NCBI RefSeq assembly: GCF_013377295.1
Contig: NZ_CP016180.1
Coordinates: forward strand, 620,001 to 684,000
Origin: Pasteurella skyensis
GTDB taxonomy: Bacteria > Pseudomonadota > Gammaproteobacteria > Enterobacterales > Pasteurellaceae
Length of the DNA: 64,000 nucleotides
Direction: 5' to 3'
Shown: piece after piece, positions 1-64,000 of the stretch
Position numbering within the stretch: position 1 is the stretch's first letter
Layout of the letters: each line of letters begins with the position of its first letter
The notes under the pieces: generated by a model
The model's database searches: none
The model's input: only the letters and a program-made list of their open reading frames with translations
What the model was told of the DNA's origin: nothing
Position numbers and translations under genes: made by a program

Positions 1-495
1 AATCAATCTTTCCCTGCAAAAATTATTGCTATTGATCCTGCGGTAAATACGGCAACAGGGCTGGTGGAGTTAGAAGCAGTCATTACATCAGGACAACAAC
101 AGCTACTGTCTGGAATGTTTGTAAACTTAAATATTCAACTCCCTGCAGAGTCAGATCAGGTGGTTATACCTCAAATTGCAGTGACTTATACAATGTATGG
201 TGAAACAGTTTATATTTTGCAACCACTTTCAGAGCAAGATAAAACAATGATCGAGAAAATGAAAGCGCATAATCCGACATTAAATGTGGATAAAATGTAT
301 CGAGTTAAGCAAGTGGAAGTGAAAACCCTTGATCGTAATGGTAATTTTGCACAGCTAGCAAAACGTAAAAACTTAAAAGTGAATGATATGTTAGTAACAG
401 GTGGTTTTCAACGTTTAAGTGATAATGCTTTAGTGACAGTGGCAGAGAAAAAAGGAGTCGGTGAAACTGCTCCCTCAACAACTGGTAACTTATAA
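1..495 (+). CDS. acrA: RND efflux periplasmic adaptor subunit, C-terminal part (5' end outside window)
   Basis: This open frame runs from the window edge, so the real start lies upstream; the GTG at 64 is only an internal codon. The 164 visible residues match the end of a membrane fusion protein of the AcrA/MexA type: a beta-barrel segment with a 'LSGMFVNLNIQLP' stretch, then the membrane-proximal domain ending in 'VLVTGGFQRL'-like sequence and a polar tail. In this family the protein is a periplasmic lipoprotein or anchored adaptor linking the pump to an outer membrane channel. It ends 11 bases before acrB and is certainly in the same operon. Assignment to AcrA specifically rests on the AcrB neighbour. 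Confidence 0.85.
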   Translation, partial: NQSFPAKIIAIDPAVNTATGLVELEAVITSGQQQLLSGMFVNLNIQLPAESDQVVIPQIAVTYTMYGETVYILQPLSEQDKTMIEKMKAHNPTLNVDKMYRVKQVEVKTLDRNGNFAQLAKRKNLKVNDMLVTGGFQRLSDNALVTVAEKKGVGETAPSTTGNL

Positions 496-506
496 TTGGA
501 GCAAAA

Positions 507-3500
507 ATGAAATTTACAGATATTTTTATTAAGCGTCCCGTTTTAGCGATTTGTATTAGCTTATTGATTACCATCTTAGGCTTGCAGTCTATTCAAAAAT
601 TGCAGGTACGAGAGTATCCTGAAATGACGAATACCATTGTAAATGTAAGTGTGGCATATGCAGGGGCGGATGCAAGTTTAATGCAAGCATTTGTGACCTC
701 CAAACTAGAAGAAGCCGTTGCTCAAGCAGATAATATTGACTACATCACGTCAAGTAGTTCACCTAATGTAACGATGATTACAGCAAAAATGAAGCTGAAT
801 ACGGATCCAAATGCTGCACTATCTGATGTTTCTTCAAAGGTAAATGCCGTTCGCTCACAATTACCCAGTGGTATTGATGATCCAACAATTAGCGTATCTG
901 GTGGACACAATGCGTTGATGTATATTCAATTTAAGTCATCAGAATTAAATTCAGCACAGATAACGGATTATTTAGAACGAGTGGTTAAACCACAATTCTT
1001 TACGGCAAATGGCGTATCTAAAGTCACTATTTTTGGTGCTTCTAGCTTTGCATTGCGCATTTGGCTTGATCCTGACAAATTAGCCGCACATAACCTTTCA
1101 GGGGCAGTTGTAATGCAAGCACTGGCAGCCAACAATTTGCAAACGGCTGCAGGTGTGGTAAATGGTTATTATACGGTTTATAACAATAAAATAGCCTCCA
1201 CCACGCCAACGGTGGCGGAATTAAGTAATTTAACTTTAGTGACTACAAAAGAGGGAAATCAAGTTAAATTACGTGATGTCGCAAAAATTGAATTAGATAA
1301 ATCCTCCGACAGAGCAAGGGTAACCGTTGATGGTGGTGATGCTGTCGTTATTGGTGTTGATGCTGCCGCAACGGCAAACTCTTTAACCGTAGCTAAAAAT
1401 ATTTATCCGATGTTTGCTAAGGTAAAACAAAACTTACCTAGCTCTATTGAGGGAAATATTTTATATGATAGTACCATTGCAATTGATCATTCCATTTCAG
1501 AAGTGATTAAAACTATCGGTGAGGCTGTGATTATTGTATTGCTTGTGATTGTGTTGTTTTTGGGATCACTGCGAGCAATGATTGTTCCTATTATTACTAT
1601 TCCAATTTCATTAATTGGAGTGTTGTTTGTGCTACAAATGATGGGTTTTTCCATTAATCTATTAACATTATTAGCCTTAATTCTAGCCATTGGTCTAGTG
1701 GTGGATGATGCCATTGTAGTATTAGAAAATGTAGAACGTCATATTAAAGAAGGGAAAACCCCTTTTGATGCAGCGATTATTGGTACACGTGAAATTGCAT
1801 TGCCTGTTATTGCAATGACTATCACATTAGGCGCAGTGTATGCACCAATGGCATTAATGGAAGGTGTCACAGGTTCACTGTTTAAAGAGTTTGCATTAAC
1901 CCTTGCTGGTGCGGTGTTTATTTCAGGTATTGCAGCATTAACCCTTTCACCAATGATGTCAGGTGCAATTTTAAAACAAAAATCTCAACCCAATCGTTTT
2001 GAGTTATTGGTTGAAAAATCGTTAGAAAAAATGACCGCTTGTTATGTTGGGCTATTGGGTTTGGTTATGTCAATTCGTGGCTTTGTGGTAGGTTTTGCGA
2101 TTTTAATTTTTATGAGTTTACCTTTTTTATTTAGTTCACTTTCCACAGAGGTTGCACCAACAGAAGATCGTGGTTTTGTGGCAGTTATTTCAGGAGGTCC
2201 GTCTAATACTAATTTAGACTACACTCAAAATGCACTGCAACCTTTTGAAACTAAAGTAAAAAATATTGATGAAATTAAATCTATGATGAGTATTGCAGGC
2301 TTTTCAGGAGCAGGCAATAGTTCACTTTCTTTAGTGATGTTAAAAGATTGGAAAGATCGTCAGCGTGGAATGATAGCAGTAAAAAATGATATTGCAAAAA
2401 TAGGGAAAACAGTTCCTGAAATGAATGTCAATGCCATTAACTTCCCTGAAATTTCAACAGGGGAAAGTGGTTTACCGTTCTCTTTAGTGATTACTTCCGC
2501 CAATAGCTATCAAAAACTCGCACAGGTAGCATCAACCATTTTAGAAAAAGCACAGCAATCAGGGCAATTTTTCTTTGTAATGTTAGATTTAAAATTTGAT
2601 ACTGCCACAATGAAAATGACCTTCGATCGTGAAAAAATGGGAACATACGGTATTACGATGTCACAAGTCAGTCGTACTCTTGGTAGCTTTTTATCAGGTG
2701 CAACAATTACTCGTGTGGATATTGATTCTCGTGCTTATCCTATTGTATCGCAAGTACCAAGAGCAGATCGTTTAAATCCACAAAATTTAATGAATTATTA
2801 TGTAACGGCAAGTAATGGTCAATCGATACCCTTAGGTTCATTTATTAAAATGGAATTAACCACAACACCAGCTGCATTAAATCGAATGAATCAGCTTAAT
2901 TCTGCTACTATTGGTGGCGTAACTGTGGGTTCAATCGGTGATGCAGTAAGTTGGGCAAAAGCAGAATTAGAGCGTTCATTGCCACAAGGCTATCAATATG
3001 ATTTCCGCTCAGAAGCACGTCAATATGTACAGGAAGGCAGTGCTATGGCAATGACCTTTGCGTTAGCGATTATTATCATTTTTATCGTATTAGCGATTCA
3101 ATTTGAATCGTGGCGTGATCCAATGGTAATTATGGTTTCTGTACCTTTGGCTATTAGTGGGGCATTGTTAGTAATGAACTTACTCGGTATTCTCAAAGTG
3201 CAGGGCGCAACCCTAAATATCTATTCCCAAGTAGGGCTTGTCACCCTTGTTGGCTTAATCACCAAGCACGGTATTTTGATGTGTGAAGTAGCGAAAGAAC
3301 AGCAACTACATCATAATAAATCTCGCTTTAATGCGATTATTTATGCTGCCACAATCCGTTTACGTCCAATTTTAATGACTACCGCAGCAATGATTGCAGG
3401 CTTAATTCCATTACTCTTTGCTTCTGGAGCAGGAGCAGTCGCTCGTTTTAGTATTGGAATGGTGATTATTGCAGGCTTAAGCGTGGGTACACTTTTTACT

Positions 3501-3599
3501 CTGTTTATCTTACCAGTAATTTACAGTTTTGTGGCAAGTGAACATAAACCATTGCCAGAGTTTGATGAAGAAAAGTATACTTTAGAAAAGCAACATTAA
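507..3599 (+). CDS. acrB: AcrB-type RND multidrug efflux permease
   Basis: A 1030-residue inner-membrane proton/drug antiporter of the hydrophobe/amphiphile efflux family, normal full length. The N-terminal helix (about residues 10-28) leads into porter domains; the TM4 proton-relay pair is visible as Asp400-Asp401 in 'GLVVDDAIVV', and the TM10 lysine in 'GLITKHGIL'. The two-fold repeat is complete, ending in 'LFTLFILPVIYSF'. ATG 507 follows a GGAG ribosome site and the adaptor gene by 11 bases. The sequence closely follows the Haemophilus AcrB pattern. It probably works with the adaptor and a TolC-like channel encoded elsewhere. No truncation or frameshift is seen. Confidence 0.93.
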   Translation: MKFTDIFIKRPVLAICISLLITILGLQSIQKLQVREYPEMTNTIVNVSVAYAGADASLMQAFVTSKLEEAVAQADNIDYITSSSSPNVTMITAKMKLNTDPNAALSDVSSKVNAVRSQLPSGIDDPTISVSGGHNALMYIQFKSSELNSAQITDYLERVVKPQFFTANGVSKVTIFGASSFALRIWLDPDKLAAHNLSGAVVMQALAANNLQTAAGVVNGYYTVYNNKIASTTPTVAELSNLTLVTTKEGNQVKLRDVAKIELDKSSDRARVTVDGGDAVVIGVDAAATANSLTVAKNIYPMFAKVKQNLPSSIEGNILYDSTIAIDHSISEVIKTIGEAVIIVLLVIVLFLGSLRAMIVPIITIPISLIGVLFVLQMMGFSINLLTLLALILAIGLVVDDAIVVLENVERHIKEGKTPFDAAIIGTREIALPVIAMTITLGAVYAPMALMEGVTGSLFKEFALTLAGAVFISGIAALTLSPMMSGAILKQKSQPNRFELLVEKSLEKMTACYVGLLGLVMSIRGFVVGFAILIFMSLPFLFSSLSTEVAPTEDRGFVAVISGGPSNTNLDYTQNALQPFETKVKNIDEIKSMMSIAGFSGAGNSSLSLVMLKDWKDRQRGMIAVKNDIAKIGKTVPEMNVNAINFPEISTGESGLPFSLVITSANSYQKLAQVASTILEKAQQSGQFFFVMLDLKFDTATMKMTFDREKMGTYGITMSQVSRTLGSFLSGATITRVDIDSRAYPIVSQVPRADRLNPQNLMNYYVTASNGQSIPLGSFIKMELTTTPAALNRMNQLNSATIGGVTVGSIGDAVSWAKAELERSLPQGYQYDFRSEARQYVQEGSAMAMTFALAIIIIFIVLAIQFESWRDPMVIMVSVPLAISGALLVMNLLGILKVQGATLNIYSQVGLVTLVGLITKHGILMCEVAKEQQLHHNKSRFNAIIYAATIRLRPILMTTAAMIAGLIPLLFASGAGAVARFSIGMVIIAGLSVGTLFTLFILPVIYSFVASEHKPLPEFDEEKYTLEKQH

Positions 3600-3620
3600 A
3601 TACTAAGCTAGTAAAGAAAT

Positions 3621-3681
3621 AAAGCGGTACGATTTTATTCATTTTTTGCAAATTTGTTTAAAAATCATACCGCTGTTTTTT
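3621..3681 (+). terminator. Terminator hairpin built on a DNA-uptake-signal pair after acrB
   Basis: AGCGGTACGATTTT (3623-3636) pairs with AAAATCATACCGCT (3661-3674) with one mismatch, followed by a run of T. The loop contains the TTTTGCAAA part of the Pasteurellaceae (Apl-type) uptake signal. It sits 24 bases after the acrB stop, so it probably ends that transcript. Confidence 0.75.
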
Positions 3682-3784
3682 TATCTAAATTTTTGTAAAA
3701 AATCCTCAAAATGTTACCGCTTATTTTGTTATACTTAGTACCAAATTTTATTTTAATAATTTATCTAACTAGCAAGGGGATACT

Positions 3785-5164
3785 ATGCTCAAAATTTACA
3801 ACACTTTAAAGCGTGAAAAAGAAGAATTTAAACCAATTAACCCAAATAAAATAGGTATCTACATTTGTGGGGTAACAGTTTATGATCTTTGTCATTTTGG
3901 ACACGGTAGAACTTTTGTTTCTTTTGATGTGGTGGTGCGTTATTTACGTTATTTAGGCTATGACGTGAAATATGTACGTAATATCACCGATGTGGACGAC
4001 AAAATTATCAAACGCTCCCTTGAAAATAACGAAACGTGCGATGAATTAGTAGAAAGAATGGTCGTAGAAATGCACAAGGATTTTGATGCATTAAATATTT
4101 TACGTCCTGACGTTGAACCTCGTGCCACACAGCATATTGCTGAAATTATCGAAATGGTAGAGCGTTTGATTTCTAAAGGACACGCTTATGTATCAGAAGA
4201 TGGCGATGTAATGTTTAGCGTACCAAGTTTTAAAAATTACGGTGCATTATCTCGTCAAGATTTAGAGCAATTACAAGCGGGTACTCGGGTAGAAATTAAG
4301 AGTATCAAACGTAATCCAATGGATTTTGTACTTTGGAAAATGTCTAAAGAAAATGAACCGAGCTGGGATTCTCCGTGGGGCAAAGGTCGTCCAGGTTGGC
4401 ATATTGAATGTTCAGCAATGAACAGCAAAGTATTAGGCGAACATTTTGATATTCACGGTGGCGGTGCTGATTTAATGTTCCCACACCACGAAAATGAAAT
4501 TGCACAATCTTGCTGTGCTAATGGTGGTGATTATGTAAACTATTGGTTGCATACAGGAATGCTCACTATTGATAAAGAAAAAATGTCAAAATCACTCGGC
4601 AATTTCTTTACCATTCGCACAATGTTAGAGCGCTATGATGCAGAAAGTTTACGCTATTTCTTCTTAACTGCTCATTATCGTAGCTTGCTTGATTATAGCG
4701 TAGAAAACCTAGATTTAGCTCGTACTGCCTTAGAGCGTTTATATACCGCATTGCGTGGCTGTGATTTCACTGTTGAAGCAGAGGGTTACGAGCACTATAT
4801 CACAAACTTTAAAACTGCAATGGACGATGATTTCAATACGCCAGCAGCCTTAGCTGTATTGTTTGAAATGGCACGTGAACTCAATAAATTGAAAAAAGAA
4901 AATCCACAGCAAGCGAATTGTTTAGCTGTTAGATTAAAAGAGCTAGCAGGGGTATTAGGCCTATTAGAACAAGATCCTGAAATATTCTTGAAAGGCGATA
5001 GCAACGATGATGAAGTTGCTGAAATTGAAGCCTTAATAAAACAACGCAACGATGCGCGAGCCAATAAAGATTGGGCAAAAGCCGATGAAGCCCGTGATAA
5101 ATTAACCGCAATGGGTATTGTGTTAGAAGACGGTGCAAATGGCACAACTTGGCGTAAAGCATAG
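3785..5164 (+). CDS. cysS: Cysteinyl-tRNA synthetase
   Basis: A class I aminoacyl-tRNA synthetase of 459 residues, the usual length, charging tRNA-Cys in the cytoplasm. The zinc-ligand Cys28 in 'YICGVTVYD', the HIGH motif as HFGH (37-40) and the KMSKS motif in '[10 protein letters not shown]' (about 264-273) are present, as are 'GWHIECSAM' and '[14 protein letters not shown]', which form the rest of the zinc and active site. The C-terminal helical region carries the anticodon-binding fold. ATG 3785 follows AAGGGGA. It is monocistronic, bounded by a hairpin upstream and repeats downstream. Confidence 0.97.
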
Positions 5165-5216
5165 TTATAACTTATTGATTTTGTAAAATGTACAATTATT
5201 AAGTCTGTTAAAATAT

Positions 5217-5265
5217 GGTTGCTGAGTCTGAGTACGGTTGCTGAGCCTGTCGAAGCATAAGTACT
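5217..5265. repeat. REP-like palindrome, copy A, preceded by a partial copy
   Basis: The core GAGCCTGTCGA (5243-5253) is flanked by self-complementary arms: inner GCT/AGC and outer AGTAC (5231-5235)/GTACT (5261-5265), with unpaired GGTT and ATAA bulges between. Just before it, GGTTGCTGAGTCTG (5217-5230) repeats GGTTGCTGAGCCTG (5236-5249) with one change, so a truncated copy abuts it. The same core recurs at 5333, 16567, 16596 and 16655. Confidence 0.75.
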
Positions 5266-5321
5266 TTTCCTTCATTTAATCTTTTAATGAATGGAATAAT
5301 TGTAGAGCATCAAGTAGAAAT

Positions 5322-5354
5322 TTCTGTTCCCTTCGACAGGCTCAGGGAGCGGAA
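5322..5354. repeat. REP-like palindrome, copy B (inverted orientation)
   Basis: TCGACAGGCTC (5333-5343) is the reverse complement of the core in copy A. Its arms are TCCCT (5328-5332)/AGGGA (5344-5348) plus an outer TTC/GAA pair. Stem bases differ from copy A but remain complementary. It lies just before the phosphatase ribosome site, in head-to-head arrangement with copy A. Confidence 0.72.
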
Positions 5355-5376
5355 ATTATAATGTAAGGAAAATCAA

Positions 5377-5841
5377 ATGAAACCACAAACCCATATTTTA
5401 TTTGTTTGCTTAGGAAATATTTGCCGTTCACCAATGGCAGAATATATTATGCGACATAAAATCCAACAAGCAGACCTTAACCATCAAATTGTTACCGACA
5501 GTGCTGGTACCTCAGGTTGGCACGATGGTGAAGATATGCACAAAGGCACGAAGCAACAACTGGCTAAACATAACATTGATAATTCAGGGTTTGTAAGCCG
5601 TAGAGTGCAAAAACAAGATTGGGAAAAATTTGATTATATCATTGCAATGGATAATCAAAATTTAAAAGATTTAGAAAAATTATTTGGCAAAGAACCAAAT
5701 CGATTATTTAACATCACTTCACTTTGTCATAACTTAGCTTATGATCATATTCCTGACCCTTGGTACACCGATAATTTTGACGAAACGTATCAGTTATTGG
5801 GTCAATGTTGTGAAGTTTTGTTGCAGAGAGTGAAAGGATAA
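5377..5841 (+). CDS. Low-molecular-weight protein-tyrosine phosphatase
   Basis: A 154-residue cytoplasmic phosphatase of the LMW-PTP family (arsenate-reductase-like fold). The P-loop C-X5-R-S is visible as CLGNICRS, with nucleophile Cys11 and Arg17, and the general-acid Asp is in 'IPDPWYT' near residue 128. In Gram-negatives such enzymes often dephosphorylate BY-kinases of capsule export (Wzb role), but no tyrosine kinase or capsule export gene is adjacent, so the housekeeping YfkJ/Ptp-like group is equally possible. ATG 5377 follows AAGGA. It is alone between REP-like repeats and a terminator. Confidence 0.9.
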   Translation: MKPQTHILFVCLGNICRSPMAEYIMRHKIQQADLNHQIVTDSAGTSGWHDGEDMHKGTKQQLAKHNIDNSGFVSRRVQKQDWEKFDYIIAMDNQNLKDLEKLFGKEPNRLFNITSLCHNLAYDHIPDPWYTDNFDETYQLLGQCCEVLLQRVKG

Positions 5842-5872
5842 GCGGTAACATTCTGATCAAAATTTGCAAAAA
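5839..5872 (+). other. DNA uptake signal overlapping the phosphatase stop codon
   Basis: TAAGCGGTAACATTCTGATC is followed by AAAATTTGCAAAAA; the TAA stop of the phosphatase gene is the first triplet. This is a single, unpaired Apl-type uptake signal (AAGCGGT core plus TTTGCAAA). Confidence 0.65.
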
Positions 5873-5919
5873 TGGTATAAATTCCTAAACTTGTACTGTT
5901 CAATTCAATAATAAAATTT

Positions 5920-5965
5920 AAGGACTGATTTCTGTATTAACAGGAGTCAGTCCTTTGCGTTTTTG
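5920..5965 (+). terminator. Rho-independent terminator after the phosphatase gene
   Basis: AAGGACTGA (5920-5928) and TCAGTCCTT (5947-5955) form a perfect 9-bp stem followed by TGCGTTTTTG. Confidence 0.75.
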
Positions 5966-6063
5966 TTGATTATTTGTCATCTGAAACGACCCATTTTTAT
6001 CCTCGTGAAATATTAGTCTATCTAAATGTTTTTATTGGTTAAAAGTCTAAATAATTCATATTT

Positions 6064-6100
6064 ATGACCGTTATTTTGCTTTTTTGTAAAAAACGGTCAT
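6064..6100. repeat. Inverted repeat upstream of the fucosidase gene
   Basis: ATGACCGTT (6064-6072) and AACGGTCAT (6092-6100) form perfect 9-bp arms around a T-rich loop. It could be a hairpin or an operator; no regulator is adjacent. The intergenic stretch 5842-6257 holds, in order, the uptake signal, the terminator, this repeat, the CRP-like site and the 21-bp palindrome. Confidence 0.45.
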
Positions 6101-6138
6101 TTCAGTCTATGATTTTGAAGGACATTCTGAAAATATTC

Positions 6139-6154
6139 TGTGAAGCGTTTCACA
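6139..6154. promoter_or_regulatory. Candidate CRP site for the fucosidase operon
   Basis: TGTGAAGCGTTTCACA is a perfect TGTGA-N6-TCACA, the CRP consensus, 104 bases before the fucosidase ATG. The centre GAAGCGTTTC also resembles LacI-family operators, so a dedicated repressor is an alternative reader. Catabolite control fits a sugar-scavenging operon. Confidence 0.7.
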
Positions 6155-6186
6155 AAAATCAAATAAAAATTTCATTTTTGTTGATA

Positions 6187-6207
6187 AATGAAATAAATTA
6201 TTTCATT
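6187..6207. promoter_or_regulatory. 21-bp perfect palindrome, candidate operator of the fucosidase operon
   Basis: AATGAAATAA-A-TTATTTCATT is perfectly symmetric about one base. A second inverted repeat, ATTTCATTT (6170-6178)/AAATGAAAT, overlaps its left half. It lies about 50 bases before the ATG, near where a promoter should be. The spacing differs by one base from the inositol-operon palindrome TGAAA-N6-TTTCA. Confidence 0.45.
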
Positions 6208-6257
6208 ATTTGTTTTGTAATTATAATTTATTCCATTTCATTTCATAGGAGTTTAAT

Positions 6258-7586
6258 ATGACACAAAAACGTTATCATGCTGATTGGAGTTCTATTAGAA
6301 CTCACGAAGTACCAGAGTGGTATGAAGATGCTAAATTTGGTATTTTTATTCATTGGGGAATTTATTCTGTTCCAGCTTTTGCTCCACCGACTTGTCAATT
6401 AGGGGAAATTGATGTTGATGAAGAGTGGTTTTGTAATAATCCTTATGCAGAATGGTATTCAAACTCTATTAATGTAAAAAAAGGACCTACCTATGAACAC
6501 CATATTAAAACCTATGGTGAAGATTTTACTTATGATCAATTTATTCCGCAGTGGAAAGCCGAAAAATGGCAATCACAAGAGTGGGCTGCATTATTTGCTC
6601 AAGCTGGGGCGAAATATGTTGTTTTAACGACTAAACATCACGATGGTTTTTGTCTCTATCCAAGTAAATATACCGATTTTAACTGTACCCAAGATGGTCC
6701 TAAACGTGATCTTATGGGGGAACTTACTGAAGAAGTAAGAAATAAAGGTCTACGAATGGGGGCATATTATTCAGGCATTATTGACTGGCAGTATGCGTCT
6801 GATCCTATTTTTACGGAAAGCCAAAACTTCTCTAATGCTTGCCCAACCTATGAATATGCTGATTTTGCTTATAAACAAGTGATTGAATTGATTGATCGCT
6901 ATAAACCAGATGTACTTTGGAATGATATTGGTTGGCCAAAAGCGGGTGAACATATGCTCCCTCATCTATTTGCTCATTATTATAATACCGTTGCAGATGG
7001 TGTGGTTGATGATCGTTGGAATAAACTTTGGTGTGATTTTACGTCTAAAGAGTATAAATATGGTACCGCTTCTCGAGATAAAAAATGGGAAATGTGTCGT
7101 GGTATGGGCTTATCTTTTGGCTATAACCAAATTGAAGATGAAAGCCATTTAATTTCAGTAAAAGATCTTGTTACCTTATTGGTTGAAACGGTTTCTGATA
7201 ATGGCAATTTATTGCTAAATATTGGGCCAAAAGCAGACGGAACAATTCCAACAGAACAAGCAGAACGTTTATTAGCATTAGGAAAATGGTTGAAAGTCAA
7301 TGGTGAAGGAATTTATGGTTCAAAATGTAGTCGTCATTTAACCCATAAAGAACAAGATGTGACTTACTACCATACCAAAGTAGGAGAGGATTTATATATC
7401 TTCTTAGACGGATTAAAAGAAGGCAAAAATGAATTACCGTTTGCATTATTTGGCGAGGTGGAAGCATTAAATCCAGAATTACAATTTAGTGTTGAAAATA
7501 CACAAAATGGACGAGTATTACATATCGATAATTACCAAGCTGATTGGTATATCTTAGGCTTCAAAATTAAACAAGGAGAAAAATAG
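6258..7586 (+). CDS. GH29 alpha-L-fucosidase, cytoplasmic
   Basis: A 442-residue glycoside hydrolase family 29 enzyme that removes alpha-linked L-fucose. The family start 'VPEWYEDAKFGIFIHWG' is present, and 'VLWNDIGWP' carries the likely nucleophile Asp223; 'TTKHHDGFCLYPS' is another hallmark. The C-terminal part (about 360-442) forms the small beta domain. There is no signal peptide, so its substrate must be imported. ATG 6258 follows AGGAG. The next gene, an EIIC permease, starts two bases after its stop, so import of a fucosylated oligosaccharide followed by internal hydrolysis is the natural reading; the exact linkage cannot be told. Confidence 0.92.
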   Translation: MTQKRYHADWSSIRTHEVPEWYEDAKFGIFIHWGIYSVPAFAPPTCQLGEIDVDEEWFCNNPYAEWYSNSINVKKGPTYEHHIKTYGEDFTYDQFIPQWKAEKWQSQEWAALFAQAGAKYVVLTTKHHDGFCLYPSKYTDFNCTQDGPKRDLMGELTEEVRNKGLRMGAYYSGIIDWQYASDPIFTESQNFSNACPTYEYADFAYKQVIELIDRYKPDVLWNDIGWPKAGEHMLPHLFAHYYNTVADGVVDDRWNKLWCDFTSKEYKYGTASRDKKWEMCRGMGLSFGYNQIEDESHLISVKDLVTLLVETVSDNGNLLLNIGPKADGTIPTEQAERLLALGKWLKVNGEGIYGSKCSRHLTHKEQDVTYYHTKVGEDLYIFLDGLKEGKNELPFALFGEVEALNPELQFSVENTQNGRVLHIDNYQADWYILGFKIKQGEK

Positions 7587-7588
7587 TT

Positions 7589-8935
7589 ATGGCAACACTA
7601 TCTGAACGTTTTATTGCTTTTATGAATGAAAAAGTGGCTCCAACAGCAAAAAGAATGGAAAACCAACCACATATTTCGGCTATCCGAGATGGCTTTATTG
7701 TGGTACTGCCTTTCCTAATTGTGGGTAGCTTTATAATGATTTTATTGATTCCACCATTTGATGAAAATACTACAAATAGTTTTGGACAAGCGTGGTGGTC
7801 TTTTGCTCATTGGGCAAGTGATTATGGTTGGCGATTCTTCCAAATGTCTTTTAATGCCATTTCTTTGTTTACGGCGGCAAGTATTGCTTATAACCTAGCA
7901 AAAGCCTATAAAAGAGAGCCTTTACCTGCTGCATTCTTATCTGTAATGGCATTTTTATTGGTGGCGGCACCAGTACAAAATGGGCAGATGGATATTAAAT
8001 TCTTTGGCGGAATTGGTTTATTCTCTGCGATTTTCATTGCTATTTATACTGTCGAATTAACTCGCTTACTGGAATATTTACATATTCGTATTAAATTACC
8101 AAAAGAGGTACCAACAGCAGTAGCGGAATCATTGAATATCGTGATCCCTATTTTGGCGGTATTAGTCACACTTTATCCTTTTGCGTTATATATTGAAGCC
8201 TCAACAGGAAGTACAATTCCACAACTTATTATGGACTTTATGGCACCGTTGATTAAAGTGAGTGATTCGTTAGGTGCAATTTGTTTATTCGTATTTGCAA
8301 CGCATTTACTTTGGTTTTTAGGTATTAACGGATCTTTGGTTTTAATGCAATTATGGACACCATTTTTACTACAAAATATGGCAGCAAACTTAAGTGCATT
8401 ACAAGCAGGTGAGCCATTACCGTTCATTGTAACTAATAGTTTCTGGGATTTTTACATTGTACACGGTGCGTCTGGTGGGGTAATTGCACTTGCATTTTTA
8501 TTAGTATTTAGTAAATCTGCACATTTACGTTCTATCGGTAAAATTGGATTAGTGCCATCTTTCTTCTCTATCGGTGAACCAATCGTGTATGGTGTGCCAA
8601 TGGTAGTTAACCCAATGTTCTTCATTCCGCTTATTTTTGCACCAATGGCGAATGCAATCATTGCGTATTTAATTTTAGATTTTAATCTTATTCATCGTGT
8701 TTATTTAATGGCACCTTGGACAACACCTGCACCAATAGGGGCATATCTAGTGTCAGGTGGTGATATTTGGGCGCCTGTGTTAAGTGTTGCATTGATTGTA
8801 TTAGATGTGATTATTTACTATCCATTCTTTAAAGTTTATGAGAGAACTTGTATTGAAAGAGAAAAAAATCTAGATGCAGATTTCTTAGCAAAAGAAAAAG
8901 AAGTGCTTGAAAAAGCAAAAGCGACAATACAATAA
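7589..8935 (+). CDS. PTS EIIC permease, lactose/cellobiose family, without EIIA/EIIB neighbours
   Basis: A 448-residue membrane protein with the EIIC pattern of the cellobiose/lichenan/lactose family (CelB, LicC). It has the N-terminal amphipathic start 'MATLSERFIAFMNEKVAPTAKRM', about ten hydrophobic segments, and the conserved loop 'SIGEPIVYGVPMVVNPMFF' (about 328-346). In this family EIIC moves the sugar while phosphate comes from separate EIIA and EIIB. Neither is in the window, so they are supplied in trans or it acts as a facilitator. It is translationally close to the fucosidase (AGGAG inside the preceding gene end). Substrate assignment to a fucosyl-glycan is inference from that neighbour. 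Confidence 0.88.
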   Translation: MATLSERFIAFMNEKVAPTAKRMENQPHISAIRDGFIVVLPFLIVGSFIMILLIPPFDENTTNSFGQAWWSFAHWASDYGWRFFQMSFNAISLFTAASIAYNLAKAYKREPLPAAFLSVMAFLLVAAPVQNGQMDIKFFGGIGLFSAIFIAIYTVELTRLLEYLHIRIKLPKEVPTAVAESLNIVIPILAVLVTLYPFALYIEASTGSTIPQLIMDFMAPLIKVSDSLGAICLFVFATHLLWFLGINGSLVLMQLWTPFLLQNMAANLSALQAGEPLPFIVTNSFWDFYIVHGASGGVIALAFLLVFSKSAHLRSIGKIGLVPSFFSIGEPIVYGVPMVVNPMFFIPLIFAPMANAIIAYLILDFNLIHRVYLMAPWTTPAPIGAYLVSGGDIWAPVLSVALIVLDVIIYYPFFKVYERTCIEREKNLDADFLAKEKEVLEKAKATIQ

Positions 8936-8943
8936 AATACTTT

Positions 8944-9056
8944 TAAGCGGTCAGATTAAGATCAAAATTTGCAAAAATTATAGATAATCTAACCGCTTAT
9001 TTTGTGATAAAACCAGATAAAAAGGCTAATCATTTCATTTGATTAGCCTTTTATTA
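8944..9056. terminator. Uptake-signal hairpin plus bidirectional terminator
   Basis: TAAGCGGTCAGATT (8944-8957) pairs imperfectly with AATCTAACCGCTTA (8986-8999), with TTTGCAAA in the loop. A second, perfect hairpin follows: AAAGGCTAATCA (9021-9032) and TGATTAGCCTTT (9040-9051), flanked by A and T runs. It separates the converging EIIC and dehydrogenase genes. Confidence 0.8.
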
Positions 9057-9085
9057 TGAATTAAATATTCAGTCTCTAAATAAGT

Positions 9086-10216
9086 TTAACAAATATCGAT
9101 CCAACGTTTCTCTTCAGCGGAAAGAGCAATAGCATCTAAAATGCGAGAGATTTTAAACCCTTCTTCGAAATCAGGGTAAAGTTTTGCGGTTGGGTTAGCA
9201 AGTCCGTTAATTAAATCTCTGATTTCAACGGTTTTTTGATCATTAAAACCAATGCCGTGTCCTGCACTCACGCAGAAATGTTTATAATCAGGGTGAAGTG
9301 GGCCTGTAAGAATAGTTTTAAAACCTTGACGAGCAGGATCGTCGCTGTGAATGTAGAGTTTTAACTCTGCCATTCTTTCTTGGGTGTAGCTGATAGTGCC
9401 TTTCGTTCCTGTAATTACATAGCTTAATCCCATTTTTCGACCACAAGCAATACGAGAGGTTTCAATTGTTCCCATACAGCCGTTGGCAAAGCGAACCATT
9501 GCGGTTGCTTGGTCTTCATTTTCTACGTCACACATTTGTGAAAGATCATTTGGATTAGGACGTTGTTTAATCACGGTTTCCATATCACCAATCACTGATT
9601 TAATATCTTGCCCAACTAAATATTGTGACATCTGAATAATATGAGCAGCAAGATCTCCCAGTGTACCTAAGCCCGCTTTTTCTTTCACACAGTGCCAGTC
9701 GAGTGGCGTGTTTGGATTGGCGAGATAGTCTTCATTATGGGTACCATAAAAATGGACAACTTCGCCAATTTCACCTTTTTCGATAATTTCTTTTGCTAAT
9801 TGTGTGGTTGGATTTTTGATGTAATTAAATCCTACTAGGGTTTTAACTCCCGCTTTTTCAGCTGCTTCATACATTATTTTTGCATCATTAGCATTTAAAG
9901 CGAGGGGTTTTTCTGAGTAAACGTGTTTGCCATTAGCAATAGCAGCTAATGCAATTTCTTTGTGTAAAAAGTTAGGTGTACAAATATCAACGACATCAAC
10001 ATTTGGATCGTTAACCACATCTTGCCAGTTTCCTGTTGAACGGTTAAAACCAAATTCTTTGGCTTTTTGTGCTGCTAATTCAGGTGTGATTTCAGCTAAA
10101 TATTCAAGTTGTAATTCAGCCTCTAGTGGAAAAACGGTTGGGGCTTGAGCATAGGCAATGGCGTGACAACGACCAATATAGCCTGTTCCAATTAAACCGA
10201 CACGAACTTTTTTCAT
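9086..10216 (-). CDS. Gfo/Idh/MocA family oxidoreductase (second inositol-type dehydrogenase)
   Basis: A 376-residue NAD(P)-dependent sugar/polyol dehydrogenase. The Rossmann motif 'GLIGTGYIGRCHA' is at residues 8-20, the conserved Lys is in 'YSEKPLAL' (about 96-103) and the catalytic Asp/His pair in 'LGDLAAHIIQM' (about 185). It resembles scyllo-inositol/chiro-inositol and levoglucosan-type dehydrogenases more than IolG, from which it differs clearly. It could funnel another inositol isomer into the pathway. ATG 10216 follows AGAGGT. A hairpin separates it from iolG upstream, so it may have lower or separate expression. Exact substrate is unknown. Confidence 0.85.
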   Translation of the reverse strand: MKKVRVGLIGTGYIGRCHAIAYAQAPTVFPLEAELQLEYLAEITPELAAQKAKEFGFNRSTGNWQDVVNDPNVDVVDICTPNFLHKEIALAAIANGKHVYSEKPLALNANDAKIMYEAAEKAGVKTLVGFNYIKNPTTQLAKEIIEKGEIGEVVHFYGTHNEDYLANPNTPLDWHCVKEKAGLGTLGDLAAHIIQMSQYLVGQDIKSVIGDMETVIKQRPNPNDLSQMCDVENEDQATAMVRFANGCMGTIETSRIACGRKMGLSYVITGTKGTISYTQERMAELKLYIHSDDPARQGFKTILTGPLHPDYKHFCVSAGHGIGFNDQKTVEIRDLINGLANPTAKLYPDFEEGFKISRILDAIALSAEEKRWIDIC

Positions 10217-10292
10217 TTTAGTTACCTCTTAATTTTTATAGAAACTTTTATGAGATGAAGTATTGAAGACAAGAAATATTAACGATAAATTT

Positions 10293-10336
10293 GCAAAATC
10301 CACACCATAAGTGACCGCTTGTTATGATGTGGATTT
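10293..10336 (-). terminator. Hairpin with embedded full-length uptake signal between iolG and the second dehydrogenase
   Basis: ATCCACACCATAA and TTATGATGTGGAT form a 13-bp stem with one mismatch. Read on the minus strand, the loop and flank contain ACAAGCGGTCA (core at 10314-10322) with TTTGCAAATTT placed downstream, a textbook Apl-type uptake signal. It may terminate or attenuate the iolD-iolE-iolG transcript. Confidence 0.65.
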
Positions 10337-10356
10337 ATCGCTTTATGTAATAGAAA

Positions 10357-11343
10357 TTACAGTTTTACTTCTTTACCAGTTTGAAGTGATTCAAGGGCTT
10401 TATCTGCAAGATAAAGTGCTTGCATTCCATCAATACCTGTTGTGGCTGGTTTTGCTTTGCCATTTAGAATATCAACAAAGTGTTCCCATTCTGCTTTATA
10501 AGCTGCATCATAACGTTGTAAGAAGAAGAATTCAGGTTTTGCGTATTTGCAACCTTCATCTGTCCAGAGTTCAACGCTGTCTTCATAGATATTTTTCGCT
10601 GTAAGTACTCCTTTTTCGCCGTGTAATTCAAGGCGTTGGTCGTAGCCATAACCACTACGGCGAGTATTAGAAATGGTTGCCATTGCACCAGATGGGAAAC
10701 GCATTACAACAAACGCAGTATCGATATCCCCCGCTTCACCAATTTCAGGATTGACTAAGCAACTACCACTTGCATAAACAGATACTGGATCTTCGCCCAT
10801 AATGAAACGAGCCATATCAAAATCGTGAATTGCCATATCACGGAATAATCCACCTGATACTTTTACATAAGCTGCTGGTGGTGGTGACGGGTCACGAGAG
10901 ATGATAATGAGTGATTCAGGTTTACCAATTTGACCTTGTTGTAAACGCTCTTTTACTTGTCTAAATTGTGGATCGTAACGACGGTTAAAACCGATGAATA
11001 GTGGCACATTGTACTCTTCAACCACTTTTAAACACTCTTTTACACGAGCCATATCTAAATGGATAGGTTTTTCACAGAAAATGGTTTTTCCTGCTCTTGC
11101 AGATAATTCAATCAAATCTGCGTGAGTATCTGTTGCAGAAGCGATAAGTACCGCGTGAACATTTGGATCTGCCATCACTTCTTCAATTGTTTGAATTTTA
11201 CAGCCGTATTTTTCTGCCATTTTTTTCGCATTTGGTTCATACGGATCTGCCACAGAATAAAGAGTGGTTTCTGGGTGGTTTACGATATTTACAGCGTGAA
11301 CAAGACCGATACGACCTGCACCTAATAAAGCAACATTATACAT
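10357..11343 (-). CDS. iolG: myo-inositol 2-dehydrogenase
   Basis: A 328-residue NAD-dependent dehydrogenase oxidising myo-inositol to 2-keto-myo-inositol, the first catabolic step. It has the Rossmann motif 'LLGAGRIGLVHA' (5-16), the catalytic Lys in 'FCEKPIHLD' (about 94-102) and the Asp/His pair in 'GLFRDMAIHDFDMARF' (about 165-180), typical of IolG. ATG 11343 follows AAGGAG, and the gene lies 41 bases after iolE, so it belongs to the iolD-iolE-iolG operon. Length is slightly below the 330-340 usual for the family, with no missing core. Confidence 0.92.
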   Translation of the reverse strand: MYNVALLGAGRIGLVHAVNIVNHPETTLYSVADPYEPNAKKMAEKYGCKIQTIEEVMADPNVHAVLIASATDTHADLIELSARAGKTIFCEKPIHLDMARVKECLKVVEEYNVPLFIGFNRRYDPQFRQVKERLQQGQIGKPESLIIISRDPSPPPAAYVKVSGGLFRDMAIHDFDMARFIMGEDPVSVYASGSCLVNPEIGEAGDIDTAFVVMRFPSGAMATISNTRRSGYGYDQRLELHGEKGVLTAKNIYEDSVELWTDEGCKYAKPEFFFLQRYDAAYKAEWEHFVDILNGKAKPATTGIDGMQALYLADKALESLQTGKEVKL

Positions 11344-11384
11344 AGTAACTCCTTGATATTATTTAAAATCAGTATTTGTTAGAA

Positions 11385-12281
11385 TTAAATTCCAGCAACA
11401 TCTTTGATATATTTACGTCCTTTTAGGGCATATTCAAATGGGTTTGCTAACGCAGGATCTTGCTCTGCTTCTACAACCATCCAACCTTTGTAGTTGTGTT
11501 TATCTAAAATTTCAAAAATAGGTTTGAAATCAATGATACCATCACCCGGTACAGTAAATGTGCCTTTTTTAACTCCTTCTAAGAAGCTAAGATCATTTTC
11601 TTTTACTTCTGCAACCACTTCATCACGCACATCTTTTAAGTGAACGTGACAAATGCGATCGATATATTTTTCAAGCATATCTAACATTGCTTTTTGTGAG
11701 CCTTCTGAGTAGTAAATATGTCCTGAATCGAAGAGTAAATAAACGTCATCGTTAGTCATTTCCATATAGCGATCCACTTCTTCTGGGGTTTGGACACCTG
11801 TTCCCATATGATGGTGTAAGCTGACTTTCATTCCTTTTTCTGCGGCAAGTTTAGCCAGTGCGTTATAACCTTCAGCAAGCAGTTGCCATTCAGCATCATT
11901 AAAAGTCGTTTTTTCTTTAAAGATTGCTTTTTTCTGCCCTTGAATACTACGGCTTTGTTCCGAACAACCAATTACTTTTGCACCCATTGCATGTAGAAAA
12001 TCACGGTGTTTAATAAATTCAGCGATAGTTTCTTCTTTTTTACCGTCAACAAAGAATGTACTAAACCACGCATTACAAATTTGGATACCACGTAGATCTA
12101 GTTTATGTTTTAATTCCTTAACATCACGAGGGTATTTATTTCCCACCTCACAACCTGTGAATCCTGCTAGAGCCATTTCACTCACACATTGTTCAAAAGT
12201 ATTTTCAGCACCTAATTCTGGTAAATCATCATTTGTCCAACCAATAGGCGCAATACCTAATTTTACATTTTCAGCTTTCAT
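11385..12281 (-). CDS. iolE: myo-inosose-2 dehydratase
   Basis: A sugar isomerase/AP-endonuclease-like TIM barrel of 298 residues from the chosen start; it removes water from 2-keto-myo-inositol to give the trihydroxycyclohexane dione. The start '[18 protein letters not shown]' and the metal-binding segments '[15 protein letters not shown]' and '[11 protein letters not shown]' are typical of IolE. The frame extends upstream to 12329, but ATG 12281 is preferred because AAGGAG lies about 8 bases before it and the family begins here. It sits between iolD and iolG. Confidence 0.93.
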
Positions 12282-12353
12282 ACAAGTTTCTCCTTGTGTA
12301 TGGATAATAATCTTTGAATCCACCCTCAAAGAGAGCGGATGTAATATTAAAAA

Positions 12354-14294
12354 TTAGTAACGACGAGCTTCGTTTATGTGTTTTTGAGCATTTTGGTATG
12401 CTTGTTGAATAGTTTCTTTATCAGAAACCTCCGCAACACCAACGTGCCACCAACTGCCATAACCGTGAACCATTGTTTTTGGTAATACTTTTACATCAAT
12501 TAATGTAGAAACAGTTTGTTTTTTTGCATCTTCTAATGCAAAGAGAAGCTCTTCTTCTGTGGTCACTTTGTAAGTTTTACAGCCATAAGAAGCACCATTC
12601 ATCGCAAAATCAACAGGAACAAGTCCACCATTTAATTGATTTGAACTTTCATTTCTAAAGCGGAATTCAGTACAGAAACTATCCATTCCATTGCCAATTT
12701 GTAAGTTATTGATACAACCATTTGCCATATTATCAAAAACGATAACATTGATTTTTTTGTTTTCTTGAATTGAAGTCACTAATTCAGAATGCAACATCAT
12801 ATAAGAACCATCGCCAAGTAGGGTATAAACTTCACGCTCAGGCTGAGCAAGTTTTACACCAAGTGAGGCACTGACTTCATAGCCCATACAAGAGTAGCCA
12901 TATTCAAGATGATAAGTTCCTTCACCTTTGGTTTGCCAAGTACGTTGTAAATCTCCTGGTAAACTACCCGCAGCACCAACAATTACATCATCTTTACCTA
13001 AATATTCATTAAGAATGCCAAGCACACGGCTTTGTGTTAAGCAAGATTGGGTGATTTTTTGGAATTCTGCAAATACCGCTTTTTTATCTAATCGATCATC
13101 AATTTCTGGAATAAAATCTTCACCAGTATAGGTAATATTACGAACACGCTCTAATTCTTGTTTAAATTGTTGTTTTGCTTCTACAATTTGATCATCCCAT
13201 TGAGCAGAGTAACCAATATATTTTAAAGAAGTGGTTAATTGTGCAAGGGTTTCTTTCGCATCTGCCACAATTTGAAGACCATCTAATTTATAAGCATCAA
13301 AACGTGCTACATTAATATTTAAGAATTTAACCTCAGGATTTTGGAATATCCATTTTGAAGAAGTGGTGAAATCAGTATAACGAGTTCCAATTCCAATGAC
13401 TAAATCTGCTTCTTTAGCGAGTAAGTTTGCTGATAAACAACCTGTTTCTCCCACACCGCCTACATTTAAAGGATAGTCGGAAATAACCGCACTTTTTCCT
13501 GCTTGTGTTTCAGCAAATGGAATATTGAAACTTTTCGCAAATTGTTTTAATTCTTCTGCAGCGCCAGAATAACGCACGCCACCACCACAGATAATTAATG
13601 GCTTTTTCTTATTCTTAATCAGTTTAAGAGCCATTTTTATGGTTGAATCAGCTGGTGTAACACGTTCGATATGGTGGATACGTTTTTCTAGGAAATAATC
13701 AGGGAAATCATAAGCTTCTGCTTGTACATCTTGAGGTAGAGCAAGGGTTACAGCCCCTGTTTCTGCTGGATCAGTTAATACTCGCATTGCATTGATACAA
13801 GCACTCATAAGCTGTTCTGGGCGATTGATTCTATCCCAATATTTGCTTACTGCCTTAAACGCATCATTGGTACTAATGCTTAAATCATAAGGTTGCTCAA
13901 TTTGTTGTAAGACTGGATCGGGTTGACGAGTCGCAAACACATCACCTGGCAGTAGTAAAAGAGGAATACGGTTTGCACTTGCAGTGGCAGCTGCGGTAAT
14001 CATATTTGCAGCACCTGGACCAACAGAAGAGGTACAGGCATAAATTTTCTTGCGTGCGTGTTGTTTTGCAAAACCGATTGCAACGTGAGCCATACCTTGC
14101 TCATTACGCCCTTGTCTAACAATTAAATTACCACAGTCTTGTTCAAGAGCCTGTCCTAAGCCTAATACATTACCGTGACCGAATATACCAAAAACACCCT
14201 CAACAAATTTTGTTACTTGACCATCAACTTCTATATATTGATTATCTAAAAACTTAATGAGTGCCTGTGCAACTGTAAGTCTAGTCGTTTTCAT
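12354..14294 (-). CDS. iolD: 3D-(3,5/4)-trihydroxycyclohexane-1,2-dione hydrolase
   Basis: A 646-residue thiamine-diphosphate enzyme that opens the ring to 5-deoxy-glucuronate. It shows the acetolactate-synthase-like three-domain layout: pyrimidine-binding part with '[15 protein letters not shown]' (about 32-46), central domain, and the ThDP motif '[14 protein letters not shown]' through '[10 protein letters not shown]' (about 487-520). Length is normal for IolD. ATG 14294 follows GGGAG. It heads the iolD-iolE-iolG operon and is divergent from iolC across a 226-base regulatory region. Confidence 0.95.
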
Positions 14295-14376
14295 CTCTAT
14301 TTCACTCCCATGAGTTAAAAGAACAATAATTTTTCAGAAATTCTAGTAATTTATTCATTTCAACACAATATTATTT

Positions 14377-14392
14377 TGAAAGTTTTATTTCA
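14377..14392. promoter_or_regulatory. Candidate inositol-regulator operator, iolD side
   Basis: TGAAAGTTTTATTTCA is an exact TGAAA-N6-TTTCA, 85 bases before the iolD ATG on the other strand. It matches the motif found before iolC and the binding-protein gene. Confidence 0.5.
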
Positions 14393-14395
14393 TTT

Positions 14396-14411
14396 TGTGA
14401 TCTTGTTCTCA
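14396..14411. promoter_or_regulatory. CRP-like site in the iolD-iolC divergent region
   Basis: TGTGATCTTGTTCTCA matches TGTGA-N6-TCACA at nine of ten half-site bases. It lies midway between the two candidate operators, and the sequence TTTTGTGATCTTG recurs on the minus strand before iolA. Confidence 0.5.
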
Positions 14412-14438
14412 AATATACATTTAATAACGTGACTTTTT

Positions 14439-14454
14439 TGAAATATATGTTTCA
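14439..14454. promoter_or_regulatory. Candidate inositol-regulator operator, iolC side
   Basis: TGAAATATATGTTTCA is an exact TGAAA-N6-TTTCA, 66 bases between its end and the iolC ATG. With one extra base on the left it reads TTGAAAT, shared with the sites before iolA and the ABC transporter. Confidence 0.55.
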
Positions 14455-14520
14455 ATTAGTGGAAATTTAATTCATTTAGTTTTATTCTTATATTAGTTTT
14501 AAATATAGATAAGTGAGGAT

Positions 14521-16431
14521 ATGATGAAAAGTGTAGAAAAAAAACTAGACTTAATCTGTTTAGGGCGTGTAGCTGTCGATTTATATGGACAACAAATCGG
14601 TGCTCGTTTAGAAAATATGGGGACATTTTCTAAATATTTAGGTGGTTCATCAGGAAATGTTGCTTATGGAACAGCAATTCAGGGGGTGAAATCATCGATG
14701 TTAGCTCGTGTTGGTGATGAGCATATGGGACGCTTTTTAAAAGAGGAATTAGAAAGTGTCGGTGTTGATACCAGTCATTTAATTACTGATAAAGATCGTT
14801 TAACTGCATTAGTATTATTGGGTATCAAAGATGAAGATACTTTCCCTCTGATTTTTTATCGTGATAATTGTGCTGATATGGCAATTACCAAAGATGATTT
14901 TACAGAAGAGTACATTGCTTCAGCAAAAGCATTAGCGATTACAGGTACACACCTTTCACATCCAAATACCAGAGAAGCGGTTTTAACTGCACTAGAATAT
15001 GCAGGGCGTAATGGTGTGAAACGCTTATTGGATATTGACTATCGTCCAGTACTATGGGGCTTAACCTCGTTAGGTGATGGTGAAACCCGTTATATTGACT
15101 CAGAAGCAGTGACGAAATCTTTACAAGAAGTCTTACATCATTTTGATGTTTTAGTTGGAACAGAAGAAGAATTTCATATTGCAGGTGGTTCAACAGATAC
15201 CTTAACTGCATTGAAAAATGTACGTAAATTTAGCCAAGCAACCTTAGTATGTAAACGTGGAGCATTAGGTTGCTCAGTATTTGAAGGTGAGTTACCTGAT
15301 GACCTTGATGGCGGTTTAAACGTTTATGGTGTGAGAGTTGCCGTATTAAATGTTCTGGGGGCAGGTGATGCCTTTATGTCAGGTTTAATTCGTGGTTATA
15401 TCAATAATGAAGGCTGGGAGCAAAGTTGTCGCTACGCAAATGCGTGCGGTGCATTAGTAGTTTCTCGTCACGGTTGTGCACCAGCAATGCCAACAAAAGA
15501 AGAGTTAGATGACTATCTTTCTCGTGCAGAATCTGTACCACGCCCAGATTTAGATGATAAATTAAATCATTTACACCGAGTAACCACTCGCAAAAAACAG
15601 TGGGACGATTTATGTATTTTTGCGTTTGATCATCGTAAACAGCTGGTTGATATGGCAAATGAATGTGGTGCAGAATTAACACGTATTCCAAAATTAAAAA
15701 AATTACTACTTAAAGCCGCAGAACAAACCGCACAACAAGAGGGTATAAGCAATGGTAATGCGGGAATTCTAGCGGATACCACATTTGGGCAAGCGGCATT
15801 AAATGAAATTACAGGTAAAAATTGGTGGATTGGTCGTCCGATTGAAGAGCCATCATCTCGTCCATTAAGTTTAGAACACGGTGATCTTGGTACGCAATTA
15901 GCGAGCTGGCCATTAGAACAGGTGGTGAAATGTTTAGCTTTCTATCATCCAACCGATGATGAAGCAATGAAAACCGTACAAGATACTAAACTCAAAGAAG
16001 TGTATCAAGCGTGTTGCCACACAGGTCACGAACTATTACTTGAAATTATCCTTCCAGCTGAAATGGAAAAACAAGAGCGATATTATGCACAAATGTTACA
16101 ACATTTCTATGATATTGGCATTAAACCAGATTGGTGGAAATTACCAGGCGTGTCAGAGCAGGCTTGGAAAGAGATTAGCCAAGTGATTGAGCAAAATGAC
16201 CGCTATTGTCGTGGTATCTTAATTTTAGGTTTAGATGCCCCAGAAGAAGAATTTAAAGCTGTCTTTGAAGCATCTAAAAATATCCCATTAGTGAAAGGTT
16301 TTGCGGTAGGAAGAACCATTTTCGGACAGCCATCAAAACAGTGGTTGGCAAATGAAATTAATGATGATGAGTTGATAAAAGAAGTGTCCGCACGTTATCA
16401 AAGCTTAATTCAATTGTGGAAATCTCGTTAA
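14521..16431 (+). CDS. iolC: Fused 5-dehydro-2-deoxygluconokinase / DUF2090 aldolase
   Basis: A 636-residue fusion. Residues 1-325 are a PfkB-family sugar kinase (IolC) with the C-terminal signature 'LGAGDAFMSGLIRG' (about 279-292) including the catalytic Asp; it phosphorylates 2-deoxy-5-keto-gluconate. Residues about 340-636 form the DUF2090 domain, a TIM-barrel aldolase-like part with 'FAFDHRKQLVDMA' and 'FAVGRTIFGQP', thought to cleave the product to DHAP and malonate semialdehyde (IolJ role). No separate iolJ is present, which supports this. ATG 14521 follows GTGAGG; ATG 14524 is an equal choice. Such fusions are common in Proteobacteria. Confidence 0.92.
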   Translation: MMKSVEKKLDLICLGRVAVDLYGQQIGARLENMGTFSKYLGGSSGNVAYGTAIQGVKSSMLARVGDEHMGRFLKEELESVGVDTSHLITDKDRLTALVLLGIKDEDTFPLIFYRDNCADMAITKDDFTEEYIASAKALAITGTHLSHPNTREAVLTALEYAGRNGVKRLLDIDYRPVLWGLTSLGDGETRYIDSEAVTKSLQEVLHHFDVLVGTEEEFHIAGGSTDTLTALKNVRKFSQATLVCKRGALGCSVFEGELPDDLDGGLNVYGVRVAVLNVLGAGDAFMSGLIRGYINNEGWEQSCRYANACGALVVSRHGCAPAMPTKEELDDYLSRAESVPRPDLDDKLNHLHRVTTRKKQWDDLCIFAFDHRKQLVDMANECGAELTRIPKLKKLLLKAAEQTAQQEGISNGNAGILADTTFGQAALNEITGKNWWIGRPIEEPSSRPLSLEHGDLGTQLASWPLEQVVKCLAFYHPTDDEAMKTVQDTKLKEVYQACCHTGHELLLEIILPAEMEKQERYYAQMLQHFYDIGIKPDWWKLPGVSEQAWKEISQVIEQNDRYCRGILILGLDAPEEEFKAVFEASKNIPLVKGFAVGRTIFGQPSKQWLANEINDDELIKEVSARYQSLIQLWKSR

Positions 16432-16454
16432 TTTGTAAATTTTAGAAAAATGAT

Positions 16455-16500
16455 GACCGCTTAGTGTTTTTGGGATACCAATTTACTAAGCGGTTATTTT
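16455..16500 (+). terminator. Terminator after iolC
   Basis: ACCGCTTAGT (16456-16465) and ACTAAGCGGT (16485-16494) form a perfect 10-bp stem followed by TATTTTTT. The arms are again uptake-signal cores (AAGCGGT), here without TTTGCAAA. Confidence 0.8.
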
Positions 16501-16559
16501 TTGCTTGATTATTTTAATTGTATCAAGTAATTCGTATCTTCTGAGTTTTGCTAATTATT

Positions 16560-16678
16560 GCTCCCTGAGCCTGTCGAAGGGAGCCTTCGGTTAGTGAGCT
16601 TGTCGAACTACCAAAGAAGTGGCGGTATAAACACAATAAAAAAGCACTTACGCTTCGACAGGCTCAGCAACCGTGCTT
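16560..16678. repeat. Cluster of three REP-like palindromes (copies C, D, E)
   Basis: Copy C: core GAGCCTGTCGA (16567-16577) between GCTCCCT and AGGGAGC, a perfect 7-bp stem. Copy D: GAGCTTGTCGA (16596-16606) between GGTTAGT and ACTACC. Copy E, inverted: TCGACAGGCTC (16655-16665), inner GCT/AGC and outer AAGCAC (16642-16647)/GTGCTT (16673-16678). Copies A and E share GGTTGCT and AAGC-TAA flanks but their outer stems differ in a compensating way. The gene-free stretch 16432-16823 otherwise holds only the two flanking hairpins. Confidence 0.78.
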
Positions 16679-16745
16679 AGATAGTCTGATACGTTAATGG
16701 GATCAAAATTTTACAAATAATATTTCTATTAAATAGACAAAATAA

Positions 16746-16800
16746 TAAGCGGTATGATTTTGATCAAAATTTGCAAATTTTAAAAAAATCAGACCGCTTA
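16746..16800 (-). terminator. Uptake-signal hairpin after iolB
   Basis: TAAGCGGTATGATTT (16746-16760) pairs with AAATCAGACCGCTTA (16786-16800) with one mismatch, and TTTGCAAATTT lies in the loop. It is placed 24 bases after the iolB stop. Confidence 0.7.
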
Positions 16801-16823
16801 CTAGATAGAAAATTTATTGCAGA

Positions 16824-17654
16824 TTACTTAAATTTATTGGCATATTCTTCACTATTTACCCATAAATGATCGGCTTCCCAAGTGAAACGCCACTTACGAA
16901 CAGGACCTGCCATCACATTGAGATAGTAGTTGTTATATCCCGCTACCGTTGCCATAGGATGGTAGCCTTTTGGTACTTGCACAACATCGCCATCATAAAC
17001 AGCCATACACTCATCAAGACTACGGTCATCAGTATAAACACGTTGCATTGCAAAACCTTGTGGCGGATCAAAACGATGATAGTAGGTTTCTTCTAAATAA
17101 GTTTCTGTTTCACTCTCTTTTTGATCGTGTTTATGGCTTGGATATGAACTTGTATTACCTTCATCTGTAAAGACTTCAACGACAAGTAAGCTATCAGCAG
17201 GTTCAGTTTCAGGTAAGATATTGTGAACGAGACGTTTATTATAACCATAGCCACGATGTTCCACACCAACCTCTTCTGGTGTGATAAGACGAACAGGTAA
17301 GTTACCTTGACTTGGAGCTCGGCAAACCGCTAATTCGAGCGTTGTTTCTGCGATAATATTGACTGTTTGGCTATGTGGAACATAAAGTGAATAAGGTGGA
17401 ATTCGTTCAAATGGTGTTGAACGATTACCTATTTTAGTAAATGTTTCATTTCCTATGGTTAACGTTGCTTTGCCTGCCATTATAACAAAACAAACTTCGG
17501 TATCTTCAGTATCAAAAGAAAGCGTTTGTTTTTCTTTTAAATGAAACATTTCAAAACCAACATATTCCCAACCTGCACTTTCAGGTGTGATTTTTTGCAC
17601 CTGTCCATTAGCTTCAGGGTGATGTTTTTTAGATTTAGAAAGTAAATAACTCAT
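16824..17654 (-). CDS. iolB: 5-deoxy-glucuronate isomerase
   Basis: A 276-residue double-cupin isomerase that converts 5-deoxy-glucuronate to 2-deoxy-5-keto-gluconate, between the IolD and IolC steps. Metal-binding residues are visible in 'SYPSHKHDQKESETETYLEETYYH'-type sequence (about 172-195; His, His and Glu) and 'PKGYHPMA' (about 232-239). Length is normal for IolB. ATG 17654 follows GAGGA. It is alone on its strand, divergent from iolA, with a hairpin terminator after it. Confidence 0.94.
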   Translation of the reverse strand: MSYLLSKSKKHHPEANGQVQKITPESAGWEYVGFEMFHLKEKQTLSFDTEDTEVCFVIMAGKATLTIGNETFTKIGNRSTPFERIPPYSLYVPHSQTVNIIAETTLELAVCRAPSQGNLPVRLITPEEVGVEHRGYGYNKRLVHNILPETEPADSLLVVEVFTDEGNTSSYPSHKHDQKESETETYLEETYYHRFDPPQGFAMQRVYTDDRSLDECMAVYDGDVVQVPKGYHPMATVAGYNNYYLNVMAGPVRKWRFTWEADHLWVNSEEYANKFK

Positions 17655-17730
17655 TTTCTATTCCTCACTTAGTATAGTTTGTGACAAAATAATACAACAA
17701 ATAAAAATATGTGCTATGACAATATATAAA

Positions 17731-17752
17731 AAATAAGATCAAGATCACAAAA
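17731..17752. promoter_or_regulatory. CRP-like site in the iolB-iolA divergent region
   Basis: TAAGA-TCAAGA-TCACA (17734-17749) keeps one perfect CRP half-site; read on the minus strand it begins TTTTGTGATCTTGATC, nearly the same as the site near iolC. A similar TAAGA-N6-TCACA occurs before the ABC transporter at 20447. Confidence 0.5.
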
Positions 17753-17772
17753 TAGAATAAATATTCTATTTT
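17749..17772. promoter_or_regulatory. Inverted repeat between iolB and iolA
   Basis: AAAATAGAAT (17749-17758) and ATTCTATTTT (17763-17772) form perfect 10-bp arms around four bases. It overlaps the CRP-like site by four bases. It may be an operator or part of the iolB promoter. Confidence 0.35.
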
Positions 17773-17787
17773 TTATTAAAAACGAAT

Positions 17788-17806
17788 TGAAATATTTGTT
17801 CTATTA
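17788..17806. promoter_or_regulatory. Candidate inositol-regulator operator before iolA (degenerate)
   Basis: TGAAATATTTGTTCTATTA aligns with TGAAATATATGTTTCAATTA upstream of iolC. The left half-site is perfect, the right one degenerate. Its end is 59 bases before the iolA ATG, a distance close to that at iolC and the transporter. Confidence 0.4.
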
Positions 17807-17865
17807 TTTTACTCTACTTTGCGAACTATTTTGTAATAGATTTTTTTATATTTAAGGAGTAAACG

Positions 17866-19374
17866 ATGGAAACTGTTCATAATTTTATTAACGGTAAACA
17901 GGTTGCAAGTAAAGGTACTAAGGCTTGGCCAATTTATAATCCTGCAACAGGTAAACAAATTCGTCAGGTTATGATGAGCACCCCTGAAGAAGTAAATGAG
18001 GCAGTGGATGTTGCACAGGCTGCATTTCCTGCTTGGGCAAAAACTTCGCCATTACGTCGTGCAAGAATTATGTTTAAATTCAAAACTCTTTTGGAAGAAA
18101 ACTTTGATTCTTTAGCTCGTTTAATTACAGAAGAACACGGTAAAGTTTATTCAGATTCTATTGGAGAATTAACGCGTGGTTTAGAAGTTGTTGAGTTTGC
18201 TTGTGGTATTCCTCATTTACTTAAAGGTGAATTTTCAGAGCAAGCAGGACGAGGTATTGATATTCATTCAACAATGCAACCATTAGGGGTAACAGTTGGA
18301 ATTACACCATTTAACTTTCCTGCAATGGTACCAATGTGGATGTTCCCAATAGCATTAGCTTGTGGTAATACCTTTATTTTAAAACCAGCCAAAACAGATC
18401 CTTCTTTATCTATTCGTCTAGCAGAATTATTAAAAGAAGCAGGTTTGCCAGATGGTGTGTTTAATGTTGTTCACGGTGATCGTCACGATAATGAAATTTT
18501 ACTTCGTGAAGAGCGTGTAAAAGCCGTGAGCTTTGTAGGTTCAACTACGGCAGCGGCTCACGTTCATAAAATAGGTTCTGAATTTGGTAAACGTGTTCAA
18601 GCATTAGGTGCGGCGAAAAACCATGGCTTGGTTATGCCAGATGCAGATATTGAAGCAACAGCAAATGCGTTATTAGGTGCAGCTTATGGTGCAGCTGGGG
18701 AACGCTGTATGGCTCTTCCTATCGCAGTCACTATTGATGATGCGACAGCAGATAAATTAGTTGCGGCATTAAAACCAAAAGTAGAAGCACTTCGTCACGG
18801 TCCTGGTATTCCAAAAGATGGCGAAAAAGAGATGGATTTTGGTCCGTTGATTACCAAACAGCATTTAGATAATGTAACAGGTTATGTTGATAAAGGTGTG
18901 GAAGAGGGTGCAACACTGGTAGTTGATGGTCGTGGTAAAAAACCACAAGGTGCAGAAGAGGGCTTCTTTGTCGGCGGGACATTATTTGATAATGTAACAG
19001 AAGATATGGTTATTTATAAAGAAGAAATCTTTGGTCCTGTACTCGGTATTGTTCGTGCAAAAGGCTTTAAAAATGCAATGCGTTTAATCAATGATCACCC
19101 ATTTGGTAATGGAACAGCAATTTTCACTTCTGATGGTGGTGCAGCGCGTGAGTTTGCTTACGATGTTCAAGCGGGAATGGTGGGAATTAACGTTCCAATT
19201 CCAGTACCTATGGCATTCCACTGTTTTGGCGGTTGGAAACATTCTGCTTATGGTGCATTAAATGTATATGGCCCAGATGGTGTACGCTTCTATACTAAGA
19301 TGAAAACTGTAACAAGCCGTTGGCCAAATCCAAAAGTAATTGAGGATGCAGCCTTCTCTATGCCAACACTTTAA
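17866..19374 (+). CDS. iolA: Methylmalonate-/malonate-semialdehyde dehydrogenase (acylating)
   Basis: A 502-residue CoA-acylating aldehyde dehydrogenase (MmsA/IolA) that turns malonate semialdehyde into acetyl-CoA and CO2, the last inositol step. The catalytic Cys281 is in 'AAGERCMALP', the NAD-binding segment in 'VSFVGSTTAAAHVH' and the conserved 'TPFNFPAMVPMWM' near 148-160 is typical of this subfamily. ATG 17866 follows AAGGAG. It is separated from the downstream regulator by a tandem repeat and a perfect terminator, so it is probably monocistronic. Confidence 0.95.
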   Translation: METVHNFINGKQVASKGTKAWPIYNPATGKQIRQVMMSTPEEVNEAVDVAQAAFPAWAKTSPLRRARIMFKFKTLLEENFDSLARLITEEHGKVYSDSIGELTRGLEVVEFACGIPHLLKGEFSEQAGRGIDIHSTMQPLGVTVGITPFNFPAMVPMWMFPIALACGNTFILKPAKTDPSLSIRLAELLKEAGLPDGVFNVVHGDRHDNEILLREERVKAVSFVGSTTAAAHVHKIGSEFGKRVQALGAAKNHGLVMPDADIEATANALLGAAYGAAGERCMALPIAVTIDDATADKLVAALKPKVEALRHGPGIPKDGEKEMDFGPLITKQHLDNVTGYVDKGVEEGATLVVDGRGKKPQGAEEGFFVGGTLFDNVTEDMVIYKEEIFGPVLGIVRAKGFKNAMRLINDHPFGNGTAIFTSDGGAAREFAYDVQAGMVGINVPIPVPMAFHCFGGWKHSAYGALNVYGPDGVRFYTKMKTVTSRWPNPKVIEDAAFSMPTL

Positions 19375-19380
19375 TTGAAT

Positions 19381-19412
19381 TGAAGTATTGAAGTATTGAA
19401 GTATTGAAGTGT
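19381..19412 (+). repeat. Tandem octamer repeat TGAAGTAT, four units
   Basis: Three perfect copies of TGAAGTAT and a fourth with one change (TGAAGTGT) begin six bases after the iolA stop. It is intergenic, so copy-number change would not alter a reading frame. GAAGTATTGAAG also occurs once near 10257. Confidence 0.75.
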
Positions 19413-19418
19413 TGATGA

Positions 19419-19450
19419 GGGCAATAAAAATTAATTTTATTGCCCTTATT
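19419..19450 (+). terminator. Terminator after iolA
   Basis: GGGCAATAAAA (19419-19429) and TTTTATTGCCC (19435-19445) are perfectly complementary, followed by TTATTATTTT. Confidence 0.82.
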
Positions 19451-19516
19451 ATTTTCATATTGATTATTTTTTGAATAGTAGTAAACTAATCACCCTTGCT
19501 CAATTGGGGAGATAGA

Positions 19517-20347
19517 ATGCAGGAATCATCAGAATTTATAAATTTACAAAACGAAATTAGACTACGTTATGACACATTAAGTAAACGTTTAAAACAAGTG
19601 GCGGAATATGTGTTAGATAATCAGAATAGTATTGTTTTTGAAACTGTTGCTGTTATTGCTGAAAAAGCAAACGTACCACCTTCAACACTTATTCGTTTCG
19701 CAAACGCATTTGGCTTTTCGGGTTTTAACGAAATGAAACAAGTATTTCGTGAAGGAGTGGTAGGTTATACTGTAAATTATACGGAACGCTTGAGTATTCA
19801 TCGTCAGCTTGAAAGCGAAGACAAAGAAAAAACAGAAACTGCACTAGATGTTTTAAACGTTTATTCCAAAGCTAATACACAATCTCTTTATCAACTTGCT
19901 CATCACACTTCATTAGAACAATTAAATAAAGCTGTTGATATTCTTGATGGAGCAAATAATATTTTTATTGTGGGATTAAAACGCTCCTTTAGTATAGCGT
20001 GCTATTTAAATTATGCATTACATCATTTAAATTGTCGCTCATTTATTATTGATGGTTTAGGTGGAATGTTTGATGAACAATGTAATCAAATACAAGATGG
20101 TGATGTTGTTATTGCCATTAGCTTTTCTCCTTATGCTGAAGAAGCTATTGAAATAATGAATGTAACCGCTAAAAAAGGGATAAAACAGATTGCGATTACA
20201 GATAGTCAGATCAGTCCGATTTTAGCCTTCAGTGATGTTTCTTTTGTGGTAAAAGAAGCACAAGTTCATGGTTTTCGCTCTCAGTGTGCCACAATAACGC
20301 TTGCTCAAACATTAGCACTTTCTTTAGGTTTAAAGCGATCTACCTAA
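19517..20347 (+). CDS. MurR/RpiR family transcriptional regulator, likely inositol regulator
   Basis: A 276-residue regulator with an N-terminal RpiR-type helix-turn-helix ('AVIAEKANVPPSTLIRFANAFGFSGFNEMKQ', about residues 44-75) and a C-terminal SIS sugar-phosphate domain (about 120-255). The frame could begin at TTG 19496, but ATG 19517 is preferred because GGGGAG lies 6 bases before it. Its position inside the inositol island suggests it controls these genes, sensing an inositol-derived phosphate; RpiR-type IolR proteins do this in rhizobia. The palindromes TGAAA-N6-TTTCA are the best candidate targets. Confidence 0.85.
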   Translation: MQESSEFINLQNEIRLRYDTLSKRLKQVAEYVLDNQNSIVFETVAVIAEKANVPPSTLIRFANAFGFSGFNEMKQVFREGVVGYTVNYTERLSIHRQLESEDKEKTETALDVLNVYSKANTQSLYQLAHHTSLEQLNKAVDILDGANNIFIVGLKRSFSIACYLNYALHHLNCRSFIIDGLGGMFDEQCNQIQDGDVVIAISFSPYAEEAIEIMNVTAKKGIKQIAITDSQISPILAFSDVSFVVKEAQVHGFRSQCATITLAQTLALSLGLKRST

Positions 20348-20446
20348 AACCTATTATTACAATAGATATCTTTTCCAAATCCCATTTTATATGGGATTTT
20401 TTATTGCATCACTTTCTTACTTTATTCGAAAAAATTAACAAGAAAA

Positions 20447-20462
20447 TAAGATCTATCTCACA
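20447..20462. promoter_or_regulatory. CRP-like site before the inositol ABC transporter
   Basis: TAAGA-TCTATC-TCACA has the same half-sites and spacing as the one before iolA. It lies 147 bases before the first binding-protein ATG. Confidence 0.45.
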
Positions 20463-20542
20463 TTTTTGAACATTTGATGTTGATTATGGAGTAATTAAAA
20501 GTATTATTTATATTGAAACATTTATTTTTTAATGTTTTTAAT

Positions 20543-20558
20543 TGAAATGTACATTTCT
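20543..20558. promoter_or_regulatory. Candidate inositol-regulator operator before the ABC transporter
   Basis: TGAAATGTACATTTCT contains the perfect 14-bp palindrome GAAATGTACATTTC and matches TGAAA-N6-TTTCA at nine of ten positions. Its end is 51 bases before the start of the first binding protein. A half-site, TTGAAACATTTATTT, lies 30 bases upstream. Confidence 0.55.
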
Positions 20559-20609
20559 ATATTTGGTTTGTATATTTTATTAATTTTTCTACGTAAGGAG
20601 AATAACCCT

Positions 20610-21545
20610 ATGAAAAAAGTATTATTAGCAACATTGTGTGGAGCATTATTAAGCTCTCAAGTCGCAATGGCCAAAAATCTTGTTGTTGGTGCACCAATGG
20701 TTTCATTTTCAGATAAATGGCAAACTTATTTACAAGATGCTATTCGTGATTTTGATAAAAAACATGATGATGTTGAATTCAGATTATCAGATGCAAATGC
20801 AGATGCTGCACGTTTATTAAATGATGTTGAAACATTTATTGATCAAGGGGTAGATGCATTATTGGTTGTTCCTACAGATCCAGAAATTGTTAAAGCAATT
20901 GGTCGTAAGGCTAAAAAAGCAGGTATTCCATTAGTAATTGTAAATCGTAAACCACTAGAAGATTCAATGAAATATGTAACAAGTTATGTAGGTTCTGATG
21001 AAGTTGAAGGTGGACGTCTTCAAGGTCAATTTATTGCAGATACTCTAAAAGGTAAAGATGCAAAAGGTATTATTCTTATGGGTCCTTTAGGTCTAGATGC
21101 TCAGATCAAAAGAACGCAAGGAAATAAAGAAATTTTTGAGAAAAATCCTAATATCAAAATTATTGCTGAACAAGAAGGTAAATGGGATCGTGCAAAAGGT
21201 CTAGAAATTACAGAGAACCTTTTAGCTGCACATAAAGATATTAACGTAATTGTTAGTAATAATGATGAAATGGCAATTGGTGCGATTTTGGCAAGTCGTA
21301 AACTTAAAGTAAATGATAATGATATTATTATTGTTGGTTTGGATGCAACACCTGATGCATTGGAATATTTAGGTGATGGGCTTGATGCAACCGTATTCCA
21401 ATCTGCTCAAGGTCAAGGCCAAACTGGTGCTGAAATGGCTTATTTAGCCGCACAAGGTAAGGAAGTACCAAAACTAAAAATGGTACCATTTGAGCTTGTG
21501 ACAGTAGATAAAAAAGCAGAATATCAAGCAAAATATAAAAAATAA
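20610..21545 (+). CDS. Sugar ABC transporter periplasmic binding protein, probably inositol (copy 1)
   Basis: A periplasmic binding protein of the ribose/galactose (PBP type 1, Peripla_BP_4) class, 311 residues. A signal peptide is clear: Lys-Lys, a hydrophobic core and cleavage after 'SQVAMA', giving a mature start at KNLVVG. The frame opens at 20532, but ATG 20610 follows TAAGGAG and starts the signal peptide, so it is preferred. Substrate as myo-inositol is inferred from the flanking catabolic genes and resemblance to IbpA-type proteins. It is followed 77 bases later by a close paralogue. Confidence 0.9.
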   Translation: MKKVLLATLCGALLSSQVAMAKNLVVGAPMVSFSDKWQTYLQDAIRDFDKKHDDVEFRLSDANADAARLLNDVETFIDQGVDALLVVPTDPEIVKAIGRKAKKAGIPLVIVNRKPLEDSMKYVTSYVGSDEVEGGRLQGQFIADTLKGKDAKGIILMGPLGLDAQIKRTQGNKEIFEKNPNIKIIAEQEGKWDRAKGLEITENLLAAHKDINVIVSNNDEMAIGAILASRKLKVNDNDIIIVGLDATPDALEYLGDGLDATVFQSAQGQGQTGAEMAYLAAQGKEVPKLKMVPFELVTVDKKAEYQAKYKK

Positions 21546-21622
21546 AGTTTAGTGGATAGAGCAAGAGTGAAAGCTCTTGCTCTTACTAAATAGTTATCAT
21601 TATAAGTTGGGAGTAATAGGCG

Positions 21623-22558
21623 ATGTTTAAGAAAAGTTTAATATTAGGTTTAGGAATTTCTTGTTTTTCTTTGATGGTTCAAGCAAAAGAATTAGTTATT
21701 GGGGTATCAATGTATAGCTTGTCTGATAAATACCCAACTTATTTACAAGATGCAATGAAACGTTTTGATAAAGAACATAATGATGTCAGATTTAAATATG
21801 CCGATGCAAATTCGGATCCTGCTCGAATGTTAAATGATATTGAGAATTTTATTGACTCAGGTGTTGATGCTTTACTTGTAATGCCAACAGATAAAAATAT
21901 TGTGAAAGCGGTAGGATTAAAGGCAAAAAAAGCAAAATTACCTTTGGTTATCGTAAATGGTAAACCAAAAGAAAAAGATATGAAATATGTCACGAGCTTT
22001 ATTGGTTCTGAAGAAATCACAGCGGGTGAAATGCAATCTGAATTTATTTTAAAACAACTTAATGGGAAAGCAGCAAAAGCTATTATTCTAATGGGGCCTC
22101 TAGGCTGGGAAGCTCAAATTCAACGAACAGAGGGTAATCAAAAAGTATTATCATCTCATTCAGAAATAGAAATTATCACAAAACAAGAAGCTAAATGGGA
22201 TAGAGCTAAAGCAATGGATATTACGGAAAATCTTTTAGCTGCTCATAAAGATATTAATGTTATTTTTAGTAACAACGATGAAATGGCAATTGGAGCATTG
22301 CTTGCAGCTAGAAAGATGGGATTAAAAGATGAAGATTTATTAATCGTTGGTATTGATGCTACCCCAGATGCTTTGGCTTATTTAGGAAAAGGATTAGATG
22401 CAACAGTTTATCAATCTGCAGCAGGGCAAGGGTCATTAAGTGCAGAAATTGCTTATAAAGCAGCAAAAGGAGAGAAAGTCGCACAATATAATTGGATTCC
22501 TTTTGAACTGGTGACACCAGAGAAAAAAGAACAATATTTACATAAATATAAGGAATAG
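21623..22558 (+). CDS. Sugar ABC transporter periplasmic binding protein, paralogue (copy 2)
   Basis: Also 311 residues and aligning end to end with the preceding gene: shared blocks include 'KYPTYLQDAM', 'FIDSGVDALLVMPTDK' and 'NLLAAHKDINVIFSNNDEMAIGALLA'. It has its own signal peptide ending 'SLMVQA'. Changes cluster between the shared blocks, for example 'VSMYSLSDKYPT' against 'APMVSFSDKWQT' next to the sugar pocket, which suggests a related but different ligand, such as another inositol isomer. It is a tandem duplication sharing the downstream ATPase and permease. ATG 21623 follows GGGAG. Confidence 0.9.
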   Translation: MFKKSLILGLGISCFSLMVQAKELVIGVSMYSLSDKYPTYLQDAMKRFDKEHNDVRFKYADANSDPARMLNDIENFIDSGVDALLVMPTDKNIVKAVGLKAKKAKLPLVIVNGKPKEKDMKYVTSFIGSEEITAGEMQSEFILKQLNGKAAKAIILMGPLGWEAQIQRTEGNQKVLSSHSEIEIITKQEAKWDRAKAMDITENLLAAHKDINVIFSNNDEMAIGALLAARKMGLKDEDLLIVGIDATPDALAYLGKGLDATVYQSAAGQGSLSAEIAYKAAKGEKVAQYNWIPFELVTPEKKEQYLHKYKE

Positions 22559-22627
22559 AGATAAACAACATAACCCTTATTTTGTTACATCAGTTAATTT
22601 TCCTTAAATAGTTTAAAGGAGTAATAA

Positions 22628-24136
22628 ATGAATAATAATTTGAATGACTCTCCATATATTTTAGAAATGAGAAATGTTTCTAAAACTTTTCCTGGGGTAA
22701 AAGCATTAGATCGAATCAACTTAAAAGTGAAAAAAGGTTCTGTGCATGCACTAATGGGAGAAAATGGAGCGGGGAAATCAACTTTAATGAAAATTCTTTA
22801 TGGAATTTATACCCCTGATGAAGGTGGAGAGTTGATTTTAGATGGTAAGGTTTTTGATCCTAAACGCCCCATTGATGCGATCAACCGTGGATTAACAATG
22901 GTACCACAAGAAATTTCACCAGCACCAAATTTGACTATTTCTGACAATCTCTTTTTAGGTCGAGAGGTGACAAAAAGTAGATTTTTTGTAGACCAGAAGA
23001 AAATGGATTATGAGGCAAATGAAATTTTAGAATCTTTGGGAATTCCTTTAGATGTGAAATTAAAAATGTCAGACGTATCTGTCGCAAAAGCTCAGCTTGT
23101 TGCTATCGCAACAGCGGTATCAAACTATGCTAAAGTCATTATTATGGATGAGCCAACGACCGCTTTAACAGAAGGAGAGGTTGAACAACTATATAAAATT
23201 ATAGATACCGTGCGTGAACGTGGAATTGCTATTATTTTTATTTCACATAAATTAGATGAGGTTTTTAAGGTTGCTGATGAAATTACTGTTATCCGAGATG
23301 GTGAGTATGTAGGAACGAAAGATGTAAAAGATGTAACTAAAGATGAATTGATTTCAATGATGGTTGGTCGAGATATGTCGGAAATGTTCCAACGAGAAGA
23401 ATTGGAACCTTCTGATGAAATTGTATTAGAGATTAAAAATTTCTGCCGTGAGGATCATTATCAAAATGTTAATTTTAAAGTATATAAAGGTGAAATATTT
23501 GGTATTGCAGGTTTAGTGGGAGCAGGACGTTCTGAAATAGTAGAAGGGCTATTTGGCTATAAACCAGCAGATAGTGGTGAAATTTATATTCATGGTAAAA
23601 AAGTTGATATTCGAACACCAAATGATGCAATGAAACATAAAATTGGCTTTGTTACTGAAGATAGAAAATTAACAGGATTATTCTTAAATTTAAGTATTAC
23701 GGATAATATTATTATGCCTAAAATGTCTCCTTATCTAGAGAATTTTTTACTTTCAGTAACCAAAGCAAACAAAATAGCAGACTTACAAAAAGATAAGTTA
23801 AGAATTAAAGCCCCTAATGTTGATGTTGTTACAGATAATTTATCAGGAGGTAACCAACAAAAAGTATTACTTGCAAGATGGTTAATTTTAGAACCAGATG
23901 TTCTTATTCTTGATGAACCAACCAAAGGGATTGATGTGGGAGCAAAAGCAGAACTCTATAAGCTAATGGTTGAGTTAGCTAGACAAGGTAAAACAATTAT
24001 TATGATTACTTCTGATATGCTAGAGCTTTTAGCGATGAGTGATCGAGTAATGGTTATGCATGAAGGACATCAAGTGGGAATTATTCCACGTAATGAATTA
24101 ACTCAAGAGCGAGTACTTGAATTAGCATCGGGCTAA
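22628..24136 (+). CDS. Sugar ABC transporter ATP-binding protein (two NBDs)
   Basis: A 502-residue RbsA/MglA-type ATPase with two fused nucleotide-binding domains. NBD1 has Walker A 'GENGAGKST' (about 44-52) and Walker B 'VIIMDEPTTAL'; NBD2 has the degenerate P-loop 'GLVGAGRSE', signature 'LSGGNQQKV' and Walker B 'VLILDEPTKGID'. In place of the usual LSGG, NBD1 reads 'DVSVAKAQLVAIA', as is common in this class. It energises import through the permease that follows. ATG 22628 follows AAAGGAG. Confidence 0.94.
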   Translation: MNNNLNDSPYILEMRNVSKTFPGVKALDRINLKVKKGSVHALMGENGAGKSTLMKILYGIYTPDEGGELILDGKVFDPKRPIDAINRGLTMVPQEISPAPNLTISDNLFLGREVTKSRFFVDQKKMDYEANEILESLGIPLDVKLKMSDVSVAKAQLVAIATAVSNYAKVIIMDEPTTALTEGEVEQLYKIIDTVRERGIAIIFISHKLDEVFKVADEITVIRDGEYVGTKDVKDVTKDELISMMVGRDMSEMFQREELEPSDEIVLEIKNFCREDHYQNVNFKVYKGEIFGIAGLVGAGRSEIVEGLFGYKPADSGEIYIHGKKVDIRTPNDAMKHKIGFVTEDRKLTGLFLNLSITDNIIMPKMSPYLENFLLSVTKANKIADLQKDKLRIKAPNVDVVTDNLSGGNQQKVLLARWLILEPDVLILDEPTKGIDVGAKAELYKLMVELARQGKTIIMITSDMLELLAMSDRVMVMHEGHQVGIIPRNELTQERVLELASG

Positions 24137-24200
24137 TTTCAAAAAAGTATCAAGAGTTGAAACAAATTATTTTATAAAATTAACTAAAGAGGTATTTATT

Positions 24201-25154
24201 ATGTCATCTCTAAATCTAAAAAAAGTGATTAATACTTATGGAATGCTACTCATACTTGTTTTATTGTTTTTAGCCTTATCTATGTCTATTGACGGATTCT
24301 TATCGAGTAGAACAATTTTTAGTATTATCGAACAGGTATCAATGTTTGGTATTATTGCAATAGGGGTAACTTTAGCGATTATTACAACAGGGATTGACCT
24401 TTCATCAGGATCTGTAGTCGCATTAACCGCAGTGGTTGCGGCATCAGTTGTTGAATCGGTTGATACACCAACCTATGCTTTAATGGCATTTACTTTATCT
24501 ATTTTAGTTGGTGCTGTTATTGGATTTATCAATGGTGGATTAACAGCCTATGGTTCAATTCCTCCTTTTATTGCAACATTAGGTATGATGACTATGGCAA
24601 GAGGGGCAGCACAGCTCTATTCTGATGGTCGTCCAATTGATGCTTCTGCTGAATCTTTCACTTGGATTGCGGATATTGATTTCTTTGGTTTACCTGGTTT
24701 GGTGCTTGTTTATCTAGTCATTGTGATTGCCACACATATTCTACTTAGTCGTTCAACCTTTGGTCGTCATATTTATGCGATTGGAGGAAACTTAAATGCA
24801 GCAAAGATTTGTGGTATTAATACAAAAAGAACATTAATTTGGGTATATATTATTGCTGGTGCATTAGCTGGTTTAGCAGGAGCATTACTTGCTGCCAGAA
24901 CCTACGCAGGTAACCCTTCTTATGGTTTAGCTTGGGAGTTAGATGCGATTGCAGCAGCGGTAATCGGTGGTGTATCTTTAGCAGGTGGTGTTGGTAGTAT
25001 TCCAATGTGTGTGGTAGGTGCATTGATTATTGGTACAACAAATAAAGGCTTAAATATGTTAGGAGTTGATCCATACTGGCAACAAATTATTAAAGGTGCA
25101 ATTATTATTGTAGCAGTGTTACTTGATACATTGAAACGTCGTAAAAAAGCATAA
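24201..25154 (+). CDS. Sugar ABC transporter permease, probably inositol
   Basis: A 317-residue RbsC-type membrane protein (BPD_transp_2 family) with about 8-10 hydrophobic segments. The family hallmarks 'ITTGIDLSSGSVVAL' (about 60-74), 'PPFIATLGMMTMARGAA' and 'AIGGNLNAAKICGIN' are visible. It is the last gene of the transporter operon, followed by two hairpins. It pairs with the ATPase and, by inference, with both binding proteins. ATG 24201 follows AGAGGT. Confidence 0.93.
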   Translation: MSSLNLKKVINTYGMLLILVLLFLALSMSIDGFLSSRTIFSIIEQVSMFGIIAIGVTLAIITTGIDLSSGSVVALTAVVAASVVESVDTPTYALMAFTLSILVGAVIGFINGGLTAYGSIPPFIATLGMMTMARGAAQLYSDGRPIDASAESFTWIADIDFFGLPGLVLVYLVIVIATHILLSRSTFGRHIYAIGGNLNAAKICGINTKRTLIWVYIIAGALAGLAGALLAARTYAGNPSYGLAWELDAIAAAVIGGVSLAGGVGSIPMCVVGALIIGTTNKGLNMLGVDPYWQQIIKGAIIIVAVLLDTLKRRKKA

Positions 25155-25177
25155 TGAAGAGAAGAAATACAATAAAT

Positions 25178-25282
25178 TAAGCGGTAACATTCTGATCAAC
25201 ATTTGCAAAAAATAAAGAGAAAGTCACCGCTTAGGATATTAAAAAGACCACTCAACTGACAAGTTTAGTGGTCTTTTTTATT
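25178..25282. terminator. Uptake-signal hairpin and bidirectional terminator between the inositol transporter and tktA
   Basis: TAAGCGGT (25178-25185) and ACCGCTTA (25226-25233) enclose TTTGCAAA. Next, AAAAGACCACT (25242-25252) and AGTGGTCTTTT (25267-25277) form a perfect stem with A and T runs on both sides. It serves both converging operons. Confidence 0.82.
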
Positions 25283-25294
25283 TTATACTTTATA

Positions 25295-27292
25295 TTATAA
25301 AATTTCTTTTGCTTTTGAAACTACATTTTCAACGGTGAAACCGAATAGTTTGAATAATTCGCCTGCTGGTGCAGATTCCCCGAAGCTATTCATTCCAACA
25401 ATACGTCCACCGAAACCAACATATTTGTACCAGAAATCAGCAATTCCCGCTTCAATTGCAACACGTTTAGTTACTGAGCTTGGTAATACGCTTTCACGGT
25501 ATGCTTCATCTTGACGATCAAAAATGTTAGTACAAGGCATTGAAACTACACGTACTTTTTTATCTTCCGCTGTTAATTGTTCTGCTGCTTTCACCGCTAA
25601 TTCAACTTCTGAACCTGTTGCGATTAAGATTAACTCAGGTGTACCTTCACAGTCTTTTAATACGTAACCACCACGGGCAACATCTGCTAATTGTTGAGCA
25701 TCACGATCCATTTGGGTTAAGTTTTGGCGAGTAAAGATCAATGCACTTGGACCATCTTTACGTTCAACTGCACATTTCCAAGAAACCGCAGATTCTACTT
25801 GGTCACAAGGTCTCCAAGTATCTAAGTTTGGAATTAAACGTAATGCAGTTGTTTGTTCAACGGGTTGGTGGGTTGGACCGTCTTCCCCTAAACCGATAGA
25901 ATCGTGGGTATAAACGAATAATGCACGCTGTTTCATTAATGCAGCCATACGGATTGCATTGTGAGCATATTCCATAAACATTAAGAAGGTTGCGCCGTAA
26001 GGAATGAAACCGCCGTGTAATGCGATACCGTTCATCATTGCTGACATACCAAATTCACGTACACCGTAGTTGATGTAGTTACCATCAATATTTTTATCCG
26101 CACGAATTGGTTTTGAACCAGACCATAATGTTAAGTTTGAGCTTGCTAAGTCTGCTGAACCGCCTAAAAATTCAGGTAAGATATGAGCGTAAGCTTCAAT
26201 TGCATTTTGAGATGCTTTACGGCTTGCAATACTTACAGGGTTAGCTTGTAATTGTTCAATAAATGCTTGTGAGTCTTTTGCCCAGTTTTCTGGTAAATTG
26301 CCATTCACACGACGTTTGAATTCTTTTGCTAATTCAGGGTATGCCGCTTCATAGGCTGCGAATTTTGCATTCCATTCTTTTTCTGCCATTTCGCCTTTTG
26401 CTTTTGCATCCCATTGTGCGTAAATATCAGCAGGGATTTCAAAAGGTTTATGCTCCCAGTTTAAGAATTCACGAGTTGCTTGAATTTCAGCATCACCTAA
26501 CGGAGCACCGTGACAATCGTGAGAGTTTGATTTATTTGGTGAACCATAACCGATAATGGTTTTACAAATAATTAAGGTTGGGCGATCTTTTTCTTCTTTT
26601 GCATTTTCAATTGCAAACTGAATTTGTTCTGCATCGTGTCCATCAACATTACGAATAACTTGCCAGCCATAAGCCTCAAAGCGTTGGGCAGTATCATCAG
26701 AGAACCAACCATCAACGTGACCATCAATAGAGATGTTGTTATCATCATAGAATGCGATCAGTTTTCCTAATCCTAATGTTCCCGCTAATGAACAAGCTTC
26801 GTGTGAAATCCCTTCCATTAAACAGCCATCGCCTAAGAAAGTGTAAGTATAGTGATCAACGATATCGTGACCTTCACGGTTGAACTGACCAGCTAAGGTT
26901 TTTTCAGCAATTGCCATACCCACAGCATTAGTGATACCTTGACCTAATGGCCCTGTTGTGGTTTCTACACCTGGTGCATAACCATATTCTGGGTGTCCAG
27001 GGGTTTTAGAATGTAATTGACGGAACTGTTTTAAATCTTCAATTGAAAGATCATAACCAGTTAAATGTAATAAGCTATAAATAAGCATTGAACCGTGTCC
27101 GTTAGAAAGAACGAAACGATCACGGTTTGCCCATTTTGGGTTAGTTGGATTGTGAGATAAAAATTTGCGCCATAAGACTTCTGCAATATCGGCCATTCCC
27201 ATTGGTGCACCTGGGTGACCTGAATTTGCTTTTTGAACAGCGTCCATACTCAGCACTCGAATCGCATTCGCTAACTGTTTATGATCAGTCAT
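25295..27292 (-). CDS. tktA: Transketolase
   Basis: A 665-residue thiamine-diphosphate enzyme of the pentose phosphate pathway, normal length. The ThDP motif runs from '[15 protein letters not shown]' (about 154-168) to '[10 protein letters not shown]' (about 182-191); '[18 protein letters not shown]' and the pyrimidine-domain '[18 protein letters not shown]' are present. ATG 27292 follows AAGGAG. It is monocistronic and divergent from rpmE. In this neighbourhood it has no evident functional link to inositol use. Confidence 0.97.
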
Positions 27293-27544
27293 ATTTCTTA
27301 CTCCTTTGTAACTTTATAAATTTAAATTAAATGTTTAGTACATAAAACTAGACAATTTTACACTATTTTTGAGAATAACTTCATCATTATTTTTGTTATA
27401 CAATGTGATCGACGTTACACTAATTGTTGCATTTATTATAAATCATTAAAGTACTTAGATTTTATTGAAAAATAACTCCACCACTTGATAATAAATTACT
27501 TGTGATTTTATTAAAATTTAGGTAAAATTCGGCTTCTTTTAGTG

Positions 27545-27634
27545 CTGAGATGTTCTCAGTGTATTTTTAATACGTATGGTGTTGAGGTACAAATATATTT
27601 GTATGGCTCAATGGCGATGCGGTCTCAACAGAGG
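27545..27634 (+). promoter_or_regulatory. Structured 5' leader of rpmE, candidate L31 autoregulatory element
   Basis: Two hairpins precede rpmE: CTGAG (27545-27549)/CTCAG (27555-27559), and TTGAG (27582-27586)/CTCAA (27607-27611) enclosing TACAAATATATTTGTA. GTTGAG (27581-27586) can instead pair with CTCAAC (27624-27629), placed directly before the ribosome site AGAGG. Alternative pairings near the start fit the known class of gammaproteobacterial L31 leaders. The rest of 27293-27543 carries AT-rich promoter DNA for tktA and rpmE. Confidence 0.55.
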
Positions 27635-27643
27635 TTTTCTATA

Positions 27644-27859
27644 ATGAAACAAGGTATTCATCCTAATTATGCAGAAATTACTGCAAACTGTTCTTGTGGT
27701 AATGTAATCAAAGTACGTTCAACAGCGGGCAAAGACTTAAACTTAGATGTGTGTGGTAAATGTCACCCATTCTATACTGGTAAACAACGTGTTGTTGATA
27801 CTGGTGGTCGTGTAGAACGCTTTAATAAACGTTTTGGCGTATTGGGTGCAAAAAAATAA
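27644..27859 (+). CDS. rpmE: 50S ribosomal protein L31
   Basis: A 71-residue L31 of the zinc-binding (C+) type: cysteines in 'ANCSCGN' (16 and 18) and '[12 protein letters not shown]' (37 and 40). The frame opens far upstream at 27542, but the family begins at 'MKQGIHPNY', and ATG 27644 has AGAGG 10 bases before it. The extra upstream codons coincide with the leader hairpins. It is monocistronic and followed by a strong terminator. Confidence 0.96.
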
Positions 27860-27880
27860 TTTAAGTTTTGTGCTAGTGAG

Positions 27881-27903
27881 CCCCACTTATTTGTGGGGTT
27901 TTG
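27881..27903 (+). terminator. Terminator after rpmE
   Basis: CCCCAC (27881-27886) and GTGGGG (27893-27898) form a short GC stem followed by TTTTG. An unpaired uptake signal (AAGCGGT at 27912, AATTTGCAAAAA after it) follows. Confidence 0.8.
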
Positions 27904-27965
27904 TGTATTTGAAGCGGTAACATTAATGTCAAAATTTGCAAAAAATATCCTATTATTTATTTCTA

Positions 27966-29792
27966 TTATTGTGATTTAACCCAATTTTCAGCTTCAGTGA
28001 GATTTTGTTGCCAAGTTTGTTCAATTTCTTGAATCCAGTCAGTAATATTTTTTTCCCATTCTATACCAGTATCAACTTGCGCTAATTGTGCAATATTTTG
28101 TAGGTGAGAAAGCCCAACAGAAGATAATGCACCTTTAATCTTATGTGCTTCTTCAGCAATCAATTTTCGCATTTCAGGCGATAGTGTTTTTTGCCACTCC
28201 TGATGATATTGATTGAGATTTTTAAGATAATCAGGCATTAAGTTAGTAAATAGTGCAATATTCTTTAGCAATGCCTCTTTTCCCATTATATCTAAAAACT
28301 CTTGTAAAATTTGAGTGTTAATGAACTTATTTTGTACTAAATTTGCTTGGATAACAGGTTCAATTTTGTCTTCTATTTGAGAAAAATCATCACTAAAATA
28401 TTTATTCAAACAATTTGATAGGTCTTCGATCGAAAGTGGTTTACCTAATACATCATCCATACCTTGCTGTTGATATTCCTCTTTGGTATGCATTACGTTT
28501 GCAGTGAGTGCAACCAAAATAGGTAGGTAGTCCATTTTATCTGTTTCATAATTATGAATTAAGGTTTGTGCAATTTCAAAACCAGTGGTATCAGGAAGTT
28601 GAATATCAAGTAAAATTAAATCATAATAATTTTTATCAACCAATGGATAGGTTTCTGCACCACACATCGCAACATCAACTTCACAGCCAAATTTTTCTAG
28701 TACAGAACGTGCAACTACAACATTGGTTTCAATATCTTCAACCAATAGTACTTTTAAATGATGGTGTTGTATAGTAGGTTGTACTTTTTTAACGGCACTT
28801 TCTTCTGCTTGAATGGTTAAAGTAAAGGTAGAGCCTTTTCCAATTTCACTGGTAACAGTCAAATCGCCTTGCATTAAATTTGCAATGACTTTAGAAATGG
28901 CCAAACCAATACCACTACCTTGTGCTTTATTATGGCTATTTTGTACTTGGTAGAACATAGTAAATATTTTATGTTGTTCTGCTTTAGGAATACCAACTCC
29001 AGAATCGGTTAAGATAAAGCTAAAGTGGTTAGGAGAAGTTCGAGAAATAGTTAAATGAATTTCTCCCTTAGCAGGTGTAAATTTAATTGCATTACTGATA
29101 AGGTTCCATAAAATTTGGCTTAGACGAGTATTATCAACAGTAATAAAGTCAGGTAATGTTTGATCGTAGTTAATATAAAATTTAATTTTATTTTTTTGAG
29201 CCATTACATTCGCAAAGTGTGTAATATTATTGATAATATCAGAAAAGGCGGTCGGAGTAGGGGAAAGCTCGATACGTTTAGTATCAATTTTTTCTAAATC
29301 AATAATATCACTAAAAATATGCCCTAAAGAAATCGCACTAACATTAATGGTTTGTAAGTAATCTCGTTGTTGTTGAGTAAGATTATCTTCTAATAGAATA
29401 CGACTTAATCCAATAATACCATTAAGAGGCGTGCGTAGTTCGTGACTAATTATAGCCATTAGTTGGGTTTTATCTTTATTTTTTTGTTCAATAATATCTT
29501 TATACAGAGACAAATCATAAACGGAGCGTTCAAGAGCAATACGAGAAAGCTCAAGGCGTTCGACGATTAAGTTAAAAAAGTAAAGCACAAAAGGTGCTGA
29601 AATTAATCCAAAGATACTTGAGAGAAGAATATCTTGAGGATCAATGGTACCCGTGAAAATAAAACTTAGGAGACATTGAACAATAATTGCGGAGATAGCA
29701 AGAATAAAAAAACCAAGAAGTGCTGCTCTTATGCGCCCTAAACGCAATACCCAATTGATGTATTTTTGATTATATTGTCGAATATTTTTCAT
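27966..29792 (-). CDS. arcB: ArcB-type hybrid sensor histidine kinase, short form without PAS
   Basis: A 608-residue tripartite sensor. Two membrane helices (about 20-44 and 55-76) are followed by a short coiled-coil of about 30 residues, then the kinase with His117 in 'ISHELRTPLNG', ATP-binding motifs 'LSNAIKFT'-like, 'DSGVGIP' and 'GSGIGLAI', a receiver with 'LILLDIQLPDT', and an HPt domain with 'EAHKIKGALSSVG'. The E. coli linker PAS and its redox cysteines are missing. ATG 29792 is preferred to GTG 29810 as the stronger codon. Its partner ArcA is in the window at about 56 kb. It controls respiratory genes under low oxygen. Confidence 0.92.
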   Translation of the reverse strand: MKNIRQYNQKYINWVLRLGRIRAALLGFFILAISAIIVQCLLSFIFTGTIDPQDILLSSIFGLISAPFVLYFFNLIVERLELSRIALERSVYDLSLYKDIIEQKNKDKTQLMAIISHELRTPLNGIIGLSRILLEDNLTQQQRDYLQTINVSAISLGHIFSDIIDLEKIDTKRIELSPTPTAFSDIINNITHFANVMAQKNKIKFYINYDQTLPDFITVDNTRLSQILWNLISNAIKFTPAKGEIHLTISRTSPNHFSFILTDSGVGIPKAEQHKIFTMFYQVQNSHNKAQGSGIGLAISKVIANLMQGDLTVTSEIGKGSTFTLTIQAEESAVKKVQPTIQHHHLKVLLVEDIETNVVVARSVLEKFGCEVDVAMCGAETYPLVDKNYYDLILLDIQLPDTTGFEIAQTLIHNYETDKMDYLPILVALTANVMHTKEEYQQQGMDDVLGKPLSIEDLSNCLNKYFSDDFSQIEDKIEPVIQANLVQNKFINTQILQEFLDIMGKEALLKNIALFTNLMPDYLKNLNQYHQEWQKTLSPEMRKLIAEEAHKIKGALSSVGLSHLQNIAQLAQVDTGIEWEKNITDWIQEIEQTWQQNLTEAENWVKSQ

Positions 29793-29895
29793 TATAATTT
29801 CCAAATTCACTTAAATTTAGAGAGAGTTTAGCACAACATCAGTTATTTTTTTGATCATTAAATATAAAAAAATTGTAATTTTTTTGATTTTTTAA

Positions 29896-29925
29896 TTGAC
29901 ATATAGCAATCTAGACGTCTAAAAT
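29896..29925 (+). promoter_or_regulatory. metNIQ promoter with MetJ box
   Basis: TTGACA (29896-29901) and TAAAAT (29920-29925) with an 18-base spacer make a good sigma-70 promoter. The spacer holds AGACGTCT (29913-29920), the exact met-box consensus, with a 5/8 match AGCAATCT adjoining it. MetJ with S-adenosylmethionine would block RNA polymerase here. Confidence 0.8.
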
Positions 29926-29963
29926 GAATTTATTGGATGAATTTTTACTGTGGAAAAAATATT

Positions 29964-30998
29964 ATGATAAGACTGGAACGAGTAAGTAAACAGTTTGAAG
30001 TAAAAGGAAAAATAGTGACAGCACTACATAATGTAACCCTTGAAGTACCAAAAGGCGTTATTTATGGTGTGATAGGTTCTTCAGGTGCTGGAAAAAGCAC
30101 TCTTATTCGTTGTGTTAATTTATTAGAACGTCCAACAAGTGGGCATATATTTATTGGTAACAAGCAGTTAGATCTTTTAAAAGAACAAGAATTAATTGTT
30201 GCTCGTCGTAAGATTGCAATGATTTTTCAACATTTTAACTTACTTTCATCTCGTACGGTATTTGATAACGTAGCTTTACCTTTGGAGTTAAGCCATTTAT
30301 CAAAAGAACAAATTAATAATAAAGTGAATGACTTACTGGAATTAGTGGGTTTAAGTGATAAGAAAAATGTCTATCCAAGTAACTTATCGGGAGGACAAAA
30401 GCAACGTGTTGCCATTGCTCGTGCATTAGCGAATGATCCAGAAGTATTGCTGTGTGACGAAGCAACCAGTGCGCTAGATCCTGCAACAACACAATCAATC
30501 CTAGCATTATTAAAAGAAATTAATAGTCGTTTGGGATTAACGATATTGTTAATTACCCACGAAATGGAAGTAGTAAAACGAATTTGTGATCGTGTGGCGG
30601 TGATTGATCAAGGTGAATTAGTGGAAACGGGTACGGTAAGTGAAATGTTTTCAAATCCCAAAACACAACTGGCAAAACAATTTATTCAGTCAACTTTTCA
30701 TAATAAATTACCACAAGAATATGTGGATAAATTACATTCAAATCAGCAAGATGAATCACAATCTATTATTCGTTTTGAATTTACAGGAAGTTCAGTGGAT
30801 GCCCCCTTGTTATCACGAATGGTGAAAAAATTTGATATAGATATAAGTATTTTGATGTCACAAATTGATTATGCAGGTGGTGTTAAATTTGGTTTTGTTA
30901 TTGCAGAAGTTGAGGGAGATAATCAAGCCATTTTAGAAGCAAAAGGTTTTTTAAGAGAACATAATGTTAAAGTTGAGGTGCTAGGCTATGTGGAATGA
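29964..30998 (+). CDS. metN: Methionine ABC transporter ATP-binding protein
   Basis: A 344-residue ATPase of the methionine uptake transporter. Walker A 'GSSGAGKST' (about 38-46), Q-loop '[13 protein letters not shown]', signature '[15 protein letters not shown]' and Walker B '[12 protein letters not shown]' are complete. The C-terminal NIL domain (about 265-344), which senses methionine in this family, is present. The frame opens at 29937, but ATG 29964 matches the family start '[11 protein letters not shown]'. It overlaps metI by 11 bases and lies behind the MetJ box. Confidence 0.95.
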
Positions 30999-31665
30999 TT
31001 TTTTAAATGAGTTAACACCAAAAATGTGGGAGTTGGTGGGCAGTTCAACTTTTGAAACTATCTATATGGGATTTGCTTCCACCTTTATTGCGATTGTAAT
31101 TGGTTTACCTCTGGGCGTGCTTGCTTTTTTAACAGGAAAAAACCAAATTTTGGAGAATCCTATATTAAATCGCTTATTGGATATAGTGATTAATGTGGGG
31201 CGTTCTGTTCCATTTATTATTTTACTGGTTGTATTATTACCCTTTACACGTTGGGTTGTACATACAACATTAGGTACAACGGCTGCAATCGTACCATTAA
31301 GTGTAGCCGCAATTCCTTTTTTTGCTCGTTTGACCGCTAATTCATTGTTAGAAATTCCAGCAGGATTAACAGAAGCAGCAAAATCAATGGGAGCAACAAA
31401 TTGGCAGGTAGTCACCAAGTTTTATTTACCAGAATCTTTACCTTCATTGGTCAATGGAATAACCTTAACATTAGTGTCACTAATTGGTTATTCTGCAATG
31501 GCAGGTGTTGTTGGTGGTGGTGGTTTAGGAAACCTTGCTATTAGCTATGGAGAGCATAGAAATATGATCTATGTAAAATGGCTTGCGACAATCATCATTG
31601 TTTTCATTGTGATGATCAGTCAAAAAGCAGGCGATGTATTAGCAAAAAAAGTAGATCATCGATAA
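30988..31665 (+). CDS. metI: Methionine ABC transporter permease
   Basis: A 225-residue inner-membrane protein with five to six hydrophobic segments. The EAA loop that contacts MetN is seen as '[33 protein letters not shown]' broken across residues about 140-175. The conserved '[16 protein letters not shown]' follows. It starts inside the metN end (translational coupling) with GAGGTG as ribosome site. Confidence 0.95.
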
Positions 31666-31702
31666 TTATATGTATTAAAACACAACATTTAGGAGAGTAT
31701 TT

Positions 31703-32530
31703 ATGAAAATTTCTAAAATTTTAGGTCTGACGGCATTAGTCTCTATTTTTGCACTGACAGGCTGTAATGATGATAAAAAATCAACAACACAGGCAGGAAC
31801 AGACGCTACAACCATTAAAGTTGGGGTAATGTCAGGTCCAGAGCACGAAGTGGCTGAAGTAGCAGCAAAAATAGCTAAAGAGAAGTATAATTTAGACGTT
31901 GAGTTTGTTCTATTTAATGACTACGCTTTACCGAATACGGCAACGTCTAAAGGTGATTTGGATGCAAATGCCTTTCAACATAAGCCTTACTTAGAAAAAG
32001 ATGCTAAAGCCAAAGGATTAGATAATCTAGTGGCAGTGGGTAATACCTTTGTATATCCATTAGCAGGGTATTCTAAAAAAGTGAAAGCATTGAGTGAATT
32101 AAGTGATGGTGCGGTGATTACTGTACCAAATGATCCAAGTAACTTAGCTCGTGCTTTGATTTTATTAGAAAAGCAGGGATTAATTAAGTTAAAAGATAAC
32201 ACTAACTTATTTACAACAGTTGCTGATATTGTTGAAAATCCTAAAAACTTCGATATTAAAGACGTTGATGCATCTCTTACCGCTCGTTCATTAGATGATG
32301 TGGAACTTGCGATTATCAATAGTGGCTATGCTTCACAAATTGGTTTAAATGCAAAAGACGATGGCATTTTTGTTGAAGATAAGGACTCTCCTTATGTAAA
32401 CCTAGTGGTTGCGAGAACGGACAATAAAGACAGTAAAGCAGTACAAAATTTTGTGAAAGCCTATCAAACAGAAGAAGTATTTACTAAAGCTCAAGAGTTT
32501 TTCAAAAACGGCGTTGTTAAAGGCTGGTAA
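31703..32530 (+). CDS. metQ: Methionine-binding lipoprotein
   Basis: A 275-residue NlpA-family lipoprotein. The lipobox 'ALTGC' puts the lipidated Cys at residue 21. The mature part begins with a polar linker and 'TIKVGVMSGPEHEVAEVAAKIA', typical of MetQ. It delivers methionine to MetNI at the inner membrane. ATG 31703 follows AGGAGAG, 37 bases after metI. The operon ends at a strong terminator. Confidence 0.95.
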   Translation: MKISKILGLTALVSIFALTGCNDDKKSTTQAGTDATTIKVGVMSGPEHEVAEVAAKIAKEKYNLDVEFVLFNDYALPNTATSKGDLDANAFQHKPYLEKDAKAKGLDNLVAVGNTFVYPLAGYSKKVKALSELSDGAVITVPNDPSNLARALILLEKQGLIKLKDNTNLFTTVADIVENPKNFDIKDVDASLTARSLDDVELAIINSGYASQIGLNAKDDGIFVEDKDSPYVNLVVARTDNKDSKAVQNFVKAYQTEEVFTKAQEFFKNGVVKGW

Positions 32531-32538
32531 GTCACTGC

Positions 32539-32622
32539 AGCGGTTAATTTAAGTTATTAAGATCTACTCAAGCGGGTAGATCTTTTTTATTTTTTGCAAA
32601 AAATTAACAACAAGTAACCGCT
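32539..32622 (+). terminator. metQ terminator nested in a wider uptake-signal inverted repeat
   Basis: AAGATCTAC (32559-32567) and GTAGATCTT (32576-32584) with a T run form the terminator. Around it, AGCGGTTA (32539-32546) and TAACCGCT (32615-32622) pair, and TTTTTTGCAAAAAA lies between. The right arm touches the ycgL stop codon. Confidence 0.78.
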
Positions 32623-32884
32623 ATGGCCGCTGTAATTGTTTCAATAAGTCTTCAGGTAGAGGAGGCATTTGCAGATAGAAGCCTTGCTCCTCAATTGCAG
32701 CCAATACCTCTTGATTCGGCGCAACCTTTAACTGCTTTTCTCCTTTTAAATTAAACAGCATTGAAAATTGTGGTTTTCCAAAGGTATTTAATAGCGTGTC
32801 AGGAACTGCATCAAACTGATTTCTTTTTTCAATAAAGAGATACATTCCTTCTTTTTTAGGACTACGATAAATAGCACAAATCAT
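32621..32884 (-). CDS. ycgL: YcgL domain protein
   Basis: An 87-residue protein of the small YcgL family (PF05166). The start '[20 protein letters not shown]' and the '[12 protein letters not shown]' segment are characteristic. The fold is a compact alpha/beta domain; the function is not firmly established. There is no signal peptide, so it is cytoplasmic. It lies nine bases after dnaB on the same strand with AAGGA before its ATG, so it is likely co-transcribed with dnaB. Its stop codon overlaps an uptake-signal arm. Confidence 0.88.
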
Positions 32885-32893
32885 TGGTTATCC

Positions 32894-34333
32894 TTATTCA
32901 TCATCATAGCTATAGACACCTGGAGCAAGGTTATCAAAACGAGAGTACTGTCCTTGGAAAGCGAGTTTAACTCGTCCAATAGGACCATTACGTTGCTTAC
33001 CGATAATAATTTCTGCAATGCCTTTAAGCTCAGAGTTTTCGTGATAGACTTCATCTCGATAGATAAACATAATTAAATCCGCATCTTGCTCAATAGATCC
33101 TGATTCACGTAAATCTGAGTTTACAGGACGTTTGTCTGCTCGTTGCTCTAAACTACGGTTTAACTGAGAAAGTGCAACCACAGGAACTTGTAATTCTTTA
33201 GCAAGGGCTTTGAGTGAACGTGAAATTTCAGCAATTTCAAGGGTTCTATTTTCGGCAAAACCAGGTGCTTTCATCAATTGAAGATAATCCACCATAATCA
33301 GACTTAAACCACCATTTTCACGATAAACACGTCTTGCTCTTGAACGTACTTCTGTGGGTGTAAGGCTGGAACTATCATCAATAAAAATATTTTTACGAGA
33401 TTGCAAAATGGCCATTGTACTGGAAATTTTAGCCCAATCTTCATCATCAGTTAATTGCCCTGTTCGGATTTTAGTTTGATCTACACGAGAGAGTGATGCA
33501 AGCATACGCATCATAATTTGATCGGCAGGCATCTCAAGACTGAAAATTAACACGGGTTTATTCGGCTTTTTAACTATATTTCCTGATGCATCTTTTTCTT
33601 CAATATCAAGTAATGAAGCATTTTCACATAGGTTCATCGCAAAGGTCGTTTTACCCATAGATGGACGAGCAGCAACGATAATCAGATCAGAGGATTGTAG
33701 TCCTGCAGTACGTTTATTTAACTCAGTAAATCCTGTTGATACACCAGTTACCCCACCATTCTCTTTATTTTTAGACAGTATTTCAATGCGAGTTAAAGTA
33801 GCGGCAAGAATATCATCTATTTGCTTTGGACCTTCATCACTTGAGGTTCGTTTTTCTGCAATATGGAAAATAGAGCGCTCTGCTTCATCAAGGACATCTT
33901 TAACACTCATTCCTTTTGGATTATAACTGCTTTCTGCAATTTTATTACTGGCTGAAATTAACTCTCGGCAAATGGCTTTTTCTCTAATAATATCAGCATA
34001 AGTAAGAATATTTGCTGCACTAGGGGTATTTTTAGACAGTTCAGCCAAATACGCAAAACCACCAATGTCCTCTAATATCCCTTTGTTTTTTAAATTTTGA
34101 TCGAGAGTAATAATATCAATAGGTTGATTATTACGGCTAAGTTCAAGCATTTGCTCAAAAATCAACCTGTGGGCATAGTTGTAAAAATCACTTTTTTGAA
34201 CTCTTTCTGCTACATTATCCCAATGTTCATTATCGAGCATCACACTTCCCAGCACCGCTTGTTCAGCTTCTAACGAATGGGGCGCGATATTTATTTGTTC
34301 AATTTTTTGATCTTTATATATTTTTTTTGTCAT
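32894..34333 (-). CDS. dnaB: Replicative DNA helicase
   Basis: A 479-residue hexameric helicase of the replication fork. The N-terminal domain 'PHSLEAEQAVLGSVMLD' (about 18-34) and the RecA-like motor with Walker A 'ARPSMGKTT' (about 221-229), Walker B 'LIMVDYLQLM' and arginine-finger region 'ESGSIEQDADLIMF' are complete. No intein interrupts the motor. The ribosome site is weak. A hairpin separates it from lptD upstream on the same strand. Confidence 0.97.
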   Translation of the reverse strand: MTKKIYKDQKIEQINIAPHSLEAEQAVLGSVMLDNEHWDNVAERVQKSDFYNYAHRLIFEQMLELSRNNQPIDIITLDQNLKNKGILEDIGGFAYLAELSKNTPSAANILTYADIIREKAICRELISASNKIAESSYNPKGMSVKDVLDEAERSIFHIAEKRTSSDEGPKQIDDILAATLTRIEILSKNKENGGVTGVSTGFTELNKRTAGLQSSDLIIVAARPSMGKTTFAMNLCENASLLDIEEKDASGNIVKKPNKPVLIFSLEMPADQIMMRMLASLSRVDQTKIRTGQLTDDEDWAKISSTMAILQSRKNIFIDDSSSLTPTEVRSRARRVYRENGGLSLIMVDYLQLMKAPGFAENRTLEIAEISRSLKALAKELQVPVVALSQLNRSLEQRADKRPVNSDLRESGSIEQDADLIMFIYRDEVYHENSELKGIAEIIIGKQRNGPIGRVKLAFQGQYSRFDNLAPGVYSYDDE

Positions 34334-34361
34334 AGTGTAGACTCATTATTTAACTTTGAGT

Positions 34362-34405
34362 TAAACGGTAAAATTTGCAAAAAATAAGAAGAATGTTACC
34401 GCTTA
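34362..34405 (-). terminator. Uptake-signal hairpin between lptD and dnaB
   Basis: AACGGTAAAAT and ATGTTACCGCTT enclose TTTGCAAAAAA. On the minus strand it reads TAAGCGGTAACATT then TTTTTTGCAAATTTT. It follows the lptD stop by only five bases. Confidence 0.6.
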
Positions 34406-34409
34406 AAAA

Positions 34410-36722
34410 TTAATTAATATCGAATTCTTCAGTATAAGGAATAATACCTTTATCGAGCATTTTAGATACACCACTGTCATAGTTGGAACCGAAACGAAGC
34501 TCCACGTTAATACCAAATCGGTTGTCATAGTAAAGGTTATCTCGAGATTTACCAGTTGGTGTCGCAATTAAATGACGAGCAATATATGCCGTTGTTTTCC
34601 AACAACAATTATTATAAGTTACCCCTAAGCGTGTTTCGACTAATTTGCTTAGTGCAATATCGTGATAATAACTTGTTGCAATAGAAATGTTATCTGTTAT
34701 ATCCCAACCTGCAACAAAACCAATTTGTTTAATGTCTTGACCATAGGTCTTTGCTTTTAAGTTTTGATCGATATAGTGTTGACTTGCATAACGATAGTTA
34801 AATTTAATCACTTTATCATTGCTAGGTTTATATTGTAATGCGAGGTTAGCAAGTGCGGTTTCTTTTAAACGAGTATCATATTGATAACTACCATTTAGAT
34901 TCCATTTAGGGCTAAATTTCCAGTTAGTTTCTACTGCCCAAGAGGATGTATTCCCCTTTGTACTATTTTCTCGAGAGTTATCGATACGTGAGTCCGATAA
35001 ATAATAAATTTGACCTAAACTTAAATTAAAATACTCTTCCCCAGTGCTTTCTTTCATAAAGCGAGTCGTTGCACCCAGCGTTATTTGGTTAGCAGAAGCA
35101 ATGCGATCTAAACCACTGTAACGACGATCACTAAAGAGTGAAAAGTAATCTTGTTGGCGGAGTGTTGAGTCATAACCTAGACCGAGTTGTTTAGCTGTTC
35201 CAATATCCGCTTGATTTTTGTAGGGACGATACAAATATTGAATTTGAGGTTCTAAAATTTGATTAAAACCGCTAAATAACTGCTTGTCAGCTTCTAGTAC
35301 CGTTTTAAAGTTAACTTTAATCTGTGGTAGTACACGAGATACTTTTTCTTTTATTGTTTGTTTTTTACCTGCTTTTTGCCAATATTGGGTAGCATAAAGT
35401 TTGGTTTCTAAATTTAAGCTACCATAGCGGCTCGCTAAAGGTATATTGAGAATAGGTTCGAGATGAAAGCGCCATACAGTAGGCATATCTTTGCTATCAT
35501 TATCAAAGTGAGCTAGCTGTGAATAAAGTCTAAAATCAGAGTTTCTCCATATATTGTTTTTATAGTAATTAAGCTCAATTTGAGGAAATACACGATAAGG
35601 TTTTGTTCCATCCTTATCAAAGGTCTGGAATTTTTTTGCTGCAATAGAAATATTGTAGGTTGGTTGATAATAACCTAGTTTAAAGTTTTGAGTTGCATAA
35701 CCACTTGTACTTTGTCCATAAGGAGATGCAAAGTCAGAGAAATAGCGTCGATCACTTACTTTGGTATAATCCATACTTAAACGCCAGTCTGATAGAAAAC
35801 TCATACTGTGTCTCCAATGGAGAAGATGGCGAGACTGATCACGCTTATCCCAATATTGATAACGATCCTTTTTCATATATTCAGCTGCAATGGTTCCTAT
35901 TCCTAAATTTGTTAAATAACGAAATTCAGAGTTAAGTTGCCAACCACGATGAGAATAATAAGTTGGTGTAAATGTTGCATCCATATTTGGAGCAATGTTC
36001 CAGTAAATAGGCTGGGAATAGGTAAAACCATTGTTACTTGAATGGCTATAACTCGGTGTAAGTAAACCAGAACGACGACGATCTCCAAGAGGAAATTGTA
36101 AATAAGGCGTATAAAACACAGGGACACCCAAAACTTTTAGTTTTGCATGCCACATTTCAGCATATTCTTCGTCAATATATTGAATCATTTCACTGGCATT
36201 AATTTGCCACGAGTTATCATTAGGCAAGCAGGAGGTGTAAGTTGCATTTTTAAGGATACGAGTTTTATTGTGTAAGGAAGTACTTTCTGCTGTACCACGC
36301 CCTTGACGATCGACTAACTGGTAATGGATATTAGATAGCATTGCATCTTTACTGGATAAATTCATTGATGCATTTCGTCCTGTGACTCGAATTGTTTCAT
36401 CACTATAGTCAAATTTGCCTTTTAGTTTAGCGTAATGACCTATTTTTTCATTTTTTTCAACGGTCATTTGAGGCGTAACAATGCTTCTATTTCCTTGTTT
36501 TAGAACAACACTACCAGAATAAATAGCATTTTTTAGTTGATTAATTGCAGCAGTATTAGATTCAATATGAACAGGTAGAGCAGTCTGCTCTCCTTTGATA
36601 GTTTCACCACTAAAGTGAGGAATATTTGATAAACATTGTGTTTTAAGATCTGCATTAGCGGAGCTACTATAGCACACACTCATAACAGCAAGAGAAATTA
36701 AAGTATAATGGTAATGCTTCAT
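34410..36722 (-). CDS. lptD: LPS-assembly outer membrane protein LptD
   Basis: A 770-residue outer-membrane translocon that inserts lipopolysaccharide with LptE. The signal peptide ends after 'SSSANA'. An OstA/LptA-like N-terminal domain (about 45-200) precedes the large beta-barrel (about 210-770). The disulphide cysteines typical of LptD are visible: Cys30 just after the signal, one in 'TSCLPND' and the pair in 'NNCCWKT' near the C-terminus. One Hin-type core AAGTGCGGT lies inside it, contrasting with the Apl-type signals elsewhere. It is likely important here because the cell makes an O-antigen. Confidence 0.95.
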
Positions 36723-36862
36723 AATGTAATTCTGATCCTAAATAATTCTATAAAATGGTTGTTTTGTTGTTTGGTATCTTGAATGAATATAAATATAGCG
36801 ACAACTTTTAGTAAGTAATATTTTTAATGTTTTTAATTTTGTATTCCACACAACGCCTCTCC

Positions 36863-37300
36863 TTAAAAAGCTTCCATTTCTATGAGTAATTGGCGGAGTT
36901 CAAGTTTAATATTTTCTTGATGTTCTATTTCAGCTGCTTCACGTTTTAAATCTAATTTTATTCGTTGATTTCGAGGCATATTATTACGTTCCTCCAAAAT
37001 TGGCATATCTTCGACGACTTTGAATAGCGCCCACATCGCAGGAAATGTAGCTAATTTAGGATGTCCTAACACGTCTAGCAGTGGCTTTAGACGACGCACC
37101 CCTTCTGATAAATTACATTGTTCAGCGAGCATAGAGCGAGCAATAATATCAATACTATTAGTAATATTTAAATAACGCTCTTTTTTTGCATTTTGAATAA
37201 ATTTTGTTTGTTTATGTAATTTAAGCAATAATGACAACGCATAAATACCCAAAGCCAAAATAATGAGTAAAGCAAGTACACCCAAAAAGAACCTAATCAT
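36863..37300 (-). CDS. DUF2489 membrane-anchored protein
   Basis: A 145-residue protein with one N-terminal membrane helix (about 5-26) and a charged cytoplasmic helical part rich in Lys and Glu. It matches the DUF2489 family, which in gammaproteobacteria lies next to yihI. The function is unknown. It begins nine bases after the yihI stop on the same strand, so the two are one transcript. A gap of 140 bases separates it from lptD, with no clear terminator seen. Confidence 0.8.
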   Translation of the reverse strand: MIRFFLGVLALLIILALGIYALSLLLKLHKQTKFIQNAKKERYLNITNSIDIIARSMLAEQCNLSEGVRRLKPLLDVLGHPKLATFPAMWALFKVVEDMPILEERNNMPRNQRIKLDLKREAAEIEHQENIKLELRQLLIEMEAF

Positions 37301-37309
37301 AATTGATTC

Positions 37310-37879
37310 CTAACGAAAATTATTCAAATTTGCCGTTTCAAATTGACGAAGTAGTTCATTATCATCGATATCGTCTGTAATAATACCCAGTTCAGTCATT
37401 AGTTCATCAACACGATCTAAACATTCATTCACAAATTTTTGATCTTCAACAGAAAGGGTTTTTCCATTTTCGATATCATCAAGTAGCTGATTTAAACATT
37501 CGTTATTTTCCAATTGCGCTAATTCTTTTTCTGGAGAAAGCACCCTTTTTTCTTGCATCTCTTTTTTCATTGGAGGAATTATTTCACCTTTTTCTGGCTT
37601 ATTCACAAATTCAACCATTAAAGGTACTTTTTTACGGCTACCAATACGAGGATCTTTTTTCGTTTGTTGAGGGGTAACTTTTTGTTCTGATACATTATGA
37701 CGAGAACCAGAGGCTAAGCCTTTATGTTTCTTTTTTTTCTTATCAAGACGGGCTTGTATATCTAATTCATAGCGAGTGATTTTACGTTTGCCTATTTTTG
37801 CAGTATTAATAGGTGTTTTATCCGCCTTTCTTGCTGGCATAATATCGCTAATTTTACGTGTTTTTTTCTTATGAGCCAT
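37310..37879 (-). CDS. yihI: Der GTPase-activating protein YihI
   Basis: A 189-residue YihI family protein, which in E. coli stimulates the ribosome-assembly GTPase Der. The basic N-terminus '[18 protein letters not shown]' and long Lys-rich stretch (about 1-80) are followed by an acidic helical domain (about 115-189) ending in '[12 protein letters not shown]', as in the family. It is cytoplasmic. An uptake-signal hairpin lies upstream. It precedes the DUF2489 gene by nine bases. Confidence 0.92.
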
Positions 37880-37956
37880 AGTTATTTCTGAATGATTATT
37901 CGATTTTAAAAATTAATTGTCGATTATAGCATATCAAAAAGAAATAAAGAAAAATA

Positions 37957-38010
37957 AAGCGGTACGATTTGAACAAAATTTTGCAAATTTATACCAAAAT
38001 CTTACCGCTT
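37957..38010. terminator. Uptake-signal hairpin between the DUF4870 gene and yihI
   Basis: AAGCGGTACGATTT (37957-37970) and AAATCTTACCGCTT (37997-38010) pair with two mismatches and enclose TTTTGCAAATTT. Placed after the DUF4870 gene on the minus strand. Confidence 0.65.
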
Positions 38011-38045
38011 AAGAGGTATTCTTATTTTGTTTTCTATGTCTTAGG

Positions 38046-38420
38046 TTACATAAACCAACCCGTTGTGGTAACAGTCTTTTTATCAAAGAATTTGATCATA
38101 CCGACAACAACACGGAAGATGTACCATATTCCAATGATAAATAGCAGGATAATTCCAATACCGATAAAGGATAGAATCAACCCTAAGATACCACCAATAA
38201 AGGCCACAAAGAAAGTACGAATTAAGTAAGTAATATGTGATTCATAAAAGGTTCCTTTCATCTCATCACGTTTTACATAAGCAATGATAGCACCAACAAG
38301 AGTAGGTATACCGCCAAAAAGTATACTTGCTGCAAATAAAATATAGATAGCTAACATCCAATTTTTTTGAGATTGATTTGTTGAAACTAAATCTGTTGTA
38401 TTTTGTTCAAGATCAGTCAT
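38046..38420 (-). CDS. DUF4870-type small membrane protein
   Basis: A 124-residue protein with a polar N-terminus and three hydrophobic segments (about 22-47, 66-100 and a continuation into 'IIGIWYIFRVVVGMIKFF'). The arrangement resembles the DUF4870/Tic20-like family of small membrane proteins with unknown function. ATG 38420 follows AAGGAAAG. It lies after asnS on the same strand but behind a terminator. No partner gene hints at its role. Confidence 0.72.
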   Translation of the reverse strand: MTDLEQNTTDLVSTNQSQKNWMLAIYILFAASILFGGIPTLVGAIIAYVKRDEMKGTFYESHITYLIRTFFVAFIGGILGLILSFIGIGIILLFIIGIWYIFRVVVGMIKFFDKKTVTTTGWFM

Positions 38421-38448
38421 TTTTCTTTCCTTTTTTATAACAATAATA

Positions 38449-38479
38449 AAAATCCCTTCAACTTATTTGGTTAAAGGGA
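38449..38479 (-). terminator. Terminator after asnS
   Basis: TCCCTTCAAC (38453-38462) pairs with GTTAAAGGGA (38470-38479) with one mismatch. On the minus strand it is followed by TTTTTATTATTG. Confidence 0.7.
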
Positions 38480-38489
38480 CGCTGTTTAA

Positions 38490-39893
38490 TTAAAAATTCG
38501 CATTTCGTGGTGCACGTGGGAATGGGATAACATCACGAATATTCTGTAAACCTGTTACATAAACGATTAAACGCTCAAACCCTAACCCAAAGCCTGAATG
38601 AGGTACTGAACCGTATTTACGTAAGTCACGGTACCACCAGTAATCTTCTGGATTGAGCCCCATTTCTGCCATACGAGCATCCAGTATTTCTAAACGATCT
38701 TCACGTTGAGAACCACCTATGATTTCACCAATTCCTGGAGCCAAAACATCCATTGCAGCAACGGTTTTACCGTCATCATTTAAACGCATATAGAAAGCTT
38801 TAATATCTTTTGGATAGTTTTTCACCACCACTGGCGATTTAAAGTGTTCTTCTGCTAAATAGCGTTCGTGTTCTGATGAAAGATCAATTCCCCATTCAAC
38901 GGCAAATTCAAATTTTTTGCCTGATTTCAATAATACATCAATTGCATCAGTGTAATCAATTTGAGCAAAATCAGAATTGACAAAACTTTCTAAACGTTCA
39001 ATAACGCTTTTATCAATGTGTTTAGCGAAGAATTGTAAATCATCAGCACGTTCTGTTAAAACGGCGTTAAATACATATTTCAACATTCTTTCTGCAAGGG
39101 CTGCATTGTCTGCTAAATTAGCAAAAGCCACTTCAGGTTCCACCATCCAAAATTCAGCGAGATGACGTGTGGTATTTGAGTTTTCCGCACGGAATGTTGG
39201 ACCAAAAGTATACACTTTACTTAATGCACAAGCGTAGGTTTCAGCATTTAATTGACCAGATACCGTTAAAAATGCTTCTTTACCAAAAAAATCTTCATTA
39301 AAGTCAATCTCACCTTTTTCTGTACGAGGTAAGTTTTCTAAGTCTAAGGTAGAAATACGGAACATTTCGCCCGCACCTTCGGTGTCAGACGCTGTGATTA
39401 ATGGTGTTGCCACCCAGTAAAAACCTTCTTCGTGGAAGAAACGATGGATGGCTTGTGCTAAACAGTGGCGAACACGAGTCACCGCACCAATTAAATTTGT
39501 ACGAGGACGTAAGTGGGCAACTTCACGTAAATACTCCATAGAGTGACGTTTTGCTGCCATTGGGTAAGTATCAGGATCTTCAACCCAGCCCACCACTTTA
39601 ACTTGTGTTGCGTGAAGTTCGACAGCTTGCCCTTTTGCAGGTGATTCAACAACCGTCCCAGTTACCTCGACAGAGCAACCTGCGGTAAGTTTTAATACTT
39701 CTTGTTGATAATTTTCAATATCGTTATTGACGATAGCTTGAATAGGATCAAAACAAGACCCATCATAGACCGCAAGGAAAGATAATCCTGCTTTAGAATC
39801 ACGGCGAGTACGTACCCAACCACGAACAGTAATTGTTTTACCAACGGTAATTTTTTCTGATAACACATCCGAAATAGAAGAAAATTGTGACAT
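38490..39893 (-). CDS. asnS: Asparaginyl-tRNA synthetase
   Basis: A 467-residue class IIb aminoacyl-tRNA synthetase, usual length. The N-terminal OB-fold anticodon domain contains '[17 protein letters not shown]' (about 24-40). Class II motif 2 is '[21 protein letters not shown]' spread over about 230-250, and motif 3 '[15 protein letters not shown]' is near the C-terminus (about 437-451). ATG 39893 follows GAGGT. It is monocistronic. Confidence 0.97.
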
Positions 39894-39914
39894 TATTACC
39901 TCAATATATTTTAA

Positions 39915-40346
39915 TTATTTTGTTAGTTTAAATGGAAAATTGGAATATGGCATACCATTTACTTTTATAGTTAAACTATAACTTCCCAAAGGATCTTCCT
40001 CTGAAAAATACCAGCAGTTATTATCAATAGAACCGTCTTTAGCACTCTTTCTTTTTGTAAGCATAGTATGTTTTGTTTTATTGCTATTTGTTATTGTTGT
40101 ACTGGTTCCATTATCAAAATAGCCATTTGGAGGAGAGGTAAACTCTTCCACAATATCATAGCCAGTATTAGCTTCAAGATTATTGATATTCCAACATAAA
40201 TGTGTTTTTTTATCTGAAACAGAGATAGTATTTGTATCTGAAGAATGATTAATATGTATGTTTACATTAGGCTCTGCAAAACTCGTTTGCGTACTAAATA
40301 ATAAAATAGCACTTGTTATAACTGCTGCTAAGTTTAATTTTTTCAT
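39915..40346 (-). CDS. Small secreted protein of unknown function
   Basis: A 143-residue protein that I do not recognise. A signal peptide is clear, ending near 'TQTSFA', so it is exported. The mature part is rich in Asn, Ser and Thr, looks like a beta-sandwich (alternating strands, Gly and Pro turns) and has two cysteines, 'HLCWN' and 'NNCWYF', which could form one disulphide. ATG 40346 is preferred to 40352 because GGA is then seven bases upstream. It stands between yoaH and asnS without obvious partners. Confidence 0.65.
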   Translation of the reverse strand: MKKLNLAAVITSAILLFSTQTSFAEPNVNIHINHSSDTNTISVSDKKTHLCWNINNLEANTGYDIVEEFTSPPNGYFDNGTSTTITNSNKTKHTMLTKRKSAKDGSIDNNCWYFSEEDPLGSYSLTIKVNGMPYSNFPFKLTK

Positions 40347-40369
40347 AGTCATTTCCGTTATAGTTAAAT

Positions 40370-40516
40370 TTATTTGCGAGATTGTTCACGTAACTGTTTT
40401 GCAACGAGATTAATTGCCTCTCCGTGTGCCATTCCCTGCTGTACAAGTTGTTGAATTTTTTCAACAGCTTGCTGCTGTTGTTCGTGAGTTAACTCAAGCT
40501 GAGTATCATTATACAT
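40370..40516 (-). CDS. yoaH: UPF0181 (YoaH-like) protein
   Basis: A 48-codon frame. It encodes '[20 protein letters not shown]' followed by '[16 protein letters not shown]', which matches the YoaH/UPF0181 family (E. coli: [20 protein letters not shown]). The function is unknown. ATG 40516 follows AGGA by seven bases. It lies 24 bases after the YgcG-like gene on the same strand, so it may be co-transcribed with the TPM genes. It is slightly shorter at both ends than the E. coli protein. Confidence 0.85.
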
Positions 40517-40540
40517 CTTTTCTTTCCTATTTTTCTAGTA

Positions 40541-41305
40541 TTACCAACTTCCACCAGCACCACCGCCACCAGAACTTCCTCCGCCGAAGCCACCGCCTCC
40601 GCCAAAGCCACCGCTTCCAAAACCACTACTACCCCCACCAAATCTACCAGAATGATGAGACATTGAGCCAATCCCCCCTAGTGAACTTGGACTAACGTAG
40701 CGACTTTTACGCCCAACACTATTAAAAATAACAAATAACAGGAATGCAACGCCTAAAAAAATAAAGAAACCATCAAAAGGATCGGCTTTCTCTTTTTCTG
40801 ATTCTAGTGGTTTATATTCTCCCTTTGTAGCTTGAATAATGGCAGATAAGCCACTTGCAATACCTTCTGCATATTTGTTCTGTTTAAAAAAGGGAACAAT
40901 ATTATGGCGAATAATAGTCGAAGCAATAGCATCAGGCAAAGCACCTTCTAAGCCTCTACCTGTTGCAATAAAAAGTTTATGATCATTTTTGGCAATCAGT
41001 AATAATACGCCATTATTTTCTTTTTGGCGTCCAATTCCCCATTTATTAAATAAATTAAAGCTATAACTAGAAACGTCTTCTCCCTCAGTAGACGGAATAA
41101 TTACAACTGCAATTTGTGAACTGGTTTGTTGTCCATAATTTACAAGTGCTGTTTCTAATTGTTGTTGTTCCGATTGGGTTAATGTTTTGGTGTAATCAGA
41201 GACATATTGAAAAGGTTTAGGCACATCAGGGTAATTTGCTTGAGCAGATAAACTGATAAAAAGAGCAAAGATAATGCCAATATGTAATAAAATACGCTTT
41301 ATCAT
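40541..41305 (-). CDS. TPM-domain membrane protein, YgcG type
   Basis: A 254-residue exported and membrane-anchored protein. A signal peptide (about 1-23) precedes a TPM domain (about 30-150; 'YVSDYTKTLTQSEQQQLE', 'LLLIAKNDHKLFIATGRGLEGALPD'), then one membrane helix (about 178-195) and a long Gly/Ser tail (about 215-254). The family is linked to membrane quality control or photosystem repair, with unclear function in proteobacteria. It overlaps the preceding TPM gene by four bases. LemA upstream is a frequent partner. Confidence 0.88.
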   Translation of the reverse strand: MIKRILLHIGIIFALFISLSAQANYPDVPKPFQYVSDYTKTLTQSEQQQLETALVNYGQQTSSQIAVVIIPSTEGEDVSSYSFNLFNKWGIGRQKENNGVLLLIAKNDHKLFIATGRGLEGALPDAIASTIIRHNIVPFFKQNKYAEGIASGLSAIIQATKGEYKPLESEKEKADPFDGFFIFLGVAFLLFVIFNSVGRKSRYVSPSSLGGIGSMSHHSGRFGGGSSGFGSGGFGGGGGFGGGSSGGGGAGGSW

Positions 41306-41748
41306 TTTATAATGACCCCATTTGAAAGTTCATCAATATCATCAGTTTGAATTGGGTAATATTTTACGAGTTGAGTTTCCACTTCTTTAATCCCATTGCA
41401 AATTGCTTGGGTAAAGTTACCGCGTTGACATTGCTGTTTCATTGCATCATACACTGCTTGCCAAAACTCATCACCGACTTTCTGATGAATACCTTTGTCA
41501 CCAATTACTGCCACATAATGTGGTTTAAACGATAAATAGATTAACACCGCATTGTGTTGTGCCGTTTGATACATTTCTAATTCATTAAACAGTTGTTCAG
41601 CACGCTCAATCGCAGAATGGGTTTTCGCTTTACGTTCCACCACAACCCGTAATTCAGCGGAGGTGTGTTGTTCTAAATGAGCAATGGCTTGTTCAATTTG
41701 TTGTGTATCAACAGGTAATTTTTTACTAAAAAAAGAAAAGAGTTTCAT
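41302..41748 (-). CDS. TPM-domain protein, short
   Basis: A 148-residue cytoplasm-facing TPM domain protein without a signal peptide. It has 'QIEQAIAHLEQHTSAELRVVVE' and 'NAVLIYLSFKPHYVAVIGDKGIHQKV', typical of the second TPM protein found with LemA and YgcG. The function is unknown. It ends in a four-base overlap with the longer TPM gene, so the two are translationally coupled. Confidence 0.86.
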   Translation of the reverse strand: MKLFSFFSKKLPVDTQQIEQAIAHLEQHTSAELRVVVERKAKTHSAIERAEQLFNELEMYQTAQHNAVLIYLSFKPHYVAVIGDKGIHQKVGDEFWQAVYDAMKQQCQRGNFTQAICNGIKEVETQLVKYYPIQTDDIDELSNGVIIK

Positions 41749-41774
41749 CGTGTTACCATTGGTATAAATGACAT

Positions 41775-41830
41775 CAAGCGGTTAGATTTTTACAAAATCT
41801 TGCAAATTTTTCATCAGATCTTACCGCTTG
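41775..41830 (-). terminator. Uptake-signal hairpin between lemA and the TPM genes
   Basis: CAAGCGGT (41775-41782) and ACCGCTTG (41823-41830) pair, with TTAGATTTTT and AGATCTTA extensions. CTTGCAAATTTT lies in the loop. It may attenuate transcription from lemA into the TPM genes. Confidence 0.6.
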
Positions 41831-41844
41831 CTAAGTCAATCATT

Positions 41845-42432
41845 TTAATTAAAGTTTACCGTTGGGGCATTTTCCGCACCTGCACTTGCTTTAAATTGTG
41901 GTTTTGATTGAAAACCAAATAAAGCTGCAAACAATTTAGTTGGGAATTGACGTACTTTTTTATTATATTCTTTTACGGCATTATTAAAGTTATTACGTTC
42001 AACATTAATTCGGTTTTCCGTACCTTCAAGTTGAGCTTGTAAATTTAAAAATCCTTCGTGTGCTTTTAATTCAGGGTATCTTTCTACACTGACTAATAAA
42101 CGAGCTAATGCTGAGTTTACGCCTTGTTGAGCTTGTTGGAATTTTTCCATCTGCTCTGGTGTTGCTTTGCTTGGGTCGATAGTAGTTTGCGTTGCTTTCG
42201 CACGAGCTTCAATCACTGCACTTAAGGTCTCTTTTTCAAAATTAGCTTGCCCTTTGACGGTATTCACTAAATTAGGAATTAAGTCTGCACGGCGTTGATA
42301 AGCTGACTCCACATTTCCCCAAACAGAATTGATATCTTCTTCTGCTGTAACTAAACCGTTATAACTATTTTTTAAGGTAAAACCCCCCAAAACAGTGATA
42401 ACGACTAAGCCGATTAAAATCCACTTTTTCAT
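41845..42432 (-). CDS. LemA family protein
   Basis: A 195-residue LemA protein: one N-terminal membrane helix (about 3-21), then the extended helical domain with 'NGLVTAEEDINSVWGNVESAYQRRADLIPNLV' in separate conserved blocks (about 26-57) and 'RINVERNNFNNAVKEYN'. It is of normal length. The family function is unsettled, but it is often next to TPM proteins, as here. The N-terminal helix would place the domain in the periplasm. A four-helix bundle is expected. Confidence 0.92.
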   Translation of the reverse strand: MKKWILIGLVVITVLGGFTLKNSYNGLVTAEEDINSVWGNVESAYQRRADLIPNLVNTVKGQANFEKETLSAVIEARAKATQTTIDPSKATPEQMEKFQQAQQGVNSALARLLVSVERYPELKAHEGFLNLQAQLEGTENRINVERNNFNNAVKEYNKKVRQFPTKLFAALFGFQSKPQFKASAGAENAPTVNFN

Positions 42433-42462
42433 AAATTAAACTCCCAATATATAGAAAATACA

Positions 42463-42494
42463 TAGAAAAAAAGCGAGCATTTAACCGCTCGCTT
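42463..42494 (-). terminator. Terminator after rpsO
   Basis: AAGCGAGC (42471-42478) and GCTCGCTT (42487-42494) form an 8-bp GC stem. On the minus strand it is followed by a T run (AAAAAA at 42465-42470). Confidence 0.85.
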
Positions 42495-42511
42495 CGTATT
42501 AAGTTTTGAAA

Positions 42512-42781
42512 TTAACGACGTAAACCTAAACGTGCGATAGTGTCTGCATAACGATTTAGATCCGTACGTTTTAAGTAATCTAAAAGTTTACGACGACGTG
42601 AAACCATTTTCAATAGACCACGACGACCGTGATGGTCTTTTTTGTGTTCTTTAAAGTGATTTTGTAAATGGTTAATTTGAGCAGTTAAAAGAGCGATTTG
42701 AACTTCAGATGAACCAGTATCTTTTTCATCACGACCAAATTCAGCAACGATTTTTGCTTTTGCTTCTGCACTTAGAGACAT
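42512..42781 (-). CDS. rpsO: 30S ribosomal protein S15
   Basis: An 89-residue S15 of normal length, binding 16S rRNA in the platform. '[27 protein letters not shown]' blocks (about 30-56) and the end '[13 protein letters not shown]' are characteristic. ATG 42781 follows AGGAG. It is monocistronic between its own terminator and a leader that can fold in two ways, in keeping with S15 autoregulation in gammaproteobacteria. Confidence 0.97.
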
Positions 42782-42860
42782 ATTTTTACTCCTAAAATAA
42801 GTAAGTTAAAATTCATCAATAGCCGATCTCTAATTCAGCTATGACACGGAATGGCTAATT
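42782..42860 (-). promoter_or_regulatory. rpsO leader with alternative pairings
   Basis: Plus-strand ATAGCC (42819-42824) can pair with GCTAT (42838-42842) or with GGCTA (42853-42857), two mutually exclusive stems in the leader RNA. E. coli S15 binds a switching leader of this kind, but its fold differs. The remaining gene-free stretch to 43329 holds AT-rich DNA, one degraded uptake signal (near 43077) and an inverted repeat TTTGTTT (43264)/AAACAAA (43282) before the O-antigen locus. Confidence 0.35.
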
Positions 42861-43329
42861 CTAAAGAGAATGTATGAAAAAAGCAAATAATAAAAAGAGC
42901 AACACCTCAATTTAGAGTAAAATTTTAGCAATTAATGTCAGTTTAGAGTATAAATGAATGTTTCTTGAAAGGGAAAGATGAGTTTTGATACAACAAAGAG
43001 TAATGAAGACAGGGCATCCCTTCTTTTACAATATATTTATATATCAATGCATTATGTGAGTAATTGATAAAATGTAGCGGTTACATCCAGTTCAAAATTT
43101 ACAAGTATTATACCTAGCTTTTCTTAATATTATTTACATAATAATTATTAATTTCTAAAAATCAATAGGTAAAAGTTTACGATTACCTTGATAATAAAGG
43201 ATATGCTTAACTAGTTCTTGTTGTGGTTTTATTTTTTTGTAGTAGAATGTCGTGATTGGAAAGTTTGTTTGTATGAAATGTAAACAAATAAAGTTTAATG
43301 TGAAAGAGTAAAATTAGAGAAGTTTGTTA

Positions 43330-44304
43330 ATGATGAAAAAAATATTGATTACAGGCGGTGCAGGATTTATTGGTTCCAATTTAGTAGAACATTTTATAAA
43401 CAAAGGTCATACAATAACAGTATTAGATAATTTTTCAACAGGCTATGAGCACAATATTGAGTTGTTTTTTGAGCATCCTAATTTTATTTTGATTAAGGGC
43501 GATATCAGAGATTTAGAAACTTGTAAAAAGGCGTGTAGTGGTCAGGATTATGTTTTACATCAGGCTGCTTTGGGTTCTGTACCTCGCTCTATTGAAGATC
43601 CAATTACAAGCAATGAAACGAATGTATCAGGTTTTTTGAATATGTTAGTTGCTGCAAGAGATGAAAAAATAAAACGCTTTGTTTATGCAGCAAGCTCATC
43701 AACTTATGGTGATTCTAAATCGTTGCCAAAAGTGGAAGATATTATTGGAAAACCTTTATCCCCTTATGCCATTACCAAATATGTAAATGAATTATATGCT
43801 GATGTGTTTTCTAAAACTTACGGTTTAGAATGTATAGGTTTACGCTATTTTAATGTTTTTGGAAGAAAACAAAATCCAAATGGAGCGTATGCTGCGGTTA
43901 TTCCAAAATTTGTTATTCAGTTAATGAATTATGAAAGTCCTGTGATTAATGGAGATGGTACTTATTCACGAGATTTTACATATATTGATAATGTCATTCA
44001 AATGAATGAACGAGCGATGCTATCAGAGAATAAGGATGCAGTTAATACGATATACAATACGGCAGTTGGAGATAGAACAACTATTAAACAAATGGCAGAA
44101 TTATTAAAAGAATATTTGTCTGAATTTGATAGTAAGATTGCTGATGTGGAGATTAAATATGGACCAAATAGAGCAGGGGATATCCCACATTCATTGGCGT
44201 CTATTGATAAAGCAAAAGAATTATTAGATTACCAACCAACACACGAGTTTGCTAAAGGCTTGAAAGAGGCTGTGGCTTGGTATTGGAAAAATTTAGAAAA
44301 ATAA
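43330..44304 (+). CDS. UDP-N-acetylglucosamine 4-epimerase (WbpP/TviC type)
   Basis: A 324-residue short-chain epimerase interconverting UDP-GlcNAc and UDP-GalNAc (or their uronic acids). NAD motif 'GGAGFIGSNLVEHF' (about 8-21), catalytic 'SSSTYGDS' and the Tyr-Lys pair 'YAITKYVNE' (about 148-156) are present, and 'QAALGSVPRSIEDP' is characteristic of the WbpP/TviC subgroup. ATG 43330 with AGAGAAG seven bases upstream is preferred over TTG 43324; ATG 43333 is equally possible. It is the first gene of the O-antigen locus, coupled to a 6-dehydrogenase. Confidence 0.9.
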   Translation: MMKKILITGGAGFIGSNLVEHFINKGHTITVLDNFSTGYEHNIELFFEHPNFILIKGDIRDLETCKKACSGQDYVLHQAALGSVPRSIEDPITSNETNVSGFLNMLVAARDEKIKRFVYAASSSTYGDSKSLPKVEDIIGKPLSPYAITKYVNELYADVFSKTYGLECIGLRYFNVFGRKQNPNGAYAAVIPKFVIQLMNYESPVINGDGTYSRDFTYIDNVIQMNERAMLSENKDAVNTIYNTAVGDRTTIKQMAELLKEYLSEFDSKIADVEIKYGPNRAGDIPHSLASIDKAKELLDYQPTHEFAKGLKEAVAWYWKNLEK

Positions 44305-44313
44305 GAGATTAAA

Positions 44314-45597
44314 ATGAAACATAAAATAGCAGTAATCGGTTTAGGTTATGTAGGATTACCTTTGGCAAGACTATTTGCCACAAAATATCCAACAGTTGGT
44401 TTTGATATTAACAAACCAAGGGTAGAAGAATTAAATAATGGACATGACGATACTTTGGAGGTATCTGATGAGTTGTTACAATCGGCATTAGTGCAAGAAA
44501 ATCCATTTAAGAATGGTGTAAATGGATTGTATTGTTCGGCTGATTTAGAAGATATTAAAGGTGCTAATATTTTTGTAATCACTGTTCCAACGCCTGTTGA
44601 TAAAAATAATCGTCCTGTTTTAACGCCGTTGGTTAAAGCGAGTGAAAGTGTCGGTAAGGTTTTGAAAGAAGGTGATATTGTTATCTATGAATCAACTGTT
44701 TACCCAGGTGCAACAGAAGAAGAATGTATTCCTGTGTTAGAAAGAGTTTCTGGAATGAAATTTAATGAAGATTTTTATGCAGGTTATTCTCCTGAAAGAA
44801 TTAATCCAGGAGATAAAGAGCATACGGTTGAAAAAATATTAAAAGTAACTTCTGGTTCTACTCCAGAGATTGGAAAAATTGTTGATGATATTTATAAATC
44901 AGTAATTATTGCAGGAACACATTTAGCACCAACTATAAAAGTGGCTGAAGCGGCGAAAGTTATTGAAAACTCACAAAGAGATATTAATATCGCTTTTGTC
45001 AATGAATTGGCAAAAATATTCAATTTAATGGATATTGATACTCACGCAGTATTGGACGCTGCGGGTACAAAATGGAACTTCTTACCATTTAAACCAGGTT
45101 TAGTTGGAGGGCATTGTATCGGTGTTGATCCATTCTATTTAGCACAAAAAGCACAAGAATATGGTTACCACCCAGAAATTATTTTAGCAGGAAGACGCTT
45201 AAATGATTCTATGGGTAAATACGTTGCTGAGCAAGTAGTAAAAGCAATGATAAAAAAAGATATTGCTGTAAATAATGCGAAAGTTTTGATGCTTGGAATA
45301 ACTTTTAAAGAAAACTGTCCAGATGTGAGAAATACAAAAATTGTAGATGTAATTTCAGCATTGGAAGATTTTGGAGTAAAAGTAACGACTTACGATCCTT
45401 GGGCAAATTCAGAAGAGGTAAAACACGAATACGGAATTGCAAGTACGCAAAAACTACCTAATAAGAAGTTTAGCGCTATTGTTTTAGGAGTTGCTCATAA
45501 AGAATTTAAAGATTTAGATTTATTTGCTTTAAAGGAAAATAAAGCTATAGTTTATGATGTGAAGGGTATTTTGAGAGAGAGTGACTCTAGGTTATAA
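44314..45597 (+). CDS. UDP-N-acetylhexosamine 6-dehydrogenase (WbpO/TviB type)
   Basis: A 427-residue nucleotide-sugar dehydrogenase oxidising C6 to the uronic acid. NAD motif 'GLGYVGLPLARLFA' (7-20), catalytic Cys in 'VGGHCIGVDPFYLA' (about 264-277) and 'GITFKENCPDVRNTK' are complete. With the epimerase it should yield UDP-GalNAcA; the order of the two steps depends on whether it is TviB- or WbpO-like. Its stop overlaps the wzx start by one base (TAATG). Confidence 0.92.
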   Translation: MKHKIAVIGLGYVGLPLARLFATKYPTVGFDINKPRVEELNNGHDDTLEVSDELLQSALVQENPFKNGVNGLYCSADLEDIKGANIFVITVPTPVDKNNRPVLTPLVKASESVGKVLKEGDIVIYESTVYPGATEEECIPVLERVSGMKFNEDFYAGYSPERINPGDKEHTVEKILKVTSGSTPEIGKIVDDIYKSVIIAGTHLAPTIKVAEAAKVIENSQRDINIAFVNELAKIFNLMDIDTHAVLDAAGTKWNFLPFKPGLVGGHCIGVDPFYLAQKAQEYGYHPEIILAGRRLNDSMGKYVAEQVVKAMIKKDIAVNNAKVLMLGITFKENCPDVRNTKIVDVISALEDFGVKVTTYDPWANSEEVKHEYGIASTQKLPNKKFSAIVLGVAHKEFKDLDLFALKENKAIVYDVKGILRESDSRL

Positions 45598-46838
45598 TGC
45601 AAAGAATAAAAAGTATATTCGCAAATAAAGATTATAAATCTTTAATAGAAAATCTTTTATCATTAGGTTTCCTACAATTTGCTAATTTGTTATTACCTCT
45701 ACTTGTTTTACCTTATATGATAAAAACCGTAGGTTTTGATTATTATGGACAAATAGTTGTTTCAGCATCGTTAATAAAATATTTTCATTCACTTACCTTA
45801 TATAGTTTTGGTATTACAGCAACAAGAGATATTGCAATACATAAGCATAGTAAATCAAAATTAAATTTCATTTTTAGCCAAGTAATGATTACAAAGTTAA
45901 TATTCTTATTAGTTGCTTTAATTCTTATTACTTTGATTGCTTTGTTTGTACCTGTATTTTCAACATACAAAACTATTATATTTCTTTCTATGTTAGTATT
46001 GATAGGAAATGTATTATTTCCAGATTGGTATTTTCAAGGGATAGAAAAAATGAAATATATTACAATGATTAATGTTTTTATTAAGGTTTTTTTTACCCTT
46101 TTTATTTTCTTATTCATAAAAGAAAGAGAAGATTATTGGATATATCCTTTGGTTAATAGTTTAGGTTATATTTTTGCAGGAGTATTGGCATTGTATGTTG
46201 TTTTTGTAAGGCATAGAATACAATTATTAAAATTAAAACCTATACAAATAAAAACAACTATAACAAATAATTTTCCAATATTTGTAAATGAATTTGTACC
46301 TGTCTTATATAATAATACTTCAAGTCTTTTATTAGGTGTTTTTGTGTCAAGTGCTTCGGCAGGGATTTATGATGCTTTGAAAAAAATAGTAGATTTAGCA
46401 ATTATGCTTTTAAATGTGATTTCAAAAGTATTTTTTCCATTTCTAAATAGAAAAAAAGACTTTTTTTCAAAATATAGAAAGATGTTTTTTCTGTTGGTAT
46501 TTGTAATCATTGCGTTTATTCTTATGTTTTCACAGCAGATGTTTGCTTATTTCCGGATTGTAAATGAAAATGCGTTTAGTTTGTTGTTTATTTTGTTATT
46601 TGGAATTGTAGGAAGTGCCTTTTATTTGATTTATGCAGTTAATTATTTGATTGTTCATAGATTTGATAATTTAGTAATGAAAAATACATTATATGTTTCA
46701 TTATTGAGTTTTGTTATTTCATTTCCTTTGGTCTATTTTTTAGAACTATTAGGTGCTGTAATTAGTATAACCATATCAAGAGTTGCATTAGGAACAATGA
46801 TGTATATAACATACTTAAAGGTTAAGAATTATGAATAA
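45597..46838 (+). CDS. wzx: O-unit flippase
   Basis: A 413-residue polytopic membrane protein with about 12 hydrophobic segments, of the polysaccharide biosynthesis (MATE/MVF) family. 'LGFLQFANLLLPLLVLPYMIKTVGFDYYGQIV' blocks at about 22-54 are typical of Wzx. It would move the undecaprenyl-linked O-unit to the periplasm. It overlaps both neighbours. Base composition is much lower in GC than core genes, with many ATA codons, as common for O-antigen flippases. Confidence 0.9.
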   Translation: MQRIKSIFANKDYKSLIENLLSLGFLQFANLLLPLLVLPYMIKTVGFDYYGQIVVSASLIKYFHSLTLYSFGITATRDIAIHKHSKSKLNFIFSQVMITKLIFLLVALILITLIALFVPVFSTYKTIIFLSMLVLIGNVLFPDWYFQGIEKMKYITMINVFIKVFFTLFIFLFIKEREDYWIYPLVNSLGYIFAGVLALYVVFVRHRIQLLKLKPIQIKTTITNNFPIFVNEFVPVLYNNTSSLLLGVFVSSASAGIYDALKKIVDLAIMLLNVISKVFFPFLNRKKDFFSKYRKMFFLLVFVIIAFILMFSQQMFAYFRIVNENAFSLLFILLFGIVGSAFYLIYAVNYLIVHRFDNLVMKNTLYVSLLSFVISFPLVYFLELLGAVISITISRVALGTMMYITYLKVKNYE

Positions 46839-47397
46839 AATAATTTATGTTTTTCAATTATTATATGGTTATTTAGTAGCAAAATTTAGTAGAATTTCTT
46901 TTGTGGGTACAACAAAATTTTTAGGTAAATTTAGAGTTATTAATAGTGGAAAAATTATTATAGGAAGTGATACGATAATTAATTCTATGAATAGAGGGTA
47001 TCATATAAATATGCACTCTCCTTGTAAATTGTATTGTATGAATACTTCGGCAGTTATTTCTATTGGTAAAAATTGTAGAATACACGGAACTTCTATAAAT
47101 GCAGAAAAAAAGGTAGAAATAGGGAATGGTTGTTTAATTGCTGCCAATACTCAAATAATGGATAGTAATGGGCATATTACTGATATGAAAGAACCTAATA
47201 ATCGTTTACTAAAAAGAGATGAAGCAAAAGAAATTGTAATAGGAAATAATGTATGGATTGGTGCAAATTGTATTATATTAAAAGGTACAAAAATAGGTGA
47301 TGGTAGTATTATAACAGCGGGTAGTGTTGTAAAAGGTAATATTCCTGCAAAATCTATTTACGGTGGAAATATAGCAACTTTAATAAAGCAATATTAA
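46831..47397 (+). CDS. Hexapeptide-repeat acyltransferase, probable sugar O-acetyltransferase
   Basis: A 188-residue left-handed beta-helix acyltransferase of the CysE/LacA/NodL class. Hexapeptide repeats are clear from about residue 70 onward ('ISIGKNCRIHGTSIN', 'VEIGNGCLIAANTQIMD'), ending in 'VIGNNVWIGANCIILKGTKIGDGSIITAGSVV'-type coils (about 136-170). The catalytic His is likely in 'SNGHIT' (about 113). It probably acetylates a sugar of the O-unit with acetyl-CoA. It overlaps wzx by eight bases. Confidence 0.85.
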   Translation: MNKIIYVFQLLYGYLVAKFSRISFVGTTKFLGKFRVINSGKIIIGSDTIINSMNRGYHINMHSPCKLYCMNTSAVISIGKNCRIHGTSINAEKKVEIGNGCLIAANTQIMDSNGHITDMKEPNNRLLKRDEAKEIVIGNNVWIGANCIILKGTKIGDGSIITAGSVVKGNIPAKSIYGGNIATLIKQY

Positions 47398-47404
47398 ATA
47401 AATT

Positions 47405-48421
47405 ATGAAAATAGCAATACATAAAAGAGAAGGAAGTTTTTCAGATAGATGGATAACTTATTGTAAAGAAAATAATATTTCTTATATAGAAGTTAATTGT
47501 CATTTGGGGACTATTTTAGAATTATTACTTTCAGAAAAAGTAACCCACTTAATGTGGCATATTAATCATGCTGATGATATAGATGTACAGGCATTTTCTT
47601 ATGTGATGAATTCTGCCGATAATATGGGAATTAAAACATTTCCAAATTTTAATGCTCGTTGGCATTTTGATGATAAAATTGCTCAAATGTATTTTTTAAC
47701 ATCATTCAATCAACCACTTGTGCCAAGTTATGTGTTTTTCGACGAAAAAAAAGCATTAGAGACAAGTAGAAGTATAGATTATCCTATCGTTGCAAAATTA
47801 AAGCGTGGTGCTGGTGCAACTAATGTTAAACTAATTCATAATTATAATGAAGTAAGTGAATACATAAAAAGAATGTTTAGTATAGGAATTTCTCCACATT
47901 CTGCACCATTGGGAAATCTAAAACAAAAAGTACGAATAGCAAAAGCAATTAAATCTCCAAAATTATTAATCAAAAAAGTTTTTGGATATTTTTATAGAGT
48001 TATTTCTAAACAGAATAGTCTAGGAAATGAAAAAGGCTACTTTTATTATCAAGATTTCTTACCTAAAAATGATTATGATACTCGTATTGTAGTTGTTGGA
48101 GATAAAGCAATAGGTATAGTTAGAACTAATAGAGATAATGATTTTAGAGCATCAGGAAGTGGGAAAATTGTGTATGATATAAATAAAATAGATATAGAAA
48201 TGATTAATATTGCTTTTAAATTAAAAGAAAAAAGTAAATATGATTGTTTGGGATTTGATTTTGTTTATGATAAAGACAGAAAACCTAAAATTATTGAAAT
48301 ATGTTTTGGATTTTCTATGTTGGCATATGATAAATGTGAAGGTTATTGGGATGAAGAGTTGCATTTTCATAAACAGACGTTGAATTTACAATATGAAATG
48401 ATAAAAAATTTTATTGCATAG
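47405..48421 (+). CDS. ATP-grasp enzyme of the O-antigen locus, function unknown
   Basis: A 338-residue ATP-grasp protein (RimK-like C-terminal lobes). The ATP-binding Lys131 is in 'YPIVAKLKRGAGATNV', the second lobe has 'YQDFLPKNDYDTRIVVVG' (about 215-232), and metal ligands are expected at Asp285 ('LGFDFVYD') and Glu298 ('IIEICFGFS'). The usual Asn after Glu-X is Cys here. Such enzymes make amide or peptide bonds from a carboxylate. With a uronic acid supplied by the first two genes, a role in amidating or amino-acylating it is a reasonable but unproven reading. Confidence 0.8.
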   Translation: MKIAIHKREGSFSDRWITYCKENNISYIEVNCHLGTILELLLSEKVTHLMWHINHADDIDVQAFSYVMNSADNMGIKTFPNFNARWHFDDKIAQMYFLTSFNQPLVPSYVFFDEKKALETSRSIDYPIVAKLKRGAGATNVKLIHNYNEVSEYIKRMFSIGISPHSAPLGNLKQKVRIAKAIKSPKLLIKKVFGYFYRVISKQNSLGNEKGYFYYQDFLPKNDYDTRIVVVGDKAIGIVRTNRDNDFRASGSGKIVYDINKIDIEMINIAFKLKEKSKYDCLGFDFVYDKDRKPKIIEICFGFSMLAYDKCEGYWDEELHFHKQTLNLQYEMIKNFIA

Positions 48422-48475
48422 ATTTATTTTCGTTTATGGATAAATTATTAGATGTTGGATAAGCAGAAGTAAACA

Positions 48476-49630
48476 ATGAATATTAGTTTAGATTTAGTAG
48501 ATTATTTGTATAGTGTTGTTATATTTTTTACAACTTTTATTTTTGCGATCATTATAGGTCGTAAATTTAAGTTAAGTTTGAATATGATAGTAGTACTTTT
48601 CTTGTGGCATTCTCTATTTTCTATTATTTATTATACTATTTCATTGCTTCCTAATTCTACTTACGATAGTGTAGATTATTATTTAGCATCATCACAAGAG
48701 GATTTGGGGGGGGTGAGTGTTGGTACTCAATTTATAAGATATTTTACATCCTTTTTTACCAAAGGATTTGGTTTTTCTTATTTAGGAAATTTTTTATTAT
48801 ACAATATGATCGGGGTAGTTGGTTTTTTTGCATTTGTTGCTTCATTAAAGAAAACTAATGTGTATAAAGTATCAAATTGCAAAAAGTATTTTTTCTATAT
48901 GTTAATTTTTTTACCATCATTAAGTTTTTGGTCTTCGGCTATTGGAAAAGATGTTTTTTCATTTATGGCTATTGGTTTGTCAATATACTCAATGATTGAT
49001 AAACCTAAATATTTTCTGTTTTCCATTTCTGTGTTATTTATGTTTTTAGTAAGACCCCATGTTGCTATGATAATGTTGGTAGCAATGATGTTATCCGTTA
49101 TGGTCTATTCAAAAACGAAGTTTTATATAAAATTTTCTTTTGTTGCAATAGGTTTAGTAGTTGCTTTTGTTGCCATTCCTTTTGCAATACAATATGTAGG
49201 TATACAAGGAGATATTAGTTATTCAAGAGTGATTGAATATATACAATATAGGCAAACTTTAAATCAACAAGGAGGCAGTAGCCTTAATATTAGTTCTATA
49301 TCATTACCTATGCAATTAATAACTTATGTTTTAAGACCTTTTCCATTTGAGGCACATAATTCTTTTGCTTTGTTTACTAGTTTAGAGAATGTTTTTTTGT
49401 TACTAATATTTATTAAAGGAATCGCTTTATTTTTGAAAAAATCGAAATCAACAATAAGATATAATTATGTTTATATGTTGTCTTTTTCAATTGTTTCTTG
49501 GGTATTATTAGCAACAACAACAGCTAATTTAGGATTGGCATCAAGACAAAAATGGATGTTTGTACCTGTAATATGTTTTTTGATTTTTGCAAAATGGCAG
49601 AAAAGAGATAGCAAACATGATAACGAATAA
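48476..49630 (+). CDS. wzy: O-antigen polymerase (Wzy-like) with a G8 tract
   Basis: A 384-residue membrane protein with about ten hydrophobic segments and no strong family signature, as usual for Wzy; a periplasmic loop around 65-85 and another around 240-275 are seen. The pattern 'LSFWSSAIGKDVFSFMAIGL' is like EpsG/Wzy proteins. It would link O-units in the periplasm. Eight consecutive G at 48706-48713 encode Leu-Gly-Gly-Val within an otherwise AT-rich gene; gain or loss of one would truncate the protein near residue 80. It overlaps the next gene. Confidence 0.8.
   Translation: MNISLDLVDYLYSVVIFFTTFIFAIIIGRKFKLSLNMIVVLFLWHSLFSIIYYTISLLPNSTYDSVDYYLASSQEDLGGVSVGTQFIRYFTSFFTKGFGFSYLGNFLLYNMIGVVGFFAFVASLKKTNVYKVSNCKKYFFYMLIFLPSLSFWSSAIGKDVFSFMAIGLSIYSMIDKPKYFLFSISVLFMFLVRPHVAMIMLVAMMLSVMVYSKTKFYIKFSFVAIGLVVAFVAIPFAIQYVGIQGDISYSRVIEYIQYRQTLNQQGGSSLNISSISLPMQLITYVLRPFPFEAHNSFALFTSLENVFLLLIFIKGIALFLKKSKSTIRYNYVYMLSFSIVSWVLLATTTANLGLASRQKWMFVPVICFLIFAKWQKRDSKHDNE
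48706..48713 (+). repeat. Poly-G tract (G8) in wzy
   Basis: GATTTGGGGGGGGTGAG contains eight G; codons read TTG GGG GGG GTG, so the present length keeps the frame open. Long G tracts are rare at this base composition and are classical slippage sites in Pasteurellaceae surface genes. Confidence 0.9.
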
Positions 49631-50669
49631 AAAAACTTATTTCCTTATATCTGACCAATTAGGCGGTGCAGAACAATTATTATTTCAATTAGCTAAAAAT
49701 GATTTAAATAACAGTAAGGTCTGTTTTTTTAAATCAAAAAGTACAGATGTTTGGGAAAATGAAAGTATAAAAACTTATTATTGTAATAATAGTATTACAA
49801 ATTTTATAAAGTTTTGCAGTAAAGAAAAATTTGATGTTGTTTTTTCAACACATTTGATGATAAATGCTCTTTTAGGTTTTTTGAGAGCATTGGGGATTTT
49901 GAAAACCAGTAAATTAGTTTGTAGAGAATCTACTTCTGTTTTTGACCGTTATAGTGGAAGAAAACTTTTGAAATATAAAATTGCTTATTGGTTAGGATAT
50001 CGAAAAATTGATTTATTGATTACCCAATCTGATTTAATGAAAGAAATTTTATTACAAAATATTCCTTATTTATCTAATAGAATGCAGGTTGGAACAATTC
50101 CTAATTTATTTACTTTGCCAAGTGATGAAATTCTTAATGAAGATATTGAAGTAAAAGAAAATGTTATCGTAGGAGCAGGGCGATTAATTCCTGAAAAGGG
50201 TTTTGATATTTTAATAGAGGTTTTTGCTGAACTTGTAAAAAAATATCCCAAAATGAATTTGGTAATTTTAGGAGAAGGTGATGAAAGAGAAAAATTAGAA
50301 GGTCTTATTAAAGAATTAGATTTGTTTGAAAGTGTACATTTATTAGGTTTTGTAAAAAATGTATATCCCTATTTTAGACAAGCAAAAGTGTGTGTTGTAT
50401 CATCAAGAAAAGAAGGTTTTCCTAATGTATTATTACAAATGATGTTGCAAAATGAAAGAGTTGTTTCTACACGTTGTGCAGGAGGAATTGATAAAATAAA
50501 AGGTGTTGAAATTTGTAAAGCAAATGATAAAAATGAATTATATAGTGCGATAGAACATACTATATCTAAATCAATAACAAATGAAAGATTGTTATTTGAT
50601 AAGGAATTAGAAAAAAGAAGTATTGATGTCTTTATTCATTCAATAAATAAAAAATTAGGAAAGAAATGA
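49617..50669 (+). CDS. GT4 family glycosyltransferase
   Basis: A 350-residue GT-B transferase. The donor-site region is clear: 'IVGAGRLIPEKGFDILIEVFAEL' and 'LGEGDEREKLEGLIKEL' (about 190-240), then the E-X7-E type 'SSRKEGFPNVLLQMM' (about 265-280). The frame opens at 49587, but ATG 49617 is the better start, since AAGAGAT lies before it and the family N-terminus 'FLISDQLGGAEQLLFQL' follows. It overlaps wzy by 14 bases. It resembles WbpR-like enzymes adding N-acetylhexosaminuronic acid, but donor and linkage are not known. Confidence 0.88.
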   Translation: MITNKKTYFLISDQLGGAEQLLFQLAKNDLNNSKVCFFKSKSTDVWENESIKTYYCNNSITNFIKFCSKEKFDVVFSTHLMINALLGFLRALGILKTSKLVCRESTSVFDRYSGRKLLKYKIAYWLGYRKIDLLITQSDLMKEILLQNIPYLSNRMQVGTIPNLFTLPSDEILNEDIEVKENVIVGAGRLIPEKGFDILIEVFAELVKKYPKMNLVILGEGDEREKLEGLIKELDLFESVHLLGFVKNVYPYFRQAKVCVVSSRKEGFPNVLLQMMLQNERVVSTRCAGGIDKIKGVEICKANDKNELYSAIEHTISKSITNERLLFDKELEKRSIDVFIHSINKKLGKK

Positions 50670-51412
50670 AAGTAAAATATTTAGTCAGATTAGATGATGC
50701 TTGTCCTACAATGGATTGGCAAAAGTGGCAAAGATTTGAGAAAATTCTTGATGAAGCAAATATAAAGCCATTGGTAGGTGTTATTCCTAATAATCAGGAT
50801 AAAATGCAGATGAAAGATGATGCTAATCCTAATTTTTGGAATGTGGTAAAAGAATGGGAAAATAAAGATTGGGCTATTGCTTTACACGGAAATAATCATA
50901 CGTATTGTATGTTAAGAAAAAATAAAGGATTAAATCCTATTAATTCATTTTCAGAGTTTGTCGGGAAGTCATTAAAAGAGCAAAAAGAAATTATAAAAGA
51001 ATCGTGGGAAACTTTTTTATCTAATGGAATTGAACCAAAGTATTTTTTTGCACCTGGACATTCTTTTGATGAAAATACATTAAAAGCAATGAAAGAAGAA
51101 ACAAACATTCGTATTGTTAGTGATATGATAGCAAGTAAACCATATTTTGAACAGGGTTTTACTTTTATTCCTTGTCAAATGGGGAGTTTTAGAAAAATAA
51201 AATTACCAGGCTATTATACGGCTTGTTTTCATCCGAATGAAATGAATGATAATGCTTTTAATAAAGTAGAAAAATTTATTAGTGAAAATAGAGAAGATTT
51301 CATCAATTTTGGAGAGTTAAATTTGAAGAGTTTGTCTAGTTTATCATTGTATGATAGGTTTTTAAGAGTGTTGTATTTTACAATGCGTAGGTTAAAAAAA
51401 GTATTAAAGTAA
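50666..51412 (+). CDS. DUF2334-like polysaccharide deacetylase family protein
   Basis: A 248-residue NodB-fold protein. The catalytic/metal motif is visible as 'RLDDACP' (Asp10-Asp11) and 'ALHGNNHTY' (His74, His78), with 'FFAPGHSFDENTLKAM' further on, as in DUF2334 enzymes. No signal peptide or membrane segment is seen, so it should act in the cytoplasm, on a sugar nucleotide or on a lipid-linked O-unit. It may remove an acetyl or other acyl group from an amino sugar. It overlaps the previous gene by four bases. Confidence 0.8.
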   Translation: MKVKYLVRLDDACPTMDWQKWQRFEKILDEANIKPLVGVIPNNQDKMQMKDDANPNFWNVVKEWENKDWAIALHGNNHTYCMLRKNKGLNPINSFSEFVGKSLKEQKEIIKESWETFLSNGIEPKYFFAPGHSFDENTLKAMKEETNIRIVSDMIASKPYFEQGFTFIPCQMGSFRKIKLPGYYTACFHPNEMNDNAFNKVEKFISENREDFINFGELNLKSLSSLSLYDRFLRVLYFTMRRLKKVLK

Positions 51413-52540
51413 ATGAAAAAGAAACTTTTAATAGTAGTAAATGTAGATTGGTTTTTTATTTCCCATAGGCTTTGTATAGTTGAAGAAGCAGTGAAGCAAG
51501 ATTGGGATGTCTATGTAGCTTGTGCAGATACAGGACGAAGTAAGGAAATTATAGATAACGGTATTAATTACATTAATTTACCACTTTCTCGTTCAGGGAT
51601 GAATCCTTTTCAAGAGTTAAAAACACTTATCAGTCTATTCAAAATATATAAAAAAATACAACCAGATGTTGTTCATCAAGTTACAATGAAACCTGTTGTT
51701 TATGGCTCGGTAGTAGCAAAGATATTGAAAATAAAAAATGTTGTAAATGCTATTAGTGGCTTGGGGTATAATTTTACAAGTAAGAGAAAATCATTTACCG
51801 CCAAGTCTATTATTAGATTGATGAAATATGGTTTTAAAAGAGAGAATTTGACTATTATATTTCAAAATAGTGATGATGAGAGAGAGTTAAAAAAACTTGG
51901 AGCTGTATATGAAAAAAATAAAATTGTAAGAATAAAAGGTTCAGGGGTTGATTTAGATACATTTTTGTATAGTGATTTTCCGACTTTTAATAGAATAAAA
52001 ATACTTTTTCCTGCAAGAATGTTGTGGGATAAGGGCGTAAAAGAATTAAAAGAAGCAACTGATTTGTTAAAATTAAAGTATCAATATAAAATTCAATTTA
52101 TTTTATGTGGTTTGGCAGATACCGAAAATAAAGCAGGGGTTACGGAAGAATATATGAATAATTGGCAAGATGGGGATTATGTAAAATGGATTGGTTATCA
52201 TCAAGATATGGTTCAGATTTATAAAGATTCTCATATTGTAGTTTTGCCTTCCTATAGAGAGGGAATGCCAAAATCTTTATTGGAGGCTTGTGCCATTGGA
52301 AGACCTATTGTTACGACTAATGCAACAGGTTGTGATGAGTGTGTTGAAGATGGAGAAAATGGCTTTAAGGTATCGGTTAGTTCATCAAAAGAATTAGCAG
52401 AAGCTATAGAGAAACTAGTTAATAATGAACAGCTGATAAAAAGTATGGCAATAAAATCAAGAAAAAAAGCAGAAAAAGAATTTGATGTTAAAAATGTTAT
52501 TGCGAAACATATAGAAATTTATAATAAAGGTTTAGAATGA
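51413..52540 (+). CDS. GT4 family glycosyltransferase (PglA/WbpT-like)
   Basis: A 375-residue GT-B transferase. The N-terminal 'IVVNVDWFFISHRLCIVEEAV' and 'VVHQVTMKPVVYGSVVAKI' are typical of the group that adds N-acetylgalactosamine-type sugars to a diacylamino-deoxy sugar on undecaprenyl diphosphate (PglA, WbpT/U). The donor site has 'LFPARMLWDKGVKEL' and 'PSYREGMPKSLLEACAIGRPIV' (about 275-300). It starts right after the deacetylase stop (TAAATG) and overlaps the next gene by four bases. Confidence 0.88.
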   Translation: MKKKLLIVVNVDWFFISHRLCIVEEAVKQDWDVYVACADTGRSKEIIDNGINYINLPLSRSGMNPFQELKTLISLFKIYKKIQPDVVHQVTMKPVVYGSVVAKILKIKNVVNAISGLGYNFTSKRKSFTAKSIIRLMKYGFKRENLTIIFQNSDDERELKKLGAVYEKNKIVRIKGSGVDLDTFLYSDFPTFNRIKILFPARMLWDKGVKELKEATDLLKLKYQYKIQFILCGLADTENKAGVTEEYMNNWQDGDYVKWIGYHQDMVQIYKDSHIVVLPSYREGMPKSLLEACAIGRPIVTTNATGCDECVEDGENGFKVSVSSSKELAEAIEKLVNNEQLIKSMAIKSRKKAEKEFDVKNVIAKHIEIYNKGLE

Positions 52541-53433
52541 AAATAGTAATAACAGGAGCATCGGGTTTTGTAGGAAGTAACCTTTCTGCTGATTTAGGAG
52601 ATAAAGGTAATAAAATTGAAAAAGTATCATTGCGAAATGAAAATTTTACTTTTGATAAAGGCGCAGATGTAATTATTCATTTAGCAGGTAAGGCGCATGA
52701 TACTTCCAATACAAGTGAAGAGAATGAATACTTTAAAGTTAATACGGATTTAACAATAAAAGTATTTGATGAATTTTTAAATTCAGATATAAAAGATTTT
52801 TTCTTGTTTAGTAGTGTGAAGGCTGCTACTGATGGTGTTGAAGGACTTTTACGTGAAGATTATATAGCAACTCCTAAAACGCCTTATGGGAAATCAAAGT
52901 TGAAGGCGGAAGAATATTTATTATCGAAAGAGTTACCACAAGGAAAGCGTTTGTTTATTATTCGTCCTACGATGATTCATGGTGAGGGAAATAAAGGAAA
53001 CCTAAATTTATTATATAAAATAGTAAATAAGGGAATTCCTTGGCCATTGACATCATTTAAAAATGAACGTTCTTTTTTATCTATGGATAATCTTAACTAT
53101 GTAATAAGTGAGATGTTAAATAATAAAGAAATTGCATCAGGAATTTATCATTTAGCAGATGATGAAACTATTTCTACCAATCAACTAATAAAGATTATTG
53201 CTAATACATCAGGAAAAAAAACTCGTTTATGGAAAATTCCTGTTAATTTAATTAAATTTGTTGCGAAAATCGGGGATAGATTAGGATTACCATTAAACTC
53301 GGAAAGATTGCAAAAGCTAACTGAAAATTATGCTGTTTCTAACAAAAAAATAAAAACAGCATTAGCAATAGAAAAATTACCTTTAACTGCAGAAGAGGGT
53401 CTAATAAAAACAATTAAATCTTTTAAGGAATAA
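52537..53433 (+). CDS. NAD-dependent 4-hexulose reductase/epimerase (WbpV/WreQ-like)
   Basis: A 298-residue short-chain reductase. 'ITGASGFVGSNLSADL' (4-19) binds NAD(P), the catalytic 'FSSVKAATDG' and Tyr-Lys in 'TPYGKSKLKAEEYL' (about 130-143) are present. It resembles enzymes reducing 4-keto-6-deoxy-GlcNAc to QuiNAc or FucNAc. Its place directly before an initiating transferase and a 4,6-dehydratase is the same as in wbpV-wbpL-wbpM. The sugar stereochemistry cannot be read from the sequence. Confidence 0.83.
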   Translation: MKIVITGASGFVGSNLSADLGDKGNKIEKVSLRNENFTFDKGADVIIHLAGKAHDTSNTSEENEYFKVNTDLTIKVFDEFLNSDIKDFFLFSSVKAATDGVEGLLREDYIATPKTPYGKSKLKAEEYLLSKELPQGKRLFIIRPTMIHGEGNKGNLNLLYKIVNKGIPWPLTSFKNERSFLSMDNLNYVISEMLNNKEIASGIYHLADDETISTNQLIKIIANTSGKKTRLWKIPVNLIKFVAKIGDRLGLPLNSERLQKLTENYAVSNKKIKTALAIEKLPLTAEEGLIKTIKSFKE

Positions 53434-53436
53434 ATT

Positions 53437-53991
53437 ATGACACGAGTACTTGATTTTGTATTTTCGTTTTTTGGCATCTTATTTTTACTTCCAGTAGGAA
53501 TAATATTATATATTATTGGGTTATTTGATACAGGTTCACCCATTTTTATTCAAGAACGAGTTGGAAAAAATAAAAAGCCTTTTAATCTAATAAAGTTTAG
53601 AACAATGTCTCTTGAAACAGAATCTGTTGCATCACACTTGGCAAGTACTTCGTCTATTACTAAGTTTGGCAGTTTTTTAAGACGAACAAAATTAGATGAG
53701 TTACCACAATTGTTGAATGTGTTAAAAGGAGATATGAGTTTGGTAGGACCTCGTCCAAACTTATTTAACCAAAAAGAGCTTATTGAAGAAAGAGATAAAT
53801 TGGGTGTTTATAGTGTTGTTCCTGGAATAACAGGGTTATCTCAAATTAATGAAATAGATATGTCTACGCCTCAAAAATTAGCAGAAAAAGATGCTGAAAT
53901 GATTGCAAATTATAATCTTAAAAATTATTTTTGGTATATATTTGCAACTGTAGGAGGTAAAGGACAGGGTGATAGAGTGAAAAAACAATGA
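53437..53991 (+). CDS. Initiating phosphoglycosyl transferase (PglC/WreU-like)
   Basis: A 184-residue monotopic phosphoglycosyl transferase. An N-terminal membrane hairpin (about 4-30) precedes 'VGKNKKPFNLIKFRTMSLE' (about 42-60) and the Asp-Glu catalytic motif 'KLDELPQLLNVLKGDMSLVGPRP' in two blocks (about 86-108). It transfers sugar-1-phosphate to undecaprenyl phosphate and so starts O-unit assembly; unlike WbpL it is the small monotopic type. It overlaps the dehydratase gene by four bases. Confidence 0.92.
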   Translation: MTRVLDFVFSFFGILFLLPVGIILYIIGLFDTGSPIFIQERVGKNKKPFNLIKFRTMSLETESVASHLASTSSITKFGSFLRRTKLDELPQLLNVLKGDMSLVGPRPNLFNQKELIEERDKLGVYSVVPGITGLSQINEIDMSTPQKLAEKDAEMIANYNLKNYFWYIFATVGGKGQGDRVKKQ

Positions 53992-55868
53992 TAAATATCT
54001 TACTAAACCTCCCTCGTTGGAGTAAAAAATTAATTTTTGTATTACATGACATAATCTTAATATTTTGTGCTTTTTGGGTATCTTTGGCTTTGCGTGTACC
54101 GATTAAAGCAGAGTGGAAAGATGTTATTAACTGGGAAATTTTAGTTAGTACTATTATTATTAGTATTTTTATTTTTGCTCGCTTGGGACTGTATCGTGCT
54201 GTAATGCGATATGCTGGTGGCAAGATTATCAATATTGTTTTTTGGGGTAGCTTTTCTTCTGTTTTGGTGATGCTAACAATAGCATTTTACTGGAGAGTTC
54301 CATTTCCTCGTAGTGTACCAATTATGTACTTTTTATTGGTGCTTGTTCTAATGATTGGCTCTCGTTTTACGATAAAAGGGTTGTTGCAAACTAAAAATCA
54401 TGGTTTAAATCATCCTGTTGTTATTTATGGTGCAGGAGAGTCAGGACGACAGTTATTATTATCAATAAAACAAGTTCAATCCTATTATCCAGTTGCTTTT
54501 GTAGATGATGATATTCGTTTACAGGGTTCGGTTATTTTCAATAAACAAGTATATGCTCCTGTAAAATTATCTGAGTTAATTAAAACTTATCAAGTTGAAT
54601 CAATACTGCTTGCAATGCCAAGTGCAACAAAAGCAGAACAAAGAGCCATTCTTCAAAAGATAGAGCATTTGCCTTGTAAGGTGCTTACAATGCCTGGATT
54701 GAAAGATTTAGTAGAAGGGAAAATAAGTGTAAGTTCTCTTAAAAAAGTATCTATTATGGATTTATTGGGGCGTGATGCCGTTGCTCCTATTCCTGAGTTA
54801 ATGTCAAAGAATATTAGAGATAAGATAGTAATGGTAACAGGTGCAGGAGGCTCTATAGGCTCTGAACTGTGTCGTCAAATTATTCAACAATTACCCCGAA
54901 AACTTGTTTTATTTGAATTATCAGAATTTTCTTTGTATAGCATTGAAAAAGAGTTATCAGAGTATATTACTCAGAATAATTTGGATATTAAGATCATCCC
55001 TGCAATGGGATCTGTGCAACATCAGAATCGATTAACTAAGTTAATGAAGCAGTTTCAGGTTGAAACCGTTTATCATGCAGCAGCATATAAGCACGTACCT
55101 TTGGTGGAGTATAATACTATTGAAGGGGTTCGTAATAATATTTTTGGCACGTTGCACTGTGCTCAAGCGGCAATAAATGCAGAGGTTGAAACTTTTGTTT
55201 TAATTTCAACAGATAAAGCAGTGCGCCCTACTAATACAATGGGAACGACCAAGCGTATGGCTGAATTAGTGTTACAAGCGCTAGCTGATAAAAAAGATCA
55301 TAGTACACGTTTTTGTATGGTGCGATTTGGTAATGTACTTGGTTCTTCAGGCTCTGTTATTCCGTTGTTTGAAAAACAAATTGCTAGAGGTGGTCCTGTA
55401 ACTATTACTCATAAAGATATAACGCGTTTTTTTATGACAATTCCAGAAGCTGCGCAACTTGTTATTCAAGCTGGAGCAATGGGTAAAGGAGGCGATGTAT
55501 TCTTATTGGATATGGGAGAGTCGGTCAAAATTATAGATTTGGCTCGTCAAATGATTCATTTAAGTGGCTTTACGCCAAAAGATGAATATTCTCCTAATGG
55601 TGATATTGAAATCAAAGTAACAGGATTACGCCCTGGAGAGAAGTTATATGAAGAATTACTTATTGGCGATAATGCTAAGAGTACTAATCATTCAAGAATT
55701 ATGACTACGAAAGAAAAAATGTTGAGTTGGGAAGAGTTAGAAGTCATTTTATTAAAATTAGAGGAGGCTTGTAAATCATTTGAACCAACTAAAATTAGAG
55801 AATTATTATTAGCCGCGCCAACAGATTTTAACCCAACGGATCCTGTGTGTGATATCTTACGTAATTGA
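53988..55868 (+). CDS. UDP-GlcNAc 4,6-dehydratase, membrane form (WbpM/FlaA1 family)
   Basis: A 626-residue inner-membrane protein. Four N-terminal hydrophobic segments (about 12-110) are followed by a first Rossmann part ('YGAGESGRQLL', about 146) and the catalytic SDR domain with 'MVTGAGGSIGSELCRQI' (about 281-297) and 'TDKAVRPTNTMGTTKRMAE' (Met and Lys in place of Tyr-Lys, as in WbpM). It makes UDP-4-keto-6-deoxy-GlcNAc. It is the last gene of the locus, followed by a bidirectional terminator. GC is higher than in the middle of the locus. Confidence 0.92.
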   Translation: MINILLNLPRWSKKLIFVLHDIILIFCAFWVSLALRVPIKAEWKDVINWEILVSTIIISIFIFARLGLYRAVMRYAGGKIINIVFWGSFSSVLVMLTIAFYWRVPFPRSVPIMYFLLVLVLMIGSRFTIKGLLQTKNHGLNHPVVIYGAGESGRQLLLSIKQVQSYYPVAFVDDDIRLQGSVIFNKQVYAPVKLSELIKTYQVESILLAMPSATKAEQRAILQKIEHLPCKVLTMPGLKDLVEGKISVSSLKKVSIMDLLGRDAVAPIPELMSKNIRDKIVMVTGAGGSIGSELCRQIIQQLPRKLVLFELSEFSLYSIEKELSEYITQNNLDIKIIPAMGSVQHQNRLTKLMKQFQVETVYHAAAYKHVPLVEYNTIEGVRNNIFGTLHCAQAAINAEVETFVLISTDKAVRPTNTMGTTKRMAELVLQALADKKDHSTRFCMVRFGNVLGSSGSVIPLFEKQIARGGPVTITHKDITRFFMTIPEAAQLVIQAGAMGKGGDVFLLDMGESVKIIDLARQMIHLSGFTPKDEYSPNGDIEIKVTGLRPGEKLYEELLIGDNAKSTNHSRIMTTKEKMLSWEELEVILLKLEEACKSFEPTKIRELLLAAPTDFNPTDPVCDILRN

Positions 55869-55913
55869 GGAATAGCTCATTTGGAGTGAGGAAAACTCAT
55901 TGGTTCTATCATT

Positions 55914-55955
55914 AAAAATGCGAGCTCTTATTTGATAAAGTAGCTCGCATTTTTA
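55914..55955. terminator. Bidirectional terminator between the O-antigen locus and arcA
   Basis: ATGCGAGCT (55918-55926) and AGCTCGCAT (55942-55950) form a perfect 9-bp stem with A and T runs on either side. Confidence 0.85.
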
Positions 55956-55983
55956 ATCTGTTACTGCTTTTTCTTGTTATACA

Positions 55984-56697
55984 TTACTCTAATGTACCAC
56001 AAAAACGGTATCCCTCTCCATGAATAGTAATAATAATTTCAGGAGTTGCAGGATGAGCTTCAAAGTGTTTTCTAATTCGACGAATTGTCACATCAACTGT
56101 TCTATCATGAGGCTTTAATTCACGCCCTGTCATTGTATAGAGTAAAGTTTCACGAGTTTGGATTTTTCCTGGATTTTCGCAGAAATGTTGTAATAAACGG
56201 AATTCACTTCTAGGTAATTTGGTGACTTGTTGATCAGGAGTAATTAGAGTACGACTATTAACATCAAGGGTCCAGCCATTAAAATGATAGCTTTCTACAC
56301 CAAGATCTTTGTTTTTATCATTATCTTCATTCATTGTTCGATGAAGCAAATTTCTTGCACGGATAGTAAGTTCACGTGGGTTAAATGGCTTAGTGATATA
56401 GTCATCCGTACCAATTTCAAGTCCTAAGATACGATCAATTTCGTTATCTCTACCAGTCAAAAATATCAATGCGATATTAGTATTTTCACGCAATTCACGA
56501 GCAAGAATAAGCCCATTTTTCCCTGGTAGGTTAATATCCATAATAACTAGATGGATCAGTTGTTGTTTTAATACAGCTGACATTTCATTCCCATTCGTTG
56601 CTTCAAAGACATTATATCCTTCTGCTTCAAAAATAGTTTTTAGAGTATTACGAGTAACCGCTTCATCTTCGACAATCAGAATTTGTGGATCTTGCAT
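55984..56697 (-). CDS. arcA: Two-component response regulator ArcA
   Basis: A 237-residue OmpR-type regulator. The receiver (1-115) has the acidic 'VEDEA' (9-13), phospho-acceptor Asp in '[13 protein letters not shown]' (about 54) and 'LTGRD'; Lys in 'YITKPFNP'. The winged-helix DNA-binding domain (about 135-235) has '[25 protein letters not shown]' in two blocks. It is the partner of ArcB at 28-30 kb and represses aerobic functions under low oxygen. ATG 56697 follows AGAGGA. Confidence 0.96.
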
Positions 56698-56821
56698 CTT
56701 TATCCTCTTTTTTGATTAAATGTTAAAAATGTTACTTTAATGCTAAGTTTTTTTGATAAAGTAATTGATGTATATTAATTTAAAGTCAAATTTTGTAAAT
56801 TTCGGGTTAATCCTACAGGGT

Positions 56822-57504
56822 TTATTTCCTATTATCAATACTAATATGTAAATAATTTCCGTCAACATCTGCTAAACTACGAAATCCAATATTATATATG
56901 TCATATTCTTTTTTATGATTCATAGTCTTATAATTAAAATTTTCGTGATGGTGACCATGAAAAATCTTCTTTACCTTCATTTTACGTGCTAGTTGATTAA
57001 TTACGCCAAAACCTTTTGGATGAGGCTCTGGTGCTTCGTGGCAAATAAGGATATCTGCTTTTTGCTTTTCTAATATTTCAATATCAGAAGGAAAAATGGA
57101 GGCTCGATGACGAAGTGAAATACCTCCCCGCCAAATTTTTCCAGGGTTATATTGACAATAATGAATATGATCGAGAAACATTGGTCTATTAGGAGGCATC
57201 CAAATATGCCCTCGAAATACACCGCCTAATCCTGCAATTTTAGTACCTTGAATATCTACAACACGTCCATGTAGGTTACGTGTTTTCCAATGACTTCCCC
57301 AAATTGCTTCATATGCTTCAATTGTTTTACTATCGTGATTGCCGTGAATAAACCAAATGTCACAATACTGTGCTAATTTATCTAATTCATCACAGCTAGT
57401 AAGCTGTAAATCACCTAAGATTACCAATGCAACATTTTCTCTCTCTTTAACAAAAGGGTAGAGATGTTCGTAGCAACCGTGAGGATCTCCAGCAAAAAGT
57501 ATCA

Positions 57505-57505
<1 letters not shown>
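56822..57505 (-). CDS. Cytoplasmic metallophosphoesterase coupled to nadR
   Basis: A 227-residue calcineurin-like phosphoesterase. The metal motifs are 'DPHGC' (Asp7, His9), 'ILGDLQ' (Asp32), 'IHGNHDS' (about 53-59), 'ICHEAPEPH' and 'FHGHHHEN' (about 190-197). There is no signal peptide. Its ATG overlaps the nadR stop by one base, so it is translationally coupled. A role in NAD or nucleotide metabolism (pyrophosphatase or phosphatase) is inferred from this; the natural substrate is unknown. Confidence 0.85.
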
Positions 57506-58776
<1,271 letters not shown>

Positions 58777-59253
58777 TTAGATTTTTATTAATAAAGCGAC
58801 GGCTTCACAAGCGATACCCTCACCACGACCAGTAAATCCTAGTTTTTCGGTTGTTGTTGCCTTCACATTGATTTGCATTACATCACATTGCAAATCATCC
58901 GCAATACTTTGTCGCATTTGATCGATATAAGGGCGCATTTTAGGGGCTTGTGCGATAATGGTGATATCAACATTCCCCACTTTATAACCACATTGTCGTA
59001 CTTTTTGATAAGCATCCATCATTAAGCCACGACTGTTAGCATCTTTAAATTGAGGGTCTGTATCTGGAAAAAGTTTGCCAATATCACCCAAAGCAACTGC
59101 ACCGAGTAGTGCATCAGTGAGTGCGTGTAATGCGACATCACCATCAGAATGAGCGATAAACCCTCTATCATAAGGAATAGTGACGCCTCCGATGATCAAA
59201 GGAGAATCACTACCAAAACTATGTACATCAAATCCGTGTCCTATTCTAATCAT
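58777..59253 (-). CDS. ispF: 2-C-methyl-D-erythritol 2,4-cyclodiphosphate synthase
   Basis: A 158-residue trimeric zinc enzyme of the MEP isoprenoid pathway. '[11 protein letters not shown]' (Asp8 and His10 as metal ligands), '[21 protein letters not shown]' (His42) and '[18 protein letters not shown]' near the end are complete. It overlaps the ispD end by four bases, so both are translationally coupled. The start ATG 59253 is fixed by this overlap and the family N-terminus. Confidence 0.97.
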
Positions 59254-59954
59254 TCTTCCTTCCTTATGTTGGTATTTGCGTTATTTTTTGCTAAATAAAA
59301 TTCAGCTAACGCTAAATCTTCAGAATGGGTAATTTTTAGATTATCTGAACGACCCTGTACGAGTAAAGGAGAATAACCTAATAGTTCCATCGCAGAAGCT
59401 TCGTCCGTTACTGTTAAGTTTTGTTCAAATGCATTGATTAATGCTTTTTTTAATAATCCAGCATTAAAAAATTGAGGGGTTAAGGCTCGCCATAAGGAGC
59501 AACGATCTTCCGTACTAATAATTCTATTTTCTTTATTTGTTCGTTTTATAGTATCTGTTGTAATAGTTGCTAAAATAGCACCATTTTCATCATTAATTTG
59601 CAAAATCTTATCAAGATCTGACCGCTTCAAACAAGGTCGAGCCGCATCGTGCACTAGTGCCCAATTAGTATCATCAACAATTTGTAAGGCATTGAAAACA
59701 GACTCTGCTCGAGTCTTGCCTCCATATACAATTTGAACTTTATCTGATTTTAAAATAGTAAGATTTGAATAAAATGTATCTTCTGGCGAAACAGCGACAA
59801 TAACGTTGTGAATTTGAGGATGTTGCAAAAAAGGTTCAATAGAATGTGCTAAAATTGTTTTTCCTTGCAATTGTAAATATTGCTTCGGAATGTCAGCATT
59901 CATTCTTGAACCTACTCCAGATGCAGGGATAATCGCAGTAATTTGGCGTAACAT
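59250..59954 (-). CDS. ispD: 2-C-methyl-D-erythritol 4-phosphate cytidylyltransferase
   Basis: A 234-residue nucleotidyltransferase of the MEP pathway. '[21 protein letters not shown]' blocks (about 7-27), 'VHDAARPCL' (about 104-112) and '[10 protein letters not shown]' are typical. A full uptake signal is embedded in the coding sequence (plus-strand 59593-59628, read on the minus strand as GAAGCGGTCAGATC then ATTTTGCAAAT). ATG 59954 follows GGAGAG. It stands between ftsB and ispF in one operon. Confidence 0.97.
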
Positions 59955-59969
59955 TATCTCTCCTTCAAA

Positions 59970-60245
59970 TTAGTTTTTATGTACCACACGATAAAAAACT
60001 TCATCTTGCTTAATTTGTTCATATTCCATTCTAGCTCGTTCTTCTAGTGCATCAACGCCATTAGTTAAATCTTCAATCTCGGCAATAATTTTATTATTTC
60101 GAGCCGTTAATTGTGCTATTTCAGCATTGAGTTTGGCAACATTGATTTGAGTTCTTCTATGTTCACTCCAACCATTTTTACCAATCCAAAAATAGCTTTG
60201 AAAAATCACTAAAAGTAAAGCAAGAAAAGCAATTAACAAACGCAT
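59970..60245 (-). CDS. ftsB: Cell division protein FtsB
   Basis: A 91-residue bitopic divisome protein. One N-terminal membrane helix (about 3-20) with 'SYFWIGKNGW' precedes a coiled-coil ('AKLNAEIAQLTARNNKIIAEIEDL' in heptads, about 37-65) and the 'ALEERARMEYEQIKQDEVFYRVV' end that binds FtsL/FtsQ. The ftsB-ispD-ispF order is conserved in gammaproteobacteria. It begins 11 bases after metG on the same strand. Confidence 0.95.
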   Translation of the reverse strand: MRLLIAFLALLLVIFQSYFWIGKNGWSEHRRTQINVAKLNAEIAQLTARNNKIIAEIEDLTNGVDALEERARMEYEQIKQDEVFYRVVHKN

Positions 60246-60256
60246 TCTGTATCCTA

Positions 60257-62308
60257 TTATTTGACTTGCATACCTGCAGTCACGCCACTGTCTGCTGAAA
60301 GTAAGAATAGATCCGAACCACCTGTTCCCGCTGATAAAATCATCCCTTCTGAGGTACCAAATTTCATTTTACGAGGAGCAAGGTTAGCGACCATAATCAC
60401 AAAACGTCCTTCTAATTCTTGAGGATTAGAATAGGCGGCTTTAATGCCTGAAATCACTTCACGTTGATGATCCCCTAAATCTAGTTGAAAACGTAATAGT
60501 TTTTTAGATTCTTTCACTTCTTCACATTTCAATACTTTCGCCACACGCATATCAATCTTAGCAAAATCATCAATGGTAATTTCAGGTGCGATTGGTTCAA
60601 TGTTTGCATCTGAACAAGCGGTATGTTCTTGAGCATTTTTTGCAATTTTTTGTGTTGCTTCAAATAATGCCTTAGTCTCTTCAACTACAGCGTCCGTTTG
60701 TTTTTGTTCCAAACGAGAGAATAACGCTTTAAAAGGTGAAACTGGATGTGCCAATAATGGTGTTGCAATATTGTTCCACGTTAATTCTGTTTGTAAGAAG
60801 GCTTCTGATTTTTCAGCAAGTACTGGCATTACTGGTTTTAAGTAGGTCATTAAAACACGGAATAACTGAATACCCATAGAACAAATATTGTGTAACTCCT
60901 CCTCTTTGCCTTCTTCTTTGGCTAAGAGCCAAGGAGCTTTTTCGTCCACGTATTTATTTGCTTTATCTGCTAATGCCATAATTTCACGAATCGCTTTGCT
61001 GTATTCACGATCTTCATAAAATGCTGCGATTTGCTGCGATTTTTCAGTAAATTCAGCGAAAAGTGCCTCATCATCAAGTTTACTGCTTAATTGATTATCA
61101 AAACGTTTTTTGATAAAGCCTGCATTACGAGAGGCTAAATTCACTAATTTATTTACGATATCGCTGTTTACACGCTGTACAAAATCTTCTAAGTTGAAAT
61201 CTAAATCTTCAATACGATTATGTAATTTGGCTGCATAATAATAGCGTAAACATTCAGGGTCGATATGTTTTAAGTAGGTGCTTGCTTGAATAAATGTCCC
61301 ACGTGATTTTGACATTTTTTCGCCATTTACGGTTACATAGCCGTGTGTGAAAATATTAGTCGGCTTACGCAATCCCGCACCTTCTAGCATTGCTGGCCAG
61401 AATAGACTGTGGAAATAAACAATATCTTTACCAATAAAGTGATAAAGTTCTGCTTCACTGTCTTTATTCCAAAACTCATCAAAATTCACACCTGTACGAT
61501 CACAATAATTTTTAAACGATGCCATATAACCAATTGGAGCATCTAGCCACACGTAGAAATATTTATCTTCGGTATCAGGAATTTTAAACCCAAAATAAGG
61601 GGCGTCACGGCTGATATCCCATTGTTGCAAACCGCTTTCAAACCACTCTTGCATTTTATTGGCAATTTCAGTTTGTAATGAACCTGAACGTGTCCATTCT
61701 TTTAACATTTCCTCAAAACTTGGCAAATCAAAGAAAAAGTGTTCTGACTCTTTAGTGATTGGCGTTGCACCTGAAACTGCCGAATGTGGATTAATCAAAT
61801 CCATAGGACTATAAGTTGCAGAACAAGCTTCACAGTTATCGCCATATTGATCTTCTGCTTTACATTTTGGGCAAGTCCCTTTTACAAAACGATCAGGTAA
61901 AAACATCTGTTTTTCAGGATCAAAAAGTTGTGAAATCACTTTAGTTTTAATAAAACCATTTGCTTTTAATTTTTTATAAATTTCACTTGTGATATGACGA
62001 TTTTCATCGCTATGAGTAGAATGATAATTATCAAAACTAATATTAAAGCCTTCAAAATCAGCCGTATGCCCTATTTTAGCCTGTTCAATTAACTGCTCTG
62101 GCGTGATTCCAAGTTTATCAGCGTTTAACATAATTGGGGTACCGTGCGCATCATCAGCACACACAAAATACACTTCATTACCACGCATACGTTGAAAACG
62201 CACCCAAATATCCGCTTGAATATGCTCAAGCATATGCCCTAAATGAATCGCCCCATTTGCATAAGGCAAGGCACAAGTCACTAACATTTTACGATTTTGA
62301 TTTAACAT
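60257..62308 (-). CDS. metG: Methionyl-tRNA synthetase
   Basis: A 683-residue class I synthetase. '[15 protein letters not shown]' (HIGH motif; about 13-27), zinc cysteines in '[18 protein letters not shown]' (about 145-162), KMSKS in '[10 protein letters not shown]' (about 331-340) and a C-terminal tRNA-binding OB domain (about 580-683; '[15 protein letters not shown]') are complete. ATG 62308 is preferred over TTG 62320, as GAGA is 8 bases upstream and the family begins here. An uptake signal (ACAAGCGGTATG then TTTTTTGCAATTTT, from 60615) is embedded in the coding region. Confidence 0.96.
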
Positions 62309-62404
62309 TATTATTCTCAATTAAATTTTGAAAGGAAAACTCGACAATTATAACGGAAATAACCAAAATTTTCTATATTTGTATCAAAGGAAAATGATAT
62401 TTTT

Positions 62405-62440
62405 GTAGCGGTACGATACTTTTAAAAATTTGCAAAATAG
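62405..62440 (+). other. DNA uptake signal between metG and yqiA
   Basis: TAGCGGTACGATAC followed by AAAAATTTGCAAAATAG is an unpaired Apl-type signal (first base degenerate). It occupies the 218-base divergent intergenic region together with AT-rich promoter DNA; nothing else is recognised there. Confidence 0.55.
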
Positions 62441-62526
62441 AGACGACCAAATATCATTAAAAGATTGAATATTTTAATGAAAGGAATACAATTCTTAGTT
62501 CTATTTTTACTGATAGGGCATTTATT

Positions 62527-63081
62527 ATGTTTCTATATATTCACGGTTTTTTATCATCATCACAGTCTGCCAAAGCGCAGCAATTAAAGCAGTGGTTATC
62601 ACAGCAGGGGAGAGCGCAAGAGTGGATTTGTCCTGACTTACCTGCTGATCCTAAACTTGCGATTCAGCTTCTCAGAAAACAAATTATTTCGTTAGATCAA
62701 CCTGTTAAATTAGTGGGAAGTTCCCTAGGTGGGTTCTATGCCACTATTTTGAGTGAAGAGTTCGATTTAAAAGCGGTATTAATTAATCCAGCAGTGAGAG
62801 CGGGAGAGTTGTTGAAACAAAAAATTGGAGTACATAAAGCGTGGCATTCCAGTGAAAATCTTTCTTTTACCCAGCAAGATGTGGATACGTTAAATGAGAT
62901 GACACCATATGTAATTCAACATCCGAATAATTTTTTATTGATGATTGAAAAAGAAGATGAAACATTGGATTATCGTCAAGCTATTGAATTATATAAAGAA
63001 TGTAATCAATTGATCTTAAATGGTGGTAACCACAGTTTTAGTCGTTTTAAACAATTGATTACATTTATTGATGAGTTTTAA
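62527..63081 (+). CDS. yqiA: YqiA-type alpha/beta hydrolase
   Basis: A 184-residue esterase of the UPF0227/YqiA family. 'YIHGFLSSSQSAKA' (oxyanion region, 4-17), the nucleophile Ser in 'LVGSSLGGFYA' (about 63-73), Asp in 'IEKEDETLDYR' and His in 'NGGNHSFSRF' (about 165-174) form the triad. It is cytoplasmic. In E. coli YqiA lies by parE; here it stands alone, divergent from metG. The physiological substrate is unknown. Confidence 0.9.
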   Translation: MFLYIHGFLSSSQSAKAQQLKQWLSQQGRAQEWICPDLPADPKLAIQLLRKQIISLDQPVKLVGSSLGGFYATILSEEFDLKAVLINPAVRAGELLKQKIGVHKAWHSSENLSFTQQDVDTLNEMTPYVIQHPNNFLLMIEKEDETLDYRQAIELYKECNQLILNGGNHSFSRFKQLITFIDEF

Positions 63082-63107
63082 GTTGTCACATCAAGGAATG
63101 GAAGCAG

Positions 63108-63818
63108 TTAGTTTTCTTGTGCAAATATGACTGCTTTTTTAGCGAGAGCAAGTGTTGCATCAATGACACAATATCCACCCTTTAAATGAGGAGTGAATAA
63201 AGGAATTTCAGTGCAAGCTGCAATATAAGCATCAGCTTCTATACTATCAATAAGTGTTTGAAAATCATCTTGATATTCAGTCACCTTATTTGCTTTTGCA
63301 CCTAAATAGATACAGTCCATCAATATTTTTTGTTGTGATGGGCTGAGGTTCACGACTTCAAATCCTGATAAGGTCAATTTTGTTTGATATAACTGACTTT
63401 TTATTGTGCCATTTGTTGCTAGCACGGCAATTTTTTTCAATTTATTACTTTTTTGATTACAACTTTCTAATTCTGCAATAGTTGCATCAATAATACTGAT
63501 AATAGGGATATCAATTTGCTGTTGAATAGATTCTGCAAAGTAATGTGCGGTATTACACGCAATTAAAAGAGCCTCTGCTCCCGCCTGTTTAAGACGAGTA
63601 GCAGATTCTAGCATTTTTGGTAATGGTGTTTCACCTTGTTCTAAAATATAGGCAGTACGATCCTCAATTTGAGGAAAGCTATCAATCACAACAGGAATAT
63701 GTTCTTGATCATAACTAGCGGGGGTCAAGGCAATGATTTTACTATATAAATCCACCGTTGCCATAGGACCCATTCCGCCCATAATACCTAATCTTTTAGG
63801 AGAGGTTAGTCTTCCCAT
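63108..63818 (-). CDS. Aspartate/glutamate racemase family protein
   Basis: A 236-residue cofactor-independent racemase. '[15 protein letters not shown]' (about 11-25) and the two catalytic cysteines in '[10 protein letters not shown]' (about 85-94) and '[10 protein letters not shown]' (about 197-206) are all present. It resembles the YgeA/RacD amino-acid racemases and may act on aspartate or a broader range. Its ATG overlaps the end of a dicarboxylate/amino acid symporter gene by 13 bases, so uptake and racemisation appear linked. Confidence 0.9.
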
Positions 63819-64000
63819 TTAGACATATCCATTTCATTTTCACTTTTAGCAACTGCTGCAGTACCTAGCATATCACCAACAACGTTCATTGAAGTACGTC
63901 CCATATCTAGTAATGCATCAATACCAAAAATCATTGCGTAAGCCACTGCCACAGCAGAACCTTCTTCTACTTTTAAACCCACACTTTCTAATACCATTAA
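63806..64000 (-). CDS. Dicarboxylate/amino acid:cation symporter, C-terminal part (5' end outside window)
   Basis: The frame is open at the window edge, so only the last 64 residues are seen. '[30 protein letters not shown]' blocks match the conserved end of the DAACS (GltP/DctA) family, including 'DMGRT' and 'NVVGD' of the substrate and sodium site. It probably imports glutamate, aspartate or C4-dicarboxylates. It overlaps the racemase start by 13 bases. Exact substrate cannot be given. Confidence 0.85.

Follow-up and report, generated by a model that had tools for sequence, protein, structure and literature searches.

A gene in an O-antigen-type locus of Pasteurella skyensis encodes an ATP-grasp protein that is, with high probability, a carboxylate-amine ligase acting on a surface polysaccharide. 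Our main reading of its chemistry, to which we assign a probability of about 0.5, is that it forms a uronic-acid amide on the carboxylate of N-acetylgalactosaminuronic acid (GalNAcA), much as the unrelated TupA-type domain of Cj1438 does on a uronic acid in Campylobacter jejuni. The gene lies in a 64,000-nucleotide stretch of DNA, referred to here as the window, from a genome assembled as one contig of 2.25 Mb.

An ATP-grasp family with a RimK-type domain

The open reading frame runs on the forward strand from an ATG at 47405 to a stop at 48421, is intact and encodes 338 residues; frame 1 of the reverse strand over the same interval is full of stops. A first-pass annotation of this DNA had described a complete ATP-grasp gene, and Lys131, Asp285 and Glu298 are present at the positions it gave, the last as E298-I299-C300. 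The Pfam RimK model (PF08443) matches the protein with E = 6.5e-8, scoring 32.8 bits where the gathering cut-off is 21, and matches 28 of 31 family members at E <= 0.01. A scan of named genomes found 33 relatives with 29-54% identity. Together with the Pfam score above the gathering cut-off, these relatives argue that the ATP-grasp assignment is not a chance match.

Lys131, Asp285 and Glu298 are invariant in all 41 aligned members, as is a second lysine, K91, which lies in the motif WHFDDK and aligns with the DK of RimK and LysX. RimK and LysX ligases have an E-x-N metal motif in which the Asn is a metal ligand. The ligase family differs at this point: position 300, which follows the metal-binding Glu by two residues, is occupied by Ser in 31 of the 41 members, by Cys in 10 and by Asn in none. 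The E-I-C of the window's protein, which the first-pass annotation had remarked on, is thus an instance of an E-x-[S/C] motif found in every member, and we read it as a family trait with no sign of decay.

Scores against specific models place the protein outside the named families. The NCBIfam model for RimK family alpha-L-glutamate ligases (TIGR00768) gave 55.9 bits against a cut-off of 143.4, and that for LysX (TIGR02144) gave 54.3 bits against 275.6. Both scores are far below the cut-offs, and we conclude that the ligase shares the domain of these enzymes while belonging to neither family. Pfam gave no match to an asparagine-synthase domain in the protein, and PADLOC and PHROGs gave no match to it. 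This branch is therefore without a fitting specific model in the family libraries searched (Pfam, NCBIfam, PADLOC and PHROGs). Membership of the TupA-like family (PF14305) was considered and rejected, with 0 of 31 members matching at E <= 0.01; aligning the family profile to three TupA-like proteins with hhalign, a weak test, returned E 0.096 and a probability of 0.6.

An AlphaFold2 model of the ligase, built from the window's protein aligned with 30 relatives (31 members in all), had a mean pLDDT of 90 and a pTM of 0.86, and both ATP lysines and the acidic metal ligands of the ATP-grasp fold are in place within it. Loci L027, L032 and L033 were left out of alignment A1. The closest structures by VIA-align were LysX (Z 24.7), ArgX (24.5), a further LysX/ArgX (24.2) and RimK (24.1), followed by the RimK-domain protein 5i47 (21.2) and, at about 20, the D-Ala ligase Ddl, PurK, glutathione synthetase and synapsin. 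LysX and ArgX (LysW-glutamate:amino acid ligases) and RimK (the ribosomal protein S6 glutamate ligase) are also the closest solved sequences, the 31-member profile matching RimK at 1.1e-10 and LysX/ArgX chains at 3e-7 to 4e-6, although sequence identity to the ligase is just 14-18%. In the alignment with RimK, the DK at K91, the Q-[DE]-[FY], xDxR and FR motifs and the Asp/Glu metal site all correspond.

Unlike RimK and LysX, members of the ligase family sit in polysaccharide loci. They also carry a basic insert, which comprises about 46 residues (34-50) between F158-G161 and E209, corresponding to residues ~162-208 of the window's protein, and its net charge is positive in 39 of 39 near-full-length members (the partial L027 and L032 being excluded), with a mean of +7.7 compared with -0.5 for the rest of the protein. 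Between the same two aligned blocks the ligase family has about 55 residues and RimK has 7, so that the insert is mostly absent from RimK. It is modelled as two helices, at a lower confidence (pLDDT 63-78), and we infer a docking role for it, either at the membrane or at a substrate that is polyanionic and linked to a lipid pyrophosphate.

The O-antigen-type locus

The ligase gene is one of twelve same-strand genes (43324-55868, forward) that make up an O-antigen-type locus. At its head, as the first-pass annotation had proposed, are genes for UDP-GalNAcA synthesis: a TviC/WbpP-like UDP-sugar 4-epimerase (43324-44304; NCBIfam TviC 380 bits, equivalog cut-off 760 not reached) and a TviB/WbpO-like UDP-N-acetylhexosamine 6-dehydrogenase, the source of the uronic acid (44314-45597; NCBIfam TviB 554 bits, equivalog cut-off 592 not reached). 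The epimerase reading frame begins with TTG, with an ATG 6 bases further in, and its homologues in other TviB-bearing loci are 51-72% identical; the dehydrogenase is the sole PF03721 match in the whole genome. Next come a Wzx flippase (45597-46838; PF01943, 3.8e-34) and a WbbJ-like O-acetyltransferase of the hexapeptide acyltransferase type (46831-47397; Pfam and NCBIfam matches), and then the candidate amide ligase, with its signature residues K91, K131, D285, E298 and C300. It is followed by a membrane protein of 384 residues (48476-49630) for which Pfam and NCBIfam searches returned zero family matches, so the name Wzy, also used in the first-pass annotation, rests on position and character. 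The acetyltransferase and this Wzy-like polymerase flank the ligase as that annotation stated.

Downstream are a GT4-type glycosyltransferase (GT1, 49617-50669; Pfam and NCBIfam), a DUF2334 polysaccharide-deacetylase-like protein (50666-51412; PF10096 1.1e-49, PF01522 2.9e-5), a second GT4-type glycosyltransferase (GT4b, 51413-52540; Pfam), an SDR sugar epimerase/reductase (52537-53433; PF01370), an initiating sugar-phosphate transferase (53437-53991; PF02397, 1.3e-49) and a WbpM-like UDP-GlcNAc 4,6-dehydratase (53988-55868; PF02719, 2.4e-130). GT1 has matches no more than three genes away from the ligase in L002, L003 (52% identity), L005, L010, L015, L029, L052, L053, L054 and L056. The SDR protein is presumably a WbpV-like 4-keto reductase for QuiNAc. 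In pathways of this kind TviB and TviC yield UDP-GalNAcA, and WbpM with a WbpV-like reductase yields UDP-QuiNAc, so the O-unit repeat probably contains GalNAcA and QuiNAc. The presence of two glycosyltransferases and an initiating transferase suggests an O-unit of about three sugars.

From Wzx through the initiating transferase the genes have a G+C content of 24-31%, compared with 35% in both window flanks. Low G+C relative to the flanks is usual for an imported O-antigen locus. A ribosomal S15 leader (RF00114, 115 bits) lies directly upstream of the locus on the opposite strand, at 42725-42846, and an L31 leader is found elsewhere in the window (27573-27635, forward).

WbpS-type (AsnB-like) glutamine amidotransferases of Pseudomonas aeruginosa O6 convert the GalNAcA carboxylate to a primary amide, and their loci have the WbpO/WbpP/WbpM gene set in common with the window's. 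The window's locus appears to hold a ligase in place of such an enzyme, as the first-pass annotation had suggested: none of the twelve genes has a Pfam match to asparagine synthase of the AsnB/WbpS type, and a tblastn search of the window with two AsnB-like proteins found no match. The two enzyme types have unrelated folds, and some loci of ligase relatives hold both.

Distribution of the family

The ligase family is thinly spread over many phyla. Within the family of the window's own genome the gene is found in 1 of 140 genomes, that of the window. Profile searches (seed genomes counted throughout) recovered it in 3 of 369 genomes of the same class, in 8 of 395 genomes of the class and 6 of 279 of the family of an Aequorivita genome (G507), in 3 of 391 genomes of the class of a Ruminococcaceae genome (G518), and in 5 of 227 genomes of the genus Vibrio (that of G515), the last including one weak match and one broken copy. 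Plasmid and phage collections held no relative, and a DNA search of Escherichia coli genomes gave no match to the gene. Such a distribution is as expected, because genes of this sort are carried by variable surface-polysaccharide loci.

Copies with in-frame stops were seen in a genome of the Vibrio genus (G1542; L066/L068) and in Electrothrix (L033). The window shares the order Wzx-ligase-Wzy with an Aequorivita locus (L002:8736-12165), with identities of 46% for Wzx, 54% for the ligase and 30% for the Wzy-like proteins in corresponding places. Since this gene order is shared although L002 belongs to the Bacteroidota, part of the O-antigen locus may have moved between phyla.

Association with TviB-type dehydrogenases

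We examined the association of the ligase with uronic acid synthesis by comparing its surroundings with those of 74 other PF02397 loci in the same 34 genomes, lying more than 30 kb from the ligase, with copies up to 15 kb apart merged (97 of 101 PF02397 rows were kept, the four dropped being pieces beside a kept row). The comparison took in 76 dehydrogenase rows scoring at least 100 bits. With TviB-like defined as a PF03721 score below 140 bits, a proxy verified by protein similarity near the ligase and taken from the score for the controls, such a gene lay within 10 kb in 10 of the 34 ligase genomes (window included) and in 3 of the 74 controls (Fisher p = 0.00045); within 20 kb the counts were 13 of 34 and 6 of 74 (p = 0.0003). 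Ugd/WecC-like dehydrogenases showed no enrichment (2 of 34 against 2 of 74 within 10 kb). A comparison with Wzx (PF01943) loci, using 78 dehydrogenase rows and, of the 123 Wzx rows that passed the cut-off, the 120 that were neither broken nor split, gave 10 of 34 against 8 of 101 at 10 kb (p = 0.003). We judged this control weak and set it aside for PF02397, since flippases encoded outside polysaccharide loci are matched by PF01943 as well.

In wider stretches TviB was found within about 22 kb of the ligase in 16 of 41 loci, namely fourteen relatives identified by protein similarity (49-73%), L031 identified by PF03721 alone, and the window. The TviB, TviC and ligase genes adjoin directly in L013, L017, L021, L026 and L055. 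Among seven later genomes, three (G1417, G1691 and G1655) had TviB within 20 kb (p = 0.027 against the 20-kb control). G1556 has WecBC and another dehydrogenase in place of TviB, and G1330, G1565 and G1542 are without a clear TviB, G1542 having two short dehydrogenase-like pieces of 63 and 39 bits.

A phylogeny of TviB co-occurrence, which the first-pass annotation had called for, gave a divided answer. On a maximum-likelihood tree (excluding L033, in which the gene is broken, together with the weak match in G1394 and the broken copy in G1542) the TviB link needs at least nine gains or losses, at least five of them forced by well-supported branches. However, the genomes are statistically non-independent: the label is also clustered on the tree (3 of 500 shuffles reached a value this low), and 5 of the 16 TviB rows come from a single clade of seven Bacillota/Actinomycetota members. 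Being both repeated and clustered, the link appears to have been partly inherited and partly gained or lost repeatedly. TviB was absent from the stretches read in 25 of the 41 loci, several of which are on short contigs. For the nearest relative, L002, neither TviB nor TviC was found in about 30 kb on either side, and GalNAcA is accordingly a candidate acceptor only. No TviB was present in the fetched stretches of an eight-member Nitrospira/delta/beta clade (with Nitrospira, Anaeromyxobacter, Citrifermentans and Nitrosomonas); one of its members, L006, has a dehydrogenase in the TviB score range 32.6 kb from the ligase. Given these relatives without TviB nearby, the ligase may act on other carboxylates, or these genomes may encode uronic acid synthesis at another site; each of the 34 genomes contains at least one PF03721 match.

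Other recurrent partners

Ligase loci often hold other amide-forming enzymes, as seen from the recurrence of several types. A TupA-like ATP-grasp gene adjoins the ligase in L029 and lies within about 7 kb of it in L026 and L006; AsnB-like proteins, so labelled by reading, are near it in L006, L009, L012, L015, L052 and L053; L018 has an Asn_synthase domain nearby, and L030 a Mur ligase. At L029:1795-2691 the TupA-like gene directly follows the RimK-like gene, so that two different ATP-grasp families stand side by side. DUF362 proteins adjoin or lie near the ligase in L008 and L055 (by Pfam) and in L009, L011, L023 and L054 (by BLAST).

Genes of the CapA/PGA_cap type (PF09587, the poly-gamma-glutamate capsule family) are a further recurrent partner. 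They were tested against the Wzx control only, with 34 of 38 CapA rows kept and the four weakest left out, and lay within 5 kb in 7 of 34 ligase genomes against 0 of 101 controls (p = 4e-5), and within 10 kb in 7 of 34 against 1 of 101. Five further cases are L051, L052, L053, G1691 and G1655. The loci in which this type was seen near the ligase are L003, L005, L015, L017, L024, L025, L034, L051, L052, L053, L082 and L086. A family with an ESDDWGS motif, which we take to be deacetylase-like, occurs near the ligase in L015, L029, L051, L052, L053 and L054, with two copies per locus, mostly of about 370 residues; two members tested had no Pfam match.

Which carboxylate and which amine?

LysX, ArgX and RimK activate the carboxylate of a large partner and use a small amino acid as the amine. 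Amide formation on a uronic acid follows the same direction, and it draws on the LysX/ArgX/RimK-type fold, indirectly on the TviB link and on the precedent of Cj1438C from a different ATP-grasp family. The suggestion of such an amide in the first-pass annotation is upheld to that extent; it is tempered by L002 and the eight-member clade, which lack TviB, and by the deacetylase-like protein of the window, which could supply an amino-sugar acceptor. The enzyme might thus work in reverse, activating the carboxylate of an amino acid or small acid and joining it to the free amine of an amino sugar, such as a QuiN-type sugar or one that the DUF2334 protein has deacetylated. A DUF2334/polysaccharide-deacetylase-like gene does lie in the same operon and, with the ESDDWGS family present in six loci, keeps this alternative alive, as does a cluster of proteins resembling sugar aminotransferases, read as DegT type and present in 9 of the 33 named loci. 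However, BLAST with the window's DUF2334 protein gave matches in 0 of the 33 other loci, the direction would be opposite to that of LysX, ArgX and RimK, and the genomic statistics tie the ligase to uronate synthesis of the TviB type; we consider the reverse direction unlikely, if a serious contender.

The CapA enrichment raises a different prospect, that the ligase starts a peptide or poly-glutamate chain on the glycan or lengthens one already there, as in teichuronopeptide-like polymers, with CapA-type partners and with the first residue only being added in the window. The title of PDB entry 5zct, which names a RimK poly-alpha-glutamate synthetase, fits with this. The window's own genome, however, has no CapA match. 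Moreover, CapA-like proteins belong to a phosphoesterase-like superfamily and so may instead remove phosphate. Such a role would be analogous to that reported for Cj1435 of C. jejuni (PMC11800379, PMC11800397). Chain addition thus seems to us improbable. Less probable still, to the point where we give it very little weight, is that the protein is an ATP-grasp kinase or some other enzyme that modifies a sugar of the locus without forming an amide. In its favour, the Asn normally present as a metal ligand is lost, and there is a weak match to the inositol-phosphate kinase ATP-grasp family (1 of 31 members; profile against 1z2n, E 0.033), but fold and profile group the ligase with LysX, ArgX and RimK. 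In addition, TupA-type proteins are likewise without the Asn: in three aligned neighbours (Cj1438C itself being outside the alignment) the E and T of an E-L-T motif are invariant and E-x-N is absent. Loss of the Asn is thus no argument against ligase activity.

Proposed reaction and its precedents

In the amidation that we favour, the C6 carboxylate of N-acetylgalactosaminuronic acid in the O-unit would be phosphorylated with ATP to an acyl phosphate, which a common cellular amino acid (or a simple amine) would then attack through its amino group to leave an amide-linked decoration. The reaction would probably take place at the inner membrane face on the lipid-linked O-unit, after transfer of the uronic acid and before flipping, with the basic helical insert holding the enzyme to the membrane or to the pyrophosphate or another polyanion. 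A point against this reading is that no amine-supplying gene is visible in the window.

The nearest functional parallel is the C-terminal TupA-like ATP-grasp domain of Cj1438 from C. jejuni HS:2, which is reported to use serinol-P or ethanolamine-P to amidate glucuronate at its C6 carboxylate (PMC11800379, PMC11800397). According to the same reports, UDP-GlcA is not a substrate, the glucuronate is amidated once it is in the chain, Cj1435 removes the phosphate after this step and the next glycosyltransferase requires the amide (PMC11800379, PMC11800397). Like the ligase, Cj1438C is an ATP-grasp enzyme of a polysaccharide locus, and the reaction proposed here, a uronate C6 amide, is of the same kind. 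Unlike the ligase, it belongs to a separate ATP-grasp family (PF14305) and its amines are made by dedicated genes; in the window's locus no dedicated serinol-P or ethanolamine-P genes were recognised.

Products of the predicted type are described in other bacteria. A Vibrio alginolyticus polymer carries D-Ala and D-Ser amide-linked to uronic acids (PMC4663550), a V. vulnificus capsule carries amide-linked serine, and another V. vulnificus capsule contains QuiNAc and GalNAcA, the same sugars as predicted for the window (PMC7247339). No relative of the ligase could be matched to an organism for which a polysaccharide structure has been solved. In our literature search Cj1438C was the only enzyme found to make such a uronate amide. 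The search found no described member of the ligase family, though the ATP-grasp survey of Iyer et al. (2009) may list it, and no paper joining ATP-grasp with an O-antigen gene cluster, or with lipopolysaccharide, amino acid and uronic together.

We tentatively suggest, at somewhat lower confidence than for the reaction in the window, that these proteins form a separate class of glycan aminoacyl ligases derived from RimK/LysX, marked by a basic docking insert and an E-x-[S/C] metal site and ranging from Pseudomonadota and Bacteroidota to Bacillota and Actinomycetota. Such enzymes would aminoacylate lipid-linked uronic acids and could explain part of the known amino-acid-amidated O-antigens and capsules, and in some cases a CapA-type phosphoesterase would act alongside, stripping phosphate from the amine once it is coupled. 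Amidation takes away a negative charge and gives rise to new antigenic sites. With a defined family, signature residues, the insert and a recurrent TviB/TviC partner, uronate decorations of this kind would become predictable from genomes.
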